Source: Gemmatimonadaceae bacterium (lineage in GTDB: Bacteria > Gemmatimonadota > Gemmatimonadetes > Gemmatimonadales > Gemmatimonadaceae). From it: DNA of 64,000 bases. The stretch covers positions 1-64,000 of the forward strand of contig JAICKA010000001.1 of assembly GCA_025928185.1 (NCBI GenBank), read 5' to 3'. A model generated the notes under the pieces. That model saw nothing but the letters and a program-made list of their open reading frames with translations. It did not search any database and had not been told where the DNA came from. Every line of letters begins with the position of its first letter. Position 1 is the first letter of the stretch. Made by a program: the position numbers and the translations under genes. Positions 1 through 64,000 of the stretch are shown here, one piece after another.

Positions 1-405
1 CGCGGCCAGCGCACCGATGCCGATGCCGAGCATCACGATCGCATTGACGACCAGCGTCCCGGCGAAGCGTCCGCCGAGGAACGCCGCCTTGCTCACCGGC
101 AGCGTGTAGAACAGCGGGTCGGCGTGCGCTTCATAATCCTTGTATAGCGCGTTCCCGGCCAACGCCGCCGTGATCGATACGCCGAGCAGCGAGAACACCG
201 GAATGAACGACGCGAGCGCAAACGGCGCGTTGGCCATGACCTTGCCGCCGCTGCCCACCGCGAGGTTCAACTGATCCCACGCGCCGCCCGCCACGAGCAT
301 GAACAGAAACGCGATCGAGAAGAAGATCAGGAAGTACACCCACGTCGAGATCCGCCGCAGGTAGTACCGGATCTCCCAGCGCAGAATCGTGAGGAACGCC
401 ATCAT
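1..405 (-). CDS. ABC-2 type transporter permease, partial (3' end outside window)
   Basis: Membrane subunit of an ABC exporter, partner of the ATPase gene immediately upstream on the same strand. The first 135 residues are visible. A basic amphipathic start (MMAFLTILRWEIRYYLRR) is followed by a hydrophobic segment, a loop, and a second membrane region with an ALAGNALYKDYEAHADPLF stretch; that 'interface' patch before the next helices is typical of ABC-2 permeases of the ABC-2/CcmB type. The start ATG overlaps the ATPase stop codon (ATGA), so the two are translationally coupled. ATG ATG gives two possible starts one codon apart. The rest lies beyond the left edge, so substrate and full topology cannot be judged. 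Confidence 0.8.
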   Translation of the reverse strand, partial: MMAFLTILRWEIRYYLRRISTWVYFLIFFSIAFLFMLVAGGAWDQLNLAVGSGGKVMANAPFALASFIPVFSLLGVSITAALAGNALYKDYEAHADPLFYTLPVSKAAFLGGRFAGTLVVNAIVMLGIGIGALAA

Positions 406-1283
406 GCCGCGGGCGCCGGCTGCCGCATCGCCGCGAAGTACACATCTTCGAGCGTGGCCTGCGCGGGCTCGAAGCCGGCTTCCGGCGCGGATTCGGCATA
501 CACGCGCACGAGCGTCCGGCCGCCGGCGAGCTTGGTCGAGATCACATGGTATGCCTGCTGGTACGTGGCCAGCTCGCCGCGCTCCACGGCGCGCGTCCAC
601 ACACGGCCCCGCAGCTCGGCGATGGCGGCCTGCGGTTCACCCTCGAGACGGATCTCGCCGCGATCGATGATCGCCATGCGCGAACACAGATCGCTCACGT
701 CGTCGACGATGTGCGTCGACAGGATGACGATGCTGTTCTCACCCAGCTCCGCGAGCAGGTTGAGGAAGCGCACGCGCTCGGCCGGATCCAGTCCGGCCGT
801 CGGTTCGTCGACGATGATGAGCCGCGGATGGCCGAGCAGCGCGACGGCGATTCCGAACCGCTGCCGCATGCCGCCGGAGTAGCTGCCGAGCTGCTTGGTG
901 CGCGCGCTCTGGAGATTCGTCTGCTCGAGCAGCGCGTCGACGATCTGGCGCCGCTCACCGCGATCCGTGATGCCCTTGAGTATCGCGAAATGGTCGAGCA
1001 TGTCCTCCGCCGTCACGCGCGGATAGAGCCCGAACTCCTGCGGCAGATAGCCGAGCGTGCGGCGCACCGCCTGCTTGTCGCGCAGCACGTCGATGTCGCC
1101 GAGATGCACCGAGCCGGTGTCCGCTTCCTGCAATGTCGCGAGGATGCGCATGAAGGTCGACTTGCCGGCGCCGTTCGGACCGAGCAGACCGAACATTCCC
1201 TGCGGAATCGTGAGCGTGACGCCGTTCAGCGCGCGTGTACCGTTGTCGTACGTCTTCGACAGCCCTTCGATTCGCAGCTCCAT
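402..1283 (-). CDS. ABC transporter ATP-binding protein
   Basis: Cytoplasmic ATPase (293 aa) that powers the ABC-2 permease encoded downstream. All motifs are intact: Walker A GPNGAGKST near residue 37, Q-loop YLPQEFGLYP, signature YSGGMRQR, Walker B LIIVDEPTAGLDP, H-loop LSTHIVDDV. About 80 residues after the nucleotide-binding domain form a C-terminal extension as in drug/antibiotic or Na+ exporter ATPases (DrrA/NatA-like). A strong Shine-Dalgarno (GGAGGA) sits 5-6 bases before the ATG. The substrate cannot be told from sequence. It begins 21 bp downstream of the porin gene on the same strand, so the three genes could be one operon. Confidence 0.93.
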   Translation of the reverse strand: MELRIEGLSKTYDNGTRALNGVTLTIPQGMFGLLGPNGAGKSTFMRILATLQEADTGSVHLGDIDVLRDKQAVRRTLGYLPQEFGLYPRVTAEDMLDHFAILKGITDRGERRQIVDALLEQTNLQSARTKQLGSYSGGMRQRFGIAVALLGHPRLIIVDEPTAGLDPAERVRFLNLLAELGENSIVILSTHIVDDVSDLCSRMAIIDRGEIRLEGEPQAAIAELRGRVWTRAVERGELATYQQAYHVISTKLAGGRTLVRVYAESAPEAGFEPAQATLEDVYFAAMRQPAPAA

Positions 1284-1304
1284 GCACTCCTCCGGAAACG
1301 ACCC

Positions 1305-2363
1305 TTACCAGACTGCCTCGAACGCGACCAGGGCAAACGTCGCGCGCGGCGCGCTCACGTTTGGAAAACTCTGATGCACCAGGTTCAGCAGCACGCGCCC
1401 CGCTCCGCCGTCGATCGCGTAGCTGGCACCAGCTACAATCTGGCGCTCGAGCGCATCGTTTACCGACTGTTCCGCGCCAAGGTCGCGGTCCCACGTGTCC
1501 GCGCGCGCCACGAGCTCGATCCCGCGGCCCGGACGCACCGCGGTGAGCGCGTACCAGCCGAACCGCCGCAGCGCGCCATCGGTTCCACCCATCGCTTCGG
1601 CGCGGACGGTCACGCGTCGCGTGGCATACTGCGCCTCACCGCCGGCGCGCTGCCGGCGCTGCTCCGCCGGGCCGCCCTCGAATGCGCCGGATTCGCCGAC
1701 CTGCAGCCCAGGGATGGCATGCGCGTGCCAGACCAGTCGGCCAATGACTGCCTTCTGCGCGTTCGCGTCCGTCGCATTCTGGCTCTCGCCGGTCTCGTTG
1801 AATACACCAGCGTGGTACTCGAGCCCGGACGCGGTCGCGCCATTGAGCGAGACGCCGATGTCTCGCACGTCGCCGAATCCCGTGCCGCGCGAGCGCTCGA
1901 CGATGAACATCGTGCGCTCGATCGTCTCGACCTGCGGTGTTGGAATCGTTCCCTCGAGCGAGAGGGGGAGCAACTGCTGACCGGCGTCGATCTGCAGTGA
2001 ACGATTCACGACGTACGTCACGGCCGCATCCTGCAGCGGACGGCCGCGCTGGTCCAGCGCCACGCCGGTCACGGCTCCCGCCGAATCGCTTCGCGTCGCA
2101 ATACCGATGACCTTCGCGCCATCGAACCCGACGCGCCAGAGCAGGTGCGGCGACAACACGCCGGAAACCTTGAGATCCGCTTTGCGAAGGCGATAGCCAT
2201 CGGTCGTCGTCGGATCGCCCGCGCGATAGTATACCTCGACGAAGCCGTGAAAGTGTACGTCAGCGGCGGCGCGTGACACGACGGACGAGTCCTGCGCCGG
2301 AACGGTGCTCGAAGACAGCGCGATGGCGAGCGCGCCCGCGGCGAGCGCACGGATGGGGTGCAT
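1305..2363 (-). CDS. Phosphate-selective porin O/P-like outer-membrane protein
   Basis: Predicted outer-membrane beta-barrel of 352 aa. A signal peptide (MHPIRALAAGALAIALSSS, cleavage near VPAQ) is followed by the start typical of OprO/OprP-like porins (VHFHGFVEVYYRAGD, GYRLRKADLKVSGVLSP) and alternating short hydrophobic strands; the chain ends in an aromatic residue (FEAVW), the usual barrel C-terminus. The open frame continues upstream, but the ATG at 2363 gives a clean signal peptide and is chosen. It is divergent from the phosphoesterase gene, with about 100 bp between, so co-regulation by phosphate is possible but not shown. Family assignment is by strand pattern and N-terminal motif only. 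Confidence 0.72.
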   Translation of the reverse strand: MHPIRALAAGALAIALSSSTVPAQDSSVVSRAAADVHFHGFVEVYYRAGDPTTTDGYRLRKADLKVSGVLSPHLLWRVGFDGAKVIGIATRSDSAGAVTGVALDQRGRPLQDAAVTYVVNRSLQIDAGQQLLPLSLEGTIPTPQVETIERTMFIVERSRGTGFGDVRDIGVSLNGATASGLEYHAGVFNETGESQNATDANAQKAVIGRLVWHAHAIPGLQVGESGAFEGGPAEQRRQRAGGEAQYATRRVTVRAEAMGGTDGALRRFGWYALTAVRPGRGIELVARADTWDRDLGAEQSVNDALERQIVAGASYAIDGGAGRVLLNLVHQSFPNVSAPRATFALVAFEAVW

Positions 2364-2464
2364 CAGGGCGGGAATGGCGGAAAGGTGACGGGGCGCGGTG
2401 CGCGCCTGCGGCGAGATTGCGAGGCAATATCTTAGGGGATATCTCCTCCACGTGCGAGCCATCC

Positions 2465-4969
2465 GTGCACGCTGCTCATCGACATCCCTGCTCCCGTTCC
2501 GCGCTGCGCGCGCCGCTCGCGTTCGCTGTGCTGCTCCTCGCCGCCGCATGCACGCAGCGGCCAGCCTCCGAGCTGGCGACGAACGATTCGGTCGGCACAC
2601 GCCTCGCGCCGCGACTGCCGACCGGTGTCACGCTCGATCCCGCCACGCCGATGACTCCCATTGGACCGATGCCGCTCACGATGCGACTCGCTCCCGAGGG
2701 CGACCGTGTGGTGCTCTCGCTCGGCGGCTACGCACGGCAGGGACTCGAGATCGTCGACGTCGCGAGCGGTGCGGTGCTGCAGGAAGTGCCGCAAGCGTCC
2801 GCGTTCGTCGGCCTCGTGTTCTCGCGCGATGGCCGTACGCTGTATTCGTCCGGCGGCAATCAGGACGTGGTGTACCGGTACGACTGGAGCGGCGGCCGCG
2901 CGACACTGCGCGATAGCCTCGTGCTCGCGGTCAAGTCGCCGAGGCGCGCGGGCCGGCGCTACCCCGCTGGCATCGCGCTCTCGCCCGATGGACGCACGCT
3001 ATACGCGGCCGAGAATCTCGCCGATTCGCTTGCCGTGATCGACCTCGCGTCCGGCACAGTGAGGGAGCGAGTGCCGACGGATCGCTACCCGTACGATGTC
3101 GCCGTCGACGGCGCGGGAACCGTGTACGTCTCGAACTGGGGCGCAAATACCGTTTCGGTATTCGAGCCATCCGGCGACGGCCGCATACGCGCTGTCAGGC
3201 CGATGCTCGTCGCGCGTCATCCGTCGACGCTCGCGCTCACCGCGGATGGATCCCGCTTGTTCGTGGTCTCGGGCAGCACCGATCACGTGGCGGTGGTCGA
3301 CACGAAATTGCGCCGCGTGATCGCGCGACTGCTCGATCCGCCGCCGGCCGGGCCGCACGAGGGATCGACGCCGAACAATCTCGCGCTCTCGGCCGACGGC
3401 ACGCGGCTGTTCGTCGCGGAGGCGGATGCCAACGCCATCGGCGTGTTCGATCTTTCGGCGGCGACGTCGAACGTTGCCGCCGCGCACGGTACGGATCGAC
3501 TGAGCGGCCGCATTCCCGTCGGCTGGTATCCGACGGCCGTGCTCCCGGTGGGCGGCACACTCATCGTGGCGAATGGCAAAGGTCGCGGATCCCAGGCAAA
3601 TCCCGGCGGCCCGCAGCCGACTCGCCCCCACGAAGGCCAATACACGCTGAGTCTCATCGCCGGCGGATTGATGCGCGTGCCGCTCGCCGAAACAGCCGGC
3701 GATGCGCTGGCACGAATGACGGCGCGCGTCGCCGCGGCGAATCACTGGGCCGACGGACCGCAGCGCCACGTGTACCCGCCCTTCGCGCACGTCATCTACG
3801 TCATCAAGGAAAATCGCACGTACGATCAGATTTTCGGCGACGATCCGCAGGGCGACGGCGACACATCGCTGGTCTTCTTCCCGCGACCGATCTCGCCGAA
3901 CCATCACGCGATCGCGGATCGCTTTGGCCTGTTCGATCGCTTCTTCGTCGACGCCGAGGTGAGCGCGGACGGACATAACTGGTCGACCGCCGCGTACGCG
4001 ACGGATTATCTCGAAAAGACGGTACCTTCGAACTACTCGGGCCGCGGCCGCACGTACGACTACGAAGGGACGAACGGCGGCTTCGGCCTCAAGCACGTGC
4101 CGGAAGACGACGTTGCCGAGCCGGCGAGCGGGTATCTGTGGAATCTCGCGGAGCAGAAGGGACTGACCTTCCGCAACTACGGCGAATTCGTTTCGCCGTC
4201 GTCGGACGACGCCGACGATCCGCTGCCGGCGGGCTACCGCGGCAACAAGCCATTCCTGTTCTCGAATACCAATCCGCTCTATCCCGGCTTCGATCTCACG
4301 ATCAAGGACCAGCACCGCGCCGACGTCTGGCTGGCCGAGTTCGAGCAGTACGTGCGCCGCGATTCGATGCCCGCGCTGGAGATCGTGCGACTGCCGAACG
4401 ATCACACGTCGGGCGCGGCCGCTGGCCACCCGACGCCTCGCGCGGCGTTCGCGGACAACGATCTCGCGCTCGGCCGGATGATCGAAGCGCTGTCGCACTC
4501 GCCGTTCTGGAAGAACACCGTGGTGTTCGTGTTGGAGGACGATGCGCAGAACGGCCCGGACCACGTCGACTCGCACCGATCCTCGCTGCTGGTGATCTCG
4601 GCGTACAACCGGCCGGGCGCAATTCACCGTTTCGTCAACACGACCGACGTGCTGCGAACGATCGAGGAGATTCTCGGCGTGCAGTCGATGTCGCAGTTCG
4701 ACTACTTCGGTCGGCCGCTCCGCGATATCTGGGCGAGCACGCCCGACCTGCGGCCGTACACGCATCTGGTGCCCGCCGTTTCGCTCGACGAGATGAATCC
4801 CGCCGGCACGCGCGGGGCGCGTGAGTCGGAAGGTCTCGACCTCCACGTGGAGGACGTGGCGGACGAGGCATTGTTCAATCGGATTCTGTGGCGGACGATC
4901 AAAGGTCCGAACTCGCCGTATCCCGGCACGCGCCGGGCGTCGGCTCAGGACCTGCGGATCGATCGGTAG
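2465..4969 (+). CDS. YncE-like beta-propeller / phosphoesterase fusion lipoprotein
   Basis: Secreted protein of about 834 aa. A GTG start at 2465 gives a lipoprotein signal (LAFAVLLLAAAC); no ATG fits. Residues about 50-410 are YVTN/YncE-type repeats (LSPDGRTLYAAENLADS, ADGSRLFVVSGSTDH), a seven-bladed propeller. Residues about 440-790 belong to the phosphoesterase/acid phosphatase family related to phospholipase C: VIKENRTYDQIFGDD is the N-terminal signature, and VFVLEDDAQNGPDHVDSHR carries the metal-binding acids near the end. Such 'bifunctional YncE/alkaline-phosphatase-like' proteins are common in Acidobacteriota and Gemmatimonadota; their substrate is unknown. It ends 1 bp before the convergent infA stop. 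Confidence 0.85.
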   Translation: MHAAHRHPCSRSALRAPLAFAVLLLAAACTQRPASELATNDSVGTRLAPRLPTGVTLDPATPMTPIGPMPLTMRLAPEGDRVVLSLGGYARQGLEIVDVASGAVLQEVPQASAFVGLVFSRDGRTLYSSGGNQDVVYRYDWSGGRATLRDSLVLAVKSPRRAGRRYPAGIALSPDGRTLYAAENLADSLAVIDLASGTVRERVPTDRYPYDVAVDGAGTVYVSNWGANTVSVFEPSGDGRIRAVRPMLVARHPSTLALTADGSRLFVVSGSTDHVAVVDTKLRRVIARLLDPPPAGPHEGSTPNNLALSADGTRLFVAEADANAIGVFDLSAATSNVAAAHGTDRLSGRIPVGWYPTAVLPVGGTLIVANGKGRGSQANPGGPQPTRPHEGQYTLSLIAGGLMRVPLAETAGDALARMTARVAAANHWADGPQRHVYPPFAHVIYVIKENRTYDQIFGDDPQGDGDTSLVFFPRPISPNHHAIADRFGLFDRFFVDAEVSADGHNWSTAAYATDYLEKTVPSNYSGRGRTYDYEGTNGGFGLKHVPEDDVAEPASGYLWNLAEQKGLTFRNYGEFVSPSSDDADDPLPAGYRGNKPFLFSNTNPLYPGFDLTIKDQHRADVWLAEFEQYVRRDSMPALEIVRLPNDHTSGAAAGHPTPRAAFADNDLALGRMIEALSHSPFWKNTVVFVLEDDAQNGPDHVDSHRSSLLVISAYNRPGAIHRFVNTTDVLRTIEEILGVQSMSQFDYFGRPLRDIWASTPDLRPYTHLVPAVSLDEMNPAGTRGARESEGLDLHVEDVADEALFNRILWRTIKGPNSPYPGTRRASAQDLRIDR

Positions 4970-4970
4970 G

Positions 4971-5192
4971 TCAGGTCTTGTGCCGGAAGATGATGCGGCC
5001 GCGCGTGAGATCGTAGGGCGAAACCTCGATCGTCACCCGGTCGCCGGCGAGCACGCGAATGCGAAACCGTCGCATGTTGCCGCCAAGTGTGGCGAGCACG
5101 TTGTGTCCGTTGGTCAACTGCACGCGGAAGGTGGCGTTCGGCAATACTTCCGTCACCTGTCCTTCCAGCTGTATCGGTTCTTCCTTGGCCAT
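4971..5192 (-). CDS. infA: Translation initiation factor IF-1
   Basis: Essential 73-aa OB-fold protein binding the 30S A site during initiation. It has the full family length and signature: [62 protein letters not shown] Shine-Dalgarno (AGGA) lies 5 bases before the ATG. The gene is alone, not in the ribosomal-protein operon, and its stop lies next to the stop of the convergent phosphoesterase gene. A TATACT -10 box about 30 bp upstream suggests its own promoter. Confidence 0.97.
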
Positions 5193-5224
5193 GTAGTCCT
5201 GGTGGTGGGTGTGCGAGCGCTAGA

Positions 5225-5253
5225 AGTATAGGGCCGCAATCGGAGAACTGTAA
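5225..5253 (-). promoter_or_regulatory. Putative infA promoter
   Basis: On the minus strand a good -10 box (TATACT, 5225-5230) lies about 30 bp before the infA start codon. The best -35 candidate at 17-bp spacing (TTACAG) is poor, so only the -10 box is convincing. It sits downstream of the terminator hairpin at 5278-5302, which fits a separate infA transcript. Confidence 0.4.
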
Positions 5254-5277
5254 GACAATCCATGAATTGAAACAACA

Positions 5278-5302
5278 ACGGGGGCCGACTGTCGGCCCCC
5301 GT
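5278..5302 (-). terminator. Rho-independent terminator of the kinase-lipoprotein unit
   Basis: Perfect 11-bp inverted repeat (ACGGGGGCCGA / TCGGCCCCCGT) with a 3-base loop, starting 25 bases after the stop of the glycine-zipper lipoprotein gene on the minus strand. A T-rich stretch (TTGTTGTTTC) follows on that strand. It separates this unit from infA. Confidence 0.85.
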
Positions 5303-5327
5303 GTGTCGTACATACGTGCTGCGGTAT

Positions 5328-5834
5328 TTACGGTTTCTTCGTCTTGTCCACGTTGTTGCCGATCACGCCGCCCAGAATTCCACCGACCGCGGCACCGATC
5401 AACCCGCCCTTCACCTTGTTGTGACTCGTCACGGCGCCGATGACGGCGCCCGCGCCGGCGCCGATCGCCGCGTCGCGCTTCGTGTGCTTCACGACCGTAG
5501 GCGCGCGCGCGGTGGTGGTCGTCGTCACGCTGCCCGTCGAACCGCTGCTGCGCGCCGAGCTGCCGCCGCTCGAGCCACGCGAACTGCGATGGTGCACCGT
5601 TGCCACCTCGCCGGACGAGCTGTGCGTCGTGGGCGCCGCGGTGCCGTTCGCGGTGAGCGCGTTCGGCGCCGGCGTGCGCTCGGCCGCCGACAGGCTATCG
5701 AGCTGGGCCTGATTCTGCTGCGCGGCGAGCGAGAGATCAGTGTTCAGTGCGGTATCGGCGGCGTTGCCGCCGCTTCGGCTGCACGCGCCCGCGATGAGCG
5801 CGGCACACGCGAATACGGTCAATCTGCGAATCAT
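5328..5834 (-). CDS. Glycine-zipper lipoprotein
   Basis: Small envelope lipoprotein of 168 aa. The signal ends in a lipobox (CAALIAGAC, lipidated Cys near residue 18). Residues 60-115 are low complexity, rich in Ser, Thr and Gly, probably a flexible linker. The C-terminal third is a glycine-zipper pair (DAAIGAGAGAVIGAVTS and GGLIGAAVGGILGGVIGNN) as in YMGG/Rick_17kDa proteins, which insert in or lie against membranes. The ATG overlaps the histidine-kinase stop (ATGA), so the two should be co-translated, an unusual pairing. No specific function can be given. Confidence 0.8.
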   Translation of the reverse strand: MIRRLTVFACAALIAGACSRSGGNAADTALNTDLSLAAQQNQAQLDSLSAAERTPAPNALTANGTAAPTTHSSSGEVATVHHRSSRGSSGGSSARSSGSTGSVTTTTTARAPTVVKHTKRDAAIGAGAGAVIGAVTSHNKVKGGLIGAAVGGILGGVIGNNVDKTKKP

Positions 5835-7588
5835 CGTTCCTCGACATCGGTACGGGTCGCACCGAGCAGGGCAGAGGCTGTGCCATCTGGGTCGTCATCC
5901 GAGCTGCGTTCGGCGGTACCGGCAGATTCCATCATCGTTCGCGTCAGCGCCCGACAGCTGAGGTTCTCTGCCTGCTCGAGAAAACGCGACACGATCGTCA
6001 GCGCCTCCGTAAACGCGCGGCCTCGGACATCGGCCGACCGCCGGCGAATGGCTCGCTCGATCTCCTCGGCGAGAATGAGCCACTCGCGGCGTAGCGTCTC
6101 GGTGGTCCACCCCAGTCGCGCTCGTTGCGCCCCGTGCCGCTCGGCGACTACGCGCTGAATGGCCGTTCCGTCGGCAAGCAGCGTGGACGGCTGACCAGCC
6201 GTTTCTTCGACTGCGATGAGCACGCCCGCGAGATCGGCGATGTACGTCCCCACGTGATCGGCGAGCTGCGATGTGCGCAGCGCCCGCGCGCCCGGGGCAA
6301 CCTCGTCGTTGCGCAGACGCGTGACGAACGACGCGACGATATGCTCCAACTCGTGCACCAGCGATTCGCCGACGTCGGCCAATCCGTGGACGGGCCTGGA
6401 CGGCTCGATCGAAGCTCGCGGCCGCTCCGCCGCTCCCAATGCGCGGTCGGCGGGACGAAGCCAGAGCGTGAACGTCGACCCACGACCGAGCTCGCTGCGG
6501 ACGGTCAGGTCTCCCCCCATGAGGCGGGCGAGGCGTCGGCTGATCGTCAGCCCGAGACCGGAACCGTCGTTCGGCCGCGTGTGTCCGCCTTCGACCTGCA
6601 CGAACGGGTCGAAGATCGTCGAGAGCTGCTCCGGCGGAATTCCGATCCCGGTGTCCGCCACCCGCAGGTAGACCCATCGCTCCGATTGCGCGAGTCGGGC
6701 CTCGGGATCCGGTTGGCGAGTGACGCCGCACTCGAGGCGGACCTGTCCCGCGGTTTCCGTGAACTTCACCGCGTTGTTCAGCAAGTTGACGAGAATCTGG
6801 CGAACGCGGTCTTCGTCCCCGGAGTACACCGCATCGGGATCGCCGGTGCAGCTCGCCGAAATGTTGATGCCGCGGGTTTCCGCAACCGGCTGCACCAGCG
6901 CAAGGGCCGCATCGGCGGTTTCTGTGGCGCGCGCGACACCGATCTCGAGCGAGAGGCGCCCGGCTTCCACCTTCGCCAAGTCGAGGACTTCGTTGACCAA
7001 CCCGAGCAGGTGGCGCCCGCTGGCACGAATGCGCGACACCTGTTGACGCTGTTCGGCCGTGAGCGGACCGCCGATGCCGAGATCGAGCAGCTCGGCGTAC
7101 CCGATCACCGCGTTGAGCGGCGTCCGCAACTCGTGGCTCATGACGGCGAGGAACTCCGATTTCGCCTGATTCGCCGCCTCCGCCTCGGCGCGGGCGCGCC
7201 GCTCGCGCTCCAGCTGCGCCGCCCGCTCTTCAGCGCGTTTACGGTCAGTGATGTCGCGCAGGCTCACGAGCCGCGCCGGCTCGGATTCCCAATCGGTATC
7301 GACGACTCGGAGCTCGGCGGAGACGGTTTCGCCGCCCGGCCGAATGACATCCACCTCGGCGTTCGAGCCGCCGGCCGGAATGCCGAAAGTGGTGCCGATG
7401 AGCGACGCACTGGACCTGCCGAACAGATGCTCCGCCGCCGGATTGGCAAAGCGGATCACCCCGTCGAGGCCGACGATGACGATACCATCGGCCATGCGTT
7501 CGACAATGGTGCGCAAACGATGCTGTTCCAACTGCCGCGCGCCGCGACGATCGCCGGTGACACGCCGCTCAGTCGATCTACCAGACAC
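5831..7588 (-). CDS. PAS-domain sensor histidine kinase with RsbRD-like C-terminal domain
   Basis: Cytoplasmic sensor kinase of 585 aa without obvious membrane segments. Order: PAS (about 22-115: MADGIVIVGLDGVIRFANPA), short coiled coil rich in Ala/Glu/Arg (117-145), HisKA with H-box MSHELRTPLNAVIGYAELL (phospho-His about 152), HATPase_c (N-box QILVNLLNNAVKF; G boxes VADTGIGIPPEQL and GSGLGLTISRRL). After it comes about 150 residues resembling the RsbRD/RsbR N-terminal helical domain (ERHGAQRARLGWTTETLRRE), normally found in stressosome proteins. No receiver domain and no neighbouring response regulator. GTG start at 7588. Divergent from kaiBC, so an output role for that clock-like pair is possible but inferred from position only. 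Confidence 0.9.
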   Translation of the reverse strand: MSGRSTERRVTGDRRGARQLEQHRLRTIVERMADGIVIVGLDGVIRFANPAAEHLFGRSSASLIGTTFGIPAGGSNAEVDVIRPGGETVSAELRVVDTDWESEPARLVSLRDITDRKRAEERAAQLERERRARAEAEAANQAKSEFLAVMSHELRTPLNAVIGYAELLDLGIGGPLTAEQRQQVSRIRASGRHLLGLVNEVLDLAKVEAGRLSLEIGVARATETADAALALVQPVAETRGINISASCTGDPDAVYSGDEDRVRQILVNLLNNAVKFTETAGQVRLECGVTRQPDPEARLAQSERWVYLRVADTGIGIPPEQLSTIFDPFVQVEGGHTRPNDGSGLGLTISRRLARLMGGDLTVRSELGRGSTFTLWLRPADRALGAAERPRASIEPSRPVHGLADVGESLVHELEHIVASFVTRLRNDEVAPGARALRTSQLADHVGTYIADLAGVLIAVEETAGQPSTLLADGTAIQRVVAERHGAQRARLGWTTETLRREWLILAEEIERAIRRRSADVRGRAFTEALTIVSRFLEQAENLSCRALTRTMMESAGTAERSSDDDPDGTASALLGATRTDVEER

Positions 7589-7947
7589 GTGGCGCAGCGG
7601 CGCGTGTTCGGGAGTGCATCGAGCCGCACCCCTGCGTCGTGCCGTGAAGGTTGTTTGCCAGAACGCGCATCGTAGCTCCGCTGCCCGTCGTCCGGCGAGT
7701 CATTCCGCATGGTTCGGGCTGTTACACTCATTATCAAGCTCCATGCCCTGTCGGCAGACGCGGTGCACCGCACACGGGGGCAAACCGGCGATGCGCCCGC
7801 AGGGACGGGCCTTGCCGCCTGCACCGGCCCGGAGTCAGCTTTCGAGCGCTGCACGCGCCCGCCCACTGTCCGGCGGAGCGTCCGCACGCGCCTCATATCG
7901 GTTATGTACCTCGGAAATATTTCGCCAATGAAGACGGAGCGTCACCG
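7589..7947. other. Divergent intergenic region between kinase and kaiBC
   Basis: 359 bp that must hold the promoters of both the kinase (minus) and kaiBC (plus). No open frame looks coding. On the plus strand a GC-rich structured stretch, about 7771-7826, has outer arms CGGTGCA / TGCACCG enclosing GGGGGCAAACC and GGGACG. It looks like a folded leader but matches no riboswitch class well enough to name. The last 60 bp before kaiB are AT-richer. Confidence 0.5.
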
Positions 7948-8238
7948 TTGACCTACCTGCTGAAGCTCTACGTTCTTGGCAAGACGGGGAAAGCCGAGCG
8001 GGCGGTGAACAACCTCCGTGAGATCTGCGAGCATCAACTCGCGGGCGCGTACGAGCTGCAGATCATCGACGTCCTCGAAAATCCACAGCTTGCTGAAGAC
8101 GAGAAGATCCTCGCCACGCCCACGCTGATCAAACAGCTGCCGCCGCCGCTGCGTCGGGTCATCGGCGACATGTCCGACAGGGACAAGGTGCTTCTCGGGC
8201 TCGAGGTACACCCCGACACCACTTCCTCGAACGGATAG
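7948..8238 (+). CDS. kaiB: Circadian clock protein KaiB
   Basis: 96-aa thioredoxin-like fold-switching protein that binds KaiC. The family core is clear: TYLLKLYVLGKTGKAERAVNNL, LAGAYELQIIDVLENPQLAE, KILATPTLIKQLPPPLRRVIGD. The start is a TTG at 7948: it is preceded at 9 bases by GGAG, and the protein then begins as KaiB proteins do. The frame stays open far upstream, but that part is compositionally unlike KaiB and is rejected. kaiC begins 8 bp downstream, so they form one operon. No kaiA is in the window. Confidence 0.95.
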   Translation: MTYLLKLYVLGKTGKAERAVNNLREICEHQLAGAYELQIIDVLENPQLAEDEKILATPTLIKQLPPPLRRVIGDMSDRDKVLLGLEVHPDTTSSNG

Positions 8239-8246
8239 CCGAACCG

Positions 8247-9821
8247 ATGCCTCACCCGCAGGACAAGACACCCGTCGAGAAGCTGCCGACGGGGATCTCC
8301 AGCTTCGACGTCATCGCCCGCGGCGGCCTGCCGAAGACGCGCACCACGCTCATCTCCGGAACGGCAGGCAGCGGCAAGACGATCTTCGCCGTGCAGTTCC
8401 TCGCGTCGGGCATTCTGGACGCCAACGAAAGCGGCGTGTTCGTGACGTTCGAGGAGTCGGGCTCGGACATCCGCCAGAACATGCGCAGCTTCGGCTGGGA
8501 CCTGCAGGCGTGGGAGCAGGCTGGGCGTCTTGCCCTGGTGGATGCCTCGCCCGATCCCGATATCGAAGTGATCGAGAGCGGCGCCTTCGATCTCGGCGCG
8601 CTGCTCGCACGCATCGAGCACGCCGTGCGAAAGGTGAACTCCAAGCGCGTCTCGGTGGATTCGCTCGGCGCGATCTTTTCACAATTCTCTGATCAATCGG
8701 TCGTCCGGCGAGAGCTCTTCCGCATCGCGTCCGCGCTCAAGCGGATGGGCGTGACCGCCGTGCTCACCGCCGAGCGCACGGCCGACTACGGGCCGGTCGC
8801 GCGCTTCGGCGTCGAGGAGTTCATCGCCGACAACGTGATGATCCTCCGCAACGTGCTCGAGGGCGAGACGCGCCGCCGAACGATCGAAATCCTGAAGTTC
8901 CGCGGCACGGACCATCAGAAGGGCGAGTATCCGTTCACGATCGTCCCCGAGCGCGGGCTGGTCGTCATCCCGCTCTCGGCCATGCAGCTCCGCCAGAAGT
9001 CCTCCAACGTTCGCATCTCCTCCGGCAACGCCGAGGTGGATGCGATGTGCGGCGGCGGATTCTTCCGCGACTCGATCATTCTCGTCTCCGGCGCGACAGG
9101 AACGGGCAAGACGCTGACGGTGACGCAATTTCTCCAGGGCGGCGCGGCCGCGGGCGAGCGCTGCCTGCTGCTCGCATTCGAGGAGAGCCGCGAGCAACTC
9201 TTCCGGAATGCCACCGGCTGGGGATTCGATTTCGAGAAGATGGAACGCGAGGGAATGCTTCGGGTGATCTGCGATTATCCGGAAGTGGCGAGCCTCGAGG
9301 ACTGGCTGATCTCGATTCAGGGGATCGTGGCGGACTTCAAGCCGCAGCGGATCGCGGTCGACAGTCTCTCGGCGCTCGAGCGGGTGGGGACGATGAAGGG
9401 ATTCCGCGAATTCGTCATCGGCCTCACGTCGTTCATCAAGCACCAGGAAGTCACCGGTCTGTTCACGTCGACCACGCCCACGCTGATGGGCGGCGCCTCG
9501 ATCACCGAGACGCACATCTCCACGCTCACCGATTCGATCATCCTGCTGCGATACGTCGAGATGTTCGGCGAGATGAAGCGCGGTCTGACCGTGCTCAAGA
9601 TGCGCGGCTCCGCGCACGACAAGGACATTCGCGAATTCACGATCGACCGCAACGGCATGCACGTCGGCCGCCGCTTCCGCAACACGACCGGCGTGCTCGC
9701 CGGTACGCCAGTCCACGTCTCGCCGAGCGATCTCGAGCGCGTGTGGAGTCACTACGACGCCGAGCCCGGGCAGACGCGCCGGCCGCCCGGCGCGCGTCGA
9801 AGCACCGATCCGCGCGAATGA
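8247..9821 (+). CDS. kaiC: Circadian clock ATPase/kinase KaiC
   Basis: Double RecA-like ATPase of 524 aa, full family length. CI domain: Walker A GTAGSGKT (38-45), catalytic Glu pair FEES (69-70). CII domain: Walker A GATGTGKT (282-289), FEES at about 311. The CII autophosphorylation segment ITETHISTLTD is kept, with Thr420, Ser425 and Thr426 at the positions of cyanobacterial Thr426/Ser431/Thr432, so the phosphorylation cycle chemistry is probably intact. In bacteria lacking KaiA, KaiBC pairs act as hourglass timers or stress regulators; that is family knowledge, not shown here. The C-terminal tail (PGQTRRPPGARR) lacks a recognisable KaiA-binding segment. Confidence 0.96.
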   Translation: MPHPQDKTPVEKLPTGISSFDVIARGGLPKTRTTLISGTAGSGKTIFAVQFLASGILDANESGVFVTFEESGSDIRQNMRSFGWDLQAWEQAGRLALVDASPDPDIEVIESGAFDLGALLARIEHAVRKVNSKRVSVDSLGAIFSQFSDQSVVRRELFRIASALKRMGVTAVLTAERTADYGPVARFGVEEFIADNVMILRNVLEGETRRRTIEILKFRGTDHQKGEYPFTIVPERGLVVIPLSAMQLRQKSSNVRISSGNAEVDAMCGGGFFRDSIILVSGATGTGKTLTVTQFLQGGAAAGERCLLLAFEESREQLFRNATGWGFDFEKMEREGMLRVICDYPEVASLEDWLISIQGIVADFKPQRIAVDSLSALERVGTMKGFREFVIGLTSFIKHQEVTGLFTSTTPTLMGGASITETHISTLTDSIILLRYVEMFGEMKRGLTVLKMRGSAHDKDIREFTIDRNGMHVGRRFRNTTGVLAGTPVHVSPSDLERVWSHYDAEPGQTRRPPGARRSTDPRE

Positions 9822-9861
9822 GCTACTCGTCCGCGAGCATTCGCTGATCTAGATTTCGCCA

Positions 9862-9946
9862 CTGACCGGGGTGCCTGCCCACGTCGGGTGCAGGCTGAGA
9901 GAGTCCCGTAGAACCTGATCCGGTTCGTACCGGCGTAGGGAGTCAG
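9862..9946 (+). ncRNA. TPP riboswitch (THI element)
   Basis: All conserved blocks of the thiamine-pyrophosphate aptamer are present in order: GGGGTGCCTG, GCAGGCTGAGAGAG, GAACCTGATCCGG, TACCGGCGTAGGGAG. The closing helix P1 is CTGAC (9862-9866) with GTCAG (9942-9946). The receptor ATG is at 9949, only 2 bases after P1, and the AGGGAG inside the aptamer's 3' strand is the only Shine-Dalgarno. TPP binding, which stabilises P1, should therefore hide the ribosome-binding site directly; no terminator is needed. Confidence 0.96.
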
Positions 9947-9948
9947 AC

Positions 9949-12036
9949 ATGTTCATTCAGCGTATGCCGGCGCTCGCGCGCCGCTCCGCGGCCATGCTGA
10001 TGGCCGCCACACTCGTCGCCGCTCGTCCGCTCGCGGCGCAGTCCACCACCAGCGACACCACGCGCGCGGACACCAGCCGCGCCCACCGCCTCGAAGGCGT
10101 GACCATCCGTGCGGTGCGCGCCTCGGGCGAGGCGCCGATCTCGCAGAAGACGCTCACGAAGGCGGACCTCGAGCCGCGCTACTTCGGCCAGGACGTGCCG
10201 ATGCTGCTCGAAGGCGCGGCCCCATCGCTCACCGCCTATGATGAAACTGGAAACTTCTGGGGCTACAGCTACATCCGGCTGCGCGGCATCGATCAGTCGC
10301 GCATCAATCTCACGCTCGACGGCATCCCGCTGAACGATCCCGAGGACCAGGTCCTCTACTTCGCCGACTTTCCGGATCTCGCCAACAGCCTCCAGTCGGT
10401 GCAGGTGCAGCGCGGCGTCGGCACGAGCAGCAACGGCACCGCGGCGTACGCCGGCTCGATCAATCTCGAGACCATCTCGCTCGCCACGACCCCGCGCGGC
10501 GGGCAGCTCCAGGCCGAGGATGGCTCGTTCGGCTCGCGGCGCCTGAGCGCCGAATACAGCACCGGCCTGCTGCCGAGCCGCTTCGCCGCCTACGCACGGC
10601 TCTCGGCGCTGCACACCGACGGCTATCGCTACCACTCCGGCGTGGAGGGGCGATCGGCGTTTCTGAGCGCCGGCTACTTCGGCGATCGCGATCTGCTCAA
10701 GCTCACGATCACGACCGGCACGATGCGCGACACGATGGCGTATCTCGCCGTGCCTGCGCCGGAGCTCGCGGTCGATCGACGCATCAATCCGCTCACGCCG
10801 CGGGAGCGCGATGGCTTCGGCGAACGTCTCGCGGCGCTGGCGTACACGCGCCTGCTCGGCGGCTCGTCGTCGATCGCGACGACGCTCTACCGCATTTCGG
10901 CGAGCGGCGACTACGACGTGCAGCTCGATTCGCTCGACAACTTCAATCTCGCGTTCGTGTGGTACGGCGTCACCAGCGACTGGACGTACCGCCGGGACGC
11001 GCTGCGGCTCGACGTCGGCGTCAACGGGAACACGTACGCGCGCGACCACGCCGAGTACGAGCATCCGGACCTGACGAATCCACTGTACCTGAACACGGGG
11101 CACAAGCAGGACGCGAGCGCGTTCGTCAAGCTCGCGTACACGGAGGGTCGCGCCACGTGGTTCGGCGACCTGCAGGCGCGGCGCGCGTTTTTCCACTACA
11201 CGCCGGACGCGAACGCCGGCGTCGCCGAACGCTCGATCGGCTGGTCGTTCGTGAATCCGAAAGTCGGCGTGACCTACACGCTCACCACCCCGCTGTCGGT
11301 GTACGCGTCGTACGGAACGAACACTCGCGAGCCGGCGCGGACGGACATGTTCGCCGGCTTCGACAACCTCGACACGTCGAACGTGGCGTTCGTCGGCAGC
11401 CTCGAGCGGGTCAAGCCGGAAACGGTGCACGACGTCGAAATCGGTACGACGTACCGCGCGCACGGCCTCACCGCGCAGGCGAACGTGTACTCGATGGATT
11501 TCCGCAACGAGATCGCGCCGATCGGCGCGCTGAGCTATATCGGCAGCCCGCTCCGCAAGAACGTGCCGGCCAGCTATCGTCGCGGCGTCGAGCTGGACGC
11601 GACGTGGCGCGGCATTCCGCGATTGCTGCTCACCGCCAATGCCACCGCAAGCACGAACCGCATCCGCGCCTACACCGATTCGACTGGCGACACGCCCGTC
11701 ACCTATCGGAACGTGGAGCCGCTGCTCACGCCGCGGTTCACGACCTATGAGCGTGCGGCGGCATCGGTTACGCGGGCGATCACGCTCGCGGTCGAGACGC
11801 GATATCAGAGCCGCTCGTTTCTCACCAACACGGGTGACCCGACCTACGTTCTCCCGGCCGCCTTCAGCCTGGGAGCGAGCCTGGGCTGGCGGTACCGCCA
11901 GTACGAGCTGCTCGTGCAGGGCAACAATCTCCTGAACACGGAGAAGTACGGCAGTGGCTACGCCGGCGACGGCGTGCCGGACTACTTCGTCGTCCCGCCC
12001 CGGAACGTGTTCGTCACCGCCAAGCTGGCGTTCTGA
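9949..12036 (+). CDS. TonB-dependent receptor, TPP-riboswitch controlled (putative thiamine/precursor uptake)
   Basis: Outer-membrane receptor of 695 aa: signal peptide ending PLAAQ, plug domain (EGVTIRAVRASGEAPISQ, VPMLLEGAAPSLTAYDETG, SYIRLRGIDQSRINLTLDGIP, GVGTSSNGTAAYAGSINLET), then a beta-barrel ending in ...RNVFVTAKLAF with terminal Phe. Barrel strands match the ferric-siderophore/TonB receptor fold. The upstream TPP aptamer implies that it imports thiamine or a thiamine precursor, as TPP-regulated TonB receptors do in Bacteroidota; this is inferred from regulation, not from binding residues. No inner-membrane transporter follows, so the partner is elsewhere. Confidence 0.93.
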   Translation: MFIQRMPALARRSAAMLMAATLVAARPLAAQSTTSDTTRADTSRAHRLEGVTIRAVRASGEAPISQKTLTKADLEPRYFGQDVPMLLEGAAPSLTAYDETGNFWGYSYIRLRGIDQSRINLTLDGIPLNDPEDQVLYFADFPDLANSLQSVQVQRGVGTSSNGTAAYAGSINLETISLATTPRGGQLQAEDGSFGSRRLSAEYSTGLLPSRFAAYARLSALHTDGYRYHSGVEGRSAFLSAGYFGDRDLLKLTITTGTMRDTMAYLAVPAPELAVDRRINPLTPRERDGFGERLAALAYTRLLGGSSSIATTLYRISASGDYDVQLDSLDNFNLAFVWYGVTSDWTYRRDALRLDVGVNGNTYARDHAEYEHPDLTNPLYLNTGHKQDASAFVKLAYTEGRATWFGDLQARRAFFHYTPDANAGVAERSIGWSFVNPKVGVTYTLTTPLSVYASYGTNTREPARTDMFAGFDNLDTSNVAFVGSLERVKPETVHDVEIGTTYRAHGLTAQANVYSMDFRNEIAPIGALSYIGSPLRKNVPASYRRGVELDATWRGIPRLLLTANATASTNRIRAYTDSTGDTPVTYRNVEPLLTPRFTTYERAAASVTRAITLAVETRYQSRSFLTNTGDPTYVLPAAFSLGASLGWRYRQYELLVQGNNLLNTEKYGSGYAGDGVPDYFVVPPRNVFVTAKLAF

Positions 12037-12037
12037 G

Positions 12038-12053
12038 GCCGGGCGAGCCCGGC
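12038..12053 (+). terminator. Hairpin after the TonB receptor gene
   Basis: GC-only hairpin GCCGGG-CGAG-CCCGGC directly after the stop codon of the receptor gene. No T-tract follows, so termination by this alone is doubtful; it may instead protect the mRNA 3' end. Confidence 0.35.
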
Positions 12054-12111
12054 GGCGGCGGTATGCATTCTGCCGCGTTGGGGGCCGGAACCTTCACCGA
12101 GTGAGCCCCCA

Positions 12112-12516
12112 ATGCCGGACATCAACCGCCACGCCGATCTGGAGCTCGCGTCGAGCGAGTCGGACGAGCAGGCGTACGACGAGATGCAGGAATGCATCGA
12201 GGAATGTCTCAACTGCCACGCCGTGTGTACGATGACGCTGCAGCACTGCCTGGCGAGCGGCGGTCCGCAGCTCACCGACGTGAATCTCGTCGGCCTGCTG
12301 CTCGACTGCGCCGAGCTGTGCCAGGCGAGCGCCAATTTCATGCTGCGCGGGTCGCCCTATCATGTGATCACGTGTGCGGCGTGCGCCGAGCTCTGCCGTG
12401 CATGCGAGGAGGCTTGCCGCGCCGTGAGCGGCGACGAGCAAGTGGTGCACTGTGCTGATGTGTGCGCCAGTTGCGCGGAAGCCTGCGATCGGATGGCCGA
12501 CATGGGGAGCGAATGA
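12112..12516 (+). CDS. Cys-rich four-helix-bundle protein (DUF326 / copper-storage-like)
   Basis: 134-aa protein with about 17 Cys arranged in CxxxCxxCxxxC patterns on helices: CIEECLNCHAVC, CAELC, CAACAELCRACEEAC, CADVCASCAEACD. This is the DUF326 family, related to the copper-storage protein Csp, in which Cys line the inside of a four-helix bundle and bind Cu(I). There is no signal peptide, so a cytosolic form is likely. Metal identity is inferred from the family. The stop overlaps the ATG at 12513 of the next frame, which suggests coupling if that start is used. Confidence 0.85.
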   Translation: MPDINRHADLELASSESDEQAYDEMQECIEECLNCHAVCTMTLQHCLASGGPQLTDVNLVGLLLDCAELCQASANFMLRGSPYHVITCAACAELCRACEEACRAVSGDEQVVHCADVCASCAEACDRMADMGSE

Positions 12517-12539
12517 TAGGTCGGCGGGTAGAACCACGC

Positions 12540-13049
12540 ATGCTGAAAATCACGCACCGACTCGGCACTACTGCTCTGTTCGCCTTGGCCGCCCTCGCGC
12601 TCTCGGCTGGTGCCGCGCGCGCGCAATCGCAGCGCGGCCAGCCGCGGACGCCGTTCGCCACATCGGATTTCAGCAAGCTTCGCTGGCTGGAAGGCACGTG
12701 GCGCGGTACGTCGCCCGGCCACGAACCGTTCTATGAACGGTACCACTTCGTCAACGACTCCGCGGCCGAGATCACCTACTACAGTGACTCCACGCTGTCG
12801 CGTCCGACGGGTGAAGGCCGCGTGTATCTCACGGTCGGCCGGATCTATCACACCTTCGGCCCGGGTCGCTGGGGCGCGACGCACGTCGACAGCACGGGCG
12901 TGTTCTTCATCCCGCAGGTCAACGCACACAATACGTTCGCGTGGCACCAGGAGTCGCCGAACGAATGGACGGCGACGTTGCGCACCGGCCTGAGCGGCCA
13001 CTCGCGGGTGACGGTCTATACAATGACGCGAGTCGGCGGCCAACGCTGA
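12540..13049 (+). CDS. Secreted DUF6265-like protein
   Basis: About 169 aa. The signal peptide (MLKITHRLGTTALFALAALA ... AARAQ) supports the ATG at 12540; an in-frame ATG at 12513 that overlaps the upstream stop (ATGA) would add 9 residues and is also possible. The mature part begins FSKLRWLEGTWRGTSPG and continues with beta-strands (ERYHFVNDSAAEITYYSD, GVFFIPQ), like DUF6265 or lipocalin-like domains that open with 'WLxGxW'. No catalytic motif was seen; function unknown. Confidence 0.75.
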   Translation: MLKITHRLGTTALFALAALALSAGAARAQSQRGQPRTPFATSDFSKLRWLEGTWRGTSPGHEPFYERYHFVNDSAAEITYYSDSTLSRPTGEGRVYLTVGRIYHTFGPGRWGATHVDSTGVFFIPQVNAHNTFAWHQESPNEWTATLRTGLSGHSRVTVYTMTRVGGQR

Positions 13050-13115
13050 CCGGCACGCGCGCCGCGCGCGCCGCAGCCGATTCATCCGGCGTATGGCTTG
13101 CACTACCAGCTCGTG

Positions 13116-14003
13116 ATGTCTGAGCGCGCGAGCCAACTGATTGTCAGCCGCGAACCCGAAGTCGTCGATCGTCGCCACGCGTCGCGCCGCGAGACCGACG
13201 TTCAGGGGCGGCGTGCGCCATCGCGAGCCGTGTCGCCGTGGCGTCGAACGCTGCGCGCCGGTCTGCGCGACGGCGCGATCGTCGTCGTCACCGTTGCGGC
13301 GATCGTGTTCTGCGTCAACCGTGTCCATCCGATCTTCGCCAATCAGCCGACGGTCGCCGCGAGCCTGCGCTCCGTCGTGCCCGCGTCAAAGGCGCTCCTG
13401 AGCCCGACGCCGCACGACACCAGCAAGCTGGCCCAGCTCGTCGCTTCGCCGCAGTTCGAGAGCGACCGGCGCGCATTCGCCGCGGATCTCGTGAAGACGG
13501 GCCGCATGGCACAGCCGCGCGCGGACTCGATCGCCTACTACGCGGTTCGCGAGTCGTACCTGCGCGGCATTCCGCCCGCCGTCGTGTTCGGCGTGATGCT
13601 CACCGAAAACGCGATGTTCGTCAGCAGCGCCATGTCCAACGTCGGCGCGGTGGGACTGATGCAGGTCTACCCCAAGGTCTGGCTCAAGGCGCTCAGCTCG
13701 AAGTTCGGCGCCGACCTGGCGAGCGATTCAACGAATCTGAAATACGGAATCTATATTCTGAGCCAGTACATCAAGTCCGACTCGGGCAAGGTGACGCCGT
13801 CGGCCGTGAGCTCAGGGCTGCTGCACTACAATGGCTGCGTCCACGGCACGAACACGCACAACTGCAAGACGTACCCGACCAAGGTCAAGACGTACGTCGA
13901 GAAGCAGGGCTCGTCGATCTGCGGCGGCAAGAGCTTCTATCAGTGCATCGCCGAGCCGTTTATCGCCGGCCTGTTCGGCAAATCGAGGCCGAGCGGACCC
14001 TAG
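13116..14003 (+). CDS. Lytic transglycosylase with SLT domain
   Basis: Membrane-anchored murein hydrolase, 295 aa. A basic N-terminus and one transmembrane segment (GAIVVVTVAAIVFCVN, about residues 50-65) put the SLT domain outside the cytoplasm. Motifs: VFGVMLTENAMF (catalytic Glu), MSNVGAVGLMQVYPKVW (the GLMQ block) and LLHYNGC (the AYN-G equivalent). Four Cys near the end (CVHGTNTHNCKTYP, CGGKSFYQC) may form disulfides. GTG at 13113 is an alternative start. The gene ends by a 4-bp overlap with the convergent oxidoreductase gene. Confidence 0.88.
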   Translation: MSERASQLIVSREPEVVDRRHASRRETDVQGRRAPSRAVSPWRRTLRAGLRDGAIVVVTVAAIVFCVNRVHPIFANQPTVAASLRSVVPASKALLSPTPHDTSKLAQLVASPQFESDRRAFAADLVKTGRMAQPRADSIAYYAVRESYLRGIPPAVVFGVMLTENAMFVSSAMSNVGAVGLMQVYPKVWLKALSSKFGADLASDSTNLKYGIYILSQYIKSDSGKVTPSAVSSGLLHYNGCVHGTNTHNCKTYPTKVKTYVEKQGSSICGGKSFYQCIAEPFIAGLFGKSRPSGP

Positions 14004-14989
14004 GCAACGCGCAGCACGACCTTGCCGAACGTCGCATTGCTCGCCAGGCGCTCGTGCGCCGCTCGGATCTGATCGAGATCGTACACGGAGTCCACGGTCG
14101 GCCGTAGCACGCCTGACGCGAATAGCGGCACCACGTCGCGCGCAAACAGCGCCGTGGCGGCCCGCTTCTCGTCGAGCGATCGCGCGCGCAGCACGGTGCC
14201 GCGCAGCGTGAGGCGTTTGCGGAGGATCGCACCGACGGAAACGGTCGCGCTCCGGCCTGCCACGGTGCCGATGAGCATGATGCGGCCCCGCGGCGCCGCC
14301 GCGGCAATGCTCGCCGGCAGGTAGTCTCCGCCGACGAGATCGAGCGTGACGTCGATGCCGCGGCCGCGCGTCCACTCCTCCACCGCCGCGGCGATGACCT
14401 CGAGATTGCTGGCGACGGTGAGGCCGTCCGCCAGCCCCAACGTGCGCGCACGCTCGATCTTCTCCGCGGTTCGGGCGGTACCGCACGGCGTCGCCCGCCA
14501 AGCTCGCGCAAGCTGCGTCGCGGCGAGTCCCACGCCGCTGCCGACGGCGTGAATCAGTACGGACTCGCCGGCGCGTAGCTCGGCCTGAACGATCATCGCA
14601 TCGTGCGCGGTGATGAATGCCTCCGGAATCGATGCCGCGTCGGTCCACGACAGTTGGTCTGGCACCCGCGCCACGCACGCGCCGTCGATGACGAGCAATT
14701 CGGCATTGGCGCCTCCGCCCGCGATGCCGAAGACGCGGTCGCCCACGCGCCACTCCGTGACGCGAGCGCCGATTGCCGCGATCTCGCCGGCGAACTCCAT
14801 ACCCGGAATGTCCGGCGGCCAGCCCGGCGGCGCCGGGTAGTGTCCTTCGCGCTGCAACAGATCGGCGCGGTTGAGCGCCGATGCGCGGACACGGACGAGC
14901 ACCTCGGCCGGACCAGCTTCGGGGTCCGGCCGCTGCTCGATCGCCAGAACCTCGGGCCCGCCGGGGCGCGTGATCACGGCCGCGCGCAT
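14000..14989 (-). CDS. NADPH:quinone oxidoreductase, PIG3/zinc-less MDR family
   Basis: Cytosolic medium-chain dehydrogenase/reductase of 329 aa. The N-terminal GroES-like part reads MRAAVITRPGGPEVL, ASALNRADLLQREGHYPAPP and GMEFAGEIAAIG, as in the PIG3 quinone reductases. The Rossmann part has HAVGSGVGLAATQLARA (a variant of the AxxGGVGxxA NADPH loop) and DLVGGDYLPASIAA. The Cys/His ligands of zinc enzymes are missing. It reduces quinones or enals with NADPH by family analogy. Monocistronic: its start faces a 130-bp intergenic repeat. Confidence 0.88.
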   Translation of the reverse strand: MRAAVITRPGGPEVLAIEQRPDPEAGPAEVLVRVRASALNRADLLQREGHYPAPPGWPPDIPGMEFAGEIAAIGARVTEWRVGDRVFGIAGGGANAELLVIDGACVARVPDQLSWTDAASIPEAFITAHDAMIVQAELRAGESVLIHAVGSGVGLAATQLARAWRATPCGTARTAEKIERARTLGLADGLTVASNLEVIAAAVEEWTRGRGIDVTLDLVGGDYLPASIAAAAPRGRIMLIGTVAGRSATVSVGAILRKRLTLRGTVLRARSLDEKRAATALFARDVVPLFASGVLRPTVDSVYDLDQIRAAHERLASNATFGKVVLRVA

Positions 14990-14991
14990 TC

Positions 14992-15122
14992 AGGTTCCAG
15001 GTCCTGGTTGCTGACTGCTAGTGGGTTGCTCGATGCCAGTTGCTGGCCCAATCTCGGTTGCGACAACCAGCACCCACTGGCGAGGAACCCGCCAGTACCT
15101 GGCCTCCAGCATCCAGCCCCGA
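14992..15122. repeat. Imperfect intergenic inverted repeat
   Basis: The whole spacer between the oxidoreductase start and the BNR gene stop is made of repeated words such as CTGGTTG, CCAGTTGCTGG, CAACCAG and GCCAGTACCTGG. Short perfect arm pairs include CCAGGT (14997-15002) with ACCTGG (15097-15102) and CTGGTTG (15004-15010) with CAACCAG (15064-15070). It could fold into a long imperfect hairpin. It may belong with the other intergenic palindromes of this genome. Confidence 0.5.
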
Positions 15123-18100
15123 TCATGGCACGATCGCCGGCGCGGCCGTCATCACCGCCGGCACGTTCAGCTCGCGCATCAGCGCGTTGAACGATGCGAG
15201 GTCGCCCGCTTCGACCGACCGCAGGAGCGACAACTGCCGGTCCACGCCGGGCGCGATCTGCGCGTACACCGACCGTTCGGCTGCCGTCGGCGCCGCATCC
15301 GCGCTCTGCACCATCTCGGCCAGCGACAACAGCATGTTGTAATAGCGGATCGGGTAATGGAGCGTGATCTCGTCGGCGTGAGAGTGAATCGCGACGAGCG
15401 AATCACGGATCGCCTCGAGCTTGGCGTGGAGCGGCGTCGCCGCACCGGACACCCGCGACGCGTACGCCTGGCCCTTGGTGTCCGTCACGCGCGCGTCCAG
15501 CGCATCTTCGATCGTGAGAATGCGCGCCACCGCGTCCGAGAGCTGGTTGGTCTTCGTCTGCACCTGCAGCGCGAGCGCGAGCTGCGCGTCGTAGTCGGCC
15601 TGCGTCGTCGTGAGCCGCGGGTCGCCCCGCACCACGAACGGCTTGGTGAACGTGCGGCCGTTCGCCGTGAGCCGCACGGTGTACGTGCCTGGCGACACGA
15701 ACGGTCCGCGCGTCGAGCCTTCGTCGTTCACGACGTCCTTCACTGCGTGCGTGTCCGGGTAGTGCAGATCCCACACGAATCGATTCAGCCCGGCCCGGCG
15801 CGTCACGAGTGAATCGCTCGGCTCGAACGCGAGCGTGTCGCCGGCGAAGGGCCGCATCGCCGGCGATTTGTCGGACATCGTATCGGCCGGCTGCTTGCCG
15901 GGCAGCGTCGCCGGCGTGGTGTCGCGCACGGCGCCGCGCTCGTACGCCGCCGACGTGATCGGCTTGGGCGCGCGCGCACCGGCGAAATGCCGGATCACCT
16001 TTCCGCTCGCGTCGAGAAAATCGAGCGCCACGGAATCGCGGGCTGCAGGCGGCGACGCGAGCCAGTAGTCGACGATCACACCAGCCGGCGGATTCTCGCC
16101 GGCGCCAGTGGCGCGGTAGTGTCCGCCCTCGAATCGGATTGCCGTATCCGGTGCGAACAGCGCGACCGGCATGCGGCGCACGCTATCGGTGAGCTGCCGC
16201 AGCGGCGTGATGTCGTCGAGCACCCACATCGCCCGACCGTGCGTGGCAGCAATGAGATCGCTGCCGTGCACGCGCAGATCGCGCACCGACACCCGCGGCA
16301 GATTGAGCTGGAGCGGCTCCCAGTGCGCACCGTCATCGCTGGAGAAGTACACGCCGGTCTCCGTGCCGGCGTACAGCAATCCGCGGCGCACCGGATCCTC
16401 GCGAATCGTGCGCGTGTACGCGCCGACGGGAATGCCGTCGGTGATGCGCGTCCATGTGCGGCCGTAGTTCGAGGTCTTGTAGAGATACGGCGCGAAGTCG
16501 TCGAGCTGGTAGCGGTTCGCCGCGACGTACGCCGTGCCCGGCGAGAGATGCGACGGCTCGATGATCGACACGCGCGTGAAGGCGCCGGGGAACGGCGGCG
16601 TCACGTCGGTCCACGTCTGACCGCCATCACGCGTGACGTGAATCATTCCGTCATCCGATCCCGCCCAAAGCTCCCGGGCATCGAGTGGGGACTCGGCGAA
16701 CGCGAAGATCGTCGCGTACCATTCGGTGCCGGTCATGTCGTAGGTAATCGGACCGCCCACGGGACCGAGCGTTTTCGGATCGTGCCGAGTGAGATCGGGA
16801 CTGATCACCTGCCAGGTGTCGCCGTCGTCGCTCGAGCGGAAGACACGGTTGGCCGTGGTGTACAGCACGTGCGGCGCGTGCATCGAGTACACGATCGGAT
16901 ACGTCCACTGGAACCGGTTCGGCACGTCCGCCGCCGCCCAGCCATCATAGTTGTTCAAACCCACCGACACGTCCTTCGACTGCTTGGTGCGCACGTCGTA
17001 GCGCGTCATCGTACCGGTGTAGCCGCCGGCGAGCACGATGTTCGGATCGCCCGGCTTGGGCGCGATGTAGCCCGACTCGCCGCCGCCCACCTCGTACCAG
17101 TCGCTCTCGCCGATGGCGCCGTCGTCGGAGCGGCTGCGGATCGACACGGTCGTGTTGTCCTGCTGTGCGCCGTAGATGCGGTACGGCCACTGATCGTCGG
17201 TGATGACGTGATAGAACTGCGCCGTCGGCTGGTTCATGATCGACGACCACGTCGTGCCGCCGTCGAAGCTGATCGTCGCGCCGCCGTCGTTGCCGCTGAT
17301 CATGCGCTGCGAGTCCTTCGGGTCGATCCACAGCTCGTGCGTATCGCCGTGCGGAACGCGCATCCGCGCGAACGTGCGGCCGCCGTCCGTCGAGCGCCAC
17401 GTCGAAAGATTCATCGCGTACACTGTGTTCGCGTCCGACGGATCGGCCGTGACGACGTTGTAATACCACGGGCGCACCATCCACGTCTGATCGCCGTTCG
17501 TGCGATGCCAGGTTGCGCCCGCATCGTCCGAGCGGAAGATGCCGCCGGTGGAATCCTCGGGCGGACACTCGATGTTCGCGTACACGCGCTGCGGATTCGC
17601 TGGGGACACCGAGATCCCGATGCGACCGAGCGGATTGCGCGGAATGCCCGGATTGAACGTCAGCTCCGTCCACGTGTCGCCGCCGTCCGTCGTCTTCCAC
17701 AAACCGCTGTGGCCCGCGCCCGCGGTGAAGCCCCAAGGCGTGCGCTGCATGTGCCAAAGTGCCGCGTACATGATGCGCGAGTTCGACGGATCCATCGCGA
17801 TGTCGATCGCGCCCGTGGAATCGTCGACGAACAGCACGCGCTGCCAGGTCGTGCCGCCGTCCGTCGTGCGATACACGCCGCGCATCGCGTTCGGACCGCT
17901 CGCGTGGCCCATCGCCGCGACGAGCACGCGATCCGGATCGCGCGGATCGATCACGATCCGCGCAATGTGCCGCGCGTCGTCCAGGCCGAGATGGGCCCAG
18001 GTGTGTCCCGCATCGGTCGATCGATACATGCCGTCGCCGTACGTCCAGTCTTCGCGCAGATCGGCCTCGCCGCCGCCGACGTAGATCACGTTGTCGTCAG

Positions 18101-18458
18101 ATGGGGCGACGGCGATCGCGCCCACCGACGAGATGTTCGACACGCCGTCCGTGAGATTCCGCCAGCTCGTGCCGCCGTTCGTCGTCTTCCACACGCCGCC
18201 GTTCACGGAACCGAAGTAGAAGGTGTTCCTCTCGTTCGGATCGCCGGTGACGGCGACCGCCCGCCCGCCGCGGAACGGCCCGACGAGCCGCCAGCGCAAC
18301 CCGCGCAATGCACGCGGTGAGGGCGCGTAGCGTGCCGCGTCGAGTGCGACGGTACGCGCATTGCTCGACGGGCGAGCGGGCGGCGACTTCTGGCGTTGCG
18401 CGGCGAGCGACATCGGAAGAACGAGCAGCGTGAGACCGGCCGTGAGATGACGGTGCAT
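15123..18458 (-). CDS. Secreted BNR/sortilin-like propeller protein (VPS10-type glycosyl-hydrolase-like)
   Basis: Very large exported protein, 1111 aa. Signal peptide MHRHLTAGLTLLVLPMSLAAQ fixes the start at 18458 although the frame is open upstream. Residues about 60-800 are repeated BNR/Asp-box blades (WKTTNGGTSWRNLTDG, YRSTDAGHTWAHLG, YRTTDGGTTWQRVLF, LWKTTDGGDTWTELTF), the fold of sialidases and sortilin VPS10 domains, here as two propellers. The C-terminal 300 residues are a beta-sandwich (RFVWDLHYPD, GTYTVRLTANGRTF) and a helical tail. This architecture is common in Gemmatimonadota and Acidobacteriota; substrate unknown, and no peptidase or sialidase active site could be named. Confidence 0.88.
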   Translation of the reverse strand: MHRHLTAGLTLLVLPMSLAAQRQKSPPARPSSNARTVALDAARYAPSPRALRGLRWRLVGPFRGGRAVAVTGDPNERNTFYFGSVNGGVWKTTNGGTSWRNLTDGVSNISSVGAIAVAPSDDNVIYVGGGEADLREDWTYGDGMYRSTDAGHTWAHLGLDDARHIARIVIDPRDPDRVLVAAMGHASGPNAMRGVYRTTDGGTTWQRVLFVDDSTGAIDIAMDPSNSRIMYAALWHMQRTPWGFTAGAGHSGLWKTTDGGDTWTELTFNPGIPRNPLGRIGISVSPANPQRVYANIECPPEDSTGGIFRSDDAGATWHRTNGDQTWMVRPWYYNVVTADPSDANTVYAMNLSTWRSTDGGRTFARMRVPHGDTHELWIDPKDSQRMISGNDGGATISFDGGTTWSSIMNQPTAQFYHVITDDQWPYRIYGAQQDNTTVSIRSRSDDGAIGESDWYEVGGGESGYIAPKPGDPNIVLAGGYTGTMTRYDVRTKQSKDVSVGLNNYDGWAAADVPNRFQWTYPIVYSMHAPHVLYTTANRVFRSSDDGDTWQVISPDLTRHDPKTLGPVGGPITYDMTGTEWYATIFAFAESPLDARELWAGSDDGMIHVTRDGGQTWTDVTPPFPGAFTRVSIIEPSHLSPGTAYVAANRYQLDDFAPYLYKTSNYGRTWTRITDGIPVGAYTRTIREDPVRRGLLYAGTETGVYFSSDDGAHWEPLQLNLPRVSVRDLRVHGSDLIAATHGRAMWVLDDITPLRQLTDSVRRMPVALFAPDTAIRFEGGHYRATGAGENPPAGVIVDYWLASPPAARDSVALDFLDASGKVIRHFAGARAPKPITSAAYERGAVRDTTPATLPGKQPADTMSDKSPAMRPFAGDTLAFEPSDSLVTRRAGLNRFVWDLHYPDTHAVKDVVNDEGSTRGPFVSPGTYTVRLTANGRTFTKPFVVRGDPRLTTTQADYDAQLALALQVQTKTNQLSDAVARILTIEDALDARVTDTKGQAYASRVSGAATPLHAKLEAIRDSLVAIHSHADEITLHYPIRYYNMLLSLAEMVQSADAAPTAAERSVYAQIAPGVDRQLSLLRSVEAGDLASFNALMRELNVPAVMTAAPAIVP

Positions 18459-18505
18459 TGAGATTCCGGGATGGAGTGCGCGAGCGATCGCGACGATGAA
18501 GACTC

Positions 18506-20053
18506 TTACGGTGCGATGAGCGAGGGCGTGCTGGCAATACCCGTCGCGCCGATCGCCGTCACCGCGACTTCGTCCGGATCGAGCGCGGTCGACACGCGAT
18601 CGTCCCCGGGCGGCCGCAGCGACTCGCTCCAGTGACCGCTGCGATCGCGTGTCTGCACGAGCCACCAGCGCACCGGCACGGTGTCACCCGGCGCAAGCAC
18701 GACTGTCGACGGGCCATTTTCGGCGACGACCGACAACTTCGGCGCGGCCGGCGCCGTGCTGCCCAGCCACGGGAATGCCGGCACGAGCGCCGGCTCGCGA
18801 TACACGCCGTCGCGCAACACGCTCGCGAGCCGGCCGTCGTGCGCGAACAGCGCCGCAATTCGGAAGTGCACGTGGCCCGGTGGATCGCTCGACCCGATGC
18901 GAGTGTCGCGAATCGACGCGATCTCGTCGGCAATCTCCGTTGCCGGCCAGGCGTTGTCGCCGTGCGTCATCGACGTATAGAGACCCGGCCACACGTAGCG
19001 GCGCTGCGGATTCTGTGTCCGCCACCAGGCGTCGAGCGCGCGAAAGCGATTCTGCGGCCCATCGAGAGGCCAGTATAATTGCGGCGCGAGATAATCGAGC
19101 CATCCGTCGGCGAGCCACTGCCGCGAGTCGGCGAAAATCTCGCTGTACGCATCCAGGCCGGTCACGCCGGACGGGGAGCCGGAGCGCCAGATGCCGAACG
19201 GGCTGATGCCGACGATCACCCACGGCTTGATCGCCTTCACGCCTGTGTACAGCGCGTGCACGAAGCTGTCGACGTTGGCGCGCCGCCAATCGTCGCGATC
19301 CGTATAGCCTTTCGCCTTGCCGTACTTCTTCCAGGTGCTGGCGTCGGGAAAGTCGAGCTGTCGCCGCCTGCGCACCCGGCGGCCGTGCACGCGCCGCGTG
19401 ATCGTCTCCGACTCGCGGTATGGATAGAAGTAGTCGTCGATGTGAACGCCGTCGATGTCGTAGCGTCGCACGACGTCGAGAATCGTCGCCAGCACGAACG
19501 CTCGTGCCGCGGGATTGCCGGGATCGATCCACGTTTGCGTACCGTACTTGCGCACCCAGTCGGGATGCGCACGCGTCACGTGCGACGCGGCCATGCGTCC
19601 GCTGGATCCCGGCAGCCGCGCGCGGAACGGATTGAACCAGGCGTGCAACTGCAGGCCGCGCGCGTGCGCTTCCGTCACTGCGAACGCGAGCGGATCGTAC
19701 GCAGGCTTCGGCCCAACGCCGGATGTGCCGCTCAGCGCGGCGGACCACGGCGCGTAGGTAGTGGGATACATCGCGTCGCCCGCCATGCGCACGTGCAGCA
19801 GCACCGCGTTGAGTCCGGAGGCGGCGGCGCGATCGAGCATCGTGCGCAGCTCGGCGCGCTGCGAATCGGGCGACAAGCCGGGCGCGGACGGCCAGTCGCG
19901 CAGCCCGCGATCCTCGATCGAGGTTGCCCACGCGGCGCGAAACTCGCGCGCGACGGGCGGCGGCGCCGTGGCCGGAGCGTGAGCGTTGCCGGATTTTGGA
20001 TTGCTGCTCGTGCCGGCGAGCAGCGTGAGGAGAGTCAGTGCTCGGCGAATCAT
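18506..20053 (-). CDS. Secreted GHL10-family glycoside hydrolase-like protein (DUF187)
   Basis: 515 aa TIM-barrel protein of the 'family 10 / GHL10' group. A signal-like N-terminus (MIRRALTLLTLLAGTS) is followed by REFRAAWATSIEDRGLRDWP, then barrel motifs LNAVLLHVRMAGDAMYPT, HAWFNPFRAR, DGVHIDDYFYPY (acidic pair of the catalytic strand), GISPFGIWRSG and DYLAPQLYWPL, the standard order for YngK/DUF187 proteins. A short beta domain closes the chain. Likely acts on envelope or external polysaccharide; substrate not known. An in-frame upstream start at 20080 is less good. Same strand as the BNR gene, 47 bp away, so probably co-transcribed. Confidence 0.87.
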   Translation of the reverse strand: MIRRALTLLTLLAGTSSNPKSGNAHAPATAPPPVAREFRAAWATSIEDRGLRDWPSAPGLSPDSQRAELRTMLDRAAASGLNAVLLHVRMAGDAMYPTTYAPWSAALSGTSGVGPKPAYDPLAFAVTEAHARGLQLHAWFNPFRARLPGSSGRMAASHVTRAHPDWVRKYGTQTWIDPGNPAARAFVLATILDVVRRYDIDGVHIDDYFYPYRESETITRRVHGRRVRRRRQLDFPDASTWKKYGKAKGYTDRDDWRRANVDSFVHALYTGVKAIKPWVIVGISPFGIWRSGSPSGVTGLDAYSEIFADSRQWLADGWLDYLAPQLYWPLDGPQNRFRALDAWWRTQNPQRRYVWPGLYTSMTHGDNAWPATEIADEIASIRDTRIGSSDPPGHVHFRIAALFAHDGRLASVLRDGVYREPALVPAFPWLGSTAPAAPKLSVVAENGPSTVVLAPGDTVPVRWWLVQTRDRSGHWSESLRPPGDDRVSTALDPDEVAVTAIGATGIASTPSLIAP

Positions 20054-20107
20054 CACACCGGAAAGATATCGTCGGAACACCGGAGATGATCCGAGCGCGC
20101 GCGCCGC

Positions 20108-20467
20108 TCAGCGACGCTTCTGCTGTTTGCCTCCCGACGATCCGCCACTGTCTTTTTCCGAGGCTTCCTCGGCCTCGTCGCCGTGCTCGACGATGTTGCC
20201 CTGCTTGAACAGGATGCCCTGGAGCGTCTCGCGCCACTTCGGTTTGCGCCGCAGCAGGAACTCCAGATCCATGCCGAAGTGTTTCATCTCCTCATGCTGC
20301 GCATTGTGCATGATCGCAACCGCCTCGCGATCCTTCTCGACCGCCATGCGCTGCTCGTACCACCCGATCGCCTCCGCCTCTTCGATCAGCGACATGATCA
20401 TGCGCGCGAAGGTGCGCGTCTGCTGCGGAAGCTCGTCGGGTGGCTCGTGATATTGGTCGAAGGACAT
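20108..20467 (-). CDS. Encapsulin-associated ferritin-like protein (EncFtn family)
   Basis: 119-aa two-helix ferritin-like protein, the half-ferritin that forms ring-shaped decamers inside encapsulin shells and oxidises Fe(II). The start is MSFDQYHEPPDELPQQTRTF, and the metal residues are in place: EEAEAIGWYEQRM (first Glu and Trp) and HNAQHEEMKHFGMDLEFL (ExxH). The C-terminal tail (EKDSGGSSGGKQQKRR) is polar and has no recognisable encapsulin-targeting peptide, and no HK97-fold shell gene lies nearby. No Shine-Dalgarno precedes the ATG. The open frame extends upstream but into repetitive DNA. Confidence 0.85.
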   Translation of the reverse strand: MSFDQYHEPPDELPQQTRTFARMIMSLIEEAEAIGWYEQRMAVEKDREAVAIMHNAQHEEMKHFGMDLEFLLRRKPKWRETLQGILFKQGNIVEHGDEAEEASEKDSGGSSGGKQQKRR

Positions 20468-20825
20468 CGAGAGGAGAGAGGATGGAGGACAGAGGATAGA
20501 ACGCGCCCGGAAGCGAACGTGAGCAACACCGCGCAGCGGAACGCCGGCAGTCGTCCGACGAGCCCCCGACTGCAATGCCCGCGCCCGTATTCGCCGAGCC
20601 AACTATCCTCTGTCCTCTAGCTCTATCCTCCGCCCCATGGCACGCCGCCTGCTCTACCAATGACCGGCGAGACCGCGAAAGGGAGGGCCGCTACGGCGGC
20701 TGAAGATGGGGCGCGGATCGCTAGGTGGGGGAGAGAGAACGGGCGGGAAGCGCGCAGGACTGGCGCTTCCCGTTCGTCTTTTCCGTTCCCCCTCCGCCGC
20801 TCCTCCGCTCCGCCGCTCTACCTCT
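20468..20825. repeat. Intergenic region with purine-rich inverted repeats
   Basis: 358 bp without a credible gene. Arms GAGGACAGAGGATA (20485-20498) and TATCCTCTGTCCTC (20604-20617) form a perfect 14-bp inverted repeat about 105 bp apart, embedded in GAGAGGAGAG/CTATCCTCC tracts. A second hairpin, GGGAAGCGC (20745-20753) with GCGCTTCCC (20763-20771), lies closer to the amidase stop and may act as its terminator. A short tRNA D-arm-like string on the minus strand is not part of a foldable tRNA. Confidence 0.6.
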
Positions 20826-22367
20826 TTACCGCTTGACCGTCTCCGGCTCGCGCCGCCAGTGCGTCGCCTGCTCGTATGAATACGCCAGCTTGATCAATCG
20901 CGACTCGTCGAACATGCGCCCGAGCATTTGCAGGCCCGCGGGCAACGCGTTGTCGCGCGTGTAGCCCATCGGCACCGTGATCGCCGGCATGCCCGTCGTC
21001 GGCGAGAAGACCTGGCTGTTGTCCCCCGCGGGCGTGTTGAGATCACCGATCAATCGCGGCGGATTGCTCCATGTCGGGTAGATCAGCGCGTCGAGATGCT
21101 GATCGTCCATGAGCTTCGTGACGGCGGCGCGCAGTGCCAGGCGCACGCGTTCGCGCGATTGGCAGCCGGGCGTCGAGTCGGGCGGCGTCGCGCGCTCCGC
21201 CGCCTGAAGCCGCGTCTCGATCGACGGATGATATTTCCGCGAGCGAATGATCTCCTGAAGCGTGTGCACCGGCACGCGATCGCCCTGGGCCGCGAGCCAC
21301 GCCTCGAGCTCCGACTTGAACGGATTGCATCCGCGGCCGCCGGAACGGAGAATCGAATCCAGATCCGGCACGCTCACGCTGTCGATGACCGTCGCGCCGG
21401 CCTTTCGCAAATCGCCGATCGCGCGGGCGAACACCTGCGCGACTTCCGAGTCGAGCGACGGCCGATCGTACGCCTGATGCAGCACGCCAACCCGCGCGCC
21501 GCGCAGTCCGTCTCGCACCAGCGCCGCCGAATAGTCCGGCAGCGTGCGGCCGCGCATCACGGCGGTCGCCGTATCGGCTGGATCGTAGCCGGCGACGACC
21601 TGCAGCACCGCCGCTGCATCGGCAACGGTACGCGCCATCGGGCCGGAGATATCGGCAAAGAGGCTGAGCGGCACGATCCCCGCTCGGCTCACCAGTCCCA
21701 TCGACGCGCGAATGCCGACGAGCGCCTGATGCGAGCTCGGGCCACGAATGGAGTTGCCGGTGTCGGTGCCGAGGCCCACTTCGCCGAGGTCCGCGGCCAC
21801 GGCCGCGGCGGTGCCGCCGGAGGATCCGGCCGTCACGCGATTCAGCGCGTATGGGTTGCGCGTGTAGCCCGGCAGAAGCGAGTTCACCGTCTCGTAGGGA
21901 CTGAACGCGAACTCCGCCATGTTCGATTTCGCGAGCACGATTGCGCCCGCGCCCTTGAGTCGATGCACGAAAAAGGCGTCGGTGAGCGGCGTGTAGCCGG
22001 CGAGCGCCAGCGAGCCGGCCGCGGTCTGTAACCCGACCGTCTGGTAATTGTCCTTCACGATCATCGGGATGCAGTGGAGCGGCCCGACGAACGCGTGCGT
22101 CGCGGCGAACCGGTGGTCGAGCGAGTCAGCGATCTGGAGCGCCCGCGGATTGACGACAGTGATCGAGTTGATCGCCGGCCCGCGCTTGTCATAGAGCGCG
22201 ATGCGATTCAGATAACTCTGAACGAGCGCGTGGCAGCTGAGCGTCCCGGCACGCATCGCCGCGTGGACGCGAGCGATGGTCGTCTCTTCAACGGGAAATG
22301 GAGCGCTGCCCTGCGCGCGCACGGCCGGCGCGACCGTCAGGAGGGCGACGAAGAGCAAGAGGAGCAT
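20826..22367 (-). CDS. Secreted amidase-signature enzyme
   Basis: 513 aa, signal peptide MLLLLFVALLTVAPAVRAQ, then the amidase signature fold. The Ser-cisSer-Lys triad is visible: IPMIVKDNYQT (Lys), AGSSGGTAAAVAAD (cis-Ser) and GTDTGNSIRGPSS (nucleophile region). An N-terminal helix (IARVHAAMRAGTLSCHALVQ) and the C-terminal GMPAITVPMGY block fit GatA/aryl-amidase relatives. Export makes a role in tRNA amidation impossible; it probably hydrolyses external amides or peptides. Two Cys (GGRGCNPF, PGCQSRE) may form a disulfide. Confidence 0.9.
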   Translation of the reverse strand: MLLLLFVALLTVAPAVRAQGSAPFPVEETTIARVHAAMRAGTLSCHALVQSYLNRIALYDKRGPAINSITVVNPRALQIADSLDHRFAATHAFVGPLHCIPMIVKDNYQTVGLQTAAGSLALAGYTPLTDAFFVHRLKGAGAIVLAKSNMAEFAFSPYETVNSLLPGYTRNPYALNRVTAGSSGGTAAAVAADLGEVGLGTDTGNSIRGPSSHQALVGIRASMGLVSRAGIVPLSLFADISGPMARTVADAAAVLQVVAGYDPADTATAVMRGRTLPDYSAALVRDGLRGARVGVLHQAYDRPSLDSEVAQVFARAIGDLRKAGATVIDSVSVPDLDSILRSGGRGCNPFKSELEAWLAAQGDRVPVHTLQEIIRSRKYHPSIETRLQAAERATPPDSTPGCQSRERVRLALRAAVTKLMDDQHLDALIYPTWSNPPRLIGDLNTPAGDNSQVFSPTTGMPAITVPMGYTRDNALPAGLQMLGRMFDESRLIKLAYSYEQATHWRREPETVKR

Positions 22368-22557
22368 GAGGGAGAGAGGAGAGTGGAGAGAGGAGAGAGG
22401 AGAGCAGGAACTAGACGTCAGACTCCCGGCTCGAGGAGTCCAGATCAGGCCAACGCTACCATCTTCCGGCCGCAGACGTCAGAGCTTCTCGAGTCTGACG
22501 TTTGATTTCTGACTCCTCGGCAGTTGCTGCTCTCCGCTCTCCTCTCTCCCCTCTGCT
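22368..22557. repeat. Nested intergenic inverted repeat with GAGAGGAGAG arms
   Basis: The spacer between amidase and L,D-transpeptidase genes is palindromic on two levels. Outer arms are purine-rich at 22371-22408 (GAGAGAGGAGAG repeats) and pyrimidine-rich at 22526-22553. Inner arms ACGTCAGACTC (22415-22425) and GAGTCTGACGT (22491-22501) match perfectly over 11 bp. Same style as the spacer at 20468-20825. Confidence 0.65.
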
Positions 22558-24303
22558 CTACTGCCCCGCCAACCCCCGCAGCGCCGCCTCGGCCCGCAGC
22601 GCCTCCGGCGACGGATTCGACGCGGCCTTCACCTGCGACACCAGCTGGTTATCTCGATCGTACAGATCGTTGCCGAAGTTCAGCACGCCGTTCTTCACGA
22701 ACGTCGTGAAGTACACGATGTACACTGGAATCTTTTTCGGCAGATTCACCTGGTGGTCGTCCGGGCCGTCGTGCATCGCCTGGTCGACTTTGTCCGCCGG
22801 CCAGCCCAACACCCACTGAGCCAGCTCGGCCGGCTTCTCGATCCGGATGCACCCGTGGCTGAACGCCCGCACGTCCTTGTCGAACAGCGTGCGCGCCGGC
22901 GTGTCGTGCAGATAAATGTTGTAATCGTTCGGGAAGATGAACTTCACCAGCCCGAGCGAGTTCTTCGGACCGGGGCGCTGCCGCACGGCGCGCTGCCCGT
23001 TTTCGCGATAGATCTCCATGTCATTCGCGGCGAGATAATCCGGATTCGCCGCGATCTTGGGGAAGATCTCCTTCGCCGCGATGTCGGGCGTCACGTCCCA
23101 GTACGGCCGGAACACGACGTACTCCATGGAATCGCTGAACACCGGCGTCGCCTTGTCCTCGTACTCCTGGCCGACGATGACCTTCATCTCGAGCACCTTC
23201 TGCCCGCTGTCGTATGCATCGAGATGGAACTGCGGCACGTTCACGAGGATGTAGCGCTGGCCCAGCGACCGCGGCAGCCAGCGATACCGCTCGAGATTCG
23301 CCGCGATCTGCGCCAGTCGATAGTCCGCCGGCAGATTGATCGCGTCGAGCGTCTCCTGCCCGAGCATGCTGTCGACGCCGATGCTGTGTCGCGCCTGGAA
23401 TTCGCCCACGGCCCCGGCGAGCTGGCGGTCGTACACGTTTGCGCGCGCCGGTGCCGACGTCCCGGCGGTGTTCGTCGAATCACTCCCCACGGCGTAGCCT
23501 TCGGCGCTCAGCCGCGCGCGCAACGCGCTCAGCCGAGCAGGCGAATCTTTATCGCCGGGCTTGAGCTGCGGGCCATCCGGTACGGTCGGCCAGCCGCCGC
23601 GCGCCACGAGCGCCCGATAGTGCACGAGCTCCGTGCGCAGCGAGTCGTATCCCGCGTCCTGTGGCCGCATGCGCGCCAGCCCGCCCGCGAAATTGTCTTC
23701 GCGCAGCGTCAGCGTGAGCGCGCTGTCGACGTGCTCTTCTTCCGGATTGATGTGCCACGACTGCCCGAGATTGCTCGGCGAGTACTGGCCGGTGAGCATG
23801 TTTTCGCCGTAGGTCACGTACGCCGACGAGAGCAGCACGTCCGCATCCGCGAGCTGTTGGGCGGTCGGATGCTTGCCGTCGATCGAATTGAGCGCCGCAC
23901 CGAGCTGACTCAGCGGGTACGCGCTCAGGTCGAGCGCATCGCTGTCGGCGCTGGCGAGCGTGTTGAGCAGCGCGCTCACGCGGGCCTGATGGACGCCCTT
24001 GTCGGTGAGCCACAGCAGGTTGTCGCTGAACGTGGAGTACAGGTGCTTGACGTGCTTCCACTGATCGGACGTGACGTGGTCCGGCGCATCGGCGCCAAGC
24101 CGCTGCTGGATGGCGCTCGTGACGGCCGACGTCGCCACGCCCATCACGGTGTCCTGCACGGGCGGAGTCCAATTGCGGGTGACATCGCCGTTGGCCTGCC
24201 CCGTTTTCTTGCACGCGGCGAACGCGGTGAGCGCGAGTGCGGCGCCCGCCGCCGCCCGCCGCACCGTTCGCTTGACTGTTGTCTGCACGATAAGTCTCTC
24301 CAT
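22558..24303 (-). CDS. L,D-transpeptidase, YcbB/LdtD-like lipoprotein
   Basis: 581-aa envelope enzyme making 3-3 crosslinks in peptidoglycan. A lipobox (ALALTAFAAC) predicts a lipoprotein. Order: helical scaffold domain (about 50-320, YcbB-like), peptidoglycan-binding motif (VGEFQARHSIGVDSMLGQET), then the YkuD catalytic domain with HDTPARTLFDKDVRAFSHG followed by the nucleophile segment SHGCIRIEKPAELA. A capping loop lies between. ATG at 24303 gives the proper signal; the frame continues upstream. Distinct from the short YkuD protein at 36840-37475. Confidence 0.93.
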   Translation of the reverse strand: MERLIVQTTVKRTVRRAAAGAALALTAFAACKKTGQANGDVTRNWTPPVQDTVMGVATSAVTSAIQQRLGADAPDHVTSDQWKHVKHLYSTFSDNLLWLTDKGVHQARVSALLNTLASADSDALDLSAYPLSQLGAALNSIDGKHPTAQQLADADVLLSSAYVTYGENMLTGQYSPSNLGQSWHINPEEEHVDSALTLTLREDNFAGGLARMRPQDAGYDSLRTELVHYRALVARGGWPTVPDGPQLKPGDKDSPARLSALRARLSAEGYAVGSDSTNTAGTSAPARANVYDRQLAGAVGEFQARHSIGVDSMLGQETLDAINLPADYRLAQIAANLERYRWLPRSLGQRYILVNVPQFHLDAYDSGQKVLEMKVIVGQEYEDKATPVFSDSMEYVVFRPYWDVTPDIAAKEIFPKIAANPDYLAANDMEIYRENGQRAVRQRPGPKNSLGLVKFIFPNDYNIYLHDTPARTLFDKDVRAFSHGCIRIEKPAELAQWVLGWPADKVDQAMHDGPDDHQVNLPKKIPVYIVYFTTFVKNGVLNFGNDLYDRDNQLVSQVKAASNPSPEALRAEAALRGLAGQ

Positions 24304-24400
24304 AAGCCCCCACCTACCCAAAGGCGAATTACGGGCCACGTGCCGAGCGCGCTTTCCACAGACCTTATGAGCGGCGCCCAATCGGGCGAGATTACGCGCC

Positions 24401-25237
24401 ATGACCACCCTGACGCTCGCGCTCTTCGTCGTCGGCGGCTCGTTCTGCGCCGGGATGTTGGGTTCGCTCACCGGACTGGGCGGAGGAATCATCATCGTTC
24501 CGATGCTCAGCCTGCTGTTTCACGTCCAGTTGCGCTACGCGATCGGCGCGTCGCTGGTGTCCGTCATCGCGACCTCGTCCGGAGCGGCAGCGGCGTACGT
24601 GCGCGAGGGATTCACGAACGTGCGCGTGGGGATGCTGCTCGAGGTCGCCACAACGGCTGGTGCCTTGTCCGGGGCGGCGCTCTCCGGTCTCATTCCAACC
24701 AGCGCGCTCGCGGTGCTGTTCGGACTGGTGCTGCTGTTCAGCGCGTACCGCTCCCTTCAGCGTCGCGAGGATCACGCGCTGTTGACGACACCAGACAAAT
24801 GGGCCGCGCGCCTGCGACTCGACTCCACGTTTCCGATCGCCGGCGGCGAGCAGCCGTACTCCGTGCGCCGCGTGCCGGCCGGTTTCGCGCTCATGTATGC
24901 CGCTGGCATTCTGTCGGCACTGCTCGGCATCGGATCGGGCATCGTCAAAGTGCTGGCGATGGACCAGACGATGCGCCTGCCCTTCAAGGTCTCCACCACG
25001 ACGAGCAACTTCATGATCGGCGTGACGGCCGCTGCGAGTGCCGGTGTCTATCTGCACAAGGGATACATCGACCCGACTCTCGCCTTTCCGGTGATGCTCG
25101 GCGTGCTGGCCGGCGCCCTGATCGGCGCGCGCATCCTTGGCGGCGCGAACACGAAGCGCCTTCGACAGCTCTTCACGATCGTCGTGGTGGTCATGGCTTT
25201 CGAGATGTTGTACAAAGGCGCGCGAGGCGGTATATGA
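24401..25237 (+). CDS. TauE/SafE (TSUP) family membrane exporter
   Basis: 278 aa with eight or nine predicted membrane helices in two repeats. The family motif GSLTGLGGGIIIVPML opens helix 1, and its counterpart GILSALLGIGSGIVKVLAMD opens the second half. TSUP proteins move sulfite, sulfoacetate or other small organosulfur anions. The stop overlaps the next ATG (ATGA), so it starts a four-gene unit with DUF1634, cytochrome b and a molybdoprotein; that neighbourhood favours a sulfur oxyanion as substrate (inference). Confidence 0.92.
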   Translation: MTTLTLALFVVGGSFCAGMLGSLTGLGGGIIIVPMLSLLFHVQLRYAIGASLVSVIATSSGAAAAYVREGFTNVRVGMLLEVATTAGALSGAALSGLIPTSALAVLFGLVLLFSAYRSLQRREDHALLTTPDKWAARLRLDSTFPIAGGEQPYSVRRVPAGFALMYAAGILSALLGIGSGIVKVLAMDQTMRLPFKVSTTTSNFMIGVTAAASAGVYLHKGYIDPTLAFPVMLGVLAGALIGARILGGANTKRLRQLFTIVVVVMAFEMLYKGARGGI

Positions 25238-25635
25238 CGCAGCCGACCGACGCGAGCACGCGCCGCTGGAGCGATCACCAGGTGGAGCAGCTGATCGGTC
25301 GGCTGCTCCAGATCGGCGTGTTGCTCGCCGCTGTCGTGGTGCTCGCCGGCGGGATCTGGCTGCTGACGCAGCATGGCGGCGCCCGGGCGAACTACTCGGT
25401 GTTCGCCGGCGAGCCGGCGATGCTCCGCTCGCTGACCGGCATCGTGCGCGGCGTCGCGGCGCACGACAGCCGCGCGCTGGTTCAGGCGGGTCTCGTGCTG
25501 CTGATTCTCACGCCGGTCGCGCGCGTGGCATTGACGCTGGTGGCGTTCGTCATTCAGCGCGACCGCGTGTATATCGTCGTGACCGCAATCGTGCTCGTGC
25601 TGCTGCTCTACGGTCTGGTGTACGGACGCGCATGA
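25234..25635 (+). CDS. DUF1634 membrane protein
   Basis: 133 aa with three membrane helices: LLQIGVLLAAVVVLAGGIWLL, ALVQAGLVLLILTPVARVAL and VVTAIVLVLLLYGLV. DUF1634 proteins are regularly encoded beside TSUP exporters, probably as an accessory subunit. Its ATG overlaps the exporter stop and its stop overlaps the cytochrome gene start by 4 bases (ATGA), so all are coupled. Confidence 0.87.
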   Translation: MTQPTDASTRRWSDHQVEQLIGRLLQIGVLLAAVVVLAGGIWLLTQHGGARANYSVFAGEPAMLRSLTGIVRGVAAHDSRALVQAGLVLLILTPVARVALTLVAFVIQRDRVYIVVTAIVLVLLLYGLVYGRA

Positions 25636-26351
25636 AACGCCATCACCCCGTCGTACGGATCACGCATTGGGTGAACGTTCTCGCGCTCACGATCATGGTC
25701 GCGAGCGGCCTCCGGATCTTCAACGCGTACCCTGCGTTCGCGCGCAAGGGCGAATCCTTCTGCTGCTACCCGTTCGCCGGCCGGCCCATTCCATCCTGGT
25801 TGACGTTCGGTGGCTGGCTCGCCGGCGCGCGCAACTGGCACTTCGCCATGATGTGGCTGCTCGTCGTGAACGGCGTGGTGTACCTCGGATTCATCTATCT
25901 GCACGGCGAATGGCGCGACCTCGTGCCGCGCCGCGGCATCCTTCGAGACGCACGCGAGATGGTGAAGTTCTATCTCACGATTCGTAAGGATCACCCGCGG
26001 CAGGGCAAACACAACGCGCTGCAGCGGATGGCGTATTTCGCGATGCCGCTCGTCGGCATCATCGCCGTCGTCACCGGCGTCGCGATCTGGAAGCCGGTCG
26101 AGCTGGCGCCGCTCACGCACCTGCTCGGCGGCTACGTGTGGGCGCGCTATTGGCATTTCTGGGCGATGCTCGTGCTCGTCGTGCTCGCGGTGGTGCACGT
26201 GTTCATGGTGTTCACCGTCGATCCGTACTCGATTCCGGCGATGATCACGGGACAATATCGCGAGCGCTGGTCGCCAGAGGCCCGCAATGCGCGGCCCTTC
26301 GTACATCTCGCGCCGGCCCACGAGGACGAGGATGAGCATGCGCGACGCTGA
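25632..26351 (+). CDS. Cytochrome b561-type membrane subunit
   Basis: 239 aa, four membrane helices with His positioned for two b hemes: RITHWVNVLALTIMVASG, HFAMMWLLVVNGVVYLGFIYLHG, and RYWHFWAMLVLVVLAVVHVFMV. It belongs to the Ni,Fe-hydrogenase/thiosulfate-reductase cytochrome b group (PF01292). It most likely passes electrons between the quinone pool and the periplasmic molybdoprotein encoded next, whose start lies inside its 3' end (20-bp overlap). Confidence 0.88.
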   Translation: MKRHHPVVRITHWVNVLALTIMVASGLRIFNAYPAFARKGESFCCYPFAGRPIPSWLTFGGWLAGARNWHFAMMWLLVVNGVVYLGFIYLHGEWRDLVPRRGILRDAREMVKFYLTIRKDHPRQGKHNALQRMAYFAMPLVGIIAVVTGVAIWKPVELAPLTHLLGGYVWARYWHFWAMLVLVVLAVVHVFMVFTVDPYSIPAMITGQYRERWSPEARNARPFVHLAPAHEDEDEHARR

Positions 26352-27126
26352 CCGACTTGCTGAGCTCGCGGAGATCGCCCGGCAGCGCGGCCGCGGACAC
26401 GCGGCCGAGCGGCTGGGCATCGATCGGCGCCGTTTTCTCGCCGCGAGCGGCGCGGCGCTCGGCGCCCTCGCGCTCGCCGCCTGCGACTCGATGGGGCCAA
26501 AGTCCGCGAAGTCGCTGTTGACCTTCGCGATGAATCAGAACGAGGTGCTCGAACGCACGCTGTTCCGCCATACCTCGATCGACGTGCCGAAGGCGAGCGC
26601 GCTGCCCGCCGGGTCGCATTTTCCGTCGTACTTCGTGTCGCGACACGTGCCGGTGTGGGATCCGGCCGTGCGTGGTCCGTGGCATCTCGAGGTCAGCGGC
26701 CTGGTTCGCACACCGCTCCGGCTGTCGCTGGCCGATCTCGCGGCGCTGCCACGCATCGGTTACAAGCTCGATCACTTCTGCGTCGAGGGATGGACGGCCG
26801 TCGCGACGCGCACCGGCGTGCGAGTGGCAGATCTCGCGCGATTGGCTGGCGCGGATCGAGCGGCGCGCTATGTCGACTTTCAGTCCTTCGACGATGGATA
26901 TCACGAGAGTTGGGACATCGAGAGCGCCATGCACCCCCAGACGCTGATCGTCTACGCCCAGGACGGTCACTACCTGAATGCCGCGTGGGGTGCGCCGGCC
27001 CGGGTCTTTTCGCCGGTGAAGCTCGGATACAAGAACACGAAATATCTCACGCGCATCGTGTTTCTCCCCGAGCGCAACGGCGGATACTGGAGCGATCAGG
27101 GCTACGAGTGGTACGGCGGCGTCTGA
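26332..27126 (+). CDS. Tat-exported molybdopterin oxidoreductase (sulfite oxidase/YedY-like)
   Basis: 264 aa. The N-terminus carries a twin-arginine signal (GIDRRRFLAASGAALGALAL) that ends in a lipobox Cys (ALAAC), so the enzyme should be a folded, Tat-exported lipoprotein. The sulfite-oxidase fold follows: GPWHLEVSGLVRTPLRLSLA, then DHFCVEGWTAVATRTGV, where the Cys is the molybdenum ligand; MHPQTLIVYAQDG and APARVFSPVKLGYKNTKYL complete the core. Start 26332 overlaps the cytochrome gene; 26338 is possible. The cytochrome b upstream replaces the YedZ/MsrQ partner of the classical system. Substrate unknown. Confidence 0.9.
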   Translation: MSMRDADRLAELAEIARQRGRGHAAERLGIDRRRFLAASGAALGALALAACDSMGPKSAKSLLTFAMNQNEVLERTLFRHTSIDVPKASALPAGSHFPSYFVSRHVPVWDPAVRGPWHLEVSGLVRTPLRLSLADLAALPRIGYKLDHFCVEGWTAVATRTGVRVADLARLAGADRAARYVDFQSFDDGYHESWDIESAMHPQTLIVYAQDGHYLNAAWGAPARVFSPVKLGYKNTKYLTRIVFLPERNGGYWSDQGYEWYGGV

Positions 27127-27157
27127 GCGCGCCGCGCCCCGCGACTAGAATGAATGA

Positions 27158-28891
27158 ATGATTCAGAAGCTTCTCGCGTGGCTTGAGCGTCGCGATTGGG
27201 ACGAAGGCGCCACGCTGATGGTATTCGGCACGCTGATCGGCGTGGCGAGCGGATTGGGCGTGGTCGGGTTCTACCGGATGATTGACTTGTCGCACCTGCT
27301 GTTCATCCAGTTGCCCGAGTCGCACCTGCCGCTGTACGGTCGCGCTTTCTATCAGCCGATATTGACCGCCGCCGGCCTCTGGGCGGCCTGGTTCATCGTG
27401 CGTCGCTCTGGCGTGCCGGAAGGCCAGAACGTGCCTGACGTGCAGGTGGCCGTCGCCAAGCGCGACGGCGTCATCCGCTCCTCGCCGGTCGTCGTCCGCA
27501 CGATCGCTTCCGCGTTCACGCTCGGCTCGGGCGGCTCGGCCGGCAGCGAAGGACCAGTCGCGGTGCTCGGCGCCGGACTCGGGTCCCAGCTCGGACGCCG
27601 ACTGCGCTTCCAGTCGCGTCATTTGAAGATTCTCGTCGGCTGCGGCGCCGCCGCGGGAATCGCGGGCGCATTCAACGCGCCATTCGCCGGCGCGTTCTTC
27701 GCCCTCGAGGAAGTGCTCGGCTCGTTCTCCGTCGGCGCGTTCAGTCCCGTCGTCATCGCGAGCGTCGTCGGCGCGCTCACCGTGCATCCGTTCCTCGGCG
27801 ACCATCCGATCTTCATGTCGCCGCTGCCGGTCAATACCAGACCGCTCGAGATGCTGCTCTACCCGGTGCTCGGCGTGGCGTGCGGGCTCGTGTCGGCTGC
27901 GTATGCGCGACTGTACCTGCTCGCGACCGATCGCGGGCGCCGCATGCAGGGGCCGGGCTGGGCGTGGCCGCTCGCCGCGGGCGCCGTGGTCGGGCTCATC
28001 GTGATCGCGTCACGGGGACTGCTGGCGGGCAATGGCCACCTCGCGATCCCGGCGCCGATCTTCGGAAAATTGACCTGGTACGCGCTGCTCGCGATTACCG
28101 CCGGCAAGATCGTCGCGACGGCGATCACGCTTGGCTTCGGCGGCTCGGGCGGTGTGTTCACGCCGACGCTGTTCATCGGCGCATCACTGGGCGGCGGCCT
28201 CGGCGTGCTCGGCTCAAAGATCTTTCCGAGCGCGCTGATTCACGCCGACGCCTGGGCGTTCGTCGGCATGGCCGGACTGGTCGCCGGCGCGACGCGAGCA
28301 CCGCTGACCGCGATCTTCATCGTGTTCGAGATGACGGACAACTACACGCTGGTCGTGCCGTTGATGATCGTCGCGGTGATCGCGTACACCACCGCGCGTC
28401 ACTATTCGCCGCACGGATTGTACGACGGCTGGCTGGCGCAGCACGGCGAACACGTTGCGCATGGCGTCGATCAGTCGGTCATGGACCACACCAGCGTGAC
28501 GGAGGCGCTCGATCGCAGCGTGGCGACGGTGTCGGCCGACGCGACGATCGATGATCTCGTCATTGCCGCCGCAGCGACCCGGCACGGCGTGCTGCCGATC
28601 GTCGAGGATGACGGCGCGCTGATCGGCGTGATCAGTCACCATGCATTGCGCCAGGCGATCGTGTCGCGGAGCGATCTCGACGCAGTGATTCTCGCGGCGG
28701 ATCTGGCCGAGCCGGCGGAGCCGCTGCGCCCGAGCGACACATTCCGGCGGGCGCTTGCGGTGATGAACGCGCGCGGTCTGGACGCGCTGCCTGTGGTGGA
28801 GTCCAACGGCGCCGACCAGCACTTCGCAGGTCTGATCAGTCGCGGCGACGTACTGCTGGTGTACGAGCGGAACCTGTCGAAGGCGGTCTGA
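27158..28891 (+). CDS. ClC-family chloride channel/antiporter with CBS pair
   Basis: 577 aa. Ion-pathway motifs: GSGGSAGSEGPVAVLGAG (the GSGIP/GKxGPxxH region), GAFNAPFAGAFFALEE, and GFGGSGGVFTPTLFIGASLGG. A pair of CBS domains fills residues 440-575 (DHTSVTEALDRSVATVSA; RSDLDAVILAADLAEPAEPL), as in regulated ClC proteins. The exchanger gating Glu is in VFALEE-like position but I could not settle channel versus antiporter. The stop codon is the first base triplet of an octamer repeat array. Confidence 0.93.
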   Translation: MIQKLLAWLERRDWDEGATLMVFGTLIGVASGLGVVGFYRMIDLSHLLFIQLPESHLPLYGRAFYQPILTAAGLWAAWFIVRRSGVPEGQNVPDVQVAVAKRDGVIRSSPVVVRTIASAFTLGSGGSAGSEGPVAVLGAGLGSQLGRRLRFQSRHLKILVGCGAAAGIAGAFNAPFAGAFFALEEVLGSFSVGAFSPVVIASVVGALTVHPFLGDHPIFMSPLPVNTRPLEMLLYPVLGVACGLVSAAYARLYLLATDRGRRMQGPGWAWPLAAGAVVGLIVIASRGLLAGNGHLAIPAPIFGKLTWYALLAITAGKIVATAITLGFGGSGGVFTPTLFIGASLGGGLGVLGSKIFPSALIHADAWAFVGMAGLVAGATRAPLTAIFIVFEMTDNYTLVVPLMIVAVIAYTTARHYSPHGLYDGWLAQHGEHVAHGVDQSVMDHTSVTEALDRSVATVSADATIDDLVIAAAATRHGVLPIVEDDGALIGVISHHALRQAIVSRSDLDAVILAADLAEPAEPLRPSDTFRRALAVMNARGLDALPVVESNGADQHFAGLISRGDVLLVYERNLSKAV

Positions 28892-29009
28892 GCGCTGGAG
28901 CGCTGGAGCGCTGGAGCGCTGGAGCGCTGGAGCGCTGGAGCGCTGGAGCGCTGGAGCGCTGGAGCGCTGGAGCGCTGGAGCGCTGGAGCGCTGGAGCGCT
29001 GGAGCGCTC
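28890..29009. repeat. Octanucleotide tandem array (GAGCGCTG)15
   Basis: Fourteen perfect copies of GAGCGCTG in 8-bp register, then a fifteenth ending in C. The array starts inside the stop codon of the ClC gene. Each unit contains the palindrome AGCGCT, so many alternative hairpins are possible. The same octamer (as GCTCCAGC, other strand) forms the array at 37678-37709. Confidence 0.95.
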
Positions 29010-29073
29010 GCGTTCAAGCGTTCAAGCGTTCAAGCGTTCAAGCGTTCAAGCGTTCAAGCGTTCATCCGTTCAT
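29010..29073. repeat. Octanucleotide tandem array (GCGTTCAA)8
   Basis: Directly abuts the previous array and keeps its 8-bp register: six perfect GCGTTCAA units, then GCGTTCAT and CCGTTCAT. Its right end contains the stop codon of the HTH regulator gene (29062-29064), so the 3' ends of both convergent genes lie in repeat DNA. Confidence 0.93.
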
Positions 29074-29706
29074 ACGCTGCACCGCAAAACAGCACTTCGG
29101 CGTACCCGAGTGGTTGCAGCACACCTGCACATCAGCGCCAGTAATCCGACAGACTAGCTGCTGGACCATCTGGCAGGCGCGCGGATCGCTGCGAACGACG
29201 GCGGCCAGCGGACATGCGTGGCCGTTGAGGGCAAAGCCAGTCTTCGTCTCCTCGACGTCCAACTCTGCCCCGAGCGCGCCAAGGAGCTCCGACGCCTGCT
29301 CAACCCGGGTTTGCAGCTGTTGACGGTTAGCTGCCGGCGCGGCCGTCTCCGGAACGAGCCGCCGGCCGACATCCTGGAAAACCTCCTCGAGCTCTTCGCC
29401 GGAGAGGTGCTCGCGTAGTGCGGCGACCAGCGCGACGAGCACTGGAGCGTATGCCGTGGAAAAGAGCGACTCGGATTCCGGCGCGATGCCGTAGGTCGTC
29501 GCTGGCTTGCCGACCTTTCCCGCGTACCGGGTTCCGGTCTGGTGCACCACACCTTCCCGCTCGAGCGCCTGTAACTGAGCTCGAACAGCATTGTCGGTTA
29601 CGCCGAGCTCGTTTGCGAGCTCGTCGACGCTCCGGTCGCTCCGCCGCAGCATTCCTATGATGCGGCCGCGCCCTGATCCCCCAATCGATTTCTCCCACCA
29701 GCGCAT
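29062..29706 (-). CDS. HTH transcriptional regulator with C-terminal Cys cluster (SufR-like)
   Basis: 214 aa. A winged helix at the N-terminus (GRIIGMLRRSDRSVDELANELGVTDNAVRAQLQALEREG in two stretches, 14-52) is of the DeoR/ArsR-related type in SufR. The C-terminal domain ends with Cys at CPLAAV, DPRACQMV, LVCRITG, VQVCCNHSG and KCCF, a spacing like the [4Fe-4S] site of SufR repressors, though with extra Cys. It would sense iron-sulfur status or redox (inference). Its promoter region holds a 42-bp palindrome at 29738-29779, probably its own operator. Confidence 0.82.
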   Translation of the reverse strand: MRWWEKSIGGSGRGRIIGMLRRSDRSVDELANELGVTDNAVRAQLQALEREGVVHQTGTRYAGKVGKPATTYGIAPESESLFSTAYAPVLVALVAALREHLSGEELEEVFQDVGRRLVPETAAPAANRQQLQTRVEQASELLGALGAELDVEETKTGFALNGHACPLAAVVRSDPRACQMVQQLVCRITGADVQVCCNHSGTPKCCFAVQRMNG

Positions 29707-29737
29707 GGAGTCCTCCTCCGCTCCTGCAATCTACACC

Positions 29738-29779
29738 CTTCCCGAATAAGTCAAGAAAATTCTTGACTTATTCGGGAAG
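29738..29779. promoter_or_regulatory. 42-bp palindromic operator with overlapping promoter
   Basis: Perfect 20-bp inverted repeat (CTTCCCGAATAAGTCAAGAA and its complement) around a 2-base centre, between the divergent SufR-like regulator and the DUF4142 gene. The right arm contains TTGACT (29763-29768), which with TACCAT 17 bp further (29786-29791) makes a plausible promoter for DUF4142, so a bound dimer would block it. It ends 32 bp before the regulator start, so autoregulation is likely. Confidence 0.8.
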
Positions 29780-29878
29780 CAGCCGTACCATCTACTCACG
29801 GCGGCGGCGGCGAGCCTGACGAAAGGCCAACCGACCGTGCCGGCACACAGGCGCACAAATACTCTCAGCGAGGAATGC

Positions 29879-30433
29879 ATGACACATCGTTCGTTGGCAG
29901 GCATCTTCAGCCGGTTCGCCGCCGGCGCGGCATTGACCGTGATTGCCGCGGGTTCGGTCCAGGTAGCCGGCGCCCAGGCGTCCAAGCCGCTCGATGATCC
30001 GACGATCGTCGCCATCTTCGATGCCGCGAACACGTGGGATATCGAAACGGGCACGCTCGCCACGGAGCGCGGCTCGACCAAGGCGGTTCGCGATTTCGGC
30101 GCGATGCTGGCGCGCGACCACAAGATGGTCCGTCAGCAGGGACGCGATCTCGCCAAGAAGCTCGGCGTGACGCCCACGCCGCCGGCGAACTTCGGCATGG
30201 CCAAGGACCACGAGGCCGCTGTGAAGGAATTGAAGTCGCTGCACGGTGCGGCGTTCGACAAGGCGTTCCTGCAGCACGAAGTCGCCTTTCACAAGGCCGT
30301 CATCGATGCGATCAACACCACGCTGATGCCGGCGATCCAGAACGCCGAGGTGAAGCACCTGGTCACGACGGTCGCACCGGCGTTCACGGCGCACATGATG
30401 GCCGCGCAGAATCTGCTAAACAAGGGCGCGTAA
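29879..30433 (+). CDS. DUF4142 secreted protein
   Basis: 184 aa. Signal peptide (LAGIFSRFAAGAALTVIAAG, cleavage near AGAQ) then a helical ferritin-like DUF4142 domain: DPTIVAIFDAANTWDIETG, KAVRDFGAMLARDHKMVR, FLQHEVAFHKAVIDAIN, HLVTTVAPAFTAHM. The ATG at 29879 has AGGA 4-5 bases upstream and is preferred to an upstream in-frame start. Periplasmic; function unknown, often linked to stress. Likely controlled by the palindrome upstream. It overlaps the 3' end of the convergent DUF2779 gene by 18 bp. Confidence 0.87.
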   Translation: MTHRSLAGIFSRFAAGAALTVIAAGSVQVAGAQASKPLDDPTIVAIFDAANTWDIETGTLATERGSTKAVRDFGAMLARDHKMVRQQGRDLAKKLGVTPTPPANFGMAKDHEAAVKELKSLHGAAFDKAFLQHEVAFHKAVIDAINTTLMPAIQNAEVKHLVTTVAPAFTAHMMAAQNLLNKGA

Positions 30434-31894
30434 TCGCTCCTCGAGGGCGACCATCGCTTTCGTATCCAGCTCGCAGTACGTCAGAAGAGCGTCGCGGATC
30501 TCGCGGCGCTCTTCGTCGCTCATGCGCTCGCGCTCGAAGAACATCCGCGCGAGCTGCACCTGCGCCGTTTCGCCTTCGGCGATCGCGAGGCCGTCGTAGC
30601 TCAACTCCGGCACGAGGGCGGGCAGCACCTTCTTGAGGCTGAAGGAGCCGTTGAACGCAGGATGGTACACGTGATCGCGAACGATCGGCAGCAGATCGAC
30701 GATGCCGCCGGCAATCGCCCGGAGCGCGGCGGCGTGTTCGGGGCATGCATCGGCCACCAGCTCGATGCAGTGCCGCTCGAAGTGCGCGTAGTACGCGGTC
30801 ACCGTGCGCGCACCCGCACATGCGTCGAGAATGGCGCGCGCCGCCTCAGGCCGCGGATCGCCGTCGCCGTCGAACAGCCACGCACGGTGCTGGACCGTTC
30901 CATCAACGCCGACGACGTGGCAGCTCAACTGCACGGGCACCTGTTCGTACGGCCGGCATCCGGGCCAGACGGGCACCGCCGGCTGCACCGTTTCGAAATC
31001 GATGTGGGCGACCGGACGCGCGACCGTCGCGAGCGCACGAACGAGCGCGTCGCGGTCGATCACGATGCTGCCCTCGCGCACCGCCCGCCGCTGCCGTGCG
31101 GCAATCGCGCCGAGCTTGACCGAGTCCGGCAGATCGTGGATGGTCTCCCAGCCCGCGCCGACGAACGCGTCGGCCGCGGCGCCGATGCGATACAGCGTAC
31201 GGACGTGATGTTCCGGCTGGACTGGCCAGCAGCGCGCCTTGAACGGGCACTCGTCCGGCCTGGAGCAGTGCGCGCCGATCTCGGCGTGCGGCGGCGCCGA
31301 GCGACGCGCGGTCGCCGCCTGCGCCGCCAGCTCGCGTTCGATATCGTCGAGGCGGGCGTGCACGCGCGCCGTCACGTCTTCGCGAACGAACAGTGATGAG
31401 AGATCTGGAAACTGGCAGCGCCGGTCCAGGTGCATCAGCTCGTAGCGCCGGACCGGAACTCCGGCGGCGCGGAGCACCGCCGCCTGCACGGCAATGTCTG
31501 CGACGTGCGTCGTGTCGTTGACGGACGTCGTGGCTTTCACCTCGATCAGCGACCAGCCGCCCTCGACGCGCTGGAGAATGTCGCTAAAGACGAGTGTATC
31601 GTGGGCGACGAACGCCGCTTCGTAGAGGATGCCCACGCCCGGGTCGGCCATCGCCGCCCGCGTCGACGCGACCAGCGCGTCGATGTCGTAGGCGCCGCGC
31701 GAGACGAGGTATCCGCCGGGCAAATACGTCCGCGCGAGCACACCGACGCGCGCACCTTCGTCCATGCGGTGGCGAACAGCAGCCGATTCGCGCAGCTCCG
31801 GCGCCTCGGGCTCGTGAAGCTCCCACCACAGGCGCTTGTGGCACTGCAGCCCGGCAAGCGCGCTCTTCTTCGATAACAGATGACCGGCCGGCAC
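30416..31894 (-). CDS. DUF2779 nuclease-like protein with Fe-S cysteines
   Basis: 492 aa cytosolic protein. The N-terminal half resembles Cas4/AddB-type PD-(D/E)XK nucleases: Cys at LQCHKRLWWE, then YEAAFVAHDTLVFSDIL (catalytic Asp), WSLIEVKATTSV (E-x-K), and CSRPDECPFKARC, which with the first Cys could bind a [4Fe-4S] cluster. The C-terminal half is a DEDD exonuclease-like fold (HIDFETVQPAVPVW, YYAHFERHCIELV, CELDTKAMVALE). This pairing is the DUF2779 family, seen near restriction or defence genes elsewhere but here alone. Enzyme activity is inferred. Confidence 0.83.
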   Translation of the reverse strand: MPAGHLLSKKSALAGLQCHKRLWWELHEPEAPELRESAAVRHRMDEGARVGVLARTYLPGGYLVSRGAYDIDALVASTRAAMADPGVGILYEAAFVAHDTLVFSDILQRVEGGWSLIEVKATTSVNDTTHVADIAVQAAVLRAAGVPVRRYELMHLDRRCQFPDLSSLFVREDVTARVHARLDDIERELAAQAATARRSAPPHAEIGAHCSRPDECPFKARCWPVQPEHHVRTLYRIGAAADAFVGAGWETIHDLPDSVKLGAIAARQRRAVREGSIVIDRDALVRALATVARPVAHIDFETVQPAVPVWPGCRPYEQVPVQLSCHVVGVDGTVQHRAWLFDGDGDPRPEAARAILDACAGARTVTAYYAHFERHCIELVADACPEHAAALRAIAGGIVDLLPIVRDHVYHPAFNGSFSLKKVLPALVPELSYDGLAIAEGETAQVQLARMFFERERMSDEERREIRDALLTYCELDTKAMVALEERLRALV

Positions 31895-32021
31895 GGCACT
31901 CGGCGTTGAGGGCGTCCAATCTTAGGTCCGCGCACAGCGGTCGGCCAGCGGACTGGCGCGCTCTTCCCGGCGGCGGTCAGGCGCATTAACCTATTTTCGG
32001 TATTTATTCGGTAGGAGCGCC

Positions 32022-32456
32022 GTGACGAAAATCTGGATGACGACCGACGGACGGCCGCACGACGGCGTGCTGGCTGTGTTCACCAATCGCGAGCGCGCGG
32101 AGCGCTACCGCAACCTGCTGATCGAGCGATACGCGCTCGGCAAGAACCTGAGTCTTCACGGAAAGTCGCTCGCCCACGACGTCGAAGCGTGGCGACTCGG
32201 ATTGGGCCCGGGCCTGGAGGATCGCGAGCTGGACGAGAATCCCGACTTCCTGCGCGGCGCGTGGATCGTGAAGGTGGACGAAACCTGCCGCATGATCGCC
32301 TGCGAGTTCAGCACGCAGGCGCGGCCGAGTCAGCCATCGGCGACGTATCGCACGGGAATTCACCGCGTATGTCAGGGCCACGGCGCGACTCCGCATGCCG
32401 CACTGGACGCGGCGCGCAAATCGATGCTGGCCCATCTCGGCCGCGCACGAACGTGA
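32022..32456 (+). CDS. Hypothetical protein, 144 aa
   Basis: Family not recognised. GTG start with AGGAG 4 bases upstream and an AT-rich stretch (TATTTATTCGG) before it suggests its own promoter. Soluble, basic, no signal peptide or membrane segment. It opens TKIWMTTDGRPHDGVLAVF, then NRERAERYRNLLIERYALG; Cys in ETCRMIACEFS and HRVCQGHG. The a/b hydrolase follows 33 bp downstream on the same strand, so co-transcription is possible. Confidence 0.7.
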   Translation: MTKIWMTTDGRPHDGVLAVFTNRERAERYRNLLIERYALGKNLSLHGKSLAHDVEAWRLGLGPGLEDRELDENPDFLRGAWIVKVDETCRMIACEFSTQARPSQPSATYRTGIHRVCQGHGATPHAALDAARKSMLAHLGRART

Positions 32457-32489
32457 ATAGTTTCCTGCATCCGAGAGGGAGCGAGAGCG

Positions 32490-33338
32490 ATGCATCCGAC
32501 GAGCAGCGGCTACGCGGACGTGAACGGGATCAAGCTGTATCACGAGATCCATGGACGCGGTGAACCGCTGGTGCTGATCCACGGCGGCTTGACGACCATC
32601 GGAGAGATGCGGACGTGGATCGAGCCGCTCTCCAGGACGCGGCAGGTGATCGCGGTGGAGATGCAGGGCCACGGACATACCGCGGACACCGATCGTCCGA
32701 TGCGCTTCACCACGCTGGCCGACGACATCGCCGCGCTGCTGGACCGGCTCGAGATTCCGGCGGCCGACGTGGCCGGGCACTCGTTCGGCGCGGCGTGCGC
32801 GATCCGCACCGCGATTCAGCATCCCGCACGCGTGCGACGGCTGGTCGTGATCTCGTCGCCCGCGGTCCGCTCGGGCTGGTATCCGGAGGCGCGCCAAGGC
32901 ATGAGCCAGGTCAGCGCCGCGATGGCGGACAACATGATGCAGACGCCCACCGGTAAATTGTCGAAGCACTGGCCCGATCCGGGCCGCTTTCCGCACTTCC
33001 TCGACAAGATGGGCAAGCTGCTCGGCGAGGACTATGACTGGTCGGCCGAGATCGCGACGCTGCCGATGCCTGTGCAGCTCGTGTTCGCCGACAACGACTC
33101 GGTCTCGCAGCGGCACGTCGCCGACTTCTTCGCGCTCCTCGGCGGCGGCGTGCAGGAGCCGGGCTGGGTGAACACGAAGCTGTCCCGGTCAGGGTTGGCG
33201 GTGGTGCCCGGGTACAGCCATTACAACTTTCTCACGTCGCCGGAAGTCCCGCAGATCGTCGAGCGCTTCCTGGCCGGCCGCCTCACCGATCGCGCGGCCG
33301 GCGCATCGGCGGCTTCGCAGGTCGGCACGACGAACTGA
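32490..33338 (+). CDS. Alpha/beta-hydrolase
   Basis: 282 aa, no signal peptide. Catalytic Ser in VAGHSFGAACA, acid in VFADNDSVS, His in GYSHYNFL; oxyanion loop IHGGLTTIG. The closest look is the epoxide-hydrolase/haloperoxidase-like branch of the fold (GYADVNGIKLYHEIHGRGEP). Physiological substrate not known. Ends near a convergent hairpin at 33353-33376. Confidence 0.9.
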   Translation: MHPTSSGYADVNGIKLYHEIHGRGEPLVLIHGGLTTIGEMRTWIEPLSRTRQVIAVEMQGHGHTADTDRPMRFTTLADDIAALLDRLEIPAADVAGHSFGAACAIRTAIQHPARVRRLVVISSPAVRSGWYPEARQGMSQVSAAMADNMMQTPTGKLSKHWPDPGRFPHFLDKMGKLLGEDYDWSAEIATLPMPVQLVFADNDSVSQRHVADFFALLGGGVQEPGWVNTKLSRSGLAVVPGYSHYNFLTSPEVPQIVERFLAGRLTDRAAGASAASQVGTTN

Positions 33339-33352
33339 CGAGCGTCGCTCGG

Positions 33353-33376
33353 GGGCGGCGGGCTCCCGCGTCGCCC
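33353..33376. terminator. Convergent GC hairpin
   Basis: GGGCG-GCGGG, a 2-base loop, then CCCGC-(GT)-CGCCC, a 10-bp stem with one bulge between the convergent hydrolase and CopD genes. There is no T-run on either side, so its role as terminator is plausible but unproved. Confidence 0.4.
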
Positions 33377-33392
33377 GGCTATTCGAGATTGC

Positions 33393-34361
33393 TCATTGCG
33401 CGGGCGCAGCCCGTGCGCCAAGCGGCGCGGCCACGCCCGGTGTTGCGCCCGCCGAGGGCGTGGGGCCCGCACCGGGTGGCCGCGGCCGGCGGGGCGCCGG
33501 AAGGCTCACGAGCACCGACGTGATGATCAGCACGATGCAGGCGACGGTCAGCTCGCGGATCGAGGAATGTCGAATCGAGACCGCCCCACCCTCGGTGCCA
33601 AGCGTCGGACGCTGACGGCGCCAGTTCCAGGCGCCGAGTCCGAACACCGCGGCGACGAAACACAGCTTGACGATGAGCGTGATGCCGTACGGGGTCGACC
33701 ACAGATTGCTGATGACGTGGAGATGGCGCCACGCGGTGATCAGGCCGAAGAGCACGACGATGCAGCCCATCGTCAGCGCGAGCGGCGAGAAGCCGTTCAC
33801 CATGTCCGCCGCGATGGCGCCGCGACGCTCGCGCGTCGGCTCGTGCTTCAGCAGCGCCGTGAGTCCGGCGAGGACGAGTACGAACAACGTGCCGATCCAC
33901 AGCCCCGCCGCGAGCACGTGAATCGGGTTGACGAGCGACGCCCACTTGCCGGTGAACACCGCCCGCAGCGATCCGACGACGACGCCGATCGCCGCGAGCA
34001 CCCATCCGATGCCGAGCCGCGCCGTGCCGAGCACGAATCCGATGAGCGCGAGCACGAGGAATCCGAACTCCATCGCGGTCTGCGGGTCGCCGGTGAGCAT
34101 CGCACCCGCGCTGAGATGCCGTCGCGCAGCGAGTCCCGGCAGATCCAGCCAGGCGAGCAGGAGGCCGAGCAGCACGCCGATGATGCCGACGATCGCGCCG
34201 CGGCGCTCCGCGTCGTCGTAGAACGGCCGATCGGTCTCGATGCGACGGCTGCGCAGCGCGAAATAGCGAAAGCCGATCGCGCCCGCGGCGAAGAACTGCG
34301 CGACAAAGCCGATGAATTCCTTCGGGGGGTCCGTCCACTCCAGCAGCGGGCCTGCCAGCAT
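33393..34361 (-). CDS. CopD-family copper-resistance/heme-type membrane protein
   Basis: 322 aa with about eight membrane helices: EFIGFVAQFFAAGAIGFRYF, AIVGIIGVLLGLLLAWLD, AIGVVVGSLRAVFTGKW, then NPIHVLAAGLWIGTLFVLVL, where the His opens the CopD-domain (PF05425), and ITLIVKLCFVAAVFGLGAW. A Pro/Ala-rich tail ends the chain. CopD-like proteins help copper uptake or bind heme; no CopC gene lies beside it. The start at 34361 faces the small membrane protein gene. Confidence 0.85.
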   Translation of the reverse strand: MLAGPLLEWTDPPKEFIGFVAQFFAAGAIGFRYFALRSRRIETDRPFYDDAERRGAIVGIIGVLLGLLLAWLDLPGLAARRHLSAGAMLTGDPQTAMEFGFLVLALIGFVLGTARLGIGWVLAAIGVVVGSLRAVFTGKWASLVNPIHVLAAGLWIGTLFVLVLAGLTALLKHEPTRERRGAIAADMVNGFSPLALTMGCIVVLFGLITAWRHLHVISNLWSTPYGITLIVKLCFVAAVFGLGAWNWRRQRPTLGTEGGAVSIRHSSIRELTVACIVLIITSVLVSLPAPRRPRPPGAGPTPSAGATPGVAAPLGARAAPAQ

Positions 34362-34463
34362 GGTGTAGTTTCTCAGTCAGGAGTTTGGGCCGACGTGCGC
34401 ACGGTCCGGGCCATTCGGCGCCGGCGCCGGCGGTCACGCCATCATAACGGGAGCGGAGACGTC

Positions 34464-34838
34464 ATGCGAAAGACCGTCACGATGCTGATCATGCTCGGCC
34501 GCCTGCTGGGCGTCGTGCAAATTCTCGGCGGTGTGGCCATCTGGATCGGTTTGCCGCCGTGGGCCGTGCAGGCGCACATGGCAATCGGCTCGCTGTTCGT
34601 GCTGGTGCTGTGGATCATCGGCGTGATCGGCCTGTTCGCGCTCTCGGCGCGAGGACTGGCGCTGTTCACGTTGATCTGGGGCGCATTCGTGCTGTGGCTC
34701 GGTATGGCGCAAACGTCGCTGCTACCCGGTACAACGCATTGGGTGATCAGAGTGCTGCACTTCGTGGTCGGCCTCGCCGCCCTCGGCCTGCTCGAGCGAC
34801 TCGGCAAGATGCTGCGAGCGCGCGGGAGCGAGGTTTAG
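34464..34838 (+). CDS. Small hypothetical membrane protein
   Basis: 124 aa with four hydrophobic helices: MLIMLGRLLGVVQILGGVA, HMAIGSLFVLVLWIIGVIG, ALFTLIWGAFVLWLGMA, VIRVLHFVVGLAALGLL. The ATG at 34464 follows a purine-rich GGGAGCGGAGA site. His in the second and fourth helices might bind heme, but I cannot assign a family. Followed by a large non-coding repeat. Confidence 0.75.
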   Translation: MRKTVTMLIMLGRLLGVVQILGGVAIWIGLPPWAVQAHMAIGSLFVLVLWIIGVIGLFALSARGLALFTLIWGAFVLWLGMAQTSLLPGTTHWVIRVLHFVVGLAALGLLERLGKMLRARGSEV

Positions 34839-34884
34839 CAATCTCTGATACCAATCCAACGGATTTCGTACACGAATCAGATCT
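34839..34884. other. Short spacer before repeat copy 1
   Basis: Contains ATTTCGTACACGAAT, a near-palindrome, right after the membrane-protein stop. It may be a weak terminator; nothing else is seen. Confidence 0.3.
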
Positions 34885-35354
34885 GGCGCCCCGAGCCGGG
34901 TTGGACTGAATGGGGGACGCGGATTTCGCGGAAACTGGCGAACGAGGCGCGGATCGGCGGCTACTGGCGGGCCGAGTTCGTCGCGCCACCCCAAAAGCAT
35001 TTGGTTTTGAATTCGTTCAATCCGTCGCATTCGTGGCATCCGTATTCAAACCTGTTGTGGCCGGGTCTGCATCACTGTTTCGGAGAGAGTCGCGAAGCCG
35101 CGGAGAACTGCGGAGAACGACTGAGAGGGCTTCATTCATCACCACCAGCAACGCCGCTCCGCGCCTGTCCGAAGTTCTCCGCCGTTCTCCGCGACCCCGT
35201 TCTTCTCCCTGGGACGTGGGCTGAGTCGGACGGTTTTTTATGCAGCGACAGGCCGTCGCGCCGCGAGAGTCCAGGGGGCTGCGAATTCGCGCCGCGTTCG
35301 CCGGTTTCCGTCAAATCCGCGTCCGCAACTCCGTCCAACCCGATTCGGCGCACC
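34885..35354. repeat. Large nested palindromic intergenic repeat, copy 1
   Basis: 470 bp. The left outer arm reads from GGTTGGACTG ... GGGGGACGCGGATTTCGCGG, and the right outer arm is its inverted copy (CCGCGTCCGCAACTCCGTCC, then AACCCGATT), pairing over about 60-70 bp. An inner pair CGCGGAGAACTGCGGAGAAC (about 35099) and GTTCTCCGCCGTTCTCCGCG (about 35174) is inverted too. Between lie TTCGTGGCATCCGT and CACCACCAGCAACGCC blocks shared with the other copies at 45663 and 53718. No convincing gene in it. Confidence 0.85.
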
Positions 35355-35399
35355 ACGCTTACCCGGCGCGACGTCCCCGACGTCCCATGCGCGAAGCGA

Positions 35400-36812
35400 T
35401 CACAGCAGCGTGCCCCGCAACACGACGAACGCCACGCTGAAGTAGATCACCAATCCAGTGACGTCGACGAGCGTGGCGACGAACGGGGCGGATGCGGACG
35501 CCGGATCGAAGCCGAGGCGCCGCAGCACGAATGGCAGCATCGATCCGGCCAGCGATCCGAACGTCACGATGCCGACGAGCGCGCAGCCGATCGTGAGCGC
35601 CACGAGATTGTGGTGCGAGCCGTAGTCGTAGAAGCCGAGATGCTGCCACAGCAGGATGCGCGCGAACCCGATCACGCCGAGGATCGCGCCGAGCACCAGG
35701 CCGGTGGGCAGCTCGCGCACGGCAATCCGCCACCAGTCGCGCAGCCGGATCTCCCGTAGCGCGAGCGCGCGAATGATCAACGACGTCGCCTGCGAGCCGG
35801 AGTTGCCGCCCGAGCTCATGACGAGCGGAATGAACATCGCCAACAGCGTCGCGCGATCGATCTCCGCCTGGAAGTGCTGCATCGCCGTCGCCGTGAGCAT
35901 CTCGGACAGGAACAGTGCGCAGAGCCAGGGCGCGCGCTTGCGGATCATGTGGCCGAGCGAGATCTCCATGTACGGCGCGTCGAGCGCTTCCATACCGCCG
36001 AACTTCTGAACGTCCTCCGTCTGCTCGCTGACGATCGCATCGATCACGTCGTCGACCGTGACGATGCCGAGCACGCGGCGAGACTCGTCGACGACCGGCA
36101 CGGCGAGCAGATTGTATTTCGCGATCACGCGCGCGACCTGCTCGCGATCGGTATTCGGCATCACGGTGACCGGCGGACGGCGGTCGCCGACGTCGCGAAG
36201 CATCTTGTCGCGATCGGCGATCATGAGCTGTCGCAGGGACACGACGCGCAGCAGATGCTGCTCGGCGTCGAGGACGAAGATGACGTAGACCGTTTCCTTG
36301 GACTGCGCGACCTGGCTGATGTACTCGAGCGTGCGCGACACGGTCCAGTCGCTCGGCGCCGTCAGCACCTCGGTCGTCATGATGCCGCCGGCCGAATCCG
36401 GGGCATAGTGCAGCAGCAACGTCAGCGAGCGGCGCGTTTCGTCGTCGAGCGTCGGCAGCAGGCGCGCACGGGCCTGCTCGTCCATGCCGCGGAACAGGTC
36501 CGCCTGCTGGTCGGCGGACATGGCTTCGACGAACGCCGCGGCCGAGCCGGGGTTCATGGATTGAACGATCTCGTATCGCCGGTCGAGCTCCGGCTCGTCG
36601 AACACCTGCACGGCGAGATCGAACGGGAGCGAGGCCATGACCTTGGCGGCCGCCGGCGCCGGCAATTCGCGCAACGCTTCCGCGACGTCGGCGGCGCGCA
36701 TCCCGGCGAGCATCTCCGCAAGCTCGGCCGGGTCTCCCTGAAGCAGGTACAGTAATTCGGGCGCCGTAGATGGCGCGTCGCGCAGAGTGACCATGTCAAC
36801 CGGTGGGGGCAT
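35400..36812 (-). CDS. mgtE: Magnesium transporter MgtE
   Basis: 470-aa Mg2+ channel. N-domain superhelix (LAGMRAADVAEALRELPAP), tandem CBS domains (APDSAGGIMTTEVLTAPSDW; PVVDESRRVLGIVTVDDVID), a plug helix, then five membrane helices including the signature PLVMSSGGNSGSQATSLIIR and FVATLVDVTGLVIYFSVA. Full family length. ATG at 36812 chosen; a GTG 15 bp upstream and an ATG at 36794 are alternatives. It ends 45 bp from repeat copy 1. Mg2+ gating by the N/CBS domains is family knowledge. Confidence 0.95.
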   Translation of the reverse strand: MPPPVDMVTLRDAPSTAPELLYLLQGDPAELAEMLAGMRAADVAEALRELPAPAAAKVMASLPFDLAVQVFDEPELDRRYEIVQSMNPGSAAAFVEAMSADQQADLFRGMDEQARARLLPTLDDETRRSLTLLLHYAPDSAGGIMTTEVLTAPSDWTVSRTLEYISQVAQSKETVYVIFVLDAEQHLLRVVSLRQLMIADRDKMLRDVGDRRPPVTVMPNTDREQVARVIAKYNLLAVPVVDESRRVLGIVTVDDVIDAIVSEQTEDVQKFGGMEALDAPYMEISLGHMIRKRAPWLCALFLSEMLTATAMQHFQAEIDRATLLAMFIPLVMSSGGNSGSQATSLIIRALALREIRLRDWWRIAVRELPTGLVLGAILGVIGFARILLWQHLGFYDYGSHHNLVALTIGCALVGIVTFGSLAGSMLPFVLRRLGFDPASASAPFVATLVDVTGLVIYFSVAFVVLRGTLL

Positions 36813-36839
36813 GGAGCGCCGACCCACCGGCGCTCTGCG

Positions 36840-37475
36840 TTAGTGGACGACCGTCATCGGGATCGGATGGTCAAGATACACGGTCTTCGTCTGACTGCGG
36901 AAATGCAGGATCCGCTGGAACCAGCTTTCGTCGCGTGGCTGACCGCCGTGCTCCATGAGATAGCGCGCGACCCGGTACGCATCGTCGGGAGCCATGCGCA
37001 GACAACCGTGCGACGCGGCTTCGCCGACCGACTCCGGCTGATTCGTGCCGTGGATGTAGTAGTCGGGCTCCTTGAAGAAAATCTTCACGACCTTCATGGG
37101 ATTGGCGGCCGCGCCCGGCGCCTGACGGTGCTCGTTCTTCGCCCAGGGCTCATCGGGCGGTACCCACTCGGGGTTCCAAACGATCTTGCGGATGCTGTAA
37201 TTGCCGGTCGGGGTCGGCTTGCTCTCGCGACCGACGGCGACGCCATACGTGGCGGCGACGGATCCGTTGTTGTAGATCGTCAGCTGCCGCTCGCTGAGAT
37301 CGGCTTTGACACTGACGTTGTTGTCGGGGTCGGCGGTGCCGGCGGCGGGCTGCGCGCCAACTCGGTGATGGATTGCACTCGCGCCGATGAAGCCCGCGGC
37401 GACGAGCGCGGTCGCCACGCCGATGCGGCGGACTCCGGTTCTGGTGATCTTGCGTCGATTGGATTCAGGCATCAT
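36840..37475 (-). CDS. L,D-transpeptidase, YkuD type (short)
   Basis: 211 aa: an N-terminal membrane anchor/signal (GVRRIGVATALVAAGFIGAS) and a YkuD domain. Motifs: KADLSERQLTIYNNG at the start, TPTGNYSIRKIVWNPEW, then YYIHGTNQPESVGEAASHGC, whose Cys is the nucleophile. It probably attaches proteins to, or crosslinks, peptidoglycan. ATG at 37475 or 37472. It lies 27 bp upstream of... MgtE is transcribed before it on the same strand end-to-end: the mgtE start is 27 bp downstream of this stop, so they may share a transcript. Confidence 0.9.
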   Translation of the reverse strand: MMPESNRRKITRTGVRRIGVATALVAAGFIGASAIHHRVGAQPAAGTADPDNNVSVKADLSERQLTIYNNGSVAATYGVAVGRESKPTPTGNYSIRKIVWNPEWVPPDEPWAKNEHRQAPGAAANPMKVVKIFFKEPDYYIHGTNQPESVGEAASHGCLRMAPDDAYRVARYLMEHGGQPRDESWFQRILHFRSQTKTVYLDHPIPMTVVH

Positions 37476-37563
37476 TCCAGCTGTGGTTGCTCGTTTCAGT
37501 TGATGTATCTCGGCGTTTTCGCCTTCCGCCGTACTGAAAAGGCAATCCACGTTCCACTTGGGG

Positions 37564-37635
37564 GGAACGGAGGAACGGTGGAACGGTGGAACGGTGGAAC
37601 GGTGGAACGGTGGAACGGTGGAACGGTGGAACGGA
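37564..37635. repeat. Octanucleotide tandem array (GGAACGGT)
   Basis: Seven perfect GGAACGGT units (37572-37627) flanked on both sides by GGAACGGA. It lies about 90 bp upstream of the short L,D-transpeptidase start. 8-bp period as in the arrays at 28890-29073. Confidence 0.95.
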
Positions 37636-37677
37636 TGAACGCGAATTACCCAGACGTCGGATTTCAGTCTTCAGTCC

Positions 37678-37709
37678 GCTCCAGCGCTCCAGCGCTCCAG
37701 CGCTCCAGC
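37678..37709. repeat. Octanucleotide tandem array (GCTCCAGC)4
   Basis: Four perfect GCTCCAGC units, followed by degenerate ones that run into the stop of the nuclease gene (37713). This is the reverse complement of the octamer in the 28890-29009 array, so the same unit occurs in two places 8.7 kb apart in opposite orientation. Confidence 0.93.
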
Positions 37710-37712
37710 GCC

Positions 37713-38615
37713 CTACCGCTCCCCCGCGCCGCCGCTCGTCACCCAGGCGGTCCACCACAGGTCGCGCAACATGCGGGCGCCGGCGGCGAGCCGCTCGCTG
37801 GCGAATGCCTTGTCTTCGGGCGCCGTCGTGTTCGCATCGAATGGGTGCGACTTGTCGAGACGATAGAGCGGCTCGACTTCGGCGTTGGTCGCCTGGAGAT
37901 ACTCGTCGATCGCCGTCCGCAGATCCGGGAACACACGCGGCGTGCTGTCGACGCGAGCGAGCACGTCCGGCAGGGTGATGTGGGTTTCGACATATATGGA
38001 TTCGAAACGCGCGTGGAACCGGCGATCGGTCGCGTAGCCGTTCGGGTTGGGCCCGGTCCAGCCGTTGAATTGCACGGTCGTGTGCGCCGGGTTCGAACCG
38101 TCGGCAACGTAGTGGCCCAGAATCCCGGCGTCGTCGATGATTCGCGCCTCGATCCACGGGCGCGTGGTATCGTTCGCGGTCCGCCAGAGTCGAAAGTCCT
38201 CGCGCAACTCCTGCGCACGCTCGAGGATCGCGAATGGCAGCAGACCCATCTTCGAAGCCTCGACGCCGGCCGCGTGCAGCGTGTCGGCATATGCAAAACG
38301 ATCCGGCGCATGGAGTGCCGCACTCAGCACGGGCGGCGCGACGAGCTCCATGTCGATGAAGTGCTCGGGCGCTGTGCCGCCGTCGAGCGCCGGATCGAGG
38401 TCGCGCTCCTTGCGATCGCGCCAGCGATCCGGCTCGGGATTGAGGTAGCCGAGCTGCCGCCACGCGCCGCGGAAGAACGCGGGCATCTCCGCCGGCAAAC
38501 GCAGCGCGGCGGCCTCACCGGTGAGGCGGTGTCCCACCGCGCCCCACCCGAAGGCCAGCGTGGGAACGGCGACGAGACCGGCGGCGACGAGCGCCACCGC
38601 GATCAGCTTCTTCAT
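37713..38615 (-). CDS. Secreted S1/P1-nuclease / zinc phospholipase C-like protein
   Basis: 300 aa. Signal peptide MKKLIAVALVAAGLVAVPTL ends before GWGAVGHRLTGEAA; a Trp at the mature N-terminus followed by GxxGH is the start of trinuclear-zinc S1/P1 nucleases and phospholipase C, where the N-terminal Trp binds zinc. Further ligands: PEHFIDMEL (His, Asp) and ILGHYVADGSNPAHTT (HxxxD...H). The C-terminal helices are divergent, so nuclease versus lipase cannot be settled. Start at 38615 by the signal peptide. Confidence 0.8.
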   Translation of the reverse strand: MKKLIAVALVAAGLVAVPTLAFGWGAVGHRLTGEAAALRLPAEMPAFFRGAWRQLGYLNPEPDRWRDRKERDLDPALDGGTAPEHFIDMELVAPPVLSAALHAPDRFAYADTLHAAGVEASKMGLLPFAILERAQELREDFRLWRTANDTTRPWIEARIIDDAGILGHYVADGSNPAHTTVQFNGWTGPNPNGYATDRRFHARFESIYVETHITLPDVLARVDSTPRVFPDLRTAIDEYLQATNAEVEPLYRLDKSHPFDANTTAPEDKAFASERLAAGARMLRDLWWTAWVTSGGAGER

Positions 38616-38672
38616 GCTCGCGAATCCTCGAAACGGTCGCAGCAAATGTAGCGGACGCCCGCGGTGTGCGCC

Positions 38673-39512
38673 TCAGTCCGTGAACCAGTCGCGCGCGCTC
38701 TCGAATCGGGCGTGGAGCGCGGCGTGATCGACGTCATCGTGCCGCAATGCGCCGCGGAACGCCGCGATCTCGCGCTCTGCCGCGACGAGCGCGGCGTCGA
38801 CTTCGGCGGCGTTCTCGCGCAGGATGGCCGTCCACATTTCGGGCGAGCTGCCGGCGATGCGCGTCATGTCGCGTCCGCCGGGACCGAGCGATTGCCGATC
38901 CAGACCGGCGCCGGCGAGTGTGAGCGCGAGCGCGGCCGACAGCACGTGCGGCAGGTGGCTCGTCCACGCGAGCATCCGATCGTGCTCCTCGGCTGGCATC
39001 AGCGCTGGATGTGCCCCGAGATCGTGCCAGAAATCCGACGCGTGCGTGAGCGCGTCGGAGCTGGCATCGCGCGGCGCGCAGAGATAGACGCGCGCATCCC
39101 GGAACAATCCGGGCCGCGATGCCTCCCAGCCAAAGCGATGGTCGCCGGCCATCGGATGCGAGCCCACGAAGCGCGGCGCCAGACCGGTGGCCGTTGCGGC
39201 CGCGACGATGCCCGTCTTGGTGCTCCCGACGTCGGTGATCAGCCGCGCGTCGCCGGCGTACGGCGCGAGCCGGCGCAACGCGACGATCGCCGCGTCGACC
39301 GGCAGCGCGATGATGATCGTCTCGGCGCGACCCACGCCGGCCAGCGACTCGTCGAGCGCCGCACTCACGACGCCGGCGGTCATGGCCGCACGCACGCGGG
39401 CCTCGTCGCGATCATATGCGAGAATACTCATGCCGCGCGGCGCCAGGTCGCGGGCCAGCGATCCGCCCATCAACCCCAGCCCGATGATCGCAACCGTGCT
39501 CGACTCGCTCAC
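38673..39512 (-). CDS. tyrA: Prephenate dehydrogenase
   Basis: 279-aa NAD-dependent enzyme that turns prephenate into 4-hydroxyphenylpyruvate, the tyrosine branch. Rossmann loop [32 protein letters not shown] and [17 protein letters not shown] form the active site (His of SHPMAG). The end, [18 protein letters not shown], is the helical dimer domain. No ACT domain, so no built-in tyrosine feedback. GTG start overlapping the chorismate mutase stop (GTGA): last gene of the tyrosine operon. Confidence 0.94.
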
Positions 39513-39805
39513 GCCTGCTCCTGCGCACGGCGCGACATGCCGACGATCTGCCAGAAGATTTCGCGCACCGGCTCCGTCGGCAGCCCAGCCTCGCGCGCGA
39601 CGGTCGTGACGCGCCGGATCACCGCCGCCTCGCGTGTTGGATCGAGAATCGGCAGACCCGCGTCGCGCTTGAGCGCGCCCGTGCGCTGGCCGAGCGCCAC
39701 GCGGTCGGCGAGCAATCGAACGATCTCGCGATCGACGCGCTCGATTTCGTCGCGGCAGCGCGCCAGCTCGGCCACGGCCTCGTTCGACTTCGCGCTCTCG
39801 CTCAT
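39509..39805 (-). CDS. Chorismate mutase, AroQ type
   Basis: 98-aa all-helical enzyme converting chorismate to prephenate. It has the AroQ pattern: [40 protein letters not shown], then [16 protein letters not shown]. Overlaps both neighbours by 4 bases (ATGA with the DAHP synthase stop, GTGA with tyrA), so the three enzymes are made together. Free-standing small enzyme, not fused to tyrA or to DAHP synthase as in some bacteria. Confidence 0.93.
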
Positions 39806-40860
39806 GCGACCGCCCGCGTCGTCGCCGGCACCTCCGGCAGCCGCCGTCCAGCCGCCGCGGCGAACGCGCCGAGCTGCGTCATGAGCTGCACGAACGCCGG
39901 CGGCGCGAGCGACTGGTCGCCATCGGAGAGCGCGCGCTCCGGATCGGGATGGACTTCGATGATCAGGCCGTCGGCGCCGGCGGCAATCGCCGCGAACGCG
40001 AGCGGCGCGACGAGATCCGCGTCGCCACCTGCATGACTCGGGTCGACGATCACCGGCAGGTGCGACTCGCGCTTGAGCACCGGAATGGCCGCGACGTCGA
40101 GCGTGTTGCGCGTCGCCGTTTCGAAGGTGCGGATGCCGCGCTCGCACAGCACGACATCGTGATTGCCGTTGGCCATGATGTATTCGGCGGCCATGAGCAG
40201 TTCCTTGATCGTCGCCGACAGGCCGCGCTTGAGCAGGATTGGCCGGCGCACGCGCCCCAGCTCGGCGAGCAGCGGAAAGTTCTGCATGTTGCGCGCGCCG
40301 ACTTGAAGCATGTCCGCGTGTTCGGCGACGACGTCGACCTGACGCGTGTCCATCACCTCGGTGACCACCGGCAGGCCGGTCTCCGCGCGCACCGCGGCGA
40401 GCATCTTCAGCGCCTCGACGCCCATGCCCTGGAACGCGTACGGCGACGTGCGCGGCTTGAACGCGCCGCCGCGCAGCATCGTCGCGCCGGCATCGCGCAC
40501 GGCGGCCGCGGTCGCATCGAGCATGGCGCGGCTCTCGACCGAGCACGGACCGGCGATCACGGTGAGCGTCTCGCCGCCAAACGTCGCCTGGGCCGTGCGT
40601 CCACCGACGCGGACCACCGTCCGGTCCACGGCGAACTCGCGCGATGCGAGCTTGTACGGCTTGAGCACCGGCGTGACGGATTCGACGCCCGGCATCGAGC
40701 GCAGCGGCAGCTCGTCGAGCAGCGACTCGTCGCCGATGCAGCCGATGATCGTGCGATGCTCGCCGCGCGAAAGATGCGTGCGCATGCCGACCGACTCGAT
40801 GCGTTCGCGGATGTGGTCGATCTCGGCGTCGGTGACGAAGGGGCGTGTGATGATGATCAT
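39802..40860 (-). CDS. 3-deoxy-7-phosphoheptulonate (DAHP) synthase, AroA-beta type
   Basis: 352 aa; first step of aromatic synthesis (PEP + erythrose-4-P). An N-terminal ferredoxin-like ACT-type regulatory domain ([20 protein letters not shown], 1-70) binds an aromatic feedback signal in relatives such as Thermotoga. The TIM barrel has [62 protein letters not shown], and [15 protein letters not shown] (metal site). The frame is open upstream but ATG at 40860 gives the proper ACT start. It is preceded by the attenuator at 40894-41035. Confidence 0.95.
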
Positions 40861-40893
40861 TGGACTACAGAGGGGAGAGAGGAAGGCGGAGAC

Positions 40894-40928
40894 AAAAAGA
40901 AAGCGACCCGTGGGTTTCACGGGTCGCT
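40894..40928 (-). terminator. Attenuator terminator of the tyrosine operon
   Basis: Minus-strand hairpin AGCGACCCGTG / CACGGGTCGCT: perfect 11-bp stem, 5-base loop, followed by TTCTTTTT. It stands about 30 bp before the DAHP synthase ATG, i.e. before the operon. The 5' arm (CCCGTG, 40918-40923) can pair instead with CACGGG (40983-40988) inside the leader, and CCAACC (40931-40936) with GGTTGG (40973-40978), giving an antiterminator. Confidence 0.88.
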
Positions 40929-40957
40929 GGGGTTGGTTGCGGCGCTGCTCGACTATC

Positions 40958-41035
40958 CTACCGCGTACGACTCCAACCACGGCCCGTGTGGGTCGTGTAG
41001 TAGTAGTAATAGCGGTAGGCGGCGGCGCGGCTCAT
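40958..41035 (-). CDS. Tyrosine-rich leader peptide
   Basis: 25 codons: MSRAAAYRYYYYY then TTHTGRGWSRTR, stop TAG. Six of the first 13 codons are Tyr (five in a row). It lies before a terminator and the DAHP synthase/chorismate mutase/prephenate dehydrogenase operon. Segment CTACCGC (at the first Tyr codon) pairs with GCGGTAG at the stop codon, and an inner ACGAC/GTCGT extends this helix; it competes with the antiterminator. Ribosome stalling at Tyr codons would therefore allow read-through. An in-frame ATG at 41041 is a second possible start. Confidence 0.85.
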   Translation of the reverse strand: MSRAAAYRYYYYYTTHTGRGWSRTR

Positions 41036-41042
41036 GGTCATC

Positions 41043-41071
41043 ACGGTACGACTCGGGGCGCGAGCTGTCAA
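41043..41071 (-). promoter_or_regulatory. Promoter of the tyrosine operon leader
   Basis: TTGACA (41066-41071, minus strand), exact consensus, 17-bp spacer, TACCGT (41043-41048). Transcription would begin about 7 bp on, at or next to the A of the leader-peptide ATG (41035), so the leader mRNA may be leaderless. Confidence 0.6.
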
Positions 41072-41113
41072 GAGCCCGTGGGCCGTCGCCCGGGTTTCGC
41101 CAGATCCACAACC

Positions 41114-42613
41114 TTATTTCTCCCGTTCATCCGCCATCTCGCTCTTCGTCGCGAAGTCGTATAGCGTCACTCGGCGCAGATGATAGTATGCCGTCCAGTA
41201 GCCGCGCAGCGCGGCGACGTAGGCAAGCACCGCTGCATCCTTCTCGGTCTGGGCCTGATAGAGATCCGTGATGCCGATCTTGCCGATCACGTAGCGATTC
41301 TTCGCCACGTCGAATCCCTTCTCCGCGACGGTGTCGGCCTTGGCCGAGATCAACACGTTGCGCTGCGCCTGCTGGAGCTGAAGCGCCGAGAAGCGTGCGT
41401 CCTCCGCCAACTGGTCGTGCGCGATCTTGTTGTCGGCCGTCTGACGGTCCTGCTCGGCCTTCGCTTCCTCGACGTTCGCATGTCCGGCGCCCCACTGCAT
41501 CAGCGGCATGTCGACGCCGACGACCAGATCCTGTTTGCCGAGTGGGCTGCGGTACGCCTGGCCGAACAGCGGCGCCGTCTGGTTGAAGCCGACGCTGGCC
41601 GAGATCGTGGCGTTGAAGCGGTTGGCGAGCTTCGCCTGGTTCAGGTTGCGCTGGCTTCGGAGCGACGAGAGCTGTGCCTCCGTGATCGTGCTCGAGTTCT
41701 TCAGCGCTTCGCGGACGGCGACGTCGGGATCGGCGTCGATCACTGGAATCGAATCCGGCGTCACGATCGTGAACTGCTGATTCACCGGATAGGCGATGAT
41801 CCGCCGGAGGGCGGCTTCCGCGCGATCTCGCGCCAGGCGCGCGTCATCCGCGGAGGCGCGTGACCGCAACAGCGCCAGCTCGCTCTTGAGCAGATCGTTC
41901 TCGCCGATCTTGCCGACCTGATAGCGTCCCTTGTTCAGCGTGTACAGCGTGTCGTTGACGGCCACGTTCGACGCCGAGTTCTGCAACGTCATTTGGGCCG
42001 AGTAGAGATCGAAGAACGCCGCAGCGGTCTGCGCTGCAACGTCCTCCCGCGCCTCGAGGTATGCCCGCTCCGCCACGTTCGCGCTCAGTTCATTGTCGCG
42101 TTCGTCCCACACCAGATTGCGCGGTTTGAACACATCCTGCTGCAGACCGATGAGCACCGGCGTCGTCTGCCAGTACTTGCCCGTCTGATCGCCGAACAGA
42201 TCGATGCGGCTCATCTGCGACTGCACGGTGAACGTGCCGCCGGTGAACGGGATCTTCTGCGCGATGCCAAGGCCGATCGTCGACTGATTCTGGGCCTGAG
42301 CGACGAACTGCGTCGTGCCATCCGGGAGTGTGATCGGATTGATGCCGCGATTCAGATTGGCGGCATTGCCGGACAGGAATACCTGCGGCAACAGGCTCGC
42401 GCCGAATGCGTGGTCGTGCCACCGGGCCGCGTCGCGCGAATCGCGCGCGACCTGCGCCGACGGGCCCTGCGCCTGGGCCATCGCGATGGCCTCCTGCAAG
42501 GTCAACGTGTGGACGTCTGTCGCAACGGATTGCGCCTCGAGCGTCAGCGGTGGCGCAACCAGCACGACCGCGAGCGCGAACGCGGCGAGGCGCGAACGGG
42601 AGGATGCTACCAT
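41114..42613 (-). CDS. TolC-family outer-membrane efflux protein
   Basis: 499 aa. Signal peptide (LAAFALAVVLVAPPLTLEAQ), then two OEP repeats made of long helices and barrel strands: TLTLQEAIAMAQAQGPSAQV, GINPITLPDGTTQF, GRYQVGKIGENDLLKSELAL and, in the second half, NRYVIGKIGITDLYQAQTEK. The two 'YxVGKIG..DL' motifs mark the repeat ends. Last gene of an adaptor-permease-TolC operon (36 bp spacer). It forms the exit duct; substrate unknown. Confidence 0.92.
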   Translation of the reverse strand: MVASSRSRLAAFALAVVLVAPPLTLEAQSVATDVHTLTLQEAIAMAQAQGPSAQVARDSRDAARWHDHAFGASLLPQVFLSGNAANLNRGINPITLPDGTTQFVAQAQNQSTIGLGIAQKIPFTGGTFTVQSQMSRIDLFGDQTGKYWQTTPVLIGLQQDVFKPRNLVWDERDNELSANVAERAYLEAREDVAAQTAAAFFDLYSAQMTLQNSASNVAVNDTLYTLNKGRYQVGKIGENDLLKSELALLRSRASADDARLARDRAEAALRRIIAYPVNQQFTIVTPDSIPVIDADPDVAVREALKNSSTITEAQLSSLRSQRNLNQAKLANRFNATISASVGFNQTAPLFGQAYRSPLGKQDLVVGVDMPLMQWGAGHANVEEAKAEQDRQTADNKIAHDQLAEDARFSALQLQQAQRNVLISAKADTVAEKGFDVAKNRYVIGKIGITDLYQAQTEKDAAVLAYVAALRGYWTAYYHLRRVTLYDFATKSEMADEREK

Positions 42614-42649
42614 GGCCACCTTCGGTGTGACGGGAAAGAGAATCGACCG

Positions 42650-44059
42650 CTACTCGTAGCGGAGACAGACGATGGGATCCTGCTTGGCCGCGCGCGACGC
42701 GGGCATGATGCCGAACACGAGTCCGACCGCGACCGACACGCCGAAGGCGACGACGACGGAGGCGACGGATACGATCGTGCTGATGTGCGCAATGCGCTGA
42801 ATCGCGTAGCTCAGCACGCCGCCAAGCACGATGCCGGCAATGCCGCCGGCGAGGCTGATCATCACGGCTTCGCTGAGAAACTGCGCGAGAATGTCGGCCT
42901 GCGTCGCGCCGACGGCGCGCCGCACGCCGATCTCCTTGATGCGCTCGAGAATCGACGCGAGCATGATGTTCATGATCCCGATCCCGCCGACGATGAGCGA
43001 GATCGAAGCGATCGAGCCGAGCACCACGTTGAAGATCGTCTTGGTGCGCTGCTCCTGCTTGAGGAGCAGCTCGGGCACCGAGATCTCGAAGTCCGTGACG
43101 TCGTTGTGCCGGCGCTGCAGCATGCGCTGCACCACGTTGGCGACGCTTGGCACGAGCGCCGCCTGGTCGACCTGGACGATGACCTTGTCGAGCTGATTGT
43201 AGTTTCGCTTTTCGGCGCGCTGATCGTCCGTCTCGGTGGAATCGCTGGACGAATTGAGCTCGCTCGCCGCCTGCTCCATCTCCTGCTGCGTGACCTCGCC
43301 GCGATTGCGATAGCGCAACAGCATCGTGGGAAGCGGCACGTACACGTCCATGTTCGCGTCGCGAATGCCGAGGCGCTGCGCGGTTTCCGCCGAGACCTTG
43401 CGATCCTCGAGCACGCCGACGACCGTGAGCCACTCGTTGCCGACCTTGATGGTGCGGCCGATTGGATCCTGCGTCGTGAAGAAGCGCGCCTTCACGCCCT
43501 GACCGATGATTGCGACCGGCGACGATTCGGCGAAGTGGCGCGTGGCGAAGCGCGCGCCCTGCACGACGTTCAGGTTCATCAGCCGGAAGTAGCCGGAGTC
43601 GACGCCGACGAGCTTGCCGGATCTGTGATGTCCCTCGCGCGTGATGACGCTATTGATCACGACCTCGCTGCTCGTCGCTGACACATCGGGAATTTCCCGG
43701 CGAATACTCTCCGCATCGAGATAGGTGAGGCCGGGTGTGAATCGCTTCGCGTCCTTCTTGCCGTCGTCGTCCGATTGCACCTTGCCTTCCGTCTGCTCGA
43801 CGATCGGCGTGATCACCACGTTGTTCGCGCCGAGCAACCGCATCTGCGACAGGATCTCCTGCTCGGCGCCGTTGCCGATCGCGAGCATTGCGATGACGGA
43901 TGCGACGCCGAACAGAATGCCGAGCGACGTCAGGCCGGCGCGCAACTTGTTGTTGGCGACGGCTTCGGCGGCGGTGCGGCCGCTGAACGCCAGGTGTGCG
44001 GCGATCGCCTGCATACGTGACGATCGCGACACAGCTGGCGTTGGACCCGCGTCCGCCAT
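42650..44059 (-). CDS. MacB-like ABC transporter permease (FtsX family), no ATPase domain
   Basis: 469 aa. A first membrane helix near residue 40 (LRAGLTSLGILFGVASVIAM) is followed by a periplasmic MacB_PCD domain (about 75-330: NNVVITPIVEQTEGKV, VVGVLEDRKVSAETAQRLG), then three helices of the FtsX domain (GSIASISLIVGGIGIMNIML, TQADILAQFLSEAVMISLAG, VAFGVSVAVGLVFGIMPASR). It ends QDPIVCLRYE as MacB does. No nucleotide-binding domain, and none next door. The start overlaps the adaptor stop by 1 base (TGATG). Confidence 0.9.
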   Translation of the reverse strand: MADAGPTPAVSRSSRMQAIAAHLAFSGRTAAEAVANNKLRAGLTSLGILFGVASVIAMLAIGNGAEQEILSQMRLLGANNVVITPIVEQTEGKVQSDDDGKKDAKRFTPGLTYLDAESIRREIPDVSATSSEVVINSVITREGHHRSGKLVGVDSGYFRLMNLNVVQGARFATRHFAESSPVAIIGQGVKARFFTTQDPIGRTIKVGNEWLTVVGVLEDRKVSAETAQRLGIRDANMDVYVPLPTMLLRYRNRGEVTQQEMEQAASELNSSSDSTETDDQRAEKRNYNQLDKVIVQVDQAALVPSVANVVQRMLQRRHNDVTDFEISVPELLLKQEQRTKTIFNVVLGSIASISLIVGGIGIMNIMLASILERIKEIGVRRAVGATQADILAQFLSEAVMISLAGGIAGIVLGGVLSYAIQRIAHISTIVSVASVVVAFGVSVAVGLVFGIMPASRAAKQDPIVCLRYE

Positions 44060-45396
44060 CAGGGCTTCGGCTTGGTCGGCAGCGAAACGCTCGCTGGCGC
44101 GTCGCCGGACGCCGCTGGCGGCACCTGCGGCTTGAGGCCAGGAATGAGAGATTCCGAAATGCCCGACTTGTCGGTCGGCGGCGACAGCAGCACGTGATCG
44201 TCCTTGGCAAGGCCGCGTCGCACGATGATCTCGTTGTCGTTCATTGCGCCCGTCTCGACCTGCTGCTTGGTGATGTGGCCGCCGTTCTTCTTGTAGACGA
44301 ACGACAGTCCGCCCTCCGAGCTCACCGCCTCGAGCGGCACCGAGAGCGCGTTCGGAATCGACGCCGCGATGATGGCGTTGGAGGTCGTCATGCCCGGCCG
44401 CAGCGTCGTATCGGCCTTCGTCACGGCAATCTTGACTTCGAACACCTTCGAGTCCTGGTTCGGCCGCTGCTCGCCGACGTTGGCGACCGAGGTCACTGTT
44501 CCCGGAAGCTTCTTGGTCGGATCGGCGTCGAGCGAGATCTCCACCTTCTGCCCGACGGCGACTTTGCGCACGTCGACTTCGTTCACGTAGGTGTCTGATT
44601 CCATGTGCGTCAGATCCGGCAGCGTTGCGACGGTCGGATCCCACGGGCTCCACTGCGAGCCGACGCCCTTCTTCTTGCCATTCCACTCGCGGACGTAGAT
44701 CACCATGCCATCGGCGGGCGCCTTGATCGTGAAAGCGCCCATGACGTCCTGAATCATCTTGAGCTGATTCTGCTGGCGGCCGAGATCCGCACCGACGGAC
44801 GACATCTTGGCCACGGCCTGCTTGGTCTTGGTGTCGAGACTCCGCTTGGCCTGCTCGAGTGCGCGCTGTGCCTTTTCGAGATCGATCTCCGCCTGCCGCT
44901 TGATGCTCGGTGCCTCGTATGCCGCCTGCTCCTTGGCGATCTGCTTCTCCTCTAGCGCGTACTGCGCGGTGCGGACGTCCTCGCGCGCCTGCGCCAGATT
45001 GAGCGCGGAGTCGAGTTGCGCGGTCGTGAACTCCGCCTGCGCCTTCTGCAAGTTGAGCGTAACGTCGGCGAGCTTCGACGCGACCGGTCCGCGATCCAGC
45101 TCGGCGATGACCTGCCCCGCTTTCACCACCGAACCTTCAGGCACGATGGAAGAAATCTTGGTTTGGTAGACGTTCACCGTCTGCGCGCTGGCCGGGCCGG
45201 CGATCTCGACGAACTTGCTCGCCCGCAGCTCGCCGGTCGTGGTCACCTTGATCTCGAACTGACCGTACTTGACCGGCGCAATCAGCCCAGCTTCGGCGGC
45301 TGAGGCGGTCGACGGCCACTTATACCACGCGACGGGGCCGCCGACGACTAGCGCGACGATCAGGATGGAGATCCAGCGTTTGCGGAGCTGTTGCAT
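44059..45396 (-). CDS. MacA/HlyD-like periplasmic adaptor protein
   Basis: 445-aa membrane-fusion protein. An N-terminal anchor (WISILIVALVVGGPVAWYKW) is followed by a barrel-sandwich half-motif (FEIKVTTTGELRASKFVEIAG, VPEGSVVKAGQVIAELD), a long coiled coil (about 95-220, LDSALNLAQAREDVRTAQYAL), the second half (FTIKAPADGMVIYVREWNG) and beta-barrel domains (DADPTKKLPGTVTSVANVGE). Links the FtsX-type permease to TolC. A Pro-rich C-terminal tail. First gene of the operon; SD-like GAGGGTGA before the ATG. Confidence 0.92.
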   Translation of the reverse strand: MQQLRKRWISILIVALVVGGPVAWYKWPSTASAAEAGLIAPVKYGQFEIKVTTTGELRASKFVEIAGPASAQTVNVYQTKISSIVPEGSVVKAGQVIAELDRGPVASKLADVTLNLQKAQAEFTTAQLDSALNLAQAREDVRTAQYALEEKQIAKEQAAYEAPSIKRQAEIDLEKAQRALEQAKRSLDTKTKQAVAKMSSVGADLGRQQNQLKMIQDVMGAFTIKAPADGMVIYVREWNGKKKGVGSQWSPWDPTVATLPDLTHMESDTYVNEVDVRKVAVGQKVEISLDADPTKKLPGTVTSVANVGEQRPNQDSKVFEVKIAVTKADTTLRPGMTTSNAIIAASIPNALSVPLEAVSSEGGLSFVYKKNGGHITKQQVETGAMNDNEIIVRRGLAKDDHVLLSPPTDKSGISESLIPGLKPQVPPAASGDAPASVSLPTKPKP

Positions 45397-45662
45397 CTCG
45401 ATTCACCCTCGAGCAAGGACAGGTCGTTCAGCGATGAACGACGAAAGCACCACCTTATGAGCGGCGCAGCGACACCGCAATGCGGTTCTGGTTAGGAAAC
45501 GATGAAGTTCAGACCGGGCAACCACGACCATCAGCACAGCCCGCCATACGCGCCCGCAATTCCTGTTGGACACTACGAAGCGGCGATGGGTTGGTTGCAA
45601 GATGGGCTGTTTCCGGGCCTGCCGTCCGTCGTGCGTCGCGCGGGCTTGCGCGTGGCAAGTCT
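45397..45662. other. Intergenic spacer before repeat copy 2
   Basis: 266 bp. It must hold the adaptor-operon promoter (minus strand); TTCAGCG/CGCTGAAC near 45428 is visible, but no clear -10/-35. Short frames here are not credible genes. Confidence 0.4.
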
Positions 45663-46170
45663 GCCGCGCCGGATCGGGTTGGACTGACTTGGGGACGCGG
45701 ACGAGGGCGGAAACCGACGAACGAGGCGCGGATTGGCTGCTACTCGAACATTAAGACTCTCGCGCCACACTCCCCAAGCATTTCGATTGTTTAATCTTCG
45801 CTCCGTCGCGTTCGTGGCATCCCTGTTCAAGCCACTTGTGGCTGCGTCAGCATCGTTGCTTCAGAGAGCGCCGCGAAGCTGCGGAGAACGGCGGAGAACG
45901 GCGGAGCACTGCTGAGAAGGCTTGTATGGTGAGCGGCCGCGAAGACCATCGCGATCAGGAATGCTACTTCCGAGAACGCCGAGCATCTCACGCGTCATGT
46001 GCGGTGCAGTCGTCAATCATCGGTCGCCAGCAACGCCTCTCCGCGCCGCTCCGCAGTTCTCCGCCGTTCTCCGCGACCCCGTTCCTCTCCCTGAGATGTG
46101 GCCGGAGCGGCGCGACCCTGGGGCACGAGAGGCTCTCGCGCGACGAGAGTCCAACGGGGCTGCGGAGTTT
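45663..46170. repeat. Large nested palindromic intergenic repeat, copy 2 (right arm truncated)
   Basis: Left outer arm is complete (GGGTTGGACTGACTTGGGGA, then CGCGGA.., GGCGGAAACCGACGAACGAG). Inner pair GCGGAGAACGGCGGAGAACG (45891) and CCGCAGTTCTCCGCCGTTCT (46050) is inverted. It also has the ATCAGGAATG.TACTTCCG.GAACGCCGAG.ATCTCA segment shared with copy 3 only. The right outer arm seen in copies 1 and 3 is missing: the element ends in GAGAGTCCAACGGGGCTGCG close to the formate-THF ligase stop. Confidence 0.82.
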
Positions 46171-46187
46171 GCGGAGTTGCGAAAGTC

Positions 46188-47864
46188 CTAGAACAATCCG
46201 ACAATCTCCCCGCTCGGCAACCTCGCCATCCGCTCGGCGGCAGGCTCCTTCGGCAAGCCCGGCATCGTCATGATGTCGCCGCACTGTGCGACGACGAAAC
46301 CTGCGCCCGCCGAGGCACGCACCTCGTTCACCGAAATGCGGAAGCCGCGCGGCCGGCCGAGCTTCGACGCGTCGTCCGTCAACGAGTACTGCGTCTTCGC
46401 CATGCAGATCGGCGTCGATCCCAGGCCGATCGACTCGAGATAGTCGATCGCACGGCTCGCCTGCGGCGAGTAGTCCGCGCCGTCGCCGCCGTAGATCTGC
46501 TTGACGATGATGTCGATCTTCTCACGGATCGGGAGATTGGTTGGATAGAGAGGACGATACTCGGCACCCTTCTTCTCGAGCAGCGACAGCAGCTCTGCCC
46601 CGAGCACTTCACCGCCCGCTCCGCCCTTCTCCCACACTTCGGTCAGCACGACGTTCACGCCGAGCTGCGCCGCGTGATCGGCTACCGCCTGCAACTCCGC
46701 GTCCGTGTCACTCAGGCGGCGATTGAGCGCGACGACGCTCGGCACGCCGAAGTGCTTCACGTTCTCGATATGCTTTTCGAGATTCGGCAATCCTCGCTCG
46801 AGCGCCGCGAGATTCTCCTCGCCGAGATTCTTCTTGTCGGCGCCGCCGTGCATCTTGAGCGAGCGCACGGTCGCCACGATGACGGCCGCCTCCGGATTCA
46901 GTCCGCCCGCGCGGCATTTGATGTCGAAGAACTTTTCGGCACCGAGGTCGGAGCCGAAGCCGGCCTCCGTGACGACGATGTCGGCGAGCGCGAGCGCCGA
47001 GCGGGTCGCGAGAATGCTGTTGCAGCCGTGCGCGATGTTGCCGAACGGTCCGGCGTGCACGAAGGCCGGTCCGCCCTCGAGCGTCTGCACGAGATTCGGG
47101 CGAATCGCGTCCTTGAGCAGCAGCGCCATCGCGCCGGTCGCGCGCAGCTCGCCGGCGGTCACCGGGCGCCGCTCGCTGCCGGCGGTGGACCCGACGATGA
47201 CGCGCGCCAACCGCTCCTCCAGGTCGTGCGCACTCGTCGCGAGCGCGAGGATCGCCATGATCTCGCTGGCGGGGATGATCACGAAATGCTCTTCGCGCGG
47301 AACGCCGTCGCCCATGCCGCCGAGGCCGACGATGCAGTTGCGCAGCGCGCGGTCGTTCATGTCGATCGTGCGCGGCCAAGTGATGCGCCGGGGATCGAGA
47401 TGGAGCGCGTTGCCCTGCTGGAGATGGTTGTCGAGCAGCGCGGCGAGCAACGCATGCGCGGTGGAGATCGCGTGGAAGTCGCCGGTGAAGTGCAGATTGA
47501 TGTCCTCCATCGGCACCACCTGCGAGTAGCCGCCGCCAGCGGCGCCGCCCTTCATGCCGAACACGGGCCCAAGGCTCGGCTCGCGAATGCAGAGCGCTAC
47601 CCGCTGGCCCATGCGACGCAGCGCCTGCGCCAGCCCGACGGAGACGGTGCTCTTCCCTTCGCCCGCCGGCGTCGGATTGGTCGAGGTGACGACGACGAGG
47701 CGTCCGCGGATCGGCCGTTGAGCGATCTCCAATGGAATCTTCGCCTTGTATTTGCCGTAGAAGTCCAGCTCATCGCGTTCGAGCCCGAGCTCCGCGGCCA
47801 CGTCCTCGATCGGACGCATCTTCACGTGTTGAGCGATCTCGATATCGGATGGAACGGTCGTCAT
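46188..47864 (-). CDS. fhs: Formate-tetrahydrofolate ligase
   Basis: 558 aa. ATP-dependent formation of 10-formyl-THF from formate, linking formate to one-carbon metabolism. P-loop-like TSTNPTPAGEGKST, substrate motifs EPSLGPVFGMKGGAAGGGYS, FTGDFHAISTAHALLAALLD, and VTEAGFGSDLGAEKFFDIKC; full length. ATG at 47864 overlaps the fdhD stop (ATGA); the frame runs on upstream but in a non-coding register. Last gene of the formate dehydrogenase operon, so formate supply and use are co-expressed. Confidence 0.97.
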   Translation of the reverse strand: MTTVPSDIEIAQHVKMRPIEDVAAELGLERDELDFYGKYKAKIPLEIAQRPIRGRLVVVTSTNPTPAGEGKSTVSVGLAQALRRMGQRVALCIREPSLGPVFGMKGGAAGGGYSQVVPMEDINLHFTGDFHAISTAHALLAALLDNHLQQGNALHLDPRRITWPRTIDMNDRALRNCIVGLGGMGDGVPREEHFVIIPASEIMAILALATSAHDLEERLARVIVGSTAGSERRPVTAGELRATGAMALLLKDAIRPNLVQTLEGGPAFVHAGPFGNIAHGCNSILATRSALALADIVVTEAGFGSDLGAEKFFDIKCRAGGLNPEAAVIVATVRSLKMHGGADKKNLGEENLAALERGLPNLEKHIENVKHFGVPSVVALNRRLSDTDAELQAVADHAAQLGVNVVLTEVWEKGGAGGEVLGAELLSLLEKKGAEYRPLYPTNLPIREKIDIIVKQIYGGDGADYSPQASRAIDYLESIGLGSTPICMAKTQYSLTDDASKLGRPRGFRISVNEVRASAGAGFVVAQCGDIMTMPGLPKEPAAERMARLPSGEIVGLF

Positions 47865-48724
47865 GCCCACGATGAGTCGTCTCCCGAAGCCAGAGGGTGA
47901 ATGCGTTCGCGGCCGCAGTACACGTTCCCGGTGCTGGCGCGCAGCAATCCGACGAGCGTGACCCCGGCCGATTCGGCGAAGCGAATGGCGAGTCCCGTCG
48001 GGCGGGAGATCGCCGCCAACAGTTCCACGCCGCGTGACGCGGCCTTCTGCACCATCTCGTAGCTCGCTCGGCTCGTGACGACCACGAACCCGTCGCTGGC
48101 CGCCCGTCGCTCGCGGGCGAGCGCGCCGAGCAGCTTGTCGAGCGCATTGTGCCGGCCCACGTCTTCGCGAACGAGCACGAGCTCTCCATCCGGCCGTGCC
48201 CAACCGGCGGCGTGCACGGCGCTGGTGGCGTCGTTGAGCGTTTGCTGATGATTCAGCTCGGACGCCGCGCGCCAGAGCGCCGCCGGCGCGACCGTGAGGG
48301 CACGACCGACGGGCGGCGGCACGCGCATCGCGTCGGCGATGGTTTCGACGCCGCAGAGTCCGCATCCCGTGCGCGCCGCCATCGATCGCGCAGCAAGCGC
48401 CTCGGCGCGCGCGGCTGGAATCTCGAGTTGCAGCTCCACGCCCTGACTCGCCCGCACGACGTCGAGGCGCCGCACGTCGTCCGGCGACTCGATGATGCCT
48501 TCAGTAATTGAAAAGCCGATCGCGAGATCGTCGAGATCGGCCGGCGTCGCCATCACCACGACGTGCGAGCGTCCGTTGTAGACGATCGCCACGGGCACTT
48601 CCTCCGCGACGATCGCGCGCGATTCCGAAACGTCGCGCCCGGACAGACGCATGAACGACCGCTCCTCCGCCGCCGGCGCGTATCCCAGGCCGGCGAGCGG
48701 ACGATCAGCGACGGCCATCGCCAT
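47861..48724 (-). CDS. fdhD: Sulfurtransferase FdhD
   Basis: 287 aa. Delivers sulfur from IscS to the molybdenum cofactor of formate dehydrogenase, essential for its activity. Motifs: AIVAEEVPVAIVYNGR, ATPADLDDLAIGFSITEGII, and the active Cys pair AARTGCGLCGVE; VREDVGRHNALDKLLGA and VTSRASYEMVQKAA complete the fold. ATG at 48724 overlaps the fdh Fe-S subunit by 20 bp; 48718 and a GTG at 48742 are other options. Cofactor chaperone for the selenoenzyme encoded upstream. Confidence 0.95.
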   Translation of the reverse strand: MAMAVADRPLAGLGYAPAAEERSFMRLSGRDVSESRAIVAEEVPVAIVYNGRSHVVVMATPADLDDLAIGFSITEGIIESPDDVRRLDVVRASQGVELQLEIPAARAEALAARSMAARTGCGLCGVETIADAMRVPPPVGRALTVAPAALWRAASELNHQQTLNDATSAVHAAGWARPDGELVLVREDVGRHNALDKLLGALARERRAASDGFVVVTSRASYEMVQKAASRGVELLAAISRPTGLAIRFAESAGVTLVGLLRASTGNVYCGRERIHPLASGDDSSWA

Positions 48725-49712
48725 TGCCGGCGGGCGGTGCACGGTTGCCGACGAATCGCCAGCCGAATCGCCCCTTGATGCAGAGATTCCCCTGCGTGAT
48801 CGCGTTCTCGAGCGGCGACGTGGCCTTCACGATCTCGCCGTCGTCGACGTGCAGCGTGAGCGTGCAGCCGACGCCGCAGTACGGGCAGATCGTGTCCGTC
48901 GTCGTCATGCGACTTTCGTCCCACACGCCGGCGGCGCGGCGGTCGAACTCCGTCTTCGCCATGAGCGCGCCGGTGGGACAGACCGCGATGCAGTTTCCGC
49001 AATACACACAGGCGGAATCGGGCAGCGGCACGGTGAACTCGGTCGAGATGTGCGCGTCGAATCCGCGGCCCGCGACGGCGATGGCGAACGTGTTCTGATG
49101 ATCCGGCCCGCACGCTTCCACGCACTTGTAGCAGAGAATGCACTTGGCGTAGTCGCGCACGTACAGATCGTTGTCGATCGTCGGCGGCTCGGCCACCGTT
49201 GCGGCGTAGCGTGGATCGGGCGGCTCGTGATGGCCAGGCTGCGCGGCAGCTCGCGCACCGGCGGCGGCGGCCGGCGCGGGCGGCCCAAAACGGTCGGGTT
49301 TTGCGTCGTACTCGTCGATCCACGCCTGCACCTCTGGCGTCGCCGACAGGTCCACCGACGATGCGAGCAGCTCGAGCACGAGCTTGCGGCTGTGGCGGAC
49401 TCGCGGCGAATCGGTGCGCACGACCATGCCCTCTTCCACCGTGCGCGAGCACGATGGCACCAGCACGCGCGCGCCCTCGACCTCCACGACGCAAATGCGG
49501 CAGGCGTTCACGGGATGCAGCGTCTCGAGAAAGCACAACGTCGGGATCTCGACGCCAATCATGCGGCAGGCGGCGAGAATGGACGTGCCGTCGGGGACGC
49601 TGACCTCCCGGCCGTCGATGGTGAGACGAACCTTGCGCGGCGCCACGCGGCGATTCACGTCGGTGGCGCGCGTGGGGCGCTGCAACTGGACGAGCTCCGC
49701 GATCGCCGTCAC
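48705..49712 (-). CDS. Formate dehydrogenase iron-sulfur subunit (N-terminal half of canonical FdhA)
   Basis: 335 aa. Order: [2Fe-2S] domain (Cys60, 71, 74, 88: CFLETLHPVNACRIC ... VPSC), His-Cys type linker helix, two [4Fe-4S] sites (CILCYKCVEAC about 191-201; CVYCGNCIAVC about 235-245), and finally a complete molybdopterin-enzyme [4Fe-4S] domain (ICPYCGVGCTLTLHVDDG 275-292; GNLCIKGRFGWRFVG 309-322). Normally this last domain is joined to the catalytic part; here the chain stops 13 residues later. GTG start overlaps the previous stop (GTGA). Confidence 0.9.
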   Translation of the reverse strand: MTAIAELVQLQRPTRATDVNRRVAPRKVRLTIDGREVSVPDGTSILAACRMIGVEIPTLCFLETLHPVNACRICVVEVEGARVLVPSCSRTVEEGMVVRTDSPRVRHSRKLVLELLASSVDLSATPEVQAWIDEYDAKPDRFGPPAPAAAAGARAAAQPGHHEPPDPRYAATVAEPPTIDNDLYVRDYAKCILCYKCVEACGPDHQNTFAIAVAGRGFDAHISTEFTVPLPDSACVYCGNCIAVCPTGALMAKTEFDRRAAGVWDESRMTTTDTICPYCGVGCTLTLHVDDGEIVKATSPLENAITQGNLCIKGRFGWRFVGNRAPPAGNGDGRR

Positions 49713-51619
49713 GCCGACGCTCCGTGAGTACCGTTCAACAGACCAACCCGATGAATCGCCGACTCGATCGCGGCGTACGCCGTCTGGCCGAGCCCGCAGA
49801 TGGATGCGTCGCGCATCGCGGCGCCGACCTCGTCGAGCAGCGCCGTCTCGCCGGGCATTCCGCCGCGGGTCGCGCCGCAGGCGATGCGATGCAGCGCTTC
49901 CTCCTGGCGCACCGTGCCGACGCGGCACGGCACGCACTGCCCGCACGACTCGTCGCGGAAGAACGACGCGATCCGCAGCAGGATTTGGCGCATGTCGACG
50001 CGATCGTCGAACACCATGATCACGCCGGAGCCGAGCGTCGCATTGGCCGCGCGGGCGCCTTCGAAGGTGAGCGGAATGTCCAGCTCGTCCGCGCGCACGA
50101 ACACGCCGGCCGCGCCGCCGAGCAGCACGGTTCGAATCGACGCGCCGTCGGACGGACCGCCGGCGAGCGATATCAATTCTCTCAAGCTCGTGCCGAACGG
50201 CACTTCGTACACGCCGGGTTCGGCCACCGAGCCGCTCAAACAGAACAGGCGCGTGCCCGTGGATTGCGCCGTGCCGATGCGTGCGAAGGCCGCGCCGCCG
50301 TTCAATACGATGAATGGAATGTTGGCGAGCGTCTCGACGTTGTTCACGACGGTCGGCAGTCCAAAGAGCCCGGCCTGCGCGGGGAACGGTGGCTTGTTTC
50401 GCGGCTCGCCGCGATAGCCTTCGATCGAATTGAAGATCGCGGTCTCCTCGCCGCAGATGTATGCGCCCGCACCGCGCCGGAGCTCGATGTCGAACGACAC
50501 ACCGCGGCCGAGCACGTCCGTGCCGAGCAAACCGTTCAGGCGTGCCTGGTCGATGGCGTGCTGCATCCGCTGCGCGGCGAGCGGATACTCGCCGCGGATG
50601 TAGAGAAAGCCGCGTTCGCAGCCCGTGGCGAATCCGGCGATCGTCATCGCTTCGATGATCGCGAACGGGTCGCCCTCGAGCAGTACGCGATCCTTGAATG
50701 TGCCGGGTTCCGACTCATCTGCGTTGCAGACGAGGTAATGCGGCCGCGTTGCCTGCTTCGCGACCGCATCCCACTTTCGGCCAGTGGGGAACGCCGCTCC
50801 GCCGCGGCCCATCAGTCGCGACTCGATCACTTCGTGGATCACCGCCTCGGCACCAATCTCGACGGCGCGGCTCAACGCCTCGTAACCGCCGGCGGTGCGA
50901 TACGCCGCGAGGCTGGCCGGATCGGTCGTGCCGATGCGCGGAAGGAGCGAGAGCGGCCCACTCGCGGCGTGCACGACGCCGGCGCTGGCACTCGGACCGG
51001 GCGAAGCACCGCGCGGAACGCGGCCTTCGCGCAGAATCACGCGCGCCGCGTCGGCAGTCAAGGCGGGAACCAGCTCTTCCTGGGGCGCGAGCCCCGCCTG
51101 CTGCACGAACGCGGCCGGCGCGCGATCACACATCCCTAAACAGGGCGATCGCATCCACACGGCGCCCCGCGCATCCACTTGCACGTGATCGGCGCCAGCG
51201 GCGTGCGCGTGCGCCGGTCCCACTGTGCGCTCGAGCTCCGCGATCAGCGACTCGGCGCCCTTGCAGCGGCAGGCGATGTCATCGCAGACGTGCAGCACCC
51301 GCGGCGGCCGCGGCGTCGTGGCGAGCAGCGCGTAGAATGTCGCGACGCTCCACGCTTCGGCCGGCGGCACGTCGAGTCTCGCGCAGATGTACTCGATGCC
51401 CGTCTCGCTGATCCAGCCGACGCGCGACTGCAACGCGCGCAGGGCCGGCAGCAGCATGTGTCGCTGCTGCCGCAGCTCGCGCCCGCCGAATGCGACGCGC
51501 ACGTCGACTTCGTCGCCACGCTCTCCGCCGTGCCAGCCGGAGCGCGCTGGGCCGAGCACCGCGTCGACCGCAGCTCGCTCGTCACTCGTCGGTGTGGTGT
51601 CGTGAAGCCGCAGATCCAT
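49709..51619 (-). CDS. NAD-reducing diaphorase subunit, NuoE-NuoF fusion
   Basis: 636 aa. Residues about 1-180 are NuoE-like with [2Fe-2S] Cys (HVCDDIACRCKGAESL, MRSPCLGMCDRAP). Residues about 240-636 are NuoF-like: FMN/NAD site LMGRGGAAFPTGRKWDAVA, NADESEPGTFKDRVLLEGD, RGAGAYICGEETAIFNSIEG, and [4Fe-4S] ESCGQCVPCRVGT. It passes electrons from formate to NAD+. ATG at 51619 overlaps the catalytic gene stop (TGATG). The NuoEF fusion is known in formate dehydrogenases and hydrogenases of the FdsBG/HoxF type. Confidence 0.94.
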   Translation of the reverse strand: MDLRLHDTTPTSDERAAVDAVLGPARSGWHGGERGDEVDVRVAFGGRELRQQRHMLLPALRALQSRVGWISETGIEYICARLDVPPAEAWSVATFYALLATTPRPPRVLHVCDDIACRCKGAESLIAELERTVGPAHAHAAGADHVQVDARGAVWMRSPCLGMCDRAPAAFVQQAGLAPQEELVPALTADAARVILREGRVPRGASPGPSASAGVVHAASGPLSLLPRIGTTDPASLAAYRTAGGYEALSRAVEIGAEAVIHEVIESRLMGRGGAAFPTGRKWDAVAKQATRPHYLVCNADESEPGTFKDRVLLEGDPFAIIEAMTIAGFATGCERGFLYIRGEYPLAAQRMQHAIDQARLNGLLGTDVLGRGVSFDIELRRGAGAYICGEETAIFNSIEGYRGEPRNKPPFPAQAGLFGLPTVVNNVETLANIPFIVLNGGAAFARIGTAQSTGTRLFCLSGSVAEPGVYEVPFGTSLRELISLAGGPSDGASIRTVLLGGAAGVFVRADELDIPLTFEGARAANATLGSGVIMVFDDRVDMRQILLRIASFFRDESCGQCVPCRVGTVRQEEALHRIACGATRGGMPGETALLDEVGAAMRDASICGLGQTAYAAIESAIHRVGLLNGTHGASA

Positions 51620-53595
51620 CAATCGTCTCCTGCCGCCGCGACGCGATCAACGCGCCGCTCCGTTGGCGATGGACGCCGGCGCGCCGGCTCGACCCGCACT
51701 GCACACGCCTTGAATTCCGCTGTGCCCGAATGCGGATCGGTCGCGTTGATCGTGAGCAGATTCGTCGCGACGTCGTCCGGAAAGTGAAGCGTCATGAACA
51801 CGATGCCTGGCCGCAATCCACGATCGATGTAGGCGGGCGCGGTGACCGTGCCGCGCCGGGACGTGACCTGGACCAGCGTACCGTTTGCCACGCCGAGGCG
51901 GGCCGCATCCTCCGGCGACATATCCAGCGTCTCGCCGCGATGCAGCGGCGAGCTGTACCCGCCCGACTGCACGCCCGTGTTGTACGACTCGAGTCGACGC
52001 CCGGTAGTGAGCGTGAGAGGATACTCATCGTCGGGCTGCTCGACGGGGCCTTCGTGGTGCACCACCGAGAAGGCGGCGAGCTTGCCGCGCTTGGCTGGAT
52101 CGGCGTCCCACAGTCGCGCGTGCAGGAATTGCGTGCCGGGATGGTTCTCGTCGGGACAGGGCCACTGCAAGCCGTGCAGCGCCTCGAGCCGCGCGTAGCT
52201 CATGCCGGCGAGGCCCGGCGCGAGCGACCGCAGCTCGTTCCACACGTCTTCGGCCGACGGATGGCCCCAATCGTAGCCGAGCCGCCGCGCCAGCTCGCAC
52301 ATGATCCACAGCTCGTCGCGCGCGTCGTGCGGCGGCTCGACGGCCTTGCGCACGCGCTGCACGCGGCGTTCGCTGTTCGTGACGGTGCCTTCGCCCTCGG
52401 CCCAGGTGGCCGCCGATGGCAGCACGACGTGCGCGAGCTGCGCCGTCTTCGTGAGAAAGATCTCCTGGACGACGAGGTGCTCGAGATTCTCGAGCAGATG
52501 CGTGACGTGCGCGGCGTCGGCGTCCGACTGCGCCGGATTCTCGCCGATCACGTACAGCGCCGTGAGCTCGCGGCGCTGCATCGCGTCGATCATCTCGGTG
52601 AGATGCCAGCCGTCGTCCGGCAGGATGTCGCGCTTCCAGGCGCGCTCGTACTTGGCGCGGTGCTCCGGATTGCCGACGTCCTGAAAGCCCGGCAGCTTGT
52701 TCGGGAGCGCGCCCATGTCGCCGCCGCCCTGCACGTTGTTCTGGCCGCGCAGCGGGTTGCAGCCGCAGCCGTACCGGCCGACGTGGCCGGTGAGCAGCGC
52801 GAGGTTGATCAGCGCGTAGACGTTGTCGACGGCATTGTGGTGCTCGGTGATGCCGAGCGTCCAGCAGATCATGGCGCGATCGGCACGCGCGTAGGCCAGC
52901 GCCGAGTCGCGGATCACGTCAGCGGGAATGCCGGTGACGCGCTCCGCCATCTCGAGCGTATACGCCTCGACAGACTGCCGGTACGCATCGTAGTTGGTCG
53001 TGCCGCGCTTGATGAAACTCTCATGAGCGAGGCCGGCATGGATGATCACGCGCGCCATCGCGTTGGCGAGCGCGATGTCGCTGCCGACGGCGAGCCCGAG
53101 CCACACGTCCGCCCACGCCGCGGAGCTCGTGCGCCGCGGATCGACGACGTGCAGCTGCGCGCCGTTCTGAATGCCCTTGAGCAGATGATGAAACCAAATC
53201 GGATGCGCTTCACGGGCGTTTGATCCCCACAGGAAGACGAAGTCGGTGTGCTCCGCTTCCTCGTATGAGCTCGTGCTGCCGCCCGCTCCCAGGATTGTCG
53301 CCAGACCGACGACGCTGGGAGCGTGTCAGGTCCGGTTACAACTATCGATGTTGTTGTTGCCGAACACCGTCCGCGCGAACTTCGCCGCCATGTAGTTGAC
53401 CTCGTTGGTCGACTTGGAGCAGCTGAAGATTCCGGTCGTGCGGCGGCCGTGCGCGTCGAGCGATCGGCGGATTCCCTCGGCGGCGCGGTCGAGCGCTTCG
53501 TCCCACGTGGCAGGACGGAGCCCGCCGTTGTCGCGAACGAGCGGCTGGGTCAGACGCGAATAACCGACAGCAGACTTGGAGCGAGACGACTTCAC
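51619..53595 (-). CDS. Formate dehydrogenase catalytic subunit, selenocysteine-containing (in-frame UGA)
   Basis: 658 aa if UGA at 53326-53328 is read as Sec (residue 90). Around it: NNNIDSCNRT-U-HAPSVVGLATILGAG, exactly the FDH active site, where other enzymes have Cys or Sec before His-x-P. Reading on without the stop gives the rest of the molybdopterin domain (FLWGSNAREAHPIWFHHL, VVDPRRTSSA) and the cap (GVQSGGYSSPLHRGETLDMS). The UGA is followed by a SECIS hairpin (53284-53323). GTG at 53595 is chosen since GGAG lies 6 bases before it; the ATG at 53601 has GGAG directly abutting. It lacks the N-terminal [4Fe-4S] domain, which sits in the downstream Fe-S subunit. Needs SelABCD encoded elsewhere. 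Confidence 0.93.
53284..53323 (-). promoter_or_regulatory. Bacterial SECIS element
   Basis: Starts 3 bases after the UGA: 9-bp stem CGCTCCCAG / CTGGGAGCG, internal loop, upper stem GTCG / CGAC with U-G and C-G pairs, and apical loop GGUCU. From memory, E. coli fdhF also has 18 nt between UGA and a GGUCU loop; the spacing here is the same 18 nt. Binds SelB. It lies within coding sequence. Confidence 0.9.
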
Positions 53596-53660
53596 GTGCA
53601 TCTCCACTGCAAGGGGGATTCGAGACGATGCACAAATGCGCACAGGGGGGCAAGGGGATT

Positions 53661-53698
53661 GGTCCGTGGTCCGTGGTCCGTGGTCCGTGGACCGTGGT
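53661..53698. repeat. Heptanucleotide tandem repeat (GGTCCGT)
   Basis: Four perfect GGTCCGT units, then GGACCGT, in the spacer upstream of the formate dehydrogenase operon start, about 60 bp from the catalytic gene start and before repeat copy 3. Confidence 0.9.
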
Positions 53699-53717
53699 TG
53701 TCGCGCGGGGCGGGTGT

Positions 53718-54412
53718 GGCGCGCCGAATCGAGTTGGACTGCATTGGGGACGCGGATTTGGCGGAAACTGGCGGACGAGGCGCGGATTGGCGGCTACTGG
53801 CGCGCCGAGTCTATCGCGCCACACCCACAAATCCTTTGGTTTTTCATCCGTTCCATTCGTCCCATCCGTGTCATCGCAGTTCAACCCGTTGTGGCTGCGT
53901 CGGCATCATTGCGTGGGAAAGTGTCGCGAAGTCGCGGAGAACGGCGGAGAACGACGGAGCACTGCTGAGAAACTTTGAATTGTCAGGGGTCAGAATCCGA
54001 TCGCCGATCAGGAATGGCACTTCCGTGAACGCCGAGAATCTCAGGCGTCATGTGCGATGCACTCGTCGTTCATTCTTCATCACCACCACCAGCAACGCCT
54101 CTCCGCGCCTGTCCGCAGTTCTCCGCAGTTCTCCGCCGTTCTCCGCGACCCCGTTCCTCTCCCTGAGACGTAGCCGGCCACGCCGCCTCTGTGGGGCGAC
54201 AGCCCATCGCGCCACAGATGGTCACGACGGCGCTGCGGAGTCGGCGGAGGCGACGGCGTGGGAGTTGATCGAAACGCCACCATCACAAAGTCGTGTTCGT
54301 TATTTACCTGGCGCAGGGAACTCCATACGCCACTCGGGCCGGATTCGCGCCTCGTTCGCCGGTTTCCGCCAGATCCGCGTCCCAAAAACAGTCCAACCCG
54401 ATTCAGCGCACC
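53718..54412. repeat. Large nested palindromic intergenic repeat, copy 3 (longest)
   Basis: 695 bp. Left outer arm GGCGCGCCGAATCGAGTTGG, then ACTGCATTGGGGACGCGG, GGCGGAAACTGGCGGACGAG; the right outer arm is inverted and nearly exact (GTTCGCCGGTTTCCGCCAGA, TCCGCGTCCC, GTCCAACCCGATTCAGCGC). Inner pair GTCGCGGAGAACGGCGGAGA and CCGCCGTTCTCCGCGACCCC. Extra segment 53985-54060 (GGGTCAGAATCCGATCGCC..) and CATCACCACCACCAGCAACG also occur in the others. It fills the gap between the fdh operon start and the PadR gene. Confidence 0.88.
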
Positions 54413-54494
54413 GCACTCGCTCCGCGCGACACCAACCTTGCGGCCCAGCCGCTCCAATCCTACCTTCCCCTCTGTCACAGAGGGGAGAGGCACG

Positions 54495-54842
54495 ATGGTC
54501 GACCCGGATGGCGGTCTGCTGCGCGGCACGCTCGACGTCCTCATTCTCAAGGCGGTGAGCTGGGGACCGAGACATGGCTACGCCGTCGCCGAGTGGATCC
54601 GTGCGATCACCGACGGCGAGCTGCTCGTCGAGGAAGGACCGCTCTACACCGCCCTGCATCGCCTCGAGCGTAACGGCTGGCTCACCGCCGAGTGGGGGTA
54701 CTCCGAGAACAACCGACGCGCCAAGTACTACCAGTTGAGCCGCGCCGGGCGGCAGCAGTTACGCGCCGAAGTGAGCTCGTGGGAACGGTATGCGCGCGCG
54801 GTCGGCAAGGCTCTCGGCGCACTCACGCCGCTCACGGCCTGA
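54495..54842 (+). CDS. PadR-family transcriptional regulator
   Basis: 115-aa winged-helix repressor. Start MVDPDGGLLRGTLDVLILKA, then HGYAVAEWIRAITDGELLV, EGPLYTALHRLERNGWLTAE, and ENNRRAKYYQLSRAGRQQL: the PadR pattern of helices 1-3 and wing. A strong SD (GGGGAGAGG) lies 4-6 bases before the ATG. Paired with the ADOP permease 42 bp downstream; such pairs are frequent in Acidobacteriota/Gemmatimonadota and the regulator is thought to control the permease. Confidence 0.94.
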   Translation: MVDPDGGLLRGTLDVLILKAVSWGPRHGYAVAEWIRAITDGELLVEEGPLYTALHRLERNGWLTAEWGYSENNRRAKYYQLSRAGRQQLRAEVSSWERYARAVGKALGALTPLTA

Positions 54843-54845
54843 CCG

Positions 54846-54881
54846 ATGCGCCGCCTGTCTCGAATTCCGCTCACCGTCTGA
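54846..54881 (+). other. Duplicated gene start: short frame mimicking the ADOP N-terminus
   Basis: A 12-codon frame (MRRLSRIPLTV, stop TGA) begins 39 bp before the ADOP ATG and repeats its first bases imperfectly: ATGCGCCGCCTGTCTCGAAT versus ATGCGGCGCGTCTTTCGAAT, then TCCGCTCACC versus TCCGTTCGCC. It looks like a tandem duplication of the gene start with a stop in the first copy. It could be translated and coupled, or be debris. Confidence 0.6.
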
Positions 54882-54884
54882 ATC

Positions 54885-57635
54885 ATGCGGCGCGTCTTTC
54901 GAATTCCGTTCGCCCGCGCGCACGTCGCGCGCGAGGTGGACGACGAGCTGGCCTTTCACCTCGAGATGCGCGCGCAGCGACTGATCGCCGCCGGCTGGGC
55001 GCCTGACGCCGCGCACCAGGAGGCGCTCCGGCAATTCGGCGACGTCGCCGGCGTACGCGAGTCCTGCGTCACGATGGATGAACAACGGGAGCGGACGATG
55101 ACACGAACCGATCGGTTGGCCGACTTGAGACAGGATCTCGTGTACGCGCTGCGAATGCTGCGGCGCAATCGCGGCTTCACCGCAGTCGTCGTCGGGGCGC
55201 TGGCCCTCGGCATCGGCGCAAACACCGCGATCTTCACTCTCGTCGATGCGGTGCTCCTCCGGACACTGCCGGTGTCGCACCCAGAGCAGCTCGTCGCGAT
55301 CGGCGATCCGGCGCGAGTGAGCTCGTTTTCCCAGGGCGACCCGCGCACCGATCTCTTTTCCTATCCGCTCTATCTCGACATTCGCCGGCAGAGTCACGTG
55401 CTCACCGACGTGGCGGCAACCGGGCGGGCGGATCGCCTCGACGTCCGTATCGACGGCATGAGCGGTGAGCTGGAGCATCCGCGCGGTCGGTTGGCGTCCG
55501 ACAACTATTTCACCATGCTCGGCGTTCGCGCGCAGCTCGGACGCGTGTTCGGACCGTCCGAGCAGATCGTCGGCGGTTCGCCCGTCGCCGTGATCAGCCA
55601 CGGCTACTGGCTGCGGCGGTTTCAGGGCAGCCCGTCGGTGATCGGGCGAGAGATTCTCATCGACGGTGCGCGGTTCACGATCGTCGGCGTCGCACCAGAG
55701 TCATTCACGGGTACGATCGTCGGCGCATCGCCGGACGTGTGGCTTCCGATCGGGATGATCGACGTCATGCACCCGCATCAGAGAATTCTCGACGATCGGG
55801 TGAGCAATCTGTTCCTGCTGCTCGGCCGGCGCCCCGCGGGTACGACGCTCGAACAGGTTCGCCGCGCGCTCGGCCCGTTCATCATTCGCACGATCACCGC
55901 GAACGCGACCGGGCCGGTCGCACAGGCGTTCCTCGCGCTGAAGCCGAAGATCTTCGTGAGCGACGGATCGCGGGGCTTCTCGCGCGTACGCCGGATCTTT
56001 CACGCGCCGCTCGTGACGCTGATGATCGGCGTCGCGCTGCTGCTCTGCATCATTTGCGCGAACGTCGCGAATCTCCTGCTCGCGCGGGCGATCGCCCGCG
56101 GCCGTGAGATGGCGGTGCGGCTCGCGCTCGGCGCCGGCCGCGCGCGTATCACGCGCCAGCTGCTCACCGAGAGCGCGCTGCTCGCCGCGATCGCCGCGGC
56201 GGTCGGCCTGTTTGTCGCCTGGTGGGGCAGCCGCGCGCTGCTCGTGCTGGCGGCGAATGGCGGCAGCCTGCCCATCGACCTGCCGCTCGACGGCCGCGTG
56301 CTCGCGTTCACCATCGTCGTCTCCATCGGCGCCGTGGCGCTGTTCGGGCTCGCGCCGGCGCTCCGCGCGTCACGTGTCGAGGTGGCATCGGCGATGCGCG
56401 CGACGACGACATCTGCGAGCGGGAGCACACTGGGTCGTCGCGGCCAGCGCGCGCCGCTCGGCCAGCTGCTGATCGCCGGCCAGGTCGCGCTCTCGACGGT
56501 GCTGCTCGTCGGCGCCGCGATGCTCGTGCGCAGCTTGCGCAACGTGCAGGCGACCGACGTCGGTCTCGACCGAAATCATCTCGTGATCGCCGACCTCGAC
56601 ATCGTGTCGCGCGGCTACACCGGTGGCCGCCGCGACGAAGTGCTGCACGCGATGCGTGATCGACTGGCGTCGATCCCCGGCGTCGCGGCGGTGACGTTCT
56701 CCGAAAATGGGATCTTCTCCGGCACCGAGAACGGCACGTCGATCGAGGTGCCCGGCTTCGTGCCGCGGACGGTCCAGGACACGAACGTGATGTACGATCG
56801 CGTCAGTCCGGGATACGTGCACGCAATCGGGGGCACGCTGCTCGCGGGACGAGACATCGAATCGAGCGACGAACCGATGCTGCCACGCGCGATCGTGGTG
56901 AACGAGGCGTTCGCGAAGTTCTATTTCCCCGGTCAGCCGGTGATCGGCAAATACATCACGATGAACGACACGGCCGCGTTCCGGATCGTCGGCGAGATGG
57001 CGGACACCCACGACCATACGCTGGAGGATCCGCCTGTGCCGCGGATGTACGTGTCGTACATTCACGCGCCGGATCCGAAGAACATGGGCCAGCCAGGGTC
57101 GCTCCGGTTCATCGTGCGCGCGAGCGGCGATCCCGCCGCACTCGTGCAACCGATCCGCAAGACCATCGTCTCCGTCGATCCACTGCTGCCGATCGACCAC
57201 ATCGATCCGCTCACGACGCTGATCCGCGACACGATCAGCCAGGAGCGCCTGCTCACGCAACTCGCATCGGGCTTCGGTGCGTTGGCCTTGTTGCTCGCCG
57301 GCATCGGCCTGTACGGCGTGATGAGCTACGCGATCGGACGACGCACTGGCGAGATCGGATTACGAATTGCGCTCGGCGCCGGCGGCGGAGCAGTCGCGCG
57401 CATGGTGTTGATAGACGCACTGCGCCTCGTCGCGTTGGGACTGATCGTCGGTGTCCCGCTGGCGCTGCTCTCCGTGCGCGCGCTGGGCAGCCAACTGCAT
57501 GGCGTGCAGACGATCGATCCGTCGTCGCTCGCGATCGCGGTTGGGGTTCTCGTGGCGAGCGCGATCGCGGCAGTCGTCATTCCCGCCGCGCGCGCCGCGC
57601 ACATCTCGCCGATCGTGGCGCTGAAGGGGGATTAG
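54885..57635 (+). CDS. ADOP-type ABC permease (FtsX/MacB-like, duplicated)
   Basis: 916 aa, first copy of the prefix domain (REVDDELAFHLEMRAQRLIA, 15-65) then two MacB/FtsX halves: half 1 with helices near NRGFTAVVVGALALGIGANT, MacB_PCD, LVTLMIGVALLLCIICANVA; half 2 with LGQLLIAGQVALSTVLLVGA, PCD, LASGFGALALLLAGIGLYGV and a final VVIPAARAAHISPIVALKGD. 'Acidobacterial duplicated orphan permease' proteins have no ATPase in the same gene or operon; the ATPase partner is unknown. Possibly exports lipids or peptides. Start at 54885; see the duplicated start at 54846. Confidence 0.94.
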   Translation: MRRVFRIPFARAHVAREVDDELAFHLEMRAQRLIAAGWAPDAAHQEALRQFGDVAGVRESCVTMDEQRERTMTRTDRLADLRQDLVYALRMLRRNRGFTAVVVGALALGIGANTAIFTLVDAVLLRTLPVSHPEQLVAIGDPARVSSFSQGDPRTDLFSYPLYLDIRRQSHVLTDVAATGRADRLDVRIDGMSGELEHPRGRLASDNYFTMLGVRAQLGRVFGPSEQIVGGSPVAVISHGYWLRRFQGSPSVIGREILIDGARFTIVGVAPESFTGTIVGASPDVWLPIGMIDVMHPHQRILDDRVSNLFLLLGRRPAGTTLEQVRRALGPFIIRTITANATGPVAQAFLALKPKIFVSDGSRGFSRVRRIFHAPLVTLMIGVALLLCIICANVANLLLARAIARGREMAVRLALGAGRARITRQLLTESALLAAIAAAVGLFVAWWGSRALLVLAANGGSLPIDLPLDGRVLAFTIVVSIGAVALFGLAPALRASRVEVASAMRATTTSASGSTLGRRGQRAPLGQLLIAGQVALSTVLLVGAAMLVRSLRNVQATDVGLDRNHLVIADLDIVSRGYTGGRRDEVLHAMRDRLASIPGVAAVTFSENGIFSGTENGTSIEVPGFVPRTVQDTNVMYDRVSPGYVHAIGGTLLAGRDIESSDEPMLPRAIVVNEAFAKFYFPGQPVIGKYITMNDTAAFRIVGEMADTHDHTLEDPPVPRMYVSYIHAPDPKNMGQPGSLRFIVRASGDPAALVQPIRKTIVSVDPLLPIDHIDPLTTLIRDTISQERLLTQLASGFGALALLLAGIGLYGVMSYAIGRRTGEIGLRIALGAGGGAVARMVLIDALRLVALGLIVGVPLALLSVRALGSQLHGVQTIDPSSLAIAVGVLVASAIAAVVIPAARAAHISPIVALKGD

Positions 57636-57638
57636 GAG

Positions 57639-58187
57639 CTAGCGGGGAGTGCCTTTCTTTTCCAGCTCCTTGTCCGCCTTTTCCTCGATCTGCCTCGCCA
57701 TCGCTCGCTGATTCAAGTCAAGGATCTGATACGCGTGGTCGCGCGCCGGGTCGATGTTGTCGAGCAGCTCGCCGAGCGTCACGCGCACCAGGGCCTGCGC
57801 CTGAGCGAGCGAATCGCGCCGCGCGGCGCTCGGCTCGCCGAACAGCGGACCCTTGCCCTTGAACAAACGCTGCAGCGAGTCGAGCCGGCGCTCGAGCGGC
57901 GAGTTGGTCGAATCGAGCGACCGCTTGATCGCGATCACGGCGGCGAATTGCCGATCGTTCAGCCCGAGATCGCTGCGGTGCAGGACGACGAGGTTGACAG
58001 GATTCACCTGTTCGGGAATCACGATCCCCGACTCGCGCTTCATGTTGATCGTCTTGCCGCGGCTCATCGGATTGCCGATGCTCCCCAGGCCGCCGACTCC
58101 GCCCATTCCGCCGACCTGCGCCCGCGCTGCCGCCAACGGCATTGCGGCGATCGCGGCGGCAAGACCGCCCGCCCAGAGAACTCGCAT
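57639..58187 (-). CDS. Secreted hypothetical protein (CpxP/Spy-like helical)
   Basis: 182 aa. Signal peptide MRVLWAGGLAAAIAAMPLAA ends near ARAQ; a Gly-rich stretch (GGMGGVGGLGSIGNP) follows, then helical segments with DLGLNDRQFAAVIAIKRSLD and RRLDSLQRLFKGKGPLFGEP, reminiscent of LTxxQ/Spy periplasmic proteins but not a sure match. The tail is rich in Glu and Lys. AGGA 7-8 bases upstream supports ATG 58187 over 58193. Ends 3 bp from the convergent ADOP stop. Confidence 0.65.
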   Translation of the reverse strand: MRVLWAGGLAAAIAAMPLAAARAQVGGMGGVGGLGSIGNPMSRGKTINMKRESGIVIPEQVNPVNLVVLHRSDLGLNDRQFAAVIAIKRSLDSTNSPLERRLDSLQRLFKGKGPLFGEPSAARRDSLAQAQALVRVTLGELLDNIDPARDHAYQILDLNQRAMARQIEEKADKELEKKGTPR

Positions 58188-58206
58188 TTGCATTTCCTGC
58201 TCCCGC

Positions 58207-58247
58207 AAAAAAAACGACGGCCGCGCGGTGATCCGCCCGGACGTCGT
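58207..58247 (-). terminator. Rho-independent terminator after the cupredoxin gene
   Basis: On the minus strand ACGACG-T-CCG ... CGG-C-CGTCGT with a 14-base loop is followed by eight T. It lies 21 bp after the cupredoxin stop and 20 bp before the next gene's start, so the two are separate transcripts. Confidence 0.87.
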
Positions 58248-58267
58248 GTTCGGAGCGGTCGGCGGAG

Positions 58268-58642
58268 CTACTGCACCAGCACCGATCCCGTCATTGACGG
58301 ATGTATAGTGCAGTGGAAGCTGAATGTTCCAGCGGTCGGGAACGTCTTCGTAAAGACTGCACTCGCGCCATGGTCGCCCGAGCCGGAACCATCATTGAAT
58401 GTGACGTTGTGGGTCGCGGCATTCTGATTCCACGTCCAGGTGACGGTGGTCCCCGGCGTCACCTGAATGTCGCCAGGACTGAAGAAGTCGTTCCCCACCT
58501 CGACCTGATTGGTGACGACCGGTCCACCGCCGCCGCCCCCGCCTCCGCCGCCTCCACCACCGCCGGGCGCCGTCGAACTGCCACCACAACCGATAGCCGC
58601 GACGACTGCGGCCGTAATGACCAGGTGCTTCGTGATTCGCAT
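58268..58642 (-). CDS. Cupredoxin (plastocyanin/azurin-like) lipoprotein
   Basis: 124 aa. Lipobox AAIGCGG makes it a lipoprotein; a run of 14 Gly joins the anchor to the domain. The cupredoxin core has VEVGNDFFSPGDIQVTPGT, VTWTWNQNAATHNVTFND and FHCTIHPSMTG: type-1 copper ligands His (ATHNV), Cys (FHC), His (IHP) and Met (SMT) are all kept. Probably carries electrons at the outer face of the inner or outer membrane. Followed by a strong terminator. Confidence 0.93.
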   Translation of the reverse strand: MRITKHLVITAAVVAAIGCGGSSTAPGGGGGGGGGGGGGGPVVTNQVEVGNDFFSPGDIQVTPGTTVTWTWNQNAATHNVTFNDGSGSGDHGASAVFTKTFPTAGTFSFHCTIHPSMTGSVLVQ

Positions 58643-58743
58643 GTGCGCAACTCCGGAAGATGGGCGAGAGGGGTGTCCCCATCGAATCCGGAGCTGGTCC
58701 GAACGGTTCCGGCTGGTCTACGCTCGCACGTGCGTGCGGTGTG

Positions 58744-60117
58744 TCACTGATACAGATCGGCGCGCGTGCGCGGGAGCGTCACCCGCCCGTCGCGCTGCTT
58801 CGCCAACAATGTCTGAATGATCCCGAGGCGGCCCGTCGCGAATCCGTGCTGCGAGGCCGTCATGTAGAGCCGCCAGACGCGGAACGTTTGCCGACCGACG
58901 AGCGCCACCGCTTCACGTTCGTGCGCCATCAAGCGCCGCACCCATTCGCCGAGCGTCTGCTCGTAGTGTTCGCGCAGGCTCTCCGCGTCGCGCAGCTCGA
59001 ACCCGGCCTCCTCGGCCGCCGCGGCGACGGCGTCGAACGGTCCGAGCTTGCCATCCGGAAACACGTACTGGTCGATGAACGAATCGCGGCGCCAGAGGCG
59101 ATCCTCGATGCGCTCGCGCCAGGTCGGGCGGTGCTTCTGCAGCACCTGCACGATGCCGTGATTCAGAAAGAGTCCGCCGGGCTTCAGCACGCTGAACGCC
59201 GACTGGAAATATTCGGGCAGGTGATCGACTCCGACGTGCTCCACCATGCCGACGCTGGCGATCTTGTCGAACTGACCCACGTCCGCGAGATCGCGATAGT
59301 CGCGAATCTCGACTCGACAGGAATCCTGTAATCCCGCCGCGGCGATGCGCGCCTGCGCCAGGTCGCGCTGCTGTTCGCTGAGCGTGATGCCGAGCGCGCG
59401 GACTCCGTGCCGCTGCACGGCGTGCATGATGAGACCGCCCCAGCCGCATCCGATGTCGAGCAGCCGCTCGCCGGGACGCAGGCGCAGCTTGCGGCAGATG
59501 TGCTCGAGCTTGGCCTCCTGCGCGCGATCGAGCGTGAAATCCGATTCGGCGAAGTAGGCGCACGAGTACACCATGCGCTCGTCGAGAAACAGCTTGTAGA
59601 AGTCGTTGCCGACGTCGTAGTGATACTGAATGGCGGCGCGGTCGCGCTCGCGGTCGTGAATGCTTCCGGCGATCGGGACCACGCGCTCGGAGCGATGCTG
59701 CTGCACCGTCTCGGCCGCGGATTCGTGTTTGGGGAGCGCGAGCAGGTCGCGTGTCAGCGACGCGAGGACGCGGGGCGACTTCACGTGCGCGTTGATCGTG
59801 TCCGCGAGCGAGATGGTCGCGCTAAGGTCACCCTCAACTTCGACGTCGCCAGAGAGATACGCCTCGACGAGCGCCAATTCGCTCGGCGGCAGCAGCATGC
59901 GCCGGAGTGCACCAGGACGCGTGAGCACGAGCGTGAATGGCGCGGCGGTTCGCGGATTTTCCGCGGTGCCGTCCCAGTAGCGAACGGCGAACGGTCGTGC
60001 GGGCGGCGGTCCGAACAGGGTCGCCATTGCCCGTTTCGCATGGTGGAGCGCCGAGCTCGTTGCCCAGCGAGAGGTAGTGACCTCAGCGGTTGTTGTTTCT
60101 GCGTGAACTGTCGTCAT
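58744..60117 (-). CDS. cfa: Cyclopropane-fatty-acyl-phospholipid synthase
   Basis: 457 aa. Uses SAM to methylenate unsaturated acyl chains of membrane phospholipids. N-terminal domain (LTRPGALRRMLLPPSELALV, AYLSGDVEVEGDL) and catalytic half with YHYDVGNDFYKLFLDERMVY, SAM motif LLDIGCGWGGLIMHAVQRHG, ITLSEQQRDLAQARI, GMVEHVGVDHLPEYF and YVFPDGKLG. AGGAAAGG SD 3 bases before the ATG. Its 5' end overlaps the 3' end of the small gene 60083-60355 by 35 bp. Confidence 0.96.
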   Translation of the reverse strand: MTTVHAETTTAEVTTSRWATSSALHHAKRAMATLFGPPPARPFAVRYWDGTAENPRTAAPFTLVLTRPGALRRMLLPPSELALVEAYLSGDVEVEGDLSATISLADTINAHVKSPRVLASLTRDLLALPKHESAAETVQQHRSERVVPIAGSIHDRERDRAAIQYHYDVGNDFYKLFLDERMVYSCAYFAESDFTLDRAQEAKLEHICRKLRLRPGERLLDIGCGWGGLIMHAVQRHGVRALGITLSEQQRDLAQARIAAAGLQDSCRVEIRDYRDLADVGQFDKIASVGMVEHVGVDHLPEYFQSAFSVLKPGGLFLNHGIVQVLQKHRPTWRERIEDRLWRRDSFIDQYVFPDGKLGPFDAVAAAAEEAGFELRDAESLREHYEQTLGEWVRRLMAHEREAVALVGRQTFRVWRLYMTASQHGFATGRLGIIQTLLAKQRDGRVTLPRTRADLYQ

Positions 60118-60355
60118 CGGCCTTTCCTGTCACACGTGCTACGTCCTCGCGATTGTCCGCGATCAACTCATGAATGTGCTCGCCGCTCTGGCCGGCTTGC
60201 GGGCCGGTGTCGGCGATGGCGCCGCCCAGGCGCACGTCGTCACGGACGAACTCCGCACCTGCTGGATCCTCGAGCAGGTCCTCGACGTCGTCCTGGCGAA
60301 CGCGAAAGTTCCCGTCGACGTCCCGTCCATTGTGCGTTTTCTGATGATCGCTCAT
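60083..60355 (-). CDS. Small acidic hypothetical protein
   Basis: 90 aa, Asp-rich, soluble: MSDHQKTHNGRDVDGNFRVR, then DDVEDLLEDPAGAEFVRDD, HIHELIADNREDVARVTG. Family not known. It has an SD (AGGAG) about 8 bases before ATG 60355, and the frame upstream looks non-coding. Overlaps the cfa start by 35 bp on the same strand, so probably co-transcribed with cfa. Confidence 0.7.
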   Translation of the reverse strand: MSDHQKTHNGRDVDGNFRVRQDDVEDLLEDPAGAEFVRDDVRLGGAIADTGPQAGQSGEHIHELIADNREDVARVTGKADDDSSRRNNNR

Positions 60356-60472
60356 CGGCCTGCTCCTGTTTAGATGATAGCGCGTCCCGCCGCGGCCGCC
60401 AGCAGGGGCGCTCACGGTGTGCAGGGTTGGACTCCGCAAGGGACAGGCCGAACACGAACGGGCTCGCAAGGC

Positions 60473-60515
60473 GGCGCGGTGCTTGCGCTTGCATGCACCG
60501 CGCCGTTCGGCGCGT
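60473..60515 (+). promoter_or_regulatory. Two mutually exclusive hairpins before the lipoprotein gene
   Basis: GGCGCGGTGC (60473-60482) pairs with GCACCGCGCC (60495-60504); the last part (CGCGCC) can pair instead with GGCGCG (60510-60515). The SD GGGAGGA of the lipoprotein gene follows 14 bp on. Could be an operator, terminator or mRNA switch; no function shown. Confidence 0.4.
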
Positions 60516-60537
60516 TGCACATGCCGTGGGAGGACGT

Positions 60538-60870
60538 ATGCGAGGAATCACATCGACGATTGCCGTGGCGCTCATCGGTGCCGGCGCGCTGTGCGGCTGT
60601 AATCGCACCGGTTCGGCGGCCGGCAACGTGCAACTGCCGCCGGATGGCGGCGCTCGCGTCACATCAAGTGGCGCAGCAACGGTGCCCGCCGCACGTGGGC
60701 CCGCTGTCGTCGGCGGACCCGCGGAACCATCGCGAGGCGTTGCGTCGACGACGACGTACCTGCCGACGCTCGGCACCTACATAGAAATTCCCGCCGCCAT
60801 GCCCGGAACGACAGCGGCACCGCCGTCCATCACGCCGCCTGCTGCGCTCCCCGCGCCAGCTCGGCGCTGA
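60538..60870 (+). CDS. Small Pro/Ala-rich lipoprotein
   Basis: 110 aa. Lipobox GALCGC follows a signal peptide (MRGITSTIAVALIGAG). The rest is low complexity, rich in Pro, Ala, Gly, Thr (PPDGGARVTSS, STTTYLPTLGTYIEIPA), so probably disordered. ATG 60538 with GGGAGGA 4 bases before it. Family unknown. Confidence 0.75.
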   Translation: MRGITSTIAVALIGAGALCGCNRTGSAAGNVQLPPDGGARVTSSGAATVPAARGPAVVGGPAEPSRGVASTTTYLPTLGTYIEIPAAMPGTTAAPPSITPPAALPAPARR

Positions 60871-60882
60871 GGACGCGCCGCG

Positions 60883-62127
60883 TCACTCCTGTCCGACCGC
60901 GAGCACGGCAATACCGAGCCCGGTGATCATCAGCCCGGCGACGAACGCCGCGACGCCCGCCCAATTCCAATGCTGCCAGAAGACGCCGCCCATGGTGCCG
61001 GCGACGCTCAATCCGATGTAATAGAAGAACAGGTAGAGTGCGGACGCCTGCGCCTTCGCGCTGCTCGCGCGCAGGCCCACCCAGCTGCTCGCCACCGAAT
61101 GGCCGCCGAAGAATCCGAACGTCACGACGGCGATGCCGAGGATGACCAGCGGCAGCGGGCCGGCGAGCGTGAGCCCGACACCGATCAGCATCGATAGCAG
61201 CATCAGAATGAGCATTCTGTCACGGCGCAGGCGGTCGGCCAGCGATCCGATCCACGCCGACGACGCGATGCCGATGAGGTATACCGAGAAGATGGTTCCC
61301 ACGCCCGCCTGCGAGAGCGAGTACGGCCGCGCGAGGAGATGATACGTGATGTAGTTGTACGACGTCCCGAACGCGCCCATGAGCAGAAAGCCCTCGGCGA
61401 ACAGCGCCAGGAGTCGCGGCTGCCGTAACGGCGTCCAGAAGCTTCGCGCCAGCGTGGCGCGGCGCACCGGACGGGGCGTGAAGCCGCGCGATGGCGGCAG
61501 CGTGCGCCAGAAGATCACTGCGGCGACCAACCCGAGCAGCCCGATCGCCCCGACGGCGAAGCGCCACGAGACCAGCTCCGTCAGCCACGACGTCACAAGG
61601 CGGCCGAGCATTCCACCCAGGCCGTTGCCGCCGATCGCCAGCCCCATCGCGAGGCCGATCGAACCTGGATGAATCTCCTCGGCGAGATACGCCATCGAGA
61701 TGGCCGGGAGACCGGCGAATGTGATCCCCGCGAGCGCACGCAGCACGAGCAGCGTGCTCCAGCGAGTCACGAACGCCGAGCCGAACGTCAGCAGCGCGGA
61801 CGCGAGCAGCGACGCGACCATGATCGGTTTGCGCCCGCGCGATTCCGAGATCGCGCCGGCAACGACCATCGATGGCGCGAGCAGCGCGGTCGTGAGCGAC
61901 AGCACGAGGCTGCTCTGCGCGGCACTGACGTGGAAATCGCGCGCGAACACCGGCATCAGCGGTTGCACGCAGTACAGCAGCGCGAACGTGGCGAAGCCCG
62001 CGGAAAAGAGCGCGAGATTCGTTCGCCGGAACTCGGGTGTGCCGCGTCGAATGCGATCCGACAGCTCCGGAGCCGGCGCGGCGGCGAGCGACGCCGGTGG
62101 TGCGGCGCGCAGGGCGCCGCCGGGCAC
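60883..62127 (-). CDS. Major facilitator superfamily transporter (YnfM-like)
   Basis: 414 aa, 12 predicted membrane helices. Opening: RRTNLALFSAGFATFALLYC, QPLMPVFARDF; loop 2-3 motif SRGRKPIMVASLL; TM7-12 half starts FWTPLRQPRLLALFAEGFLL. It is of the 'YnfM/CynX' proton-linked drug-efflux type. GTG start at 62127; an ATG is not available before TM1. The upstream TPR frame runs 172 bp into this gene in another frame. Confidence 0.9.
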   Translation of the reverse strand: MPGGALRAAPPASLAAAPAPELSDRIRRGTPEFRRTNLALFSAGFATFALLYCVQPLMPVFARDFHVSAAQSSLVLSLTTALLAPSMVVAGAISESRGRKPIMVASLLASALLTFGSAFVTRWSTLLVLRALAGITFAGLPAISMAYLAEEIHPGSIGLAMGLAIGGNGLGGMLGRLVTSWLTELVSWRFAVGAIGLLGLVAAVIFWRTLPPSRGFTPRPVRRATLARSFWTPLRQPRLLALFAEGFLLMGAFGTSYNYITYHLLARPYSLSQAGVGTIFSVYLIGIASSAWIGSLADRLRRDRMLILMLLSMLIGVGLTLAGPLPLVILGIAVVTFGFFGGHSVASSWVGLRASSAKAQASALYLFFYYIGLSVAGTMGGVFWQHWNWAGVAAFVAGLMITGLGIAVLAVGQE

Positions 62128-63941
62128 AGCACGGTCAGTTGCTGTCCGATGTACGGATCGAGCTGATCGAGATAATCGATCGACTGCTTCGCCGCGTCAC
62201 CATACGCGGTCTGGCCGGCGAGCAGTCCGCCGCGGGCCAGCGGCAGCATGTCCGCGCCGTGGCGGGCGAGCTGGCAGCTCGCCGTCTTGTCGGTGGTGCT
62301 GGTCGCTTCGGCGAGCGACGTCTGCGCCACGCCGAGTGCGGCAGCGCCGACGAGGAACTTCGATTCCGTCGACGAGCGCACGCTGTCGGAGAATGAGAGA
62401 AATCTCAATGCCAGTCCGAACGCGTTCGACGTCTTGATGCCGCTGGCCGCACGGTAGAGGGAGTTGCCCTTCTGCAGCGCGAACTGCGCGACGAGCGTCG
62501 AATCCTCTCCGTGGCTCAAGCCACGGTGGAGTGCAAAGAGTGCGCTGTCGGGCTGCCCAACCTGGAATTGCAGATCGGCGATCACGAGATCACCCTGTGC
62601 GAGCGACGAATCGAGCGCCACCGCGCGCTCCGTCGCGCTCAGTGACTCGGCGAGCTTGCCGCTCGCCCGCAGCGACTTGGCCTGGAGCGCAAGCAGATCG
62701 GCGCTGCGCGGAAAGAGCGCCAGCCCGCGCGGCACGACGGTATCCGCCTCGGCGCGAATCGATTGCGCGTACAACGAATACAGCCGCACGTCCCTGGGGA
62801 ATGCAGCCACGCCGTGCGCGAGCGTCTCGATCGCACCAAAGGGCTGGTGGTCGGCAGCGTACGCGGTCGCGAGGCGCAAGTAAAACGTCGAGTCGCTGCG
62901 CACGCCCGAATCCGCGGCGAGCAGCGTTTCGGCGGCGCGGATCGCGCGCGGCCAGCTCTTGTTCACGTACGCGACCCGCCAAGTTTGTTGCACGAGACGC
63001 ATGTCGTCCGGATGCGCGTCGGACGCGCGCGAGATGAACGGCTCCGCCGCCGCGCTGTTGCCGCCGTCCGCCAATGCGTACGACACACGGAGAGCGAGGT
63101 CGACGTCCTCCGGCGCGGTTGCGGCGAGGCGCAACCACATGGACGCCGCTTCGTCGCGGTGGTGCAACGAATCGAGCGACACCGCGGCTGCTTCCAATCC
63201 GTGCGGGCTCACGGAGTCGACCGCCAGAATCTCGCGCGCTACCGCGAGCACTTCGGACGCCGGCGCACCGCGCTGCCGCAGCGCCCAGACGAGGCACGTT
63301 CGCGCAATCGCTGCTCCGCCGTATGCCGCAATCCCGGCACGCGCATCCGCTTCCGCCTGCTGAGCGTGGCCGGTGCGCAGCGCATTCTCGCAACGTCGTT
63401 CCGGGACGAGCTGTCCGCGCGCGGCGGCGAGCGAAGCGGCGAGCACGTCCGCCGCGGAGTCGATCGTCGGGGCAACAGCGAGCGGCAGCGGCTGCCGGAG
63501 CTTCTCGTCCCGCAGCAGCACGAGCTCGGCCGAGAGGCGAACGCCGCTCCGCGCGCGCGCAACGTGCCCGAGCACGTACTCGTCGGCGCGAAGATATCGC
63601 CCAATGGCGTGCACCGTGGCGAGGCTGAAGACCGTATCCGGATTGTAGCCGGCGCGCGACATCTCGTACGTGATGTCACCGCCGTTGATCACCTCGACGG
63701 CGTGGCGATCGACGAGCTTGCCGATTCGCGAGCGCACCGCGTTCGCGGCATCGCGGCCGTCGCGCATGCGCGTGCCCGGCATCGGGTTGAAGTTGACGAT
63801 GAGCAATCCCTGGCGGGTGAATTCGGACGCCGGCCGGCGCGAGCGCTGCGCGGCGACGCCGCGTGATCCGATCGAGCCGATGAGGAGCGCGGCGGCGAGC
63901 GGAGTGATCTTCGGCAGCCGCCGGCCAATGCGTGGTATCAT
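61956..63941 (-). CDS. Secreted TPR-repeat protein (3' end doubtful)
   Basis: 661 aa as read. Signal peptide (ITPLAAALLIGSIGSRGVAA, ends AAQ), a conserved start (SEFTRQGLLIVNFNPMPGTR, then DRHAVEVINGGDITY) and a series of helical repeats: LVPERRCENALRTGHAQQ, AREILAVDSVSPHGLEAAA, ARFTLARAL-like TPRs, RYHLATAY-type units and SLSATERAVALDSSLAQGDL. The last 55 codons, from about 62120 down, are Arg-rich (HHRRRSPPRRLRSCRIAF) and look like a shadow of the MFS gene; the true end may have been lost by a frameshift near 62130. Function unknown. Confidence 0.75.
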   Translation of the reverse strand: MIPRIGRRLPKITPLAAALLIGSIGSRGVAAQRSRRPASEFTRQGLLIVNFNPMPGTRMRDGRDAANAVRSRIGKLVDRHAVEVINGGDITYEMSRAGYNPDTVFSLATVHAIGRYLRADEYVLGHVARARSGVRLSAELVLLRDEKLRQPLPLAVAPTIDSAADVLAASLAAARGQLVPERRCENALRTGHAQQAEADARAGIAAYGGAAIARTCLVWALRQRGAPASEVLAVAREILAVDSVSPHGLEAAAVSLDSLHHRDEAASMWLRLAATAPEDVDLALRVSYALADGGNSAAAEPFISRASDAHPDDMRLVQQTWRVAYVNKSWPRAIRAAETLLAADSGVRSDSTFYLRLATAYAADHQPFGAIETLAHGVAAFPRDVRLYSLYAQSIRAEADTVVPRGLALFPRSADLLALQAKSLRASGKLAESLSATERAVALDSSLAQGDLVIADLQFQVGQPDSALFALHRGLSHGEDSTLVAQFALQKGNSLYRAASGIKTSNAFGLALRFLSFSDSVRSSTESKFLVGAAALGVAQTSLAEATSTTDKTASCQLARHGADMLPLARGGLLAGQTAYGDAAKQSIDYLDQLDPYIGQQLTVLCPAAPCAPHHRRRSPPRRLRSCRIAFDAAHPSSGERISRSFPRASPRSRCCTACNR

Positions 63942-64000
63942 GCCCGTCCGCCGGGGAGTATGCGGCAAAGCGCCGCGTCGAGGCGAAATCTGCCTCGACG
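63942..64000. other. Right edge of window
   Basis: 59 bp upstream of the TPR gene; too short to call anything. Confidence 0.3.

Follow-up and report, generated by a model that had tools for sequence, protein, structure and literature searches.

Genes and features of the locus

The window is the whole 64,000-nucleotide stretch of Gemmatimonadaceae DNA that was analysed, and its minus strand carries an operon of five genes (Table 1). The first of these encodes the catalytic part of a formate dehydrogenase (FDH). Its reading frame runs from an ATG at 53601 to a stop at 51621-51619 and is open on both sides of an in-frame TGA, as a sequence-only reading of this DNA had proposed; that reading gave no strand and noticed neither the divided alpha subunit nor the operon of five genes. 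The TGA lies in the context NNIDSCNRT-U-HAPSVVGL, the U-H-x-P active-site position of FDH, where it had been placed before. Selenocysteine (Sec) FDHs are textbook knowledge. Under ordinary table 11 translation, the catalytic gene appears as two ORFs of 105 and 495 aa, the fragmentation that had been foreseen. Downstream, the ATG of the NuoE-NuoF fusion overlaps the catalytic stop (TGATG), the presumed start of the Fe-S gene overlaps the stop of the fusion (GTGA), and the formate--tetrahydrofolate ligase gene overlaps fdhD by ATGA.

Table 1. Features of the operon, with positions in the window
Feature	Position	Strand	Basis
FDH catalytic subunit (molybdopterin + dinucleotide-binding domains), in-frame UGA, without N-terminal Fe4S4 domain	51619..53601	-	profile match TIGR01591
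Sec UGA codon, residue 92	53326..53328	-	TGA in 106/106 split-type genes
SECIS hairpin with a partly conserved outer stem (9 bp) and an inner stem (6 bp) under the GGUCU loop (53307-53303)	53284..53323	-	RNA folding + comparative test
NuoE-NuoF fusion (2Fe-2S thioredoxin-like, Nuo51 FMN-binding, SLBB, NADH_4Fe-4S)	49709..51619	-	domain matches
Detached N-terminal part of FDH alpha: 2Fe-2S + 4Fe-4S ferredoxin domains + Molybdop_Fe4S4; presumed GTG start	48705..49712	-	domain + TIGR01591 matches
FdhD, FDH accessory sulfurtransferase, presumed start codon	47861..48724	-	domain/profile matches
Formate--tetrahydrofolate ligase	46188..47864	-	domain match

The identification as FDH made in the sequence-only reading was borne out by profile searches. 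Pfam finds Molybdopterin (1.2e-68) and Molydop_binding domains in the catalytic ORF, and this half alone scores 667.5 bits on the FDH alpha equivalog model TIGR01591, narrowly passing the curated cut-off of 666.25 even though it lacks the first 51 positions. The ORF also matches nitrate reductase models, below their cut-offs, as might be expected if the operon encoded some other Sec-using molybdopterin oxidoreductase, such as a nitrate reductase-like enzyme. The TIGR01591 result argues against such an enzyme, as do the best solved relatives of the catalytic half (HDCR FdhF, two FDH chains, and FDH-H) and the neighbouring fdhD and formate--tetrahydrofolate ligase genes, and we regard it as very improbable. 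When modelled with AF2 (pLDDT 75.2), the catalytic half resembles both FDH1 and FDH-H in structure (TMq 0.81), with the Sec loop (residues 89-92) among the low-confidence segments of the model. The model of the Fe-S half was too poor for use (pLDDT 53.2).

Direct repeats of about 0.47 kb and 77% identity flank the operon (45640-46110 and 53703-54177). The mobile unit that such repeats suggest was set aside, as copies of the repeat are scattered over the genome (119 match rows). A short GGTCCGT tandem array lies upstream of the operon at 53660-53697.

Recoding of the UGA

The codon was read in relatives from two sources. One was a search of 200 genomes of the phylum, of which 141 gave a match, with 30 loci kept; the other was a scan of genome contigs (best 80 of 587 loci), with search patterns that left out the Sec codon. 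Together they gave 110 loci, and one (L047) does not cover the Sec position. The remaining 109 have TGA in 107 cases and TGT in two (L049 and L050, 43-45% identity). The split type accounts for 106 of the 107 TGA genes, namely 26 from the phylum search, window included, and the best 80 of the 587 contig loci. TGA is thus found in the window gene and all 105 split-type relatives; some organisms may occur in both sets, and 98 sequences are distinct over codons 60-130. One further split gene (L153, genome G169) also has TGA. The best named loci are from Gemmatimonadaceae metagenome-assembled genomes (MAGs; L051 and L052, 81-83% identity). One more stop is listed in each of two split-type genes (G133 and G026).

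The codon was also read in 60 of the roughly 110 further phylum-search matches (a hand count) that reach the Sec position. These 60 comprise the first 40 by score and 20 picked by hand, seven of them for lacking selB, and so are not a random sample. In this set 34 have TGA, all in selB-positive genomes, and 26 have Cys, 17 of them in selB-positive and nine in selB-negative genomes (seven listed without a match, two absent from the 150 positives). Apart from L153, the 34 TGA genes (33 of them) occupy frames of 911-1972 aa, which would have room for a fused enzyme; fusion itself was checked only for L048-L050.

The sequence-only reading had allowed that a close homologue with a Cys codon could expose the TGA as a sequencing error. 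None was found among the close homologues checked; Cys occurs only in more distant proteins, at about 34-45% identity (28 read, two and 26 from the two sets). The base quality of the assembly is unknown, and Cys versions of FDH-like proteins do exist in the phylum, so one might still think of an error or of a decayed gene with a Cys ancestor. However, every split-type gene has TGA at the Sec position, which excludes a sequencing error, and protein identity among relatives is 63-84% on both sides of the TGA. With the machinery present and the hairpin under selection (both below), error or decay is refuted and retains next to no probability. As in bacterial selenoproteins, the in-frame UGA falls at a redox active site, and the frame downstream of it is conserved.

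Folding of 62 nt of the RNA places an outer 9-bp stem 2 nt past the UGA and, beyond some unpaired bases, an inner stem of 6 bp with GGUCU at its tip. The earlier description of a 9-bp stem with a GGUCU apical loop was right as to the hairpin and the loop, but the loop caps the 6-bp stem, and two helices had been merged into one. By energy alone the hairpin does not stand out (z -1.49, equalled by 13 of 200 shuffles), and folding energy was dropped as proof of it. Rfam at the gathering threshold returned no SECIS over the window and listed only a TPP riboswitch (9857-9958, plus strand, 75.1 bits).

It is comparative evidence that settles whether the hairpin is real. In the 98 distinct sequences, each conserved codon was set against the synonymous codon usage of its own gene. 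GGT encodes the loop glycine in 96 of the 98, against 9.4 expected, and this column ranks first of 210 (z 30.3; the sequences are related, so z is no probability). Among the other hairpin codons, Ala94, Leu100, Ser96, Val97, and Gly105 rank 2, 3, 4, 6, and 11, and Pro95, Ala106, Gly107, and Gly108 rank 140, 176, 203, and 162. Only the loop glycine stands far apart, since z values of up to 10.9 (Ser410, rank 5) occur in columns that do not belong to the hairpin. Pairing in the inner stem reaches 100% of cells, compared with 81.9% in 300 amino-acid-preserving synonymous redraws (sd 1.2, maximum 85.9) and 98.0% in 500 within-column codon shuffles (maximum 98.6), and two of its pairs change from C-G to G-C on both sides, in four and two sequences. 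The outer stem is weaker, with 77.2% paired against 68.8% redrawn (maximum 72.4) and 75.3% shuffled (maximum 77.0). The loop reads GGTCT in 104 of the 106 split-type genes, and by our reading GGTCT stands at the loop position in just one of the 28 Cys proteins (L186). The SECIS hairpin just downstream of the UGA is under selection. In the two remaining split-type genes, both Rokubacterial (L077 and L082), the loop is GGGCU, which may be a SECIS variant that occurs in nature.

Selenoprotein machinery had been predicted for this organism, with a lack of sel genes named as the finding that would speak against recoding. The organism's own genome is a fragmented assembly (3.71 Mb, 288 contigs, 90.1% complete, 5.3% contamination), and selA, selB, selC, and selD were all found in it, on contigs other than that of the window. 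SelA scores 542.7 bits (cut-off 267.9), SelB 356.7 bits (cut-off 242.25) with its winged-helix domains present, and SelD 369.9 bits (cut-off 125); the tRNA-Sec, with anticodon TCA (UCA), scores 74.2 bits, above the gathering score. Immediately 3' of selD comes selC. SelD, too, is probably a selenoprotein: its frame contains a TGA at residue 27, counted from the presumed start, within CAGUAAK (L018:1453-2511, contig C53 of the same genome). The hairpin at this codon is equalled in energy by 151 of 200 shuffles (z 0.64), so that for SelD it is codon position and machinery that point to Sec. Selenophosphate synthetase is listed as verified in one table of a published source.

Across the phylum, selB was detected in 150 of 200 genomes at E <= 1e-60, which indicates that Sec use is common in Gemmatimonadota. 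All 27 split-type genomes of the phylum sample have it, 26 by search and one (G144) in pieces. The latter was considered as a split-type genome free of selB and ruled out, as selB lies in pieces at contig ends and tRNA-Sec is present; a negative at this threshold can therefore be a gene in pieces. In the window gene, SelB with Sec-tRNA-Sec would bind the GGUCU hairpin just after the UGA and insert Sec at residue 92, where it would ligate the metal. Such ligation is established for FDH-H.

A divided alpha subunit

FDH alpha carries its proximal [4Fe-4S] domain in the same chain as the catalytic domains. Here, this domain is absent from the catalytic ORF, which begins just where the Fe4S4 domain of known enzymes has ended, and is present in a separate gene, which stops soon after CIKGRFGW. 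The two halves are complementary on the 672 positions of TIGR01591 (Fe-S protein 1-49, catalytic half 52-672) and lie side by side on the R. capsulatus FDH alpha chain 6tg9_A, at 24-303 and 306-943. The C-x2-C-x3-C motif upstream of the UGA occurs in none of the 106 split-type genes, three of which (L027, L058, and L130) have frames that run into a contig end, and in all three fused genes. The four Cys of the detached Fe4S4 domain are invariant in the 17 aligned sequences.

Gene order is likewise kept. Of the 80 contig loci (best 80 of 587), 57 show the catalytic gene, NuoEF, and the Fe-S gene in this order; where 4.5 kb or more of downstream sequence is available, the order holds in 42 of 43. 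The exception, L129, has neither partner within 6 kb downstream. In four of the 57 loci, all titled Chloroflexi (L068, L103, L104, and L106), 2.1-3.2 kb lie between the catalytic gene and NuoEF. Counting both strands, 26 of the 80 loci contain FdhD and 13 contain formate--tetrahydrofolate ligase; many of the loci are short.

It could be argued that the UGA is recoded while the detached Fe-S protein serves another partner, and that the catalytic polypeptide works without a proximal [4Fe-4S] cluster. The match of the Fe-S protein to the FDH model is weak (47.2 bits over 49 positions), its best NCBIfam score is to an [FeFe] hydrogenase model, the domain order of the operon differs from that of the fused enzyme, and L129 has no partner nearby. 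Yet the C-terminus of the Fe-S protein corresponds to exactly the part of the model that the catalytic half is missing, and the invariant Cys and the conserved operon order also weigh against another partner, which we judge unlikely. Because the halves are exactly complementary and the order is conserved, we infer instead that the detached protein would supply the proximal cluster and the ferredoxin domains in trans.

The UGA at the active site, the selected hairpin, the machinery, the split, and the operon are read from sequence, and the operon very probably encodes a Sec-containing, Mo- or W-dependent, likely NAD(H)-linked FDH whose alpha subunit is made as two polypeptides. A NuoE/NuoF-type diaphorase and a NuoG-type ferredoxin part, the components of FdsABG-type NAD-dependent FDH, are both in the operon. 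Electrons would pass from formate through the Fe-S clusters and the NuoE-NuoF fusion to NAD+, or in reverse for CO2 reduction. Judging by family and operon, FdhD may serve cofactor sulfuration, and formate--tetrahydrofolate ligase may join formate to the folate C1 pool.

Distribution and relation to known formate dehydrogenases

The 80 contig loci (best 80 of 587) carry titles from nine phylum-level groups, and all or nearly all are MAGs. A quick tree was built from 88 rows: 84 split-type genes (the 80 contig loci, the window, and three others, with the remaining 22 left out), E. coli FdhF, and three fused genes. The split-type rows form one group on a long stem, with SH-aLRT 100, against FdhF and the fused genes; the tree programme warned that long branches make placing unsure. 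The titled rows span nine phylum-level groups with some mixing, which could reflect transfer or mis-binning. These data probably describe a distinct and widespread FDH branch, in which the Sec catalytic chain is permanently without its own proximal [4Fe-4S] domain and a conserved partner two genes downstream delivers it in trans. The branch may be ancient, or uncultured bacteria of many phyla may have exchanged it repeatedly.

No description of the split form was found in the open-access literature searched, a scope outside which most subscription papers and all bioRxiv preprints lie. In the same literature, no paper was found for "Gemmatimonadota" alongside Sec FDH, and four were found for "Gemmatimonadetes". 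One of these four (PMC4807772) describes a Sec fdhA in a planctomycete. By term search, a 2026 review on the prokaryotic selenoproteome does not name "Gemmatimonadota" in its main text. The split branch may have been easy to miss because the standard reading cuts the gene at the UGA. Such a reading ends the enzyme there, and it would also show a catalytic chain that lacks the Fe-S domain one expects. The formate and CO2 chemistry of these bacteria may therefore be underestimated. An FDH that comes naturally in two parts may also make it possible to exchange its proximal cluster domain or to titrate it.

Compared with characterized enzymes, the window gene resembles E. coli FDH-H (fdhF) in its U-H-x-P TGA, in its catalytic fold, and in the GGUCU loop, which starts 18 nt after the UGA in both. 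However, FDH-H is a single chain that carries a [4Fe-4S] cluster of its own, and it is not known to have a NuoEF partner. In the NAD-dependent FDH of R. capsulatus (6tg9) and in Methylorubrum FDH1 (7vw6), one fused alpha chain spans both of the halves that are split in the window; the Rhodobacter enzyme has separate NuoE- and NuoF-like subunits and Cys in the active site. The closest solved sequence to the catalytic half is HDCR FdhF (7qv7, 543.8 bits). This 743-residue protein aligns only from residue 62 and therefore has the N-terminal part missing from the split gene, and its partners are hydrogenases. Within the phylum, L048 is a fused Sec-FDH with TGA, a GGUCU hairpin, and an adjoining NuoEF-like gene as in the window, but its identity is about 45%, and its Fe-S N-terminus lies in the same frame as the catalytic part.
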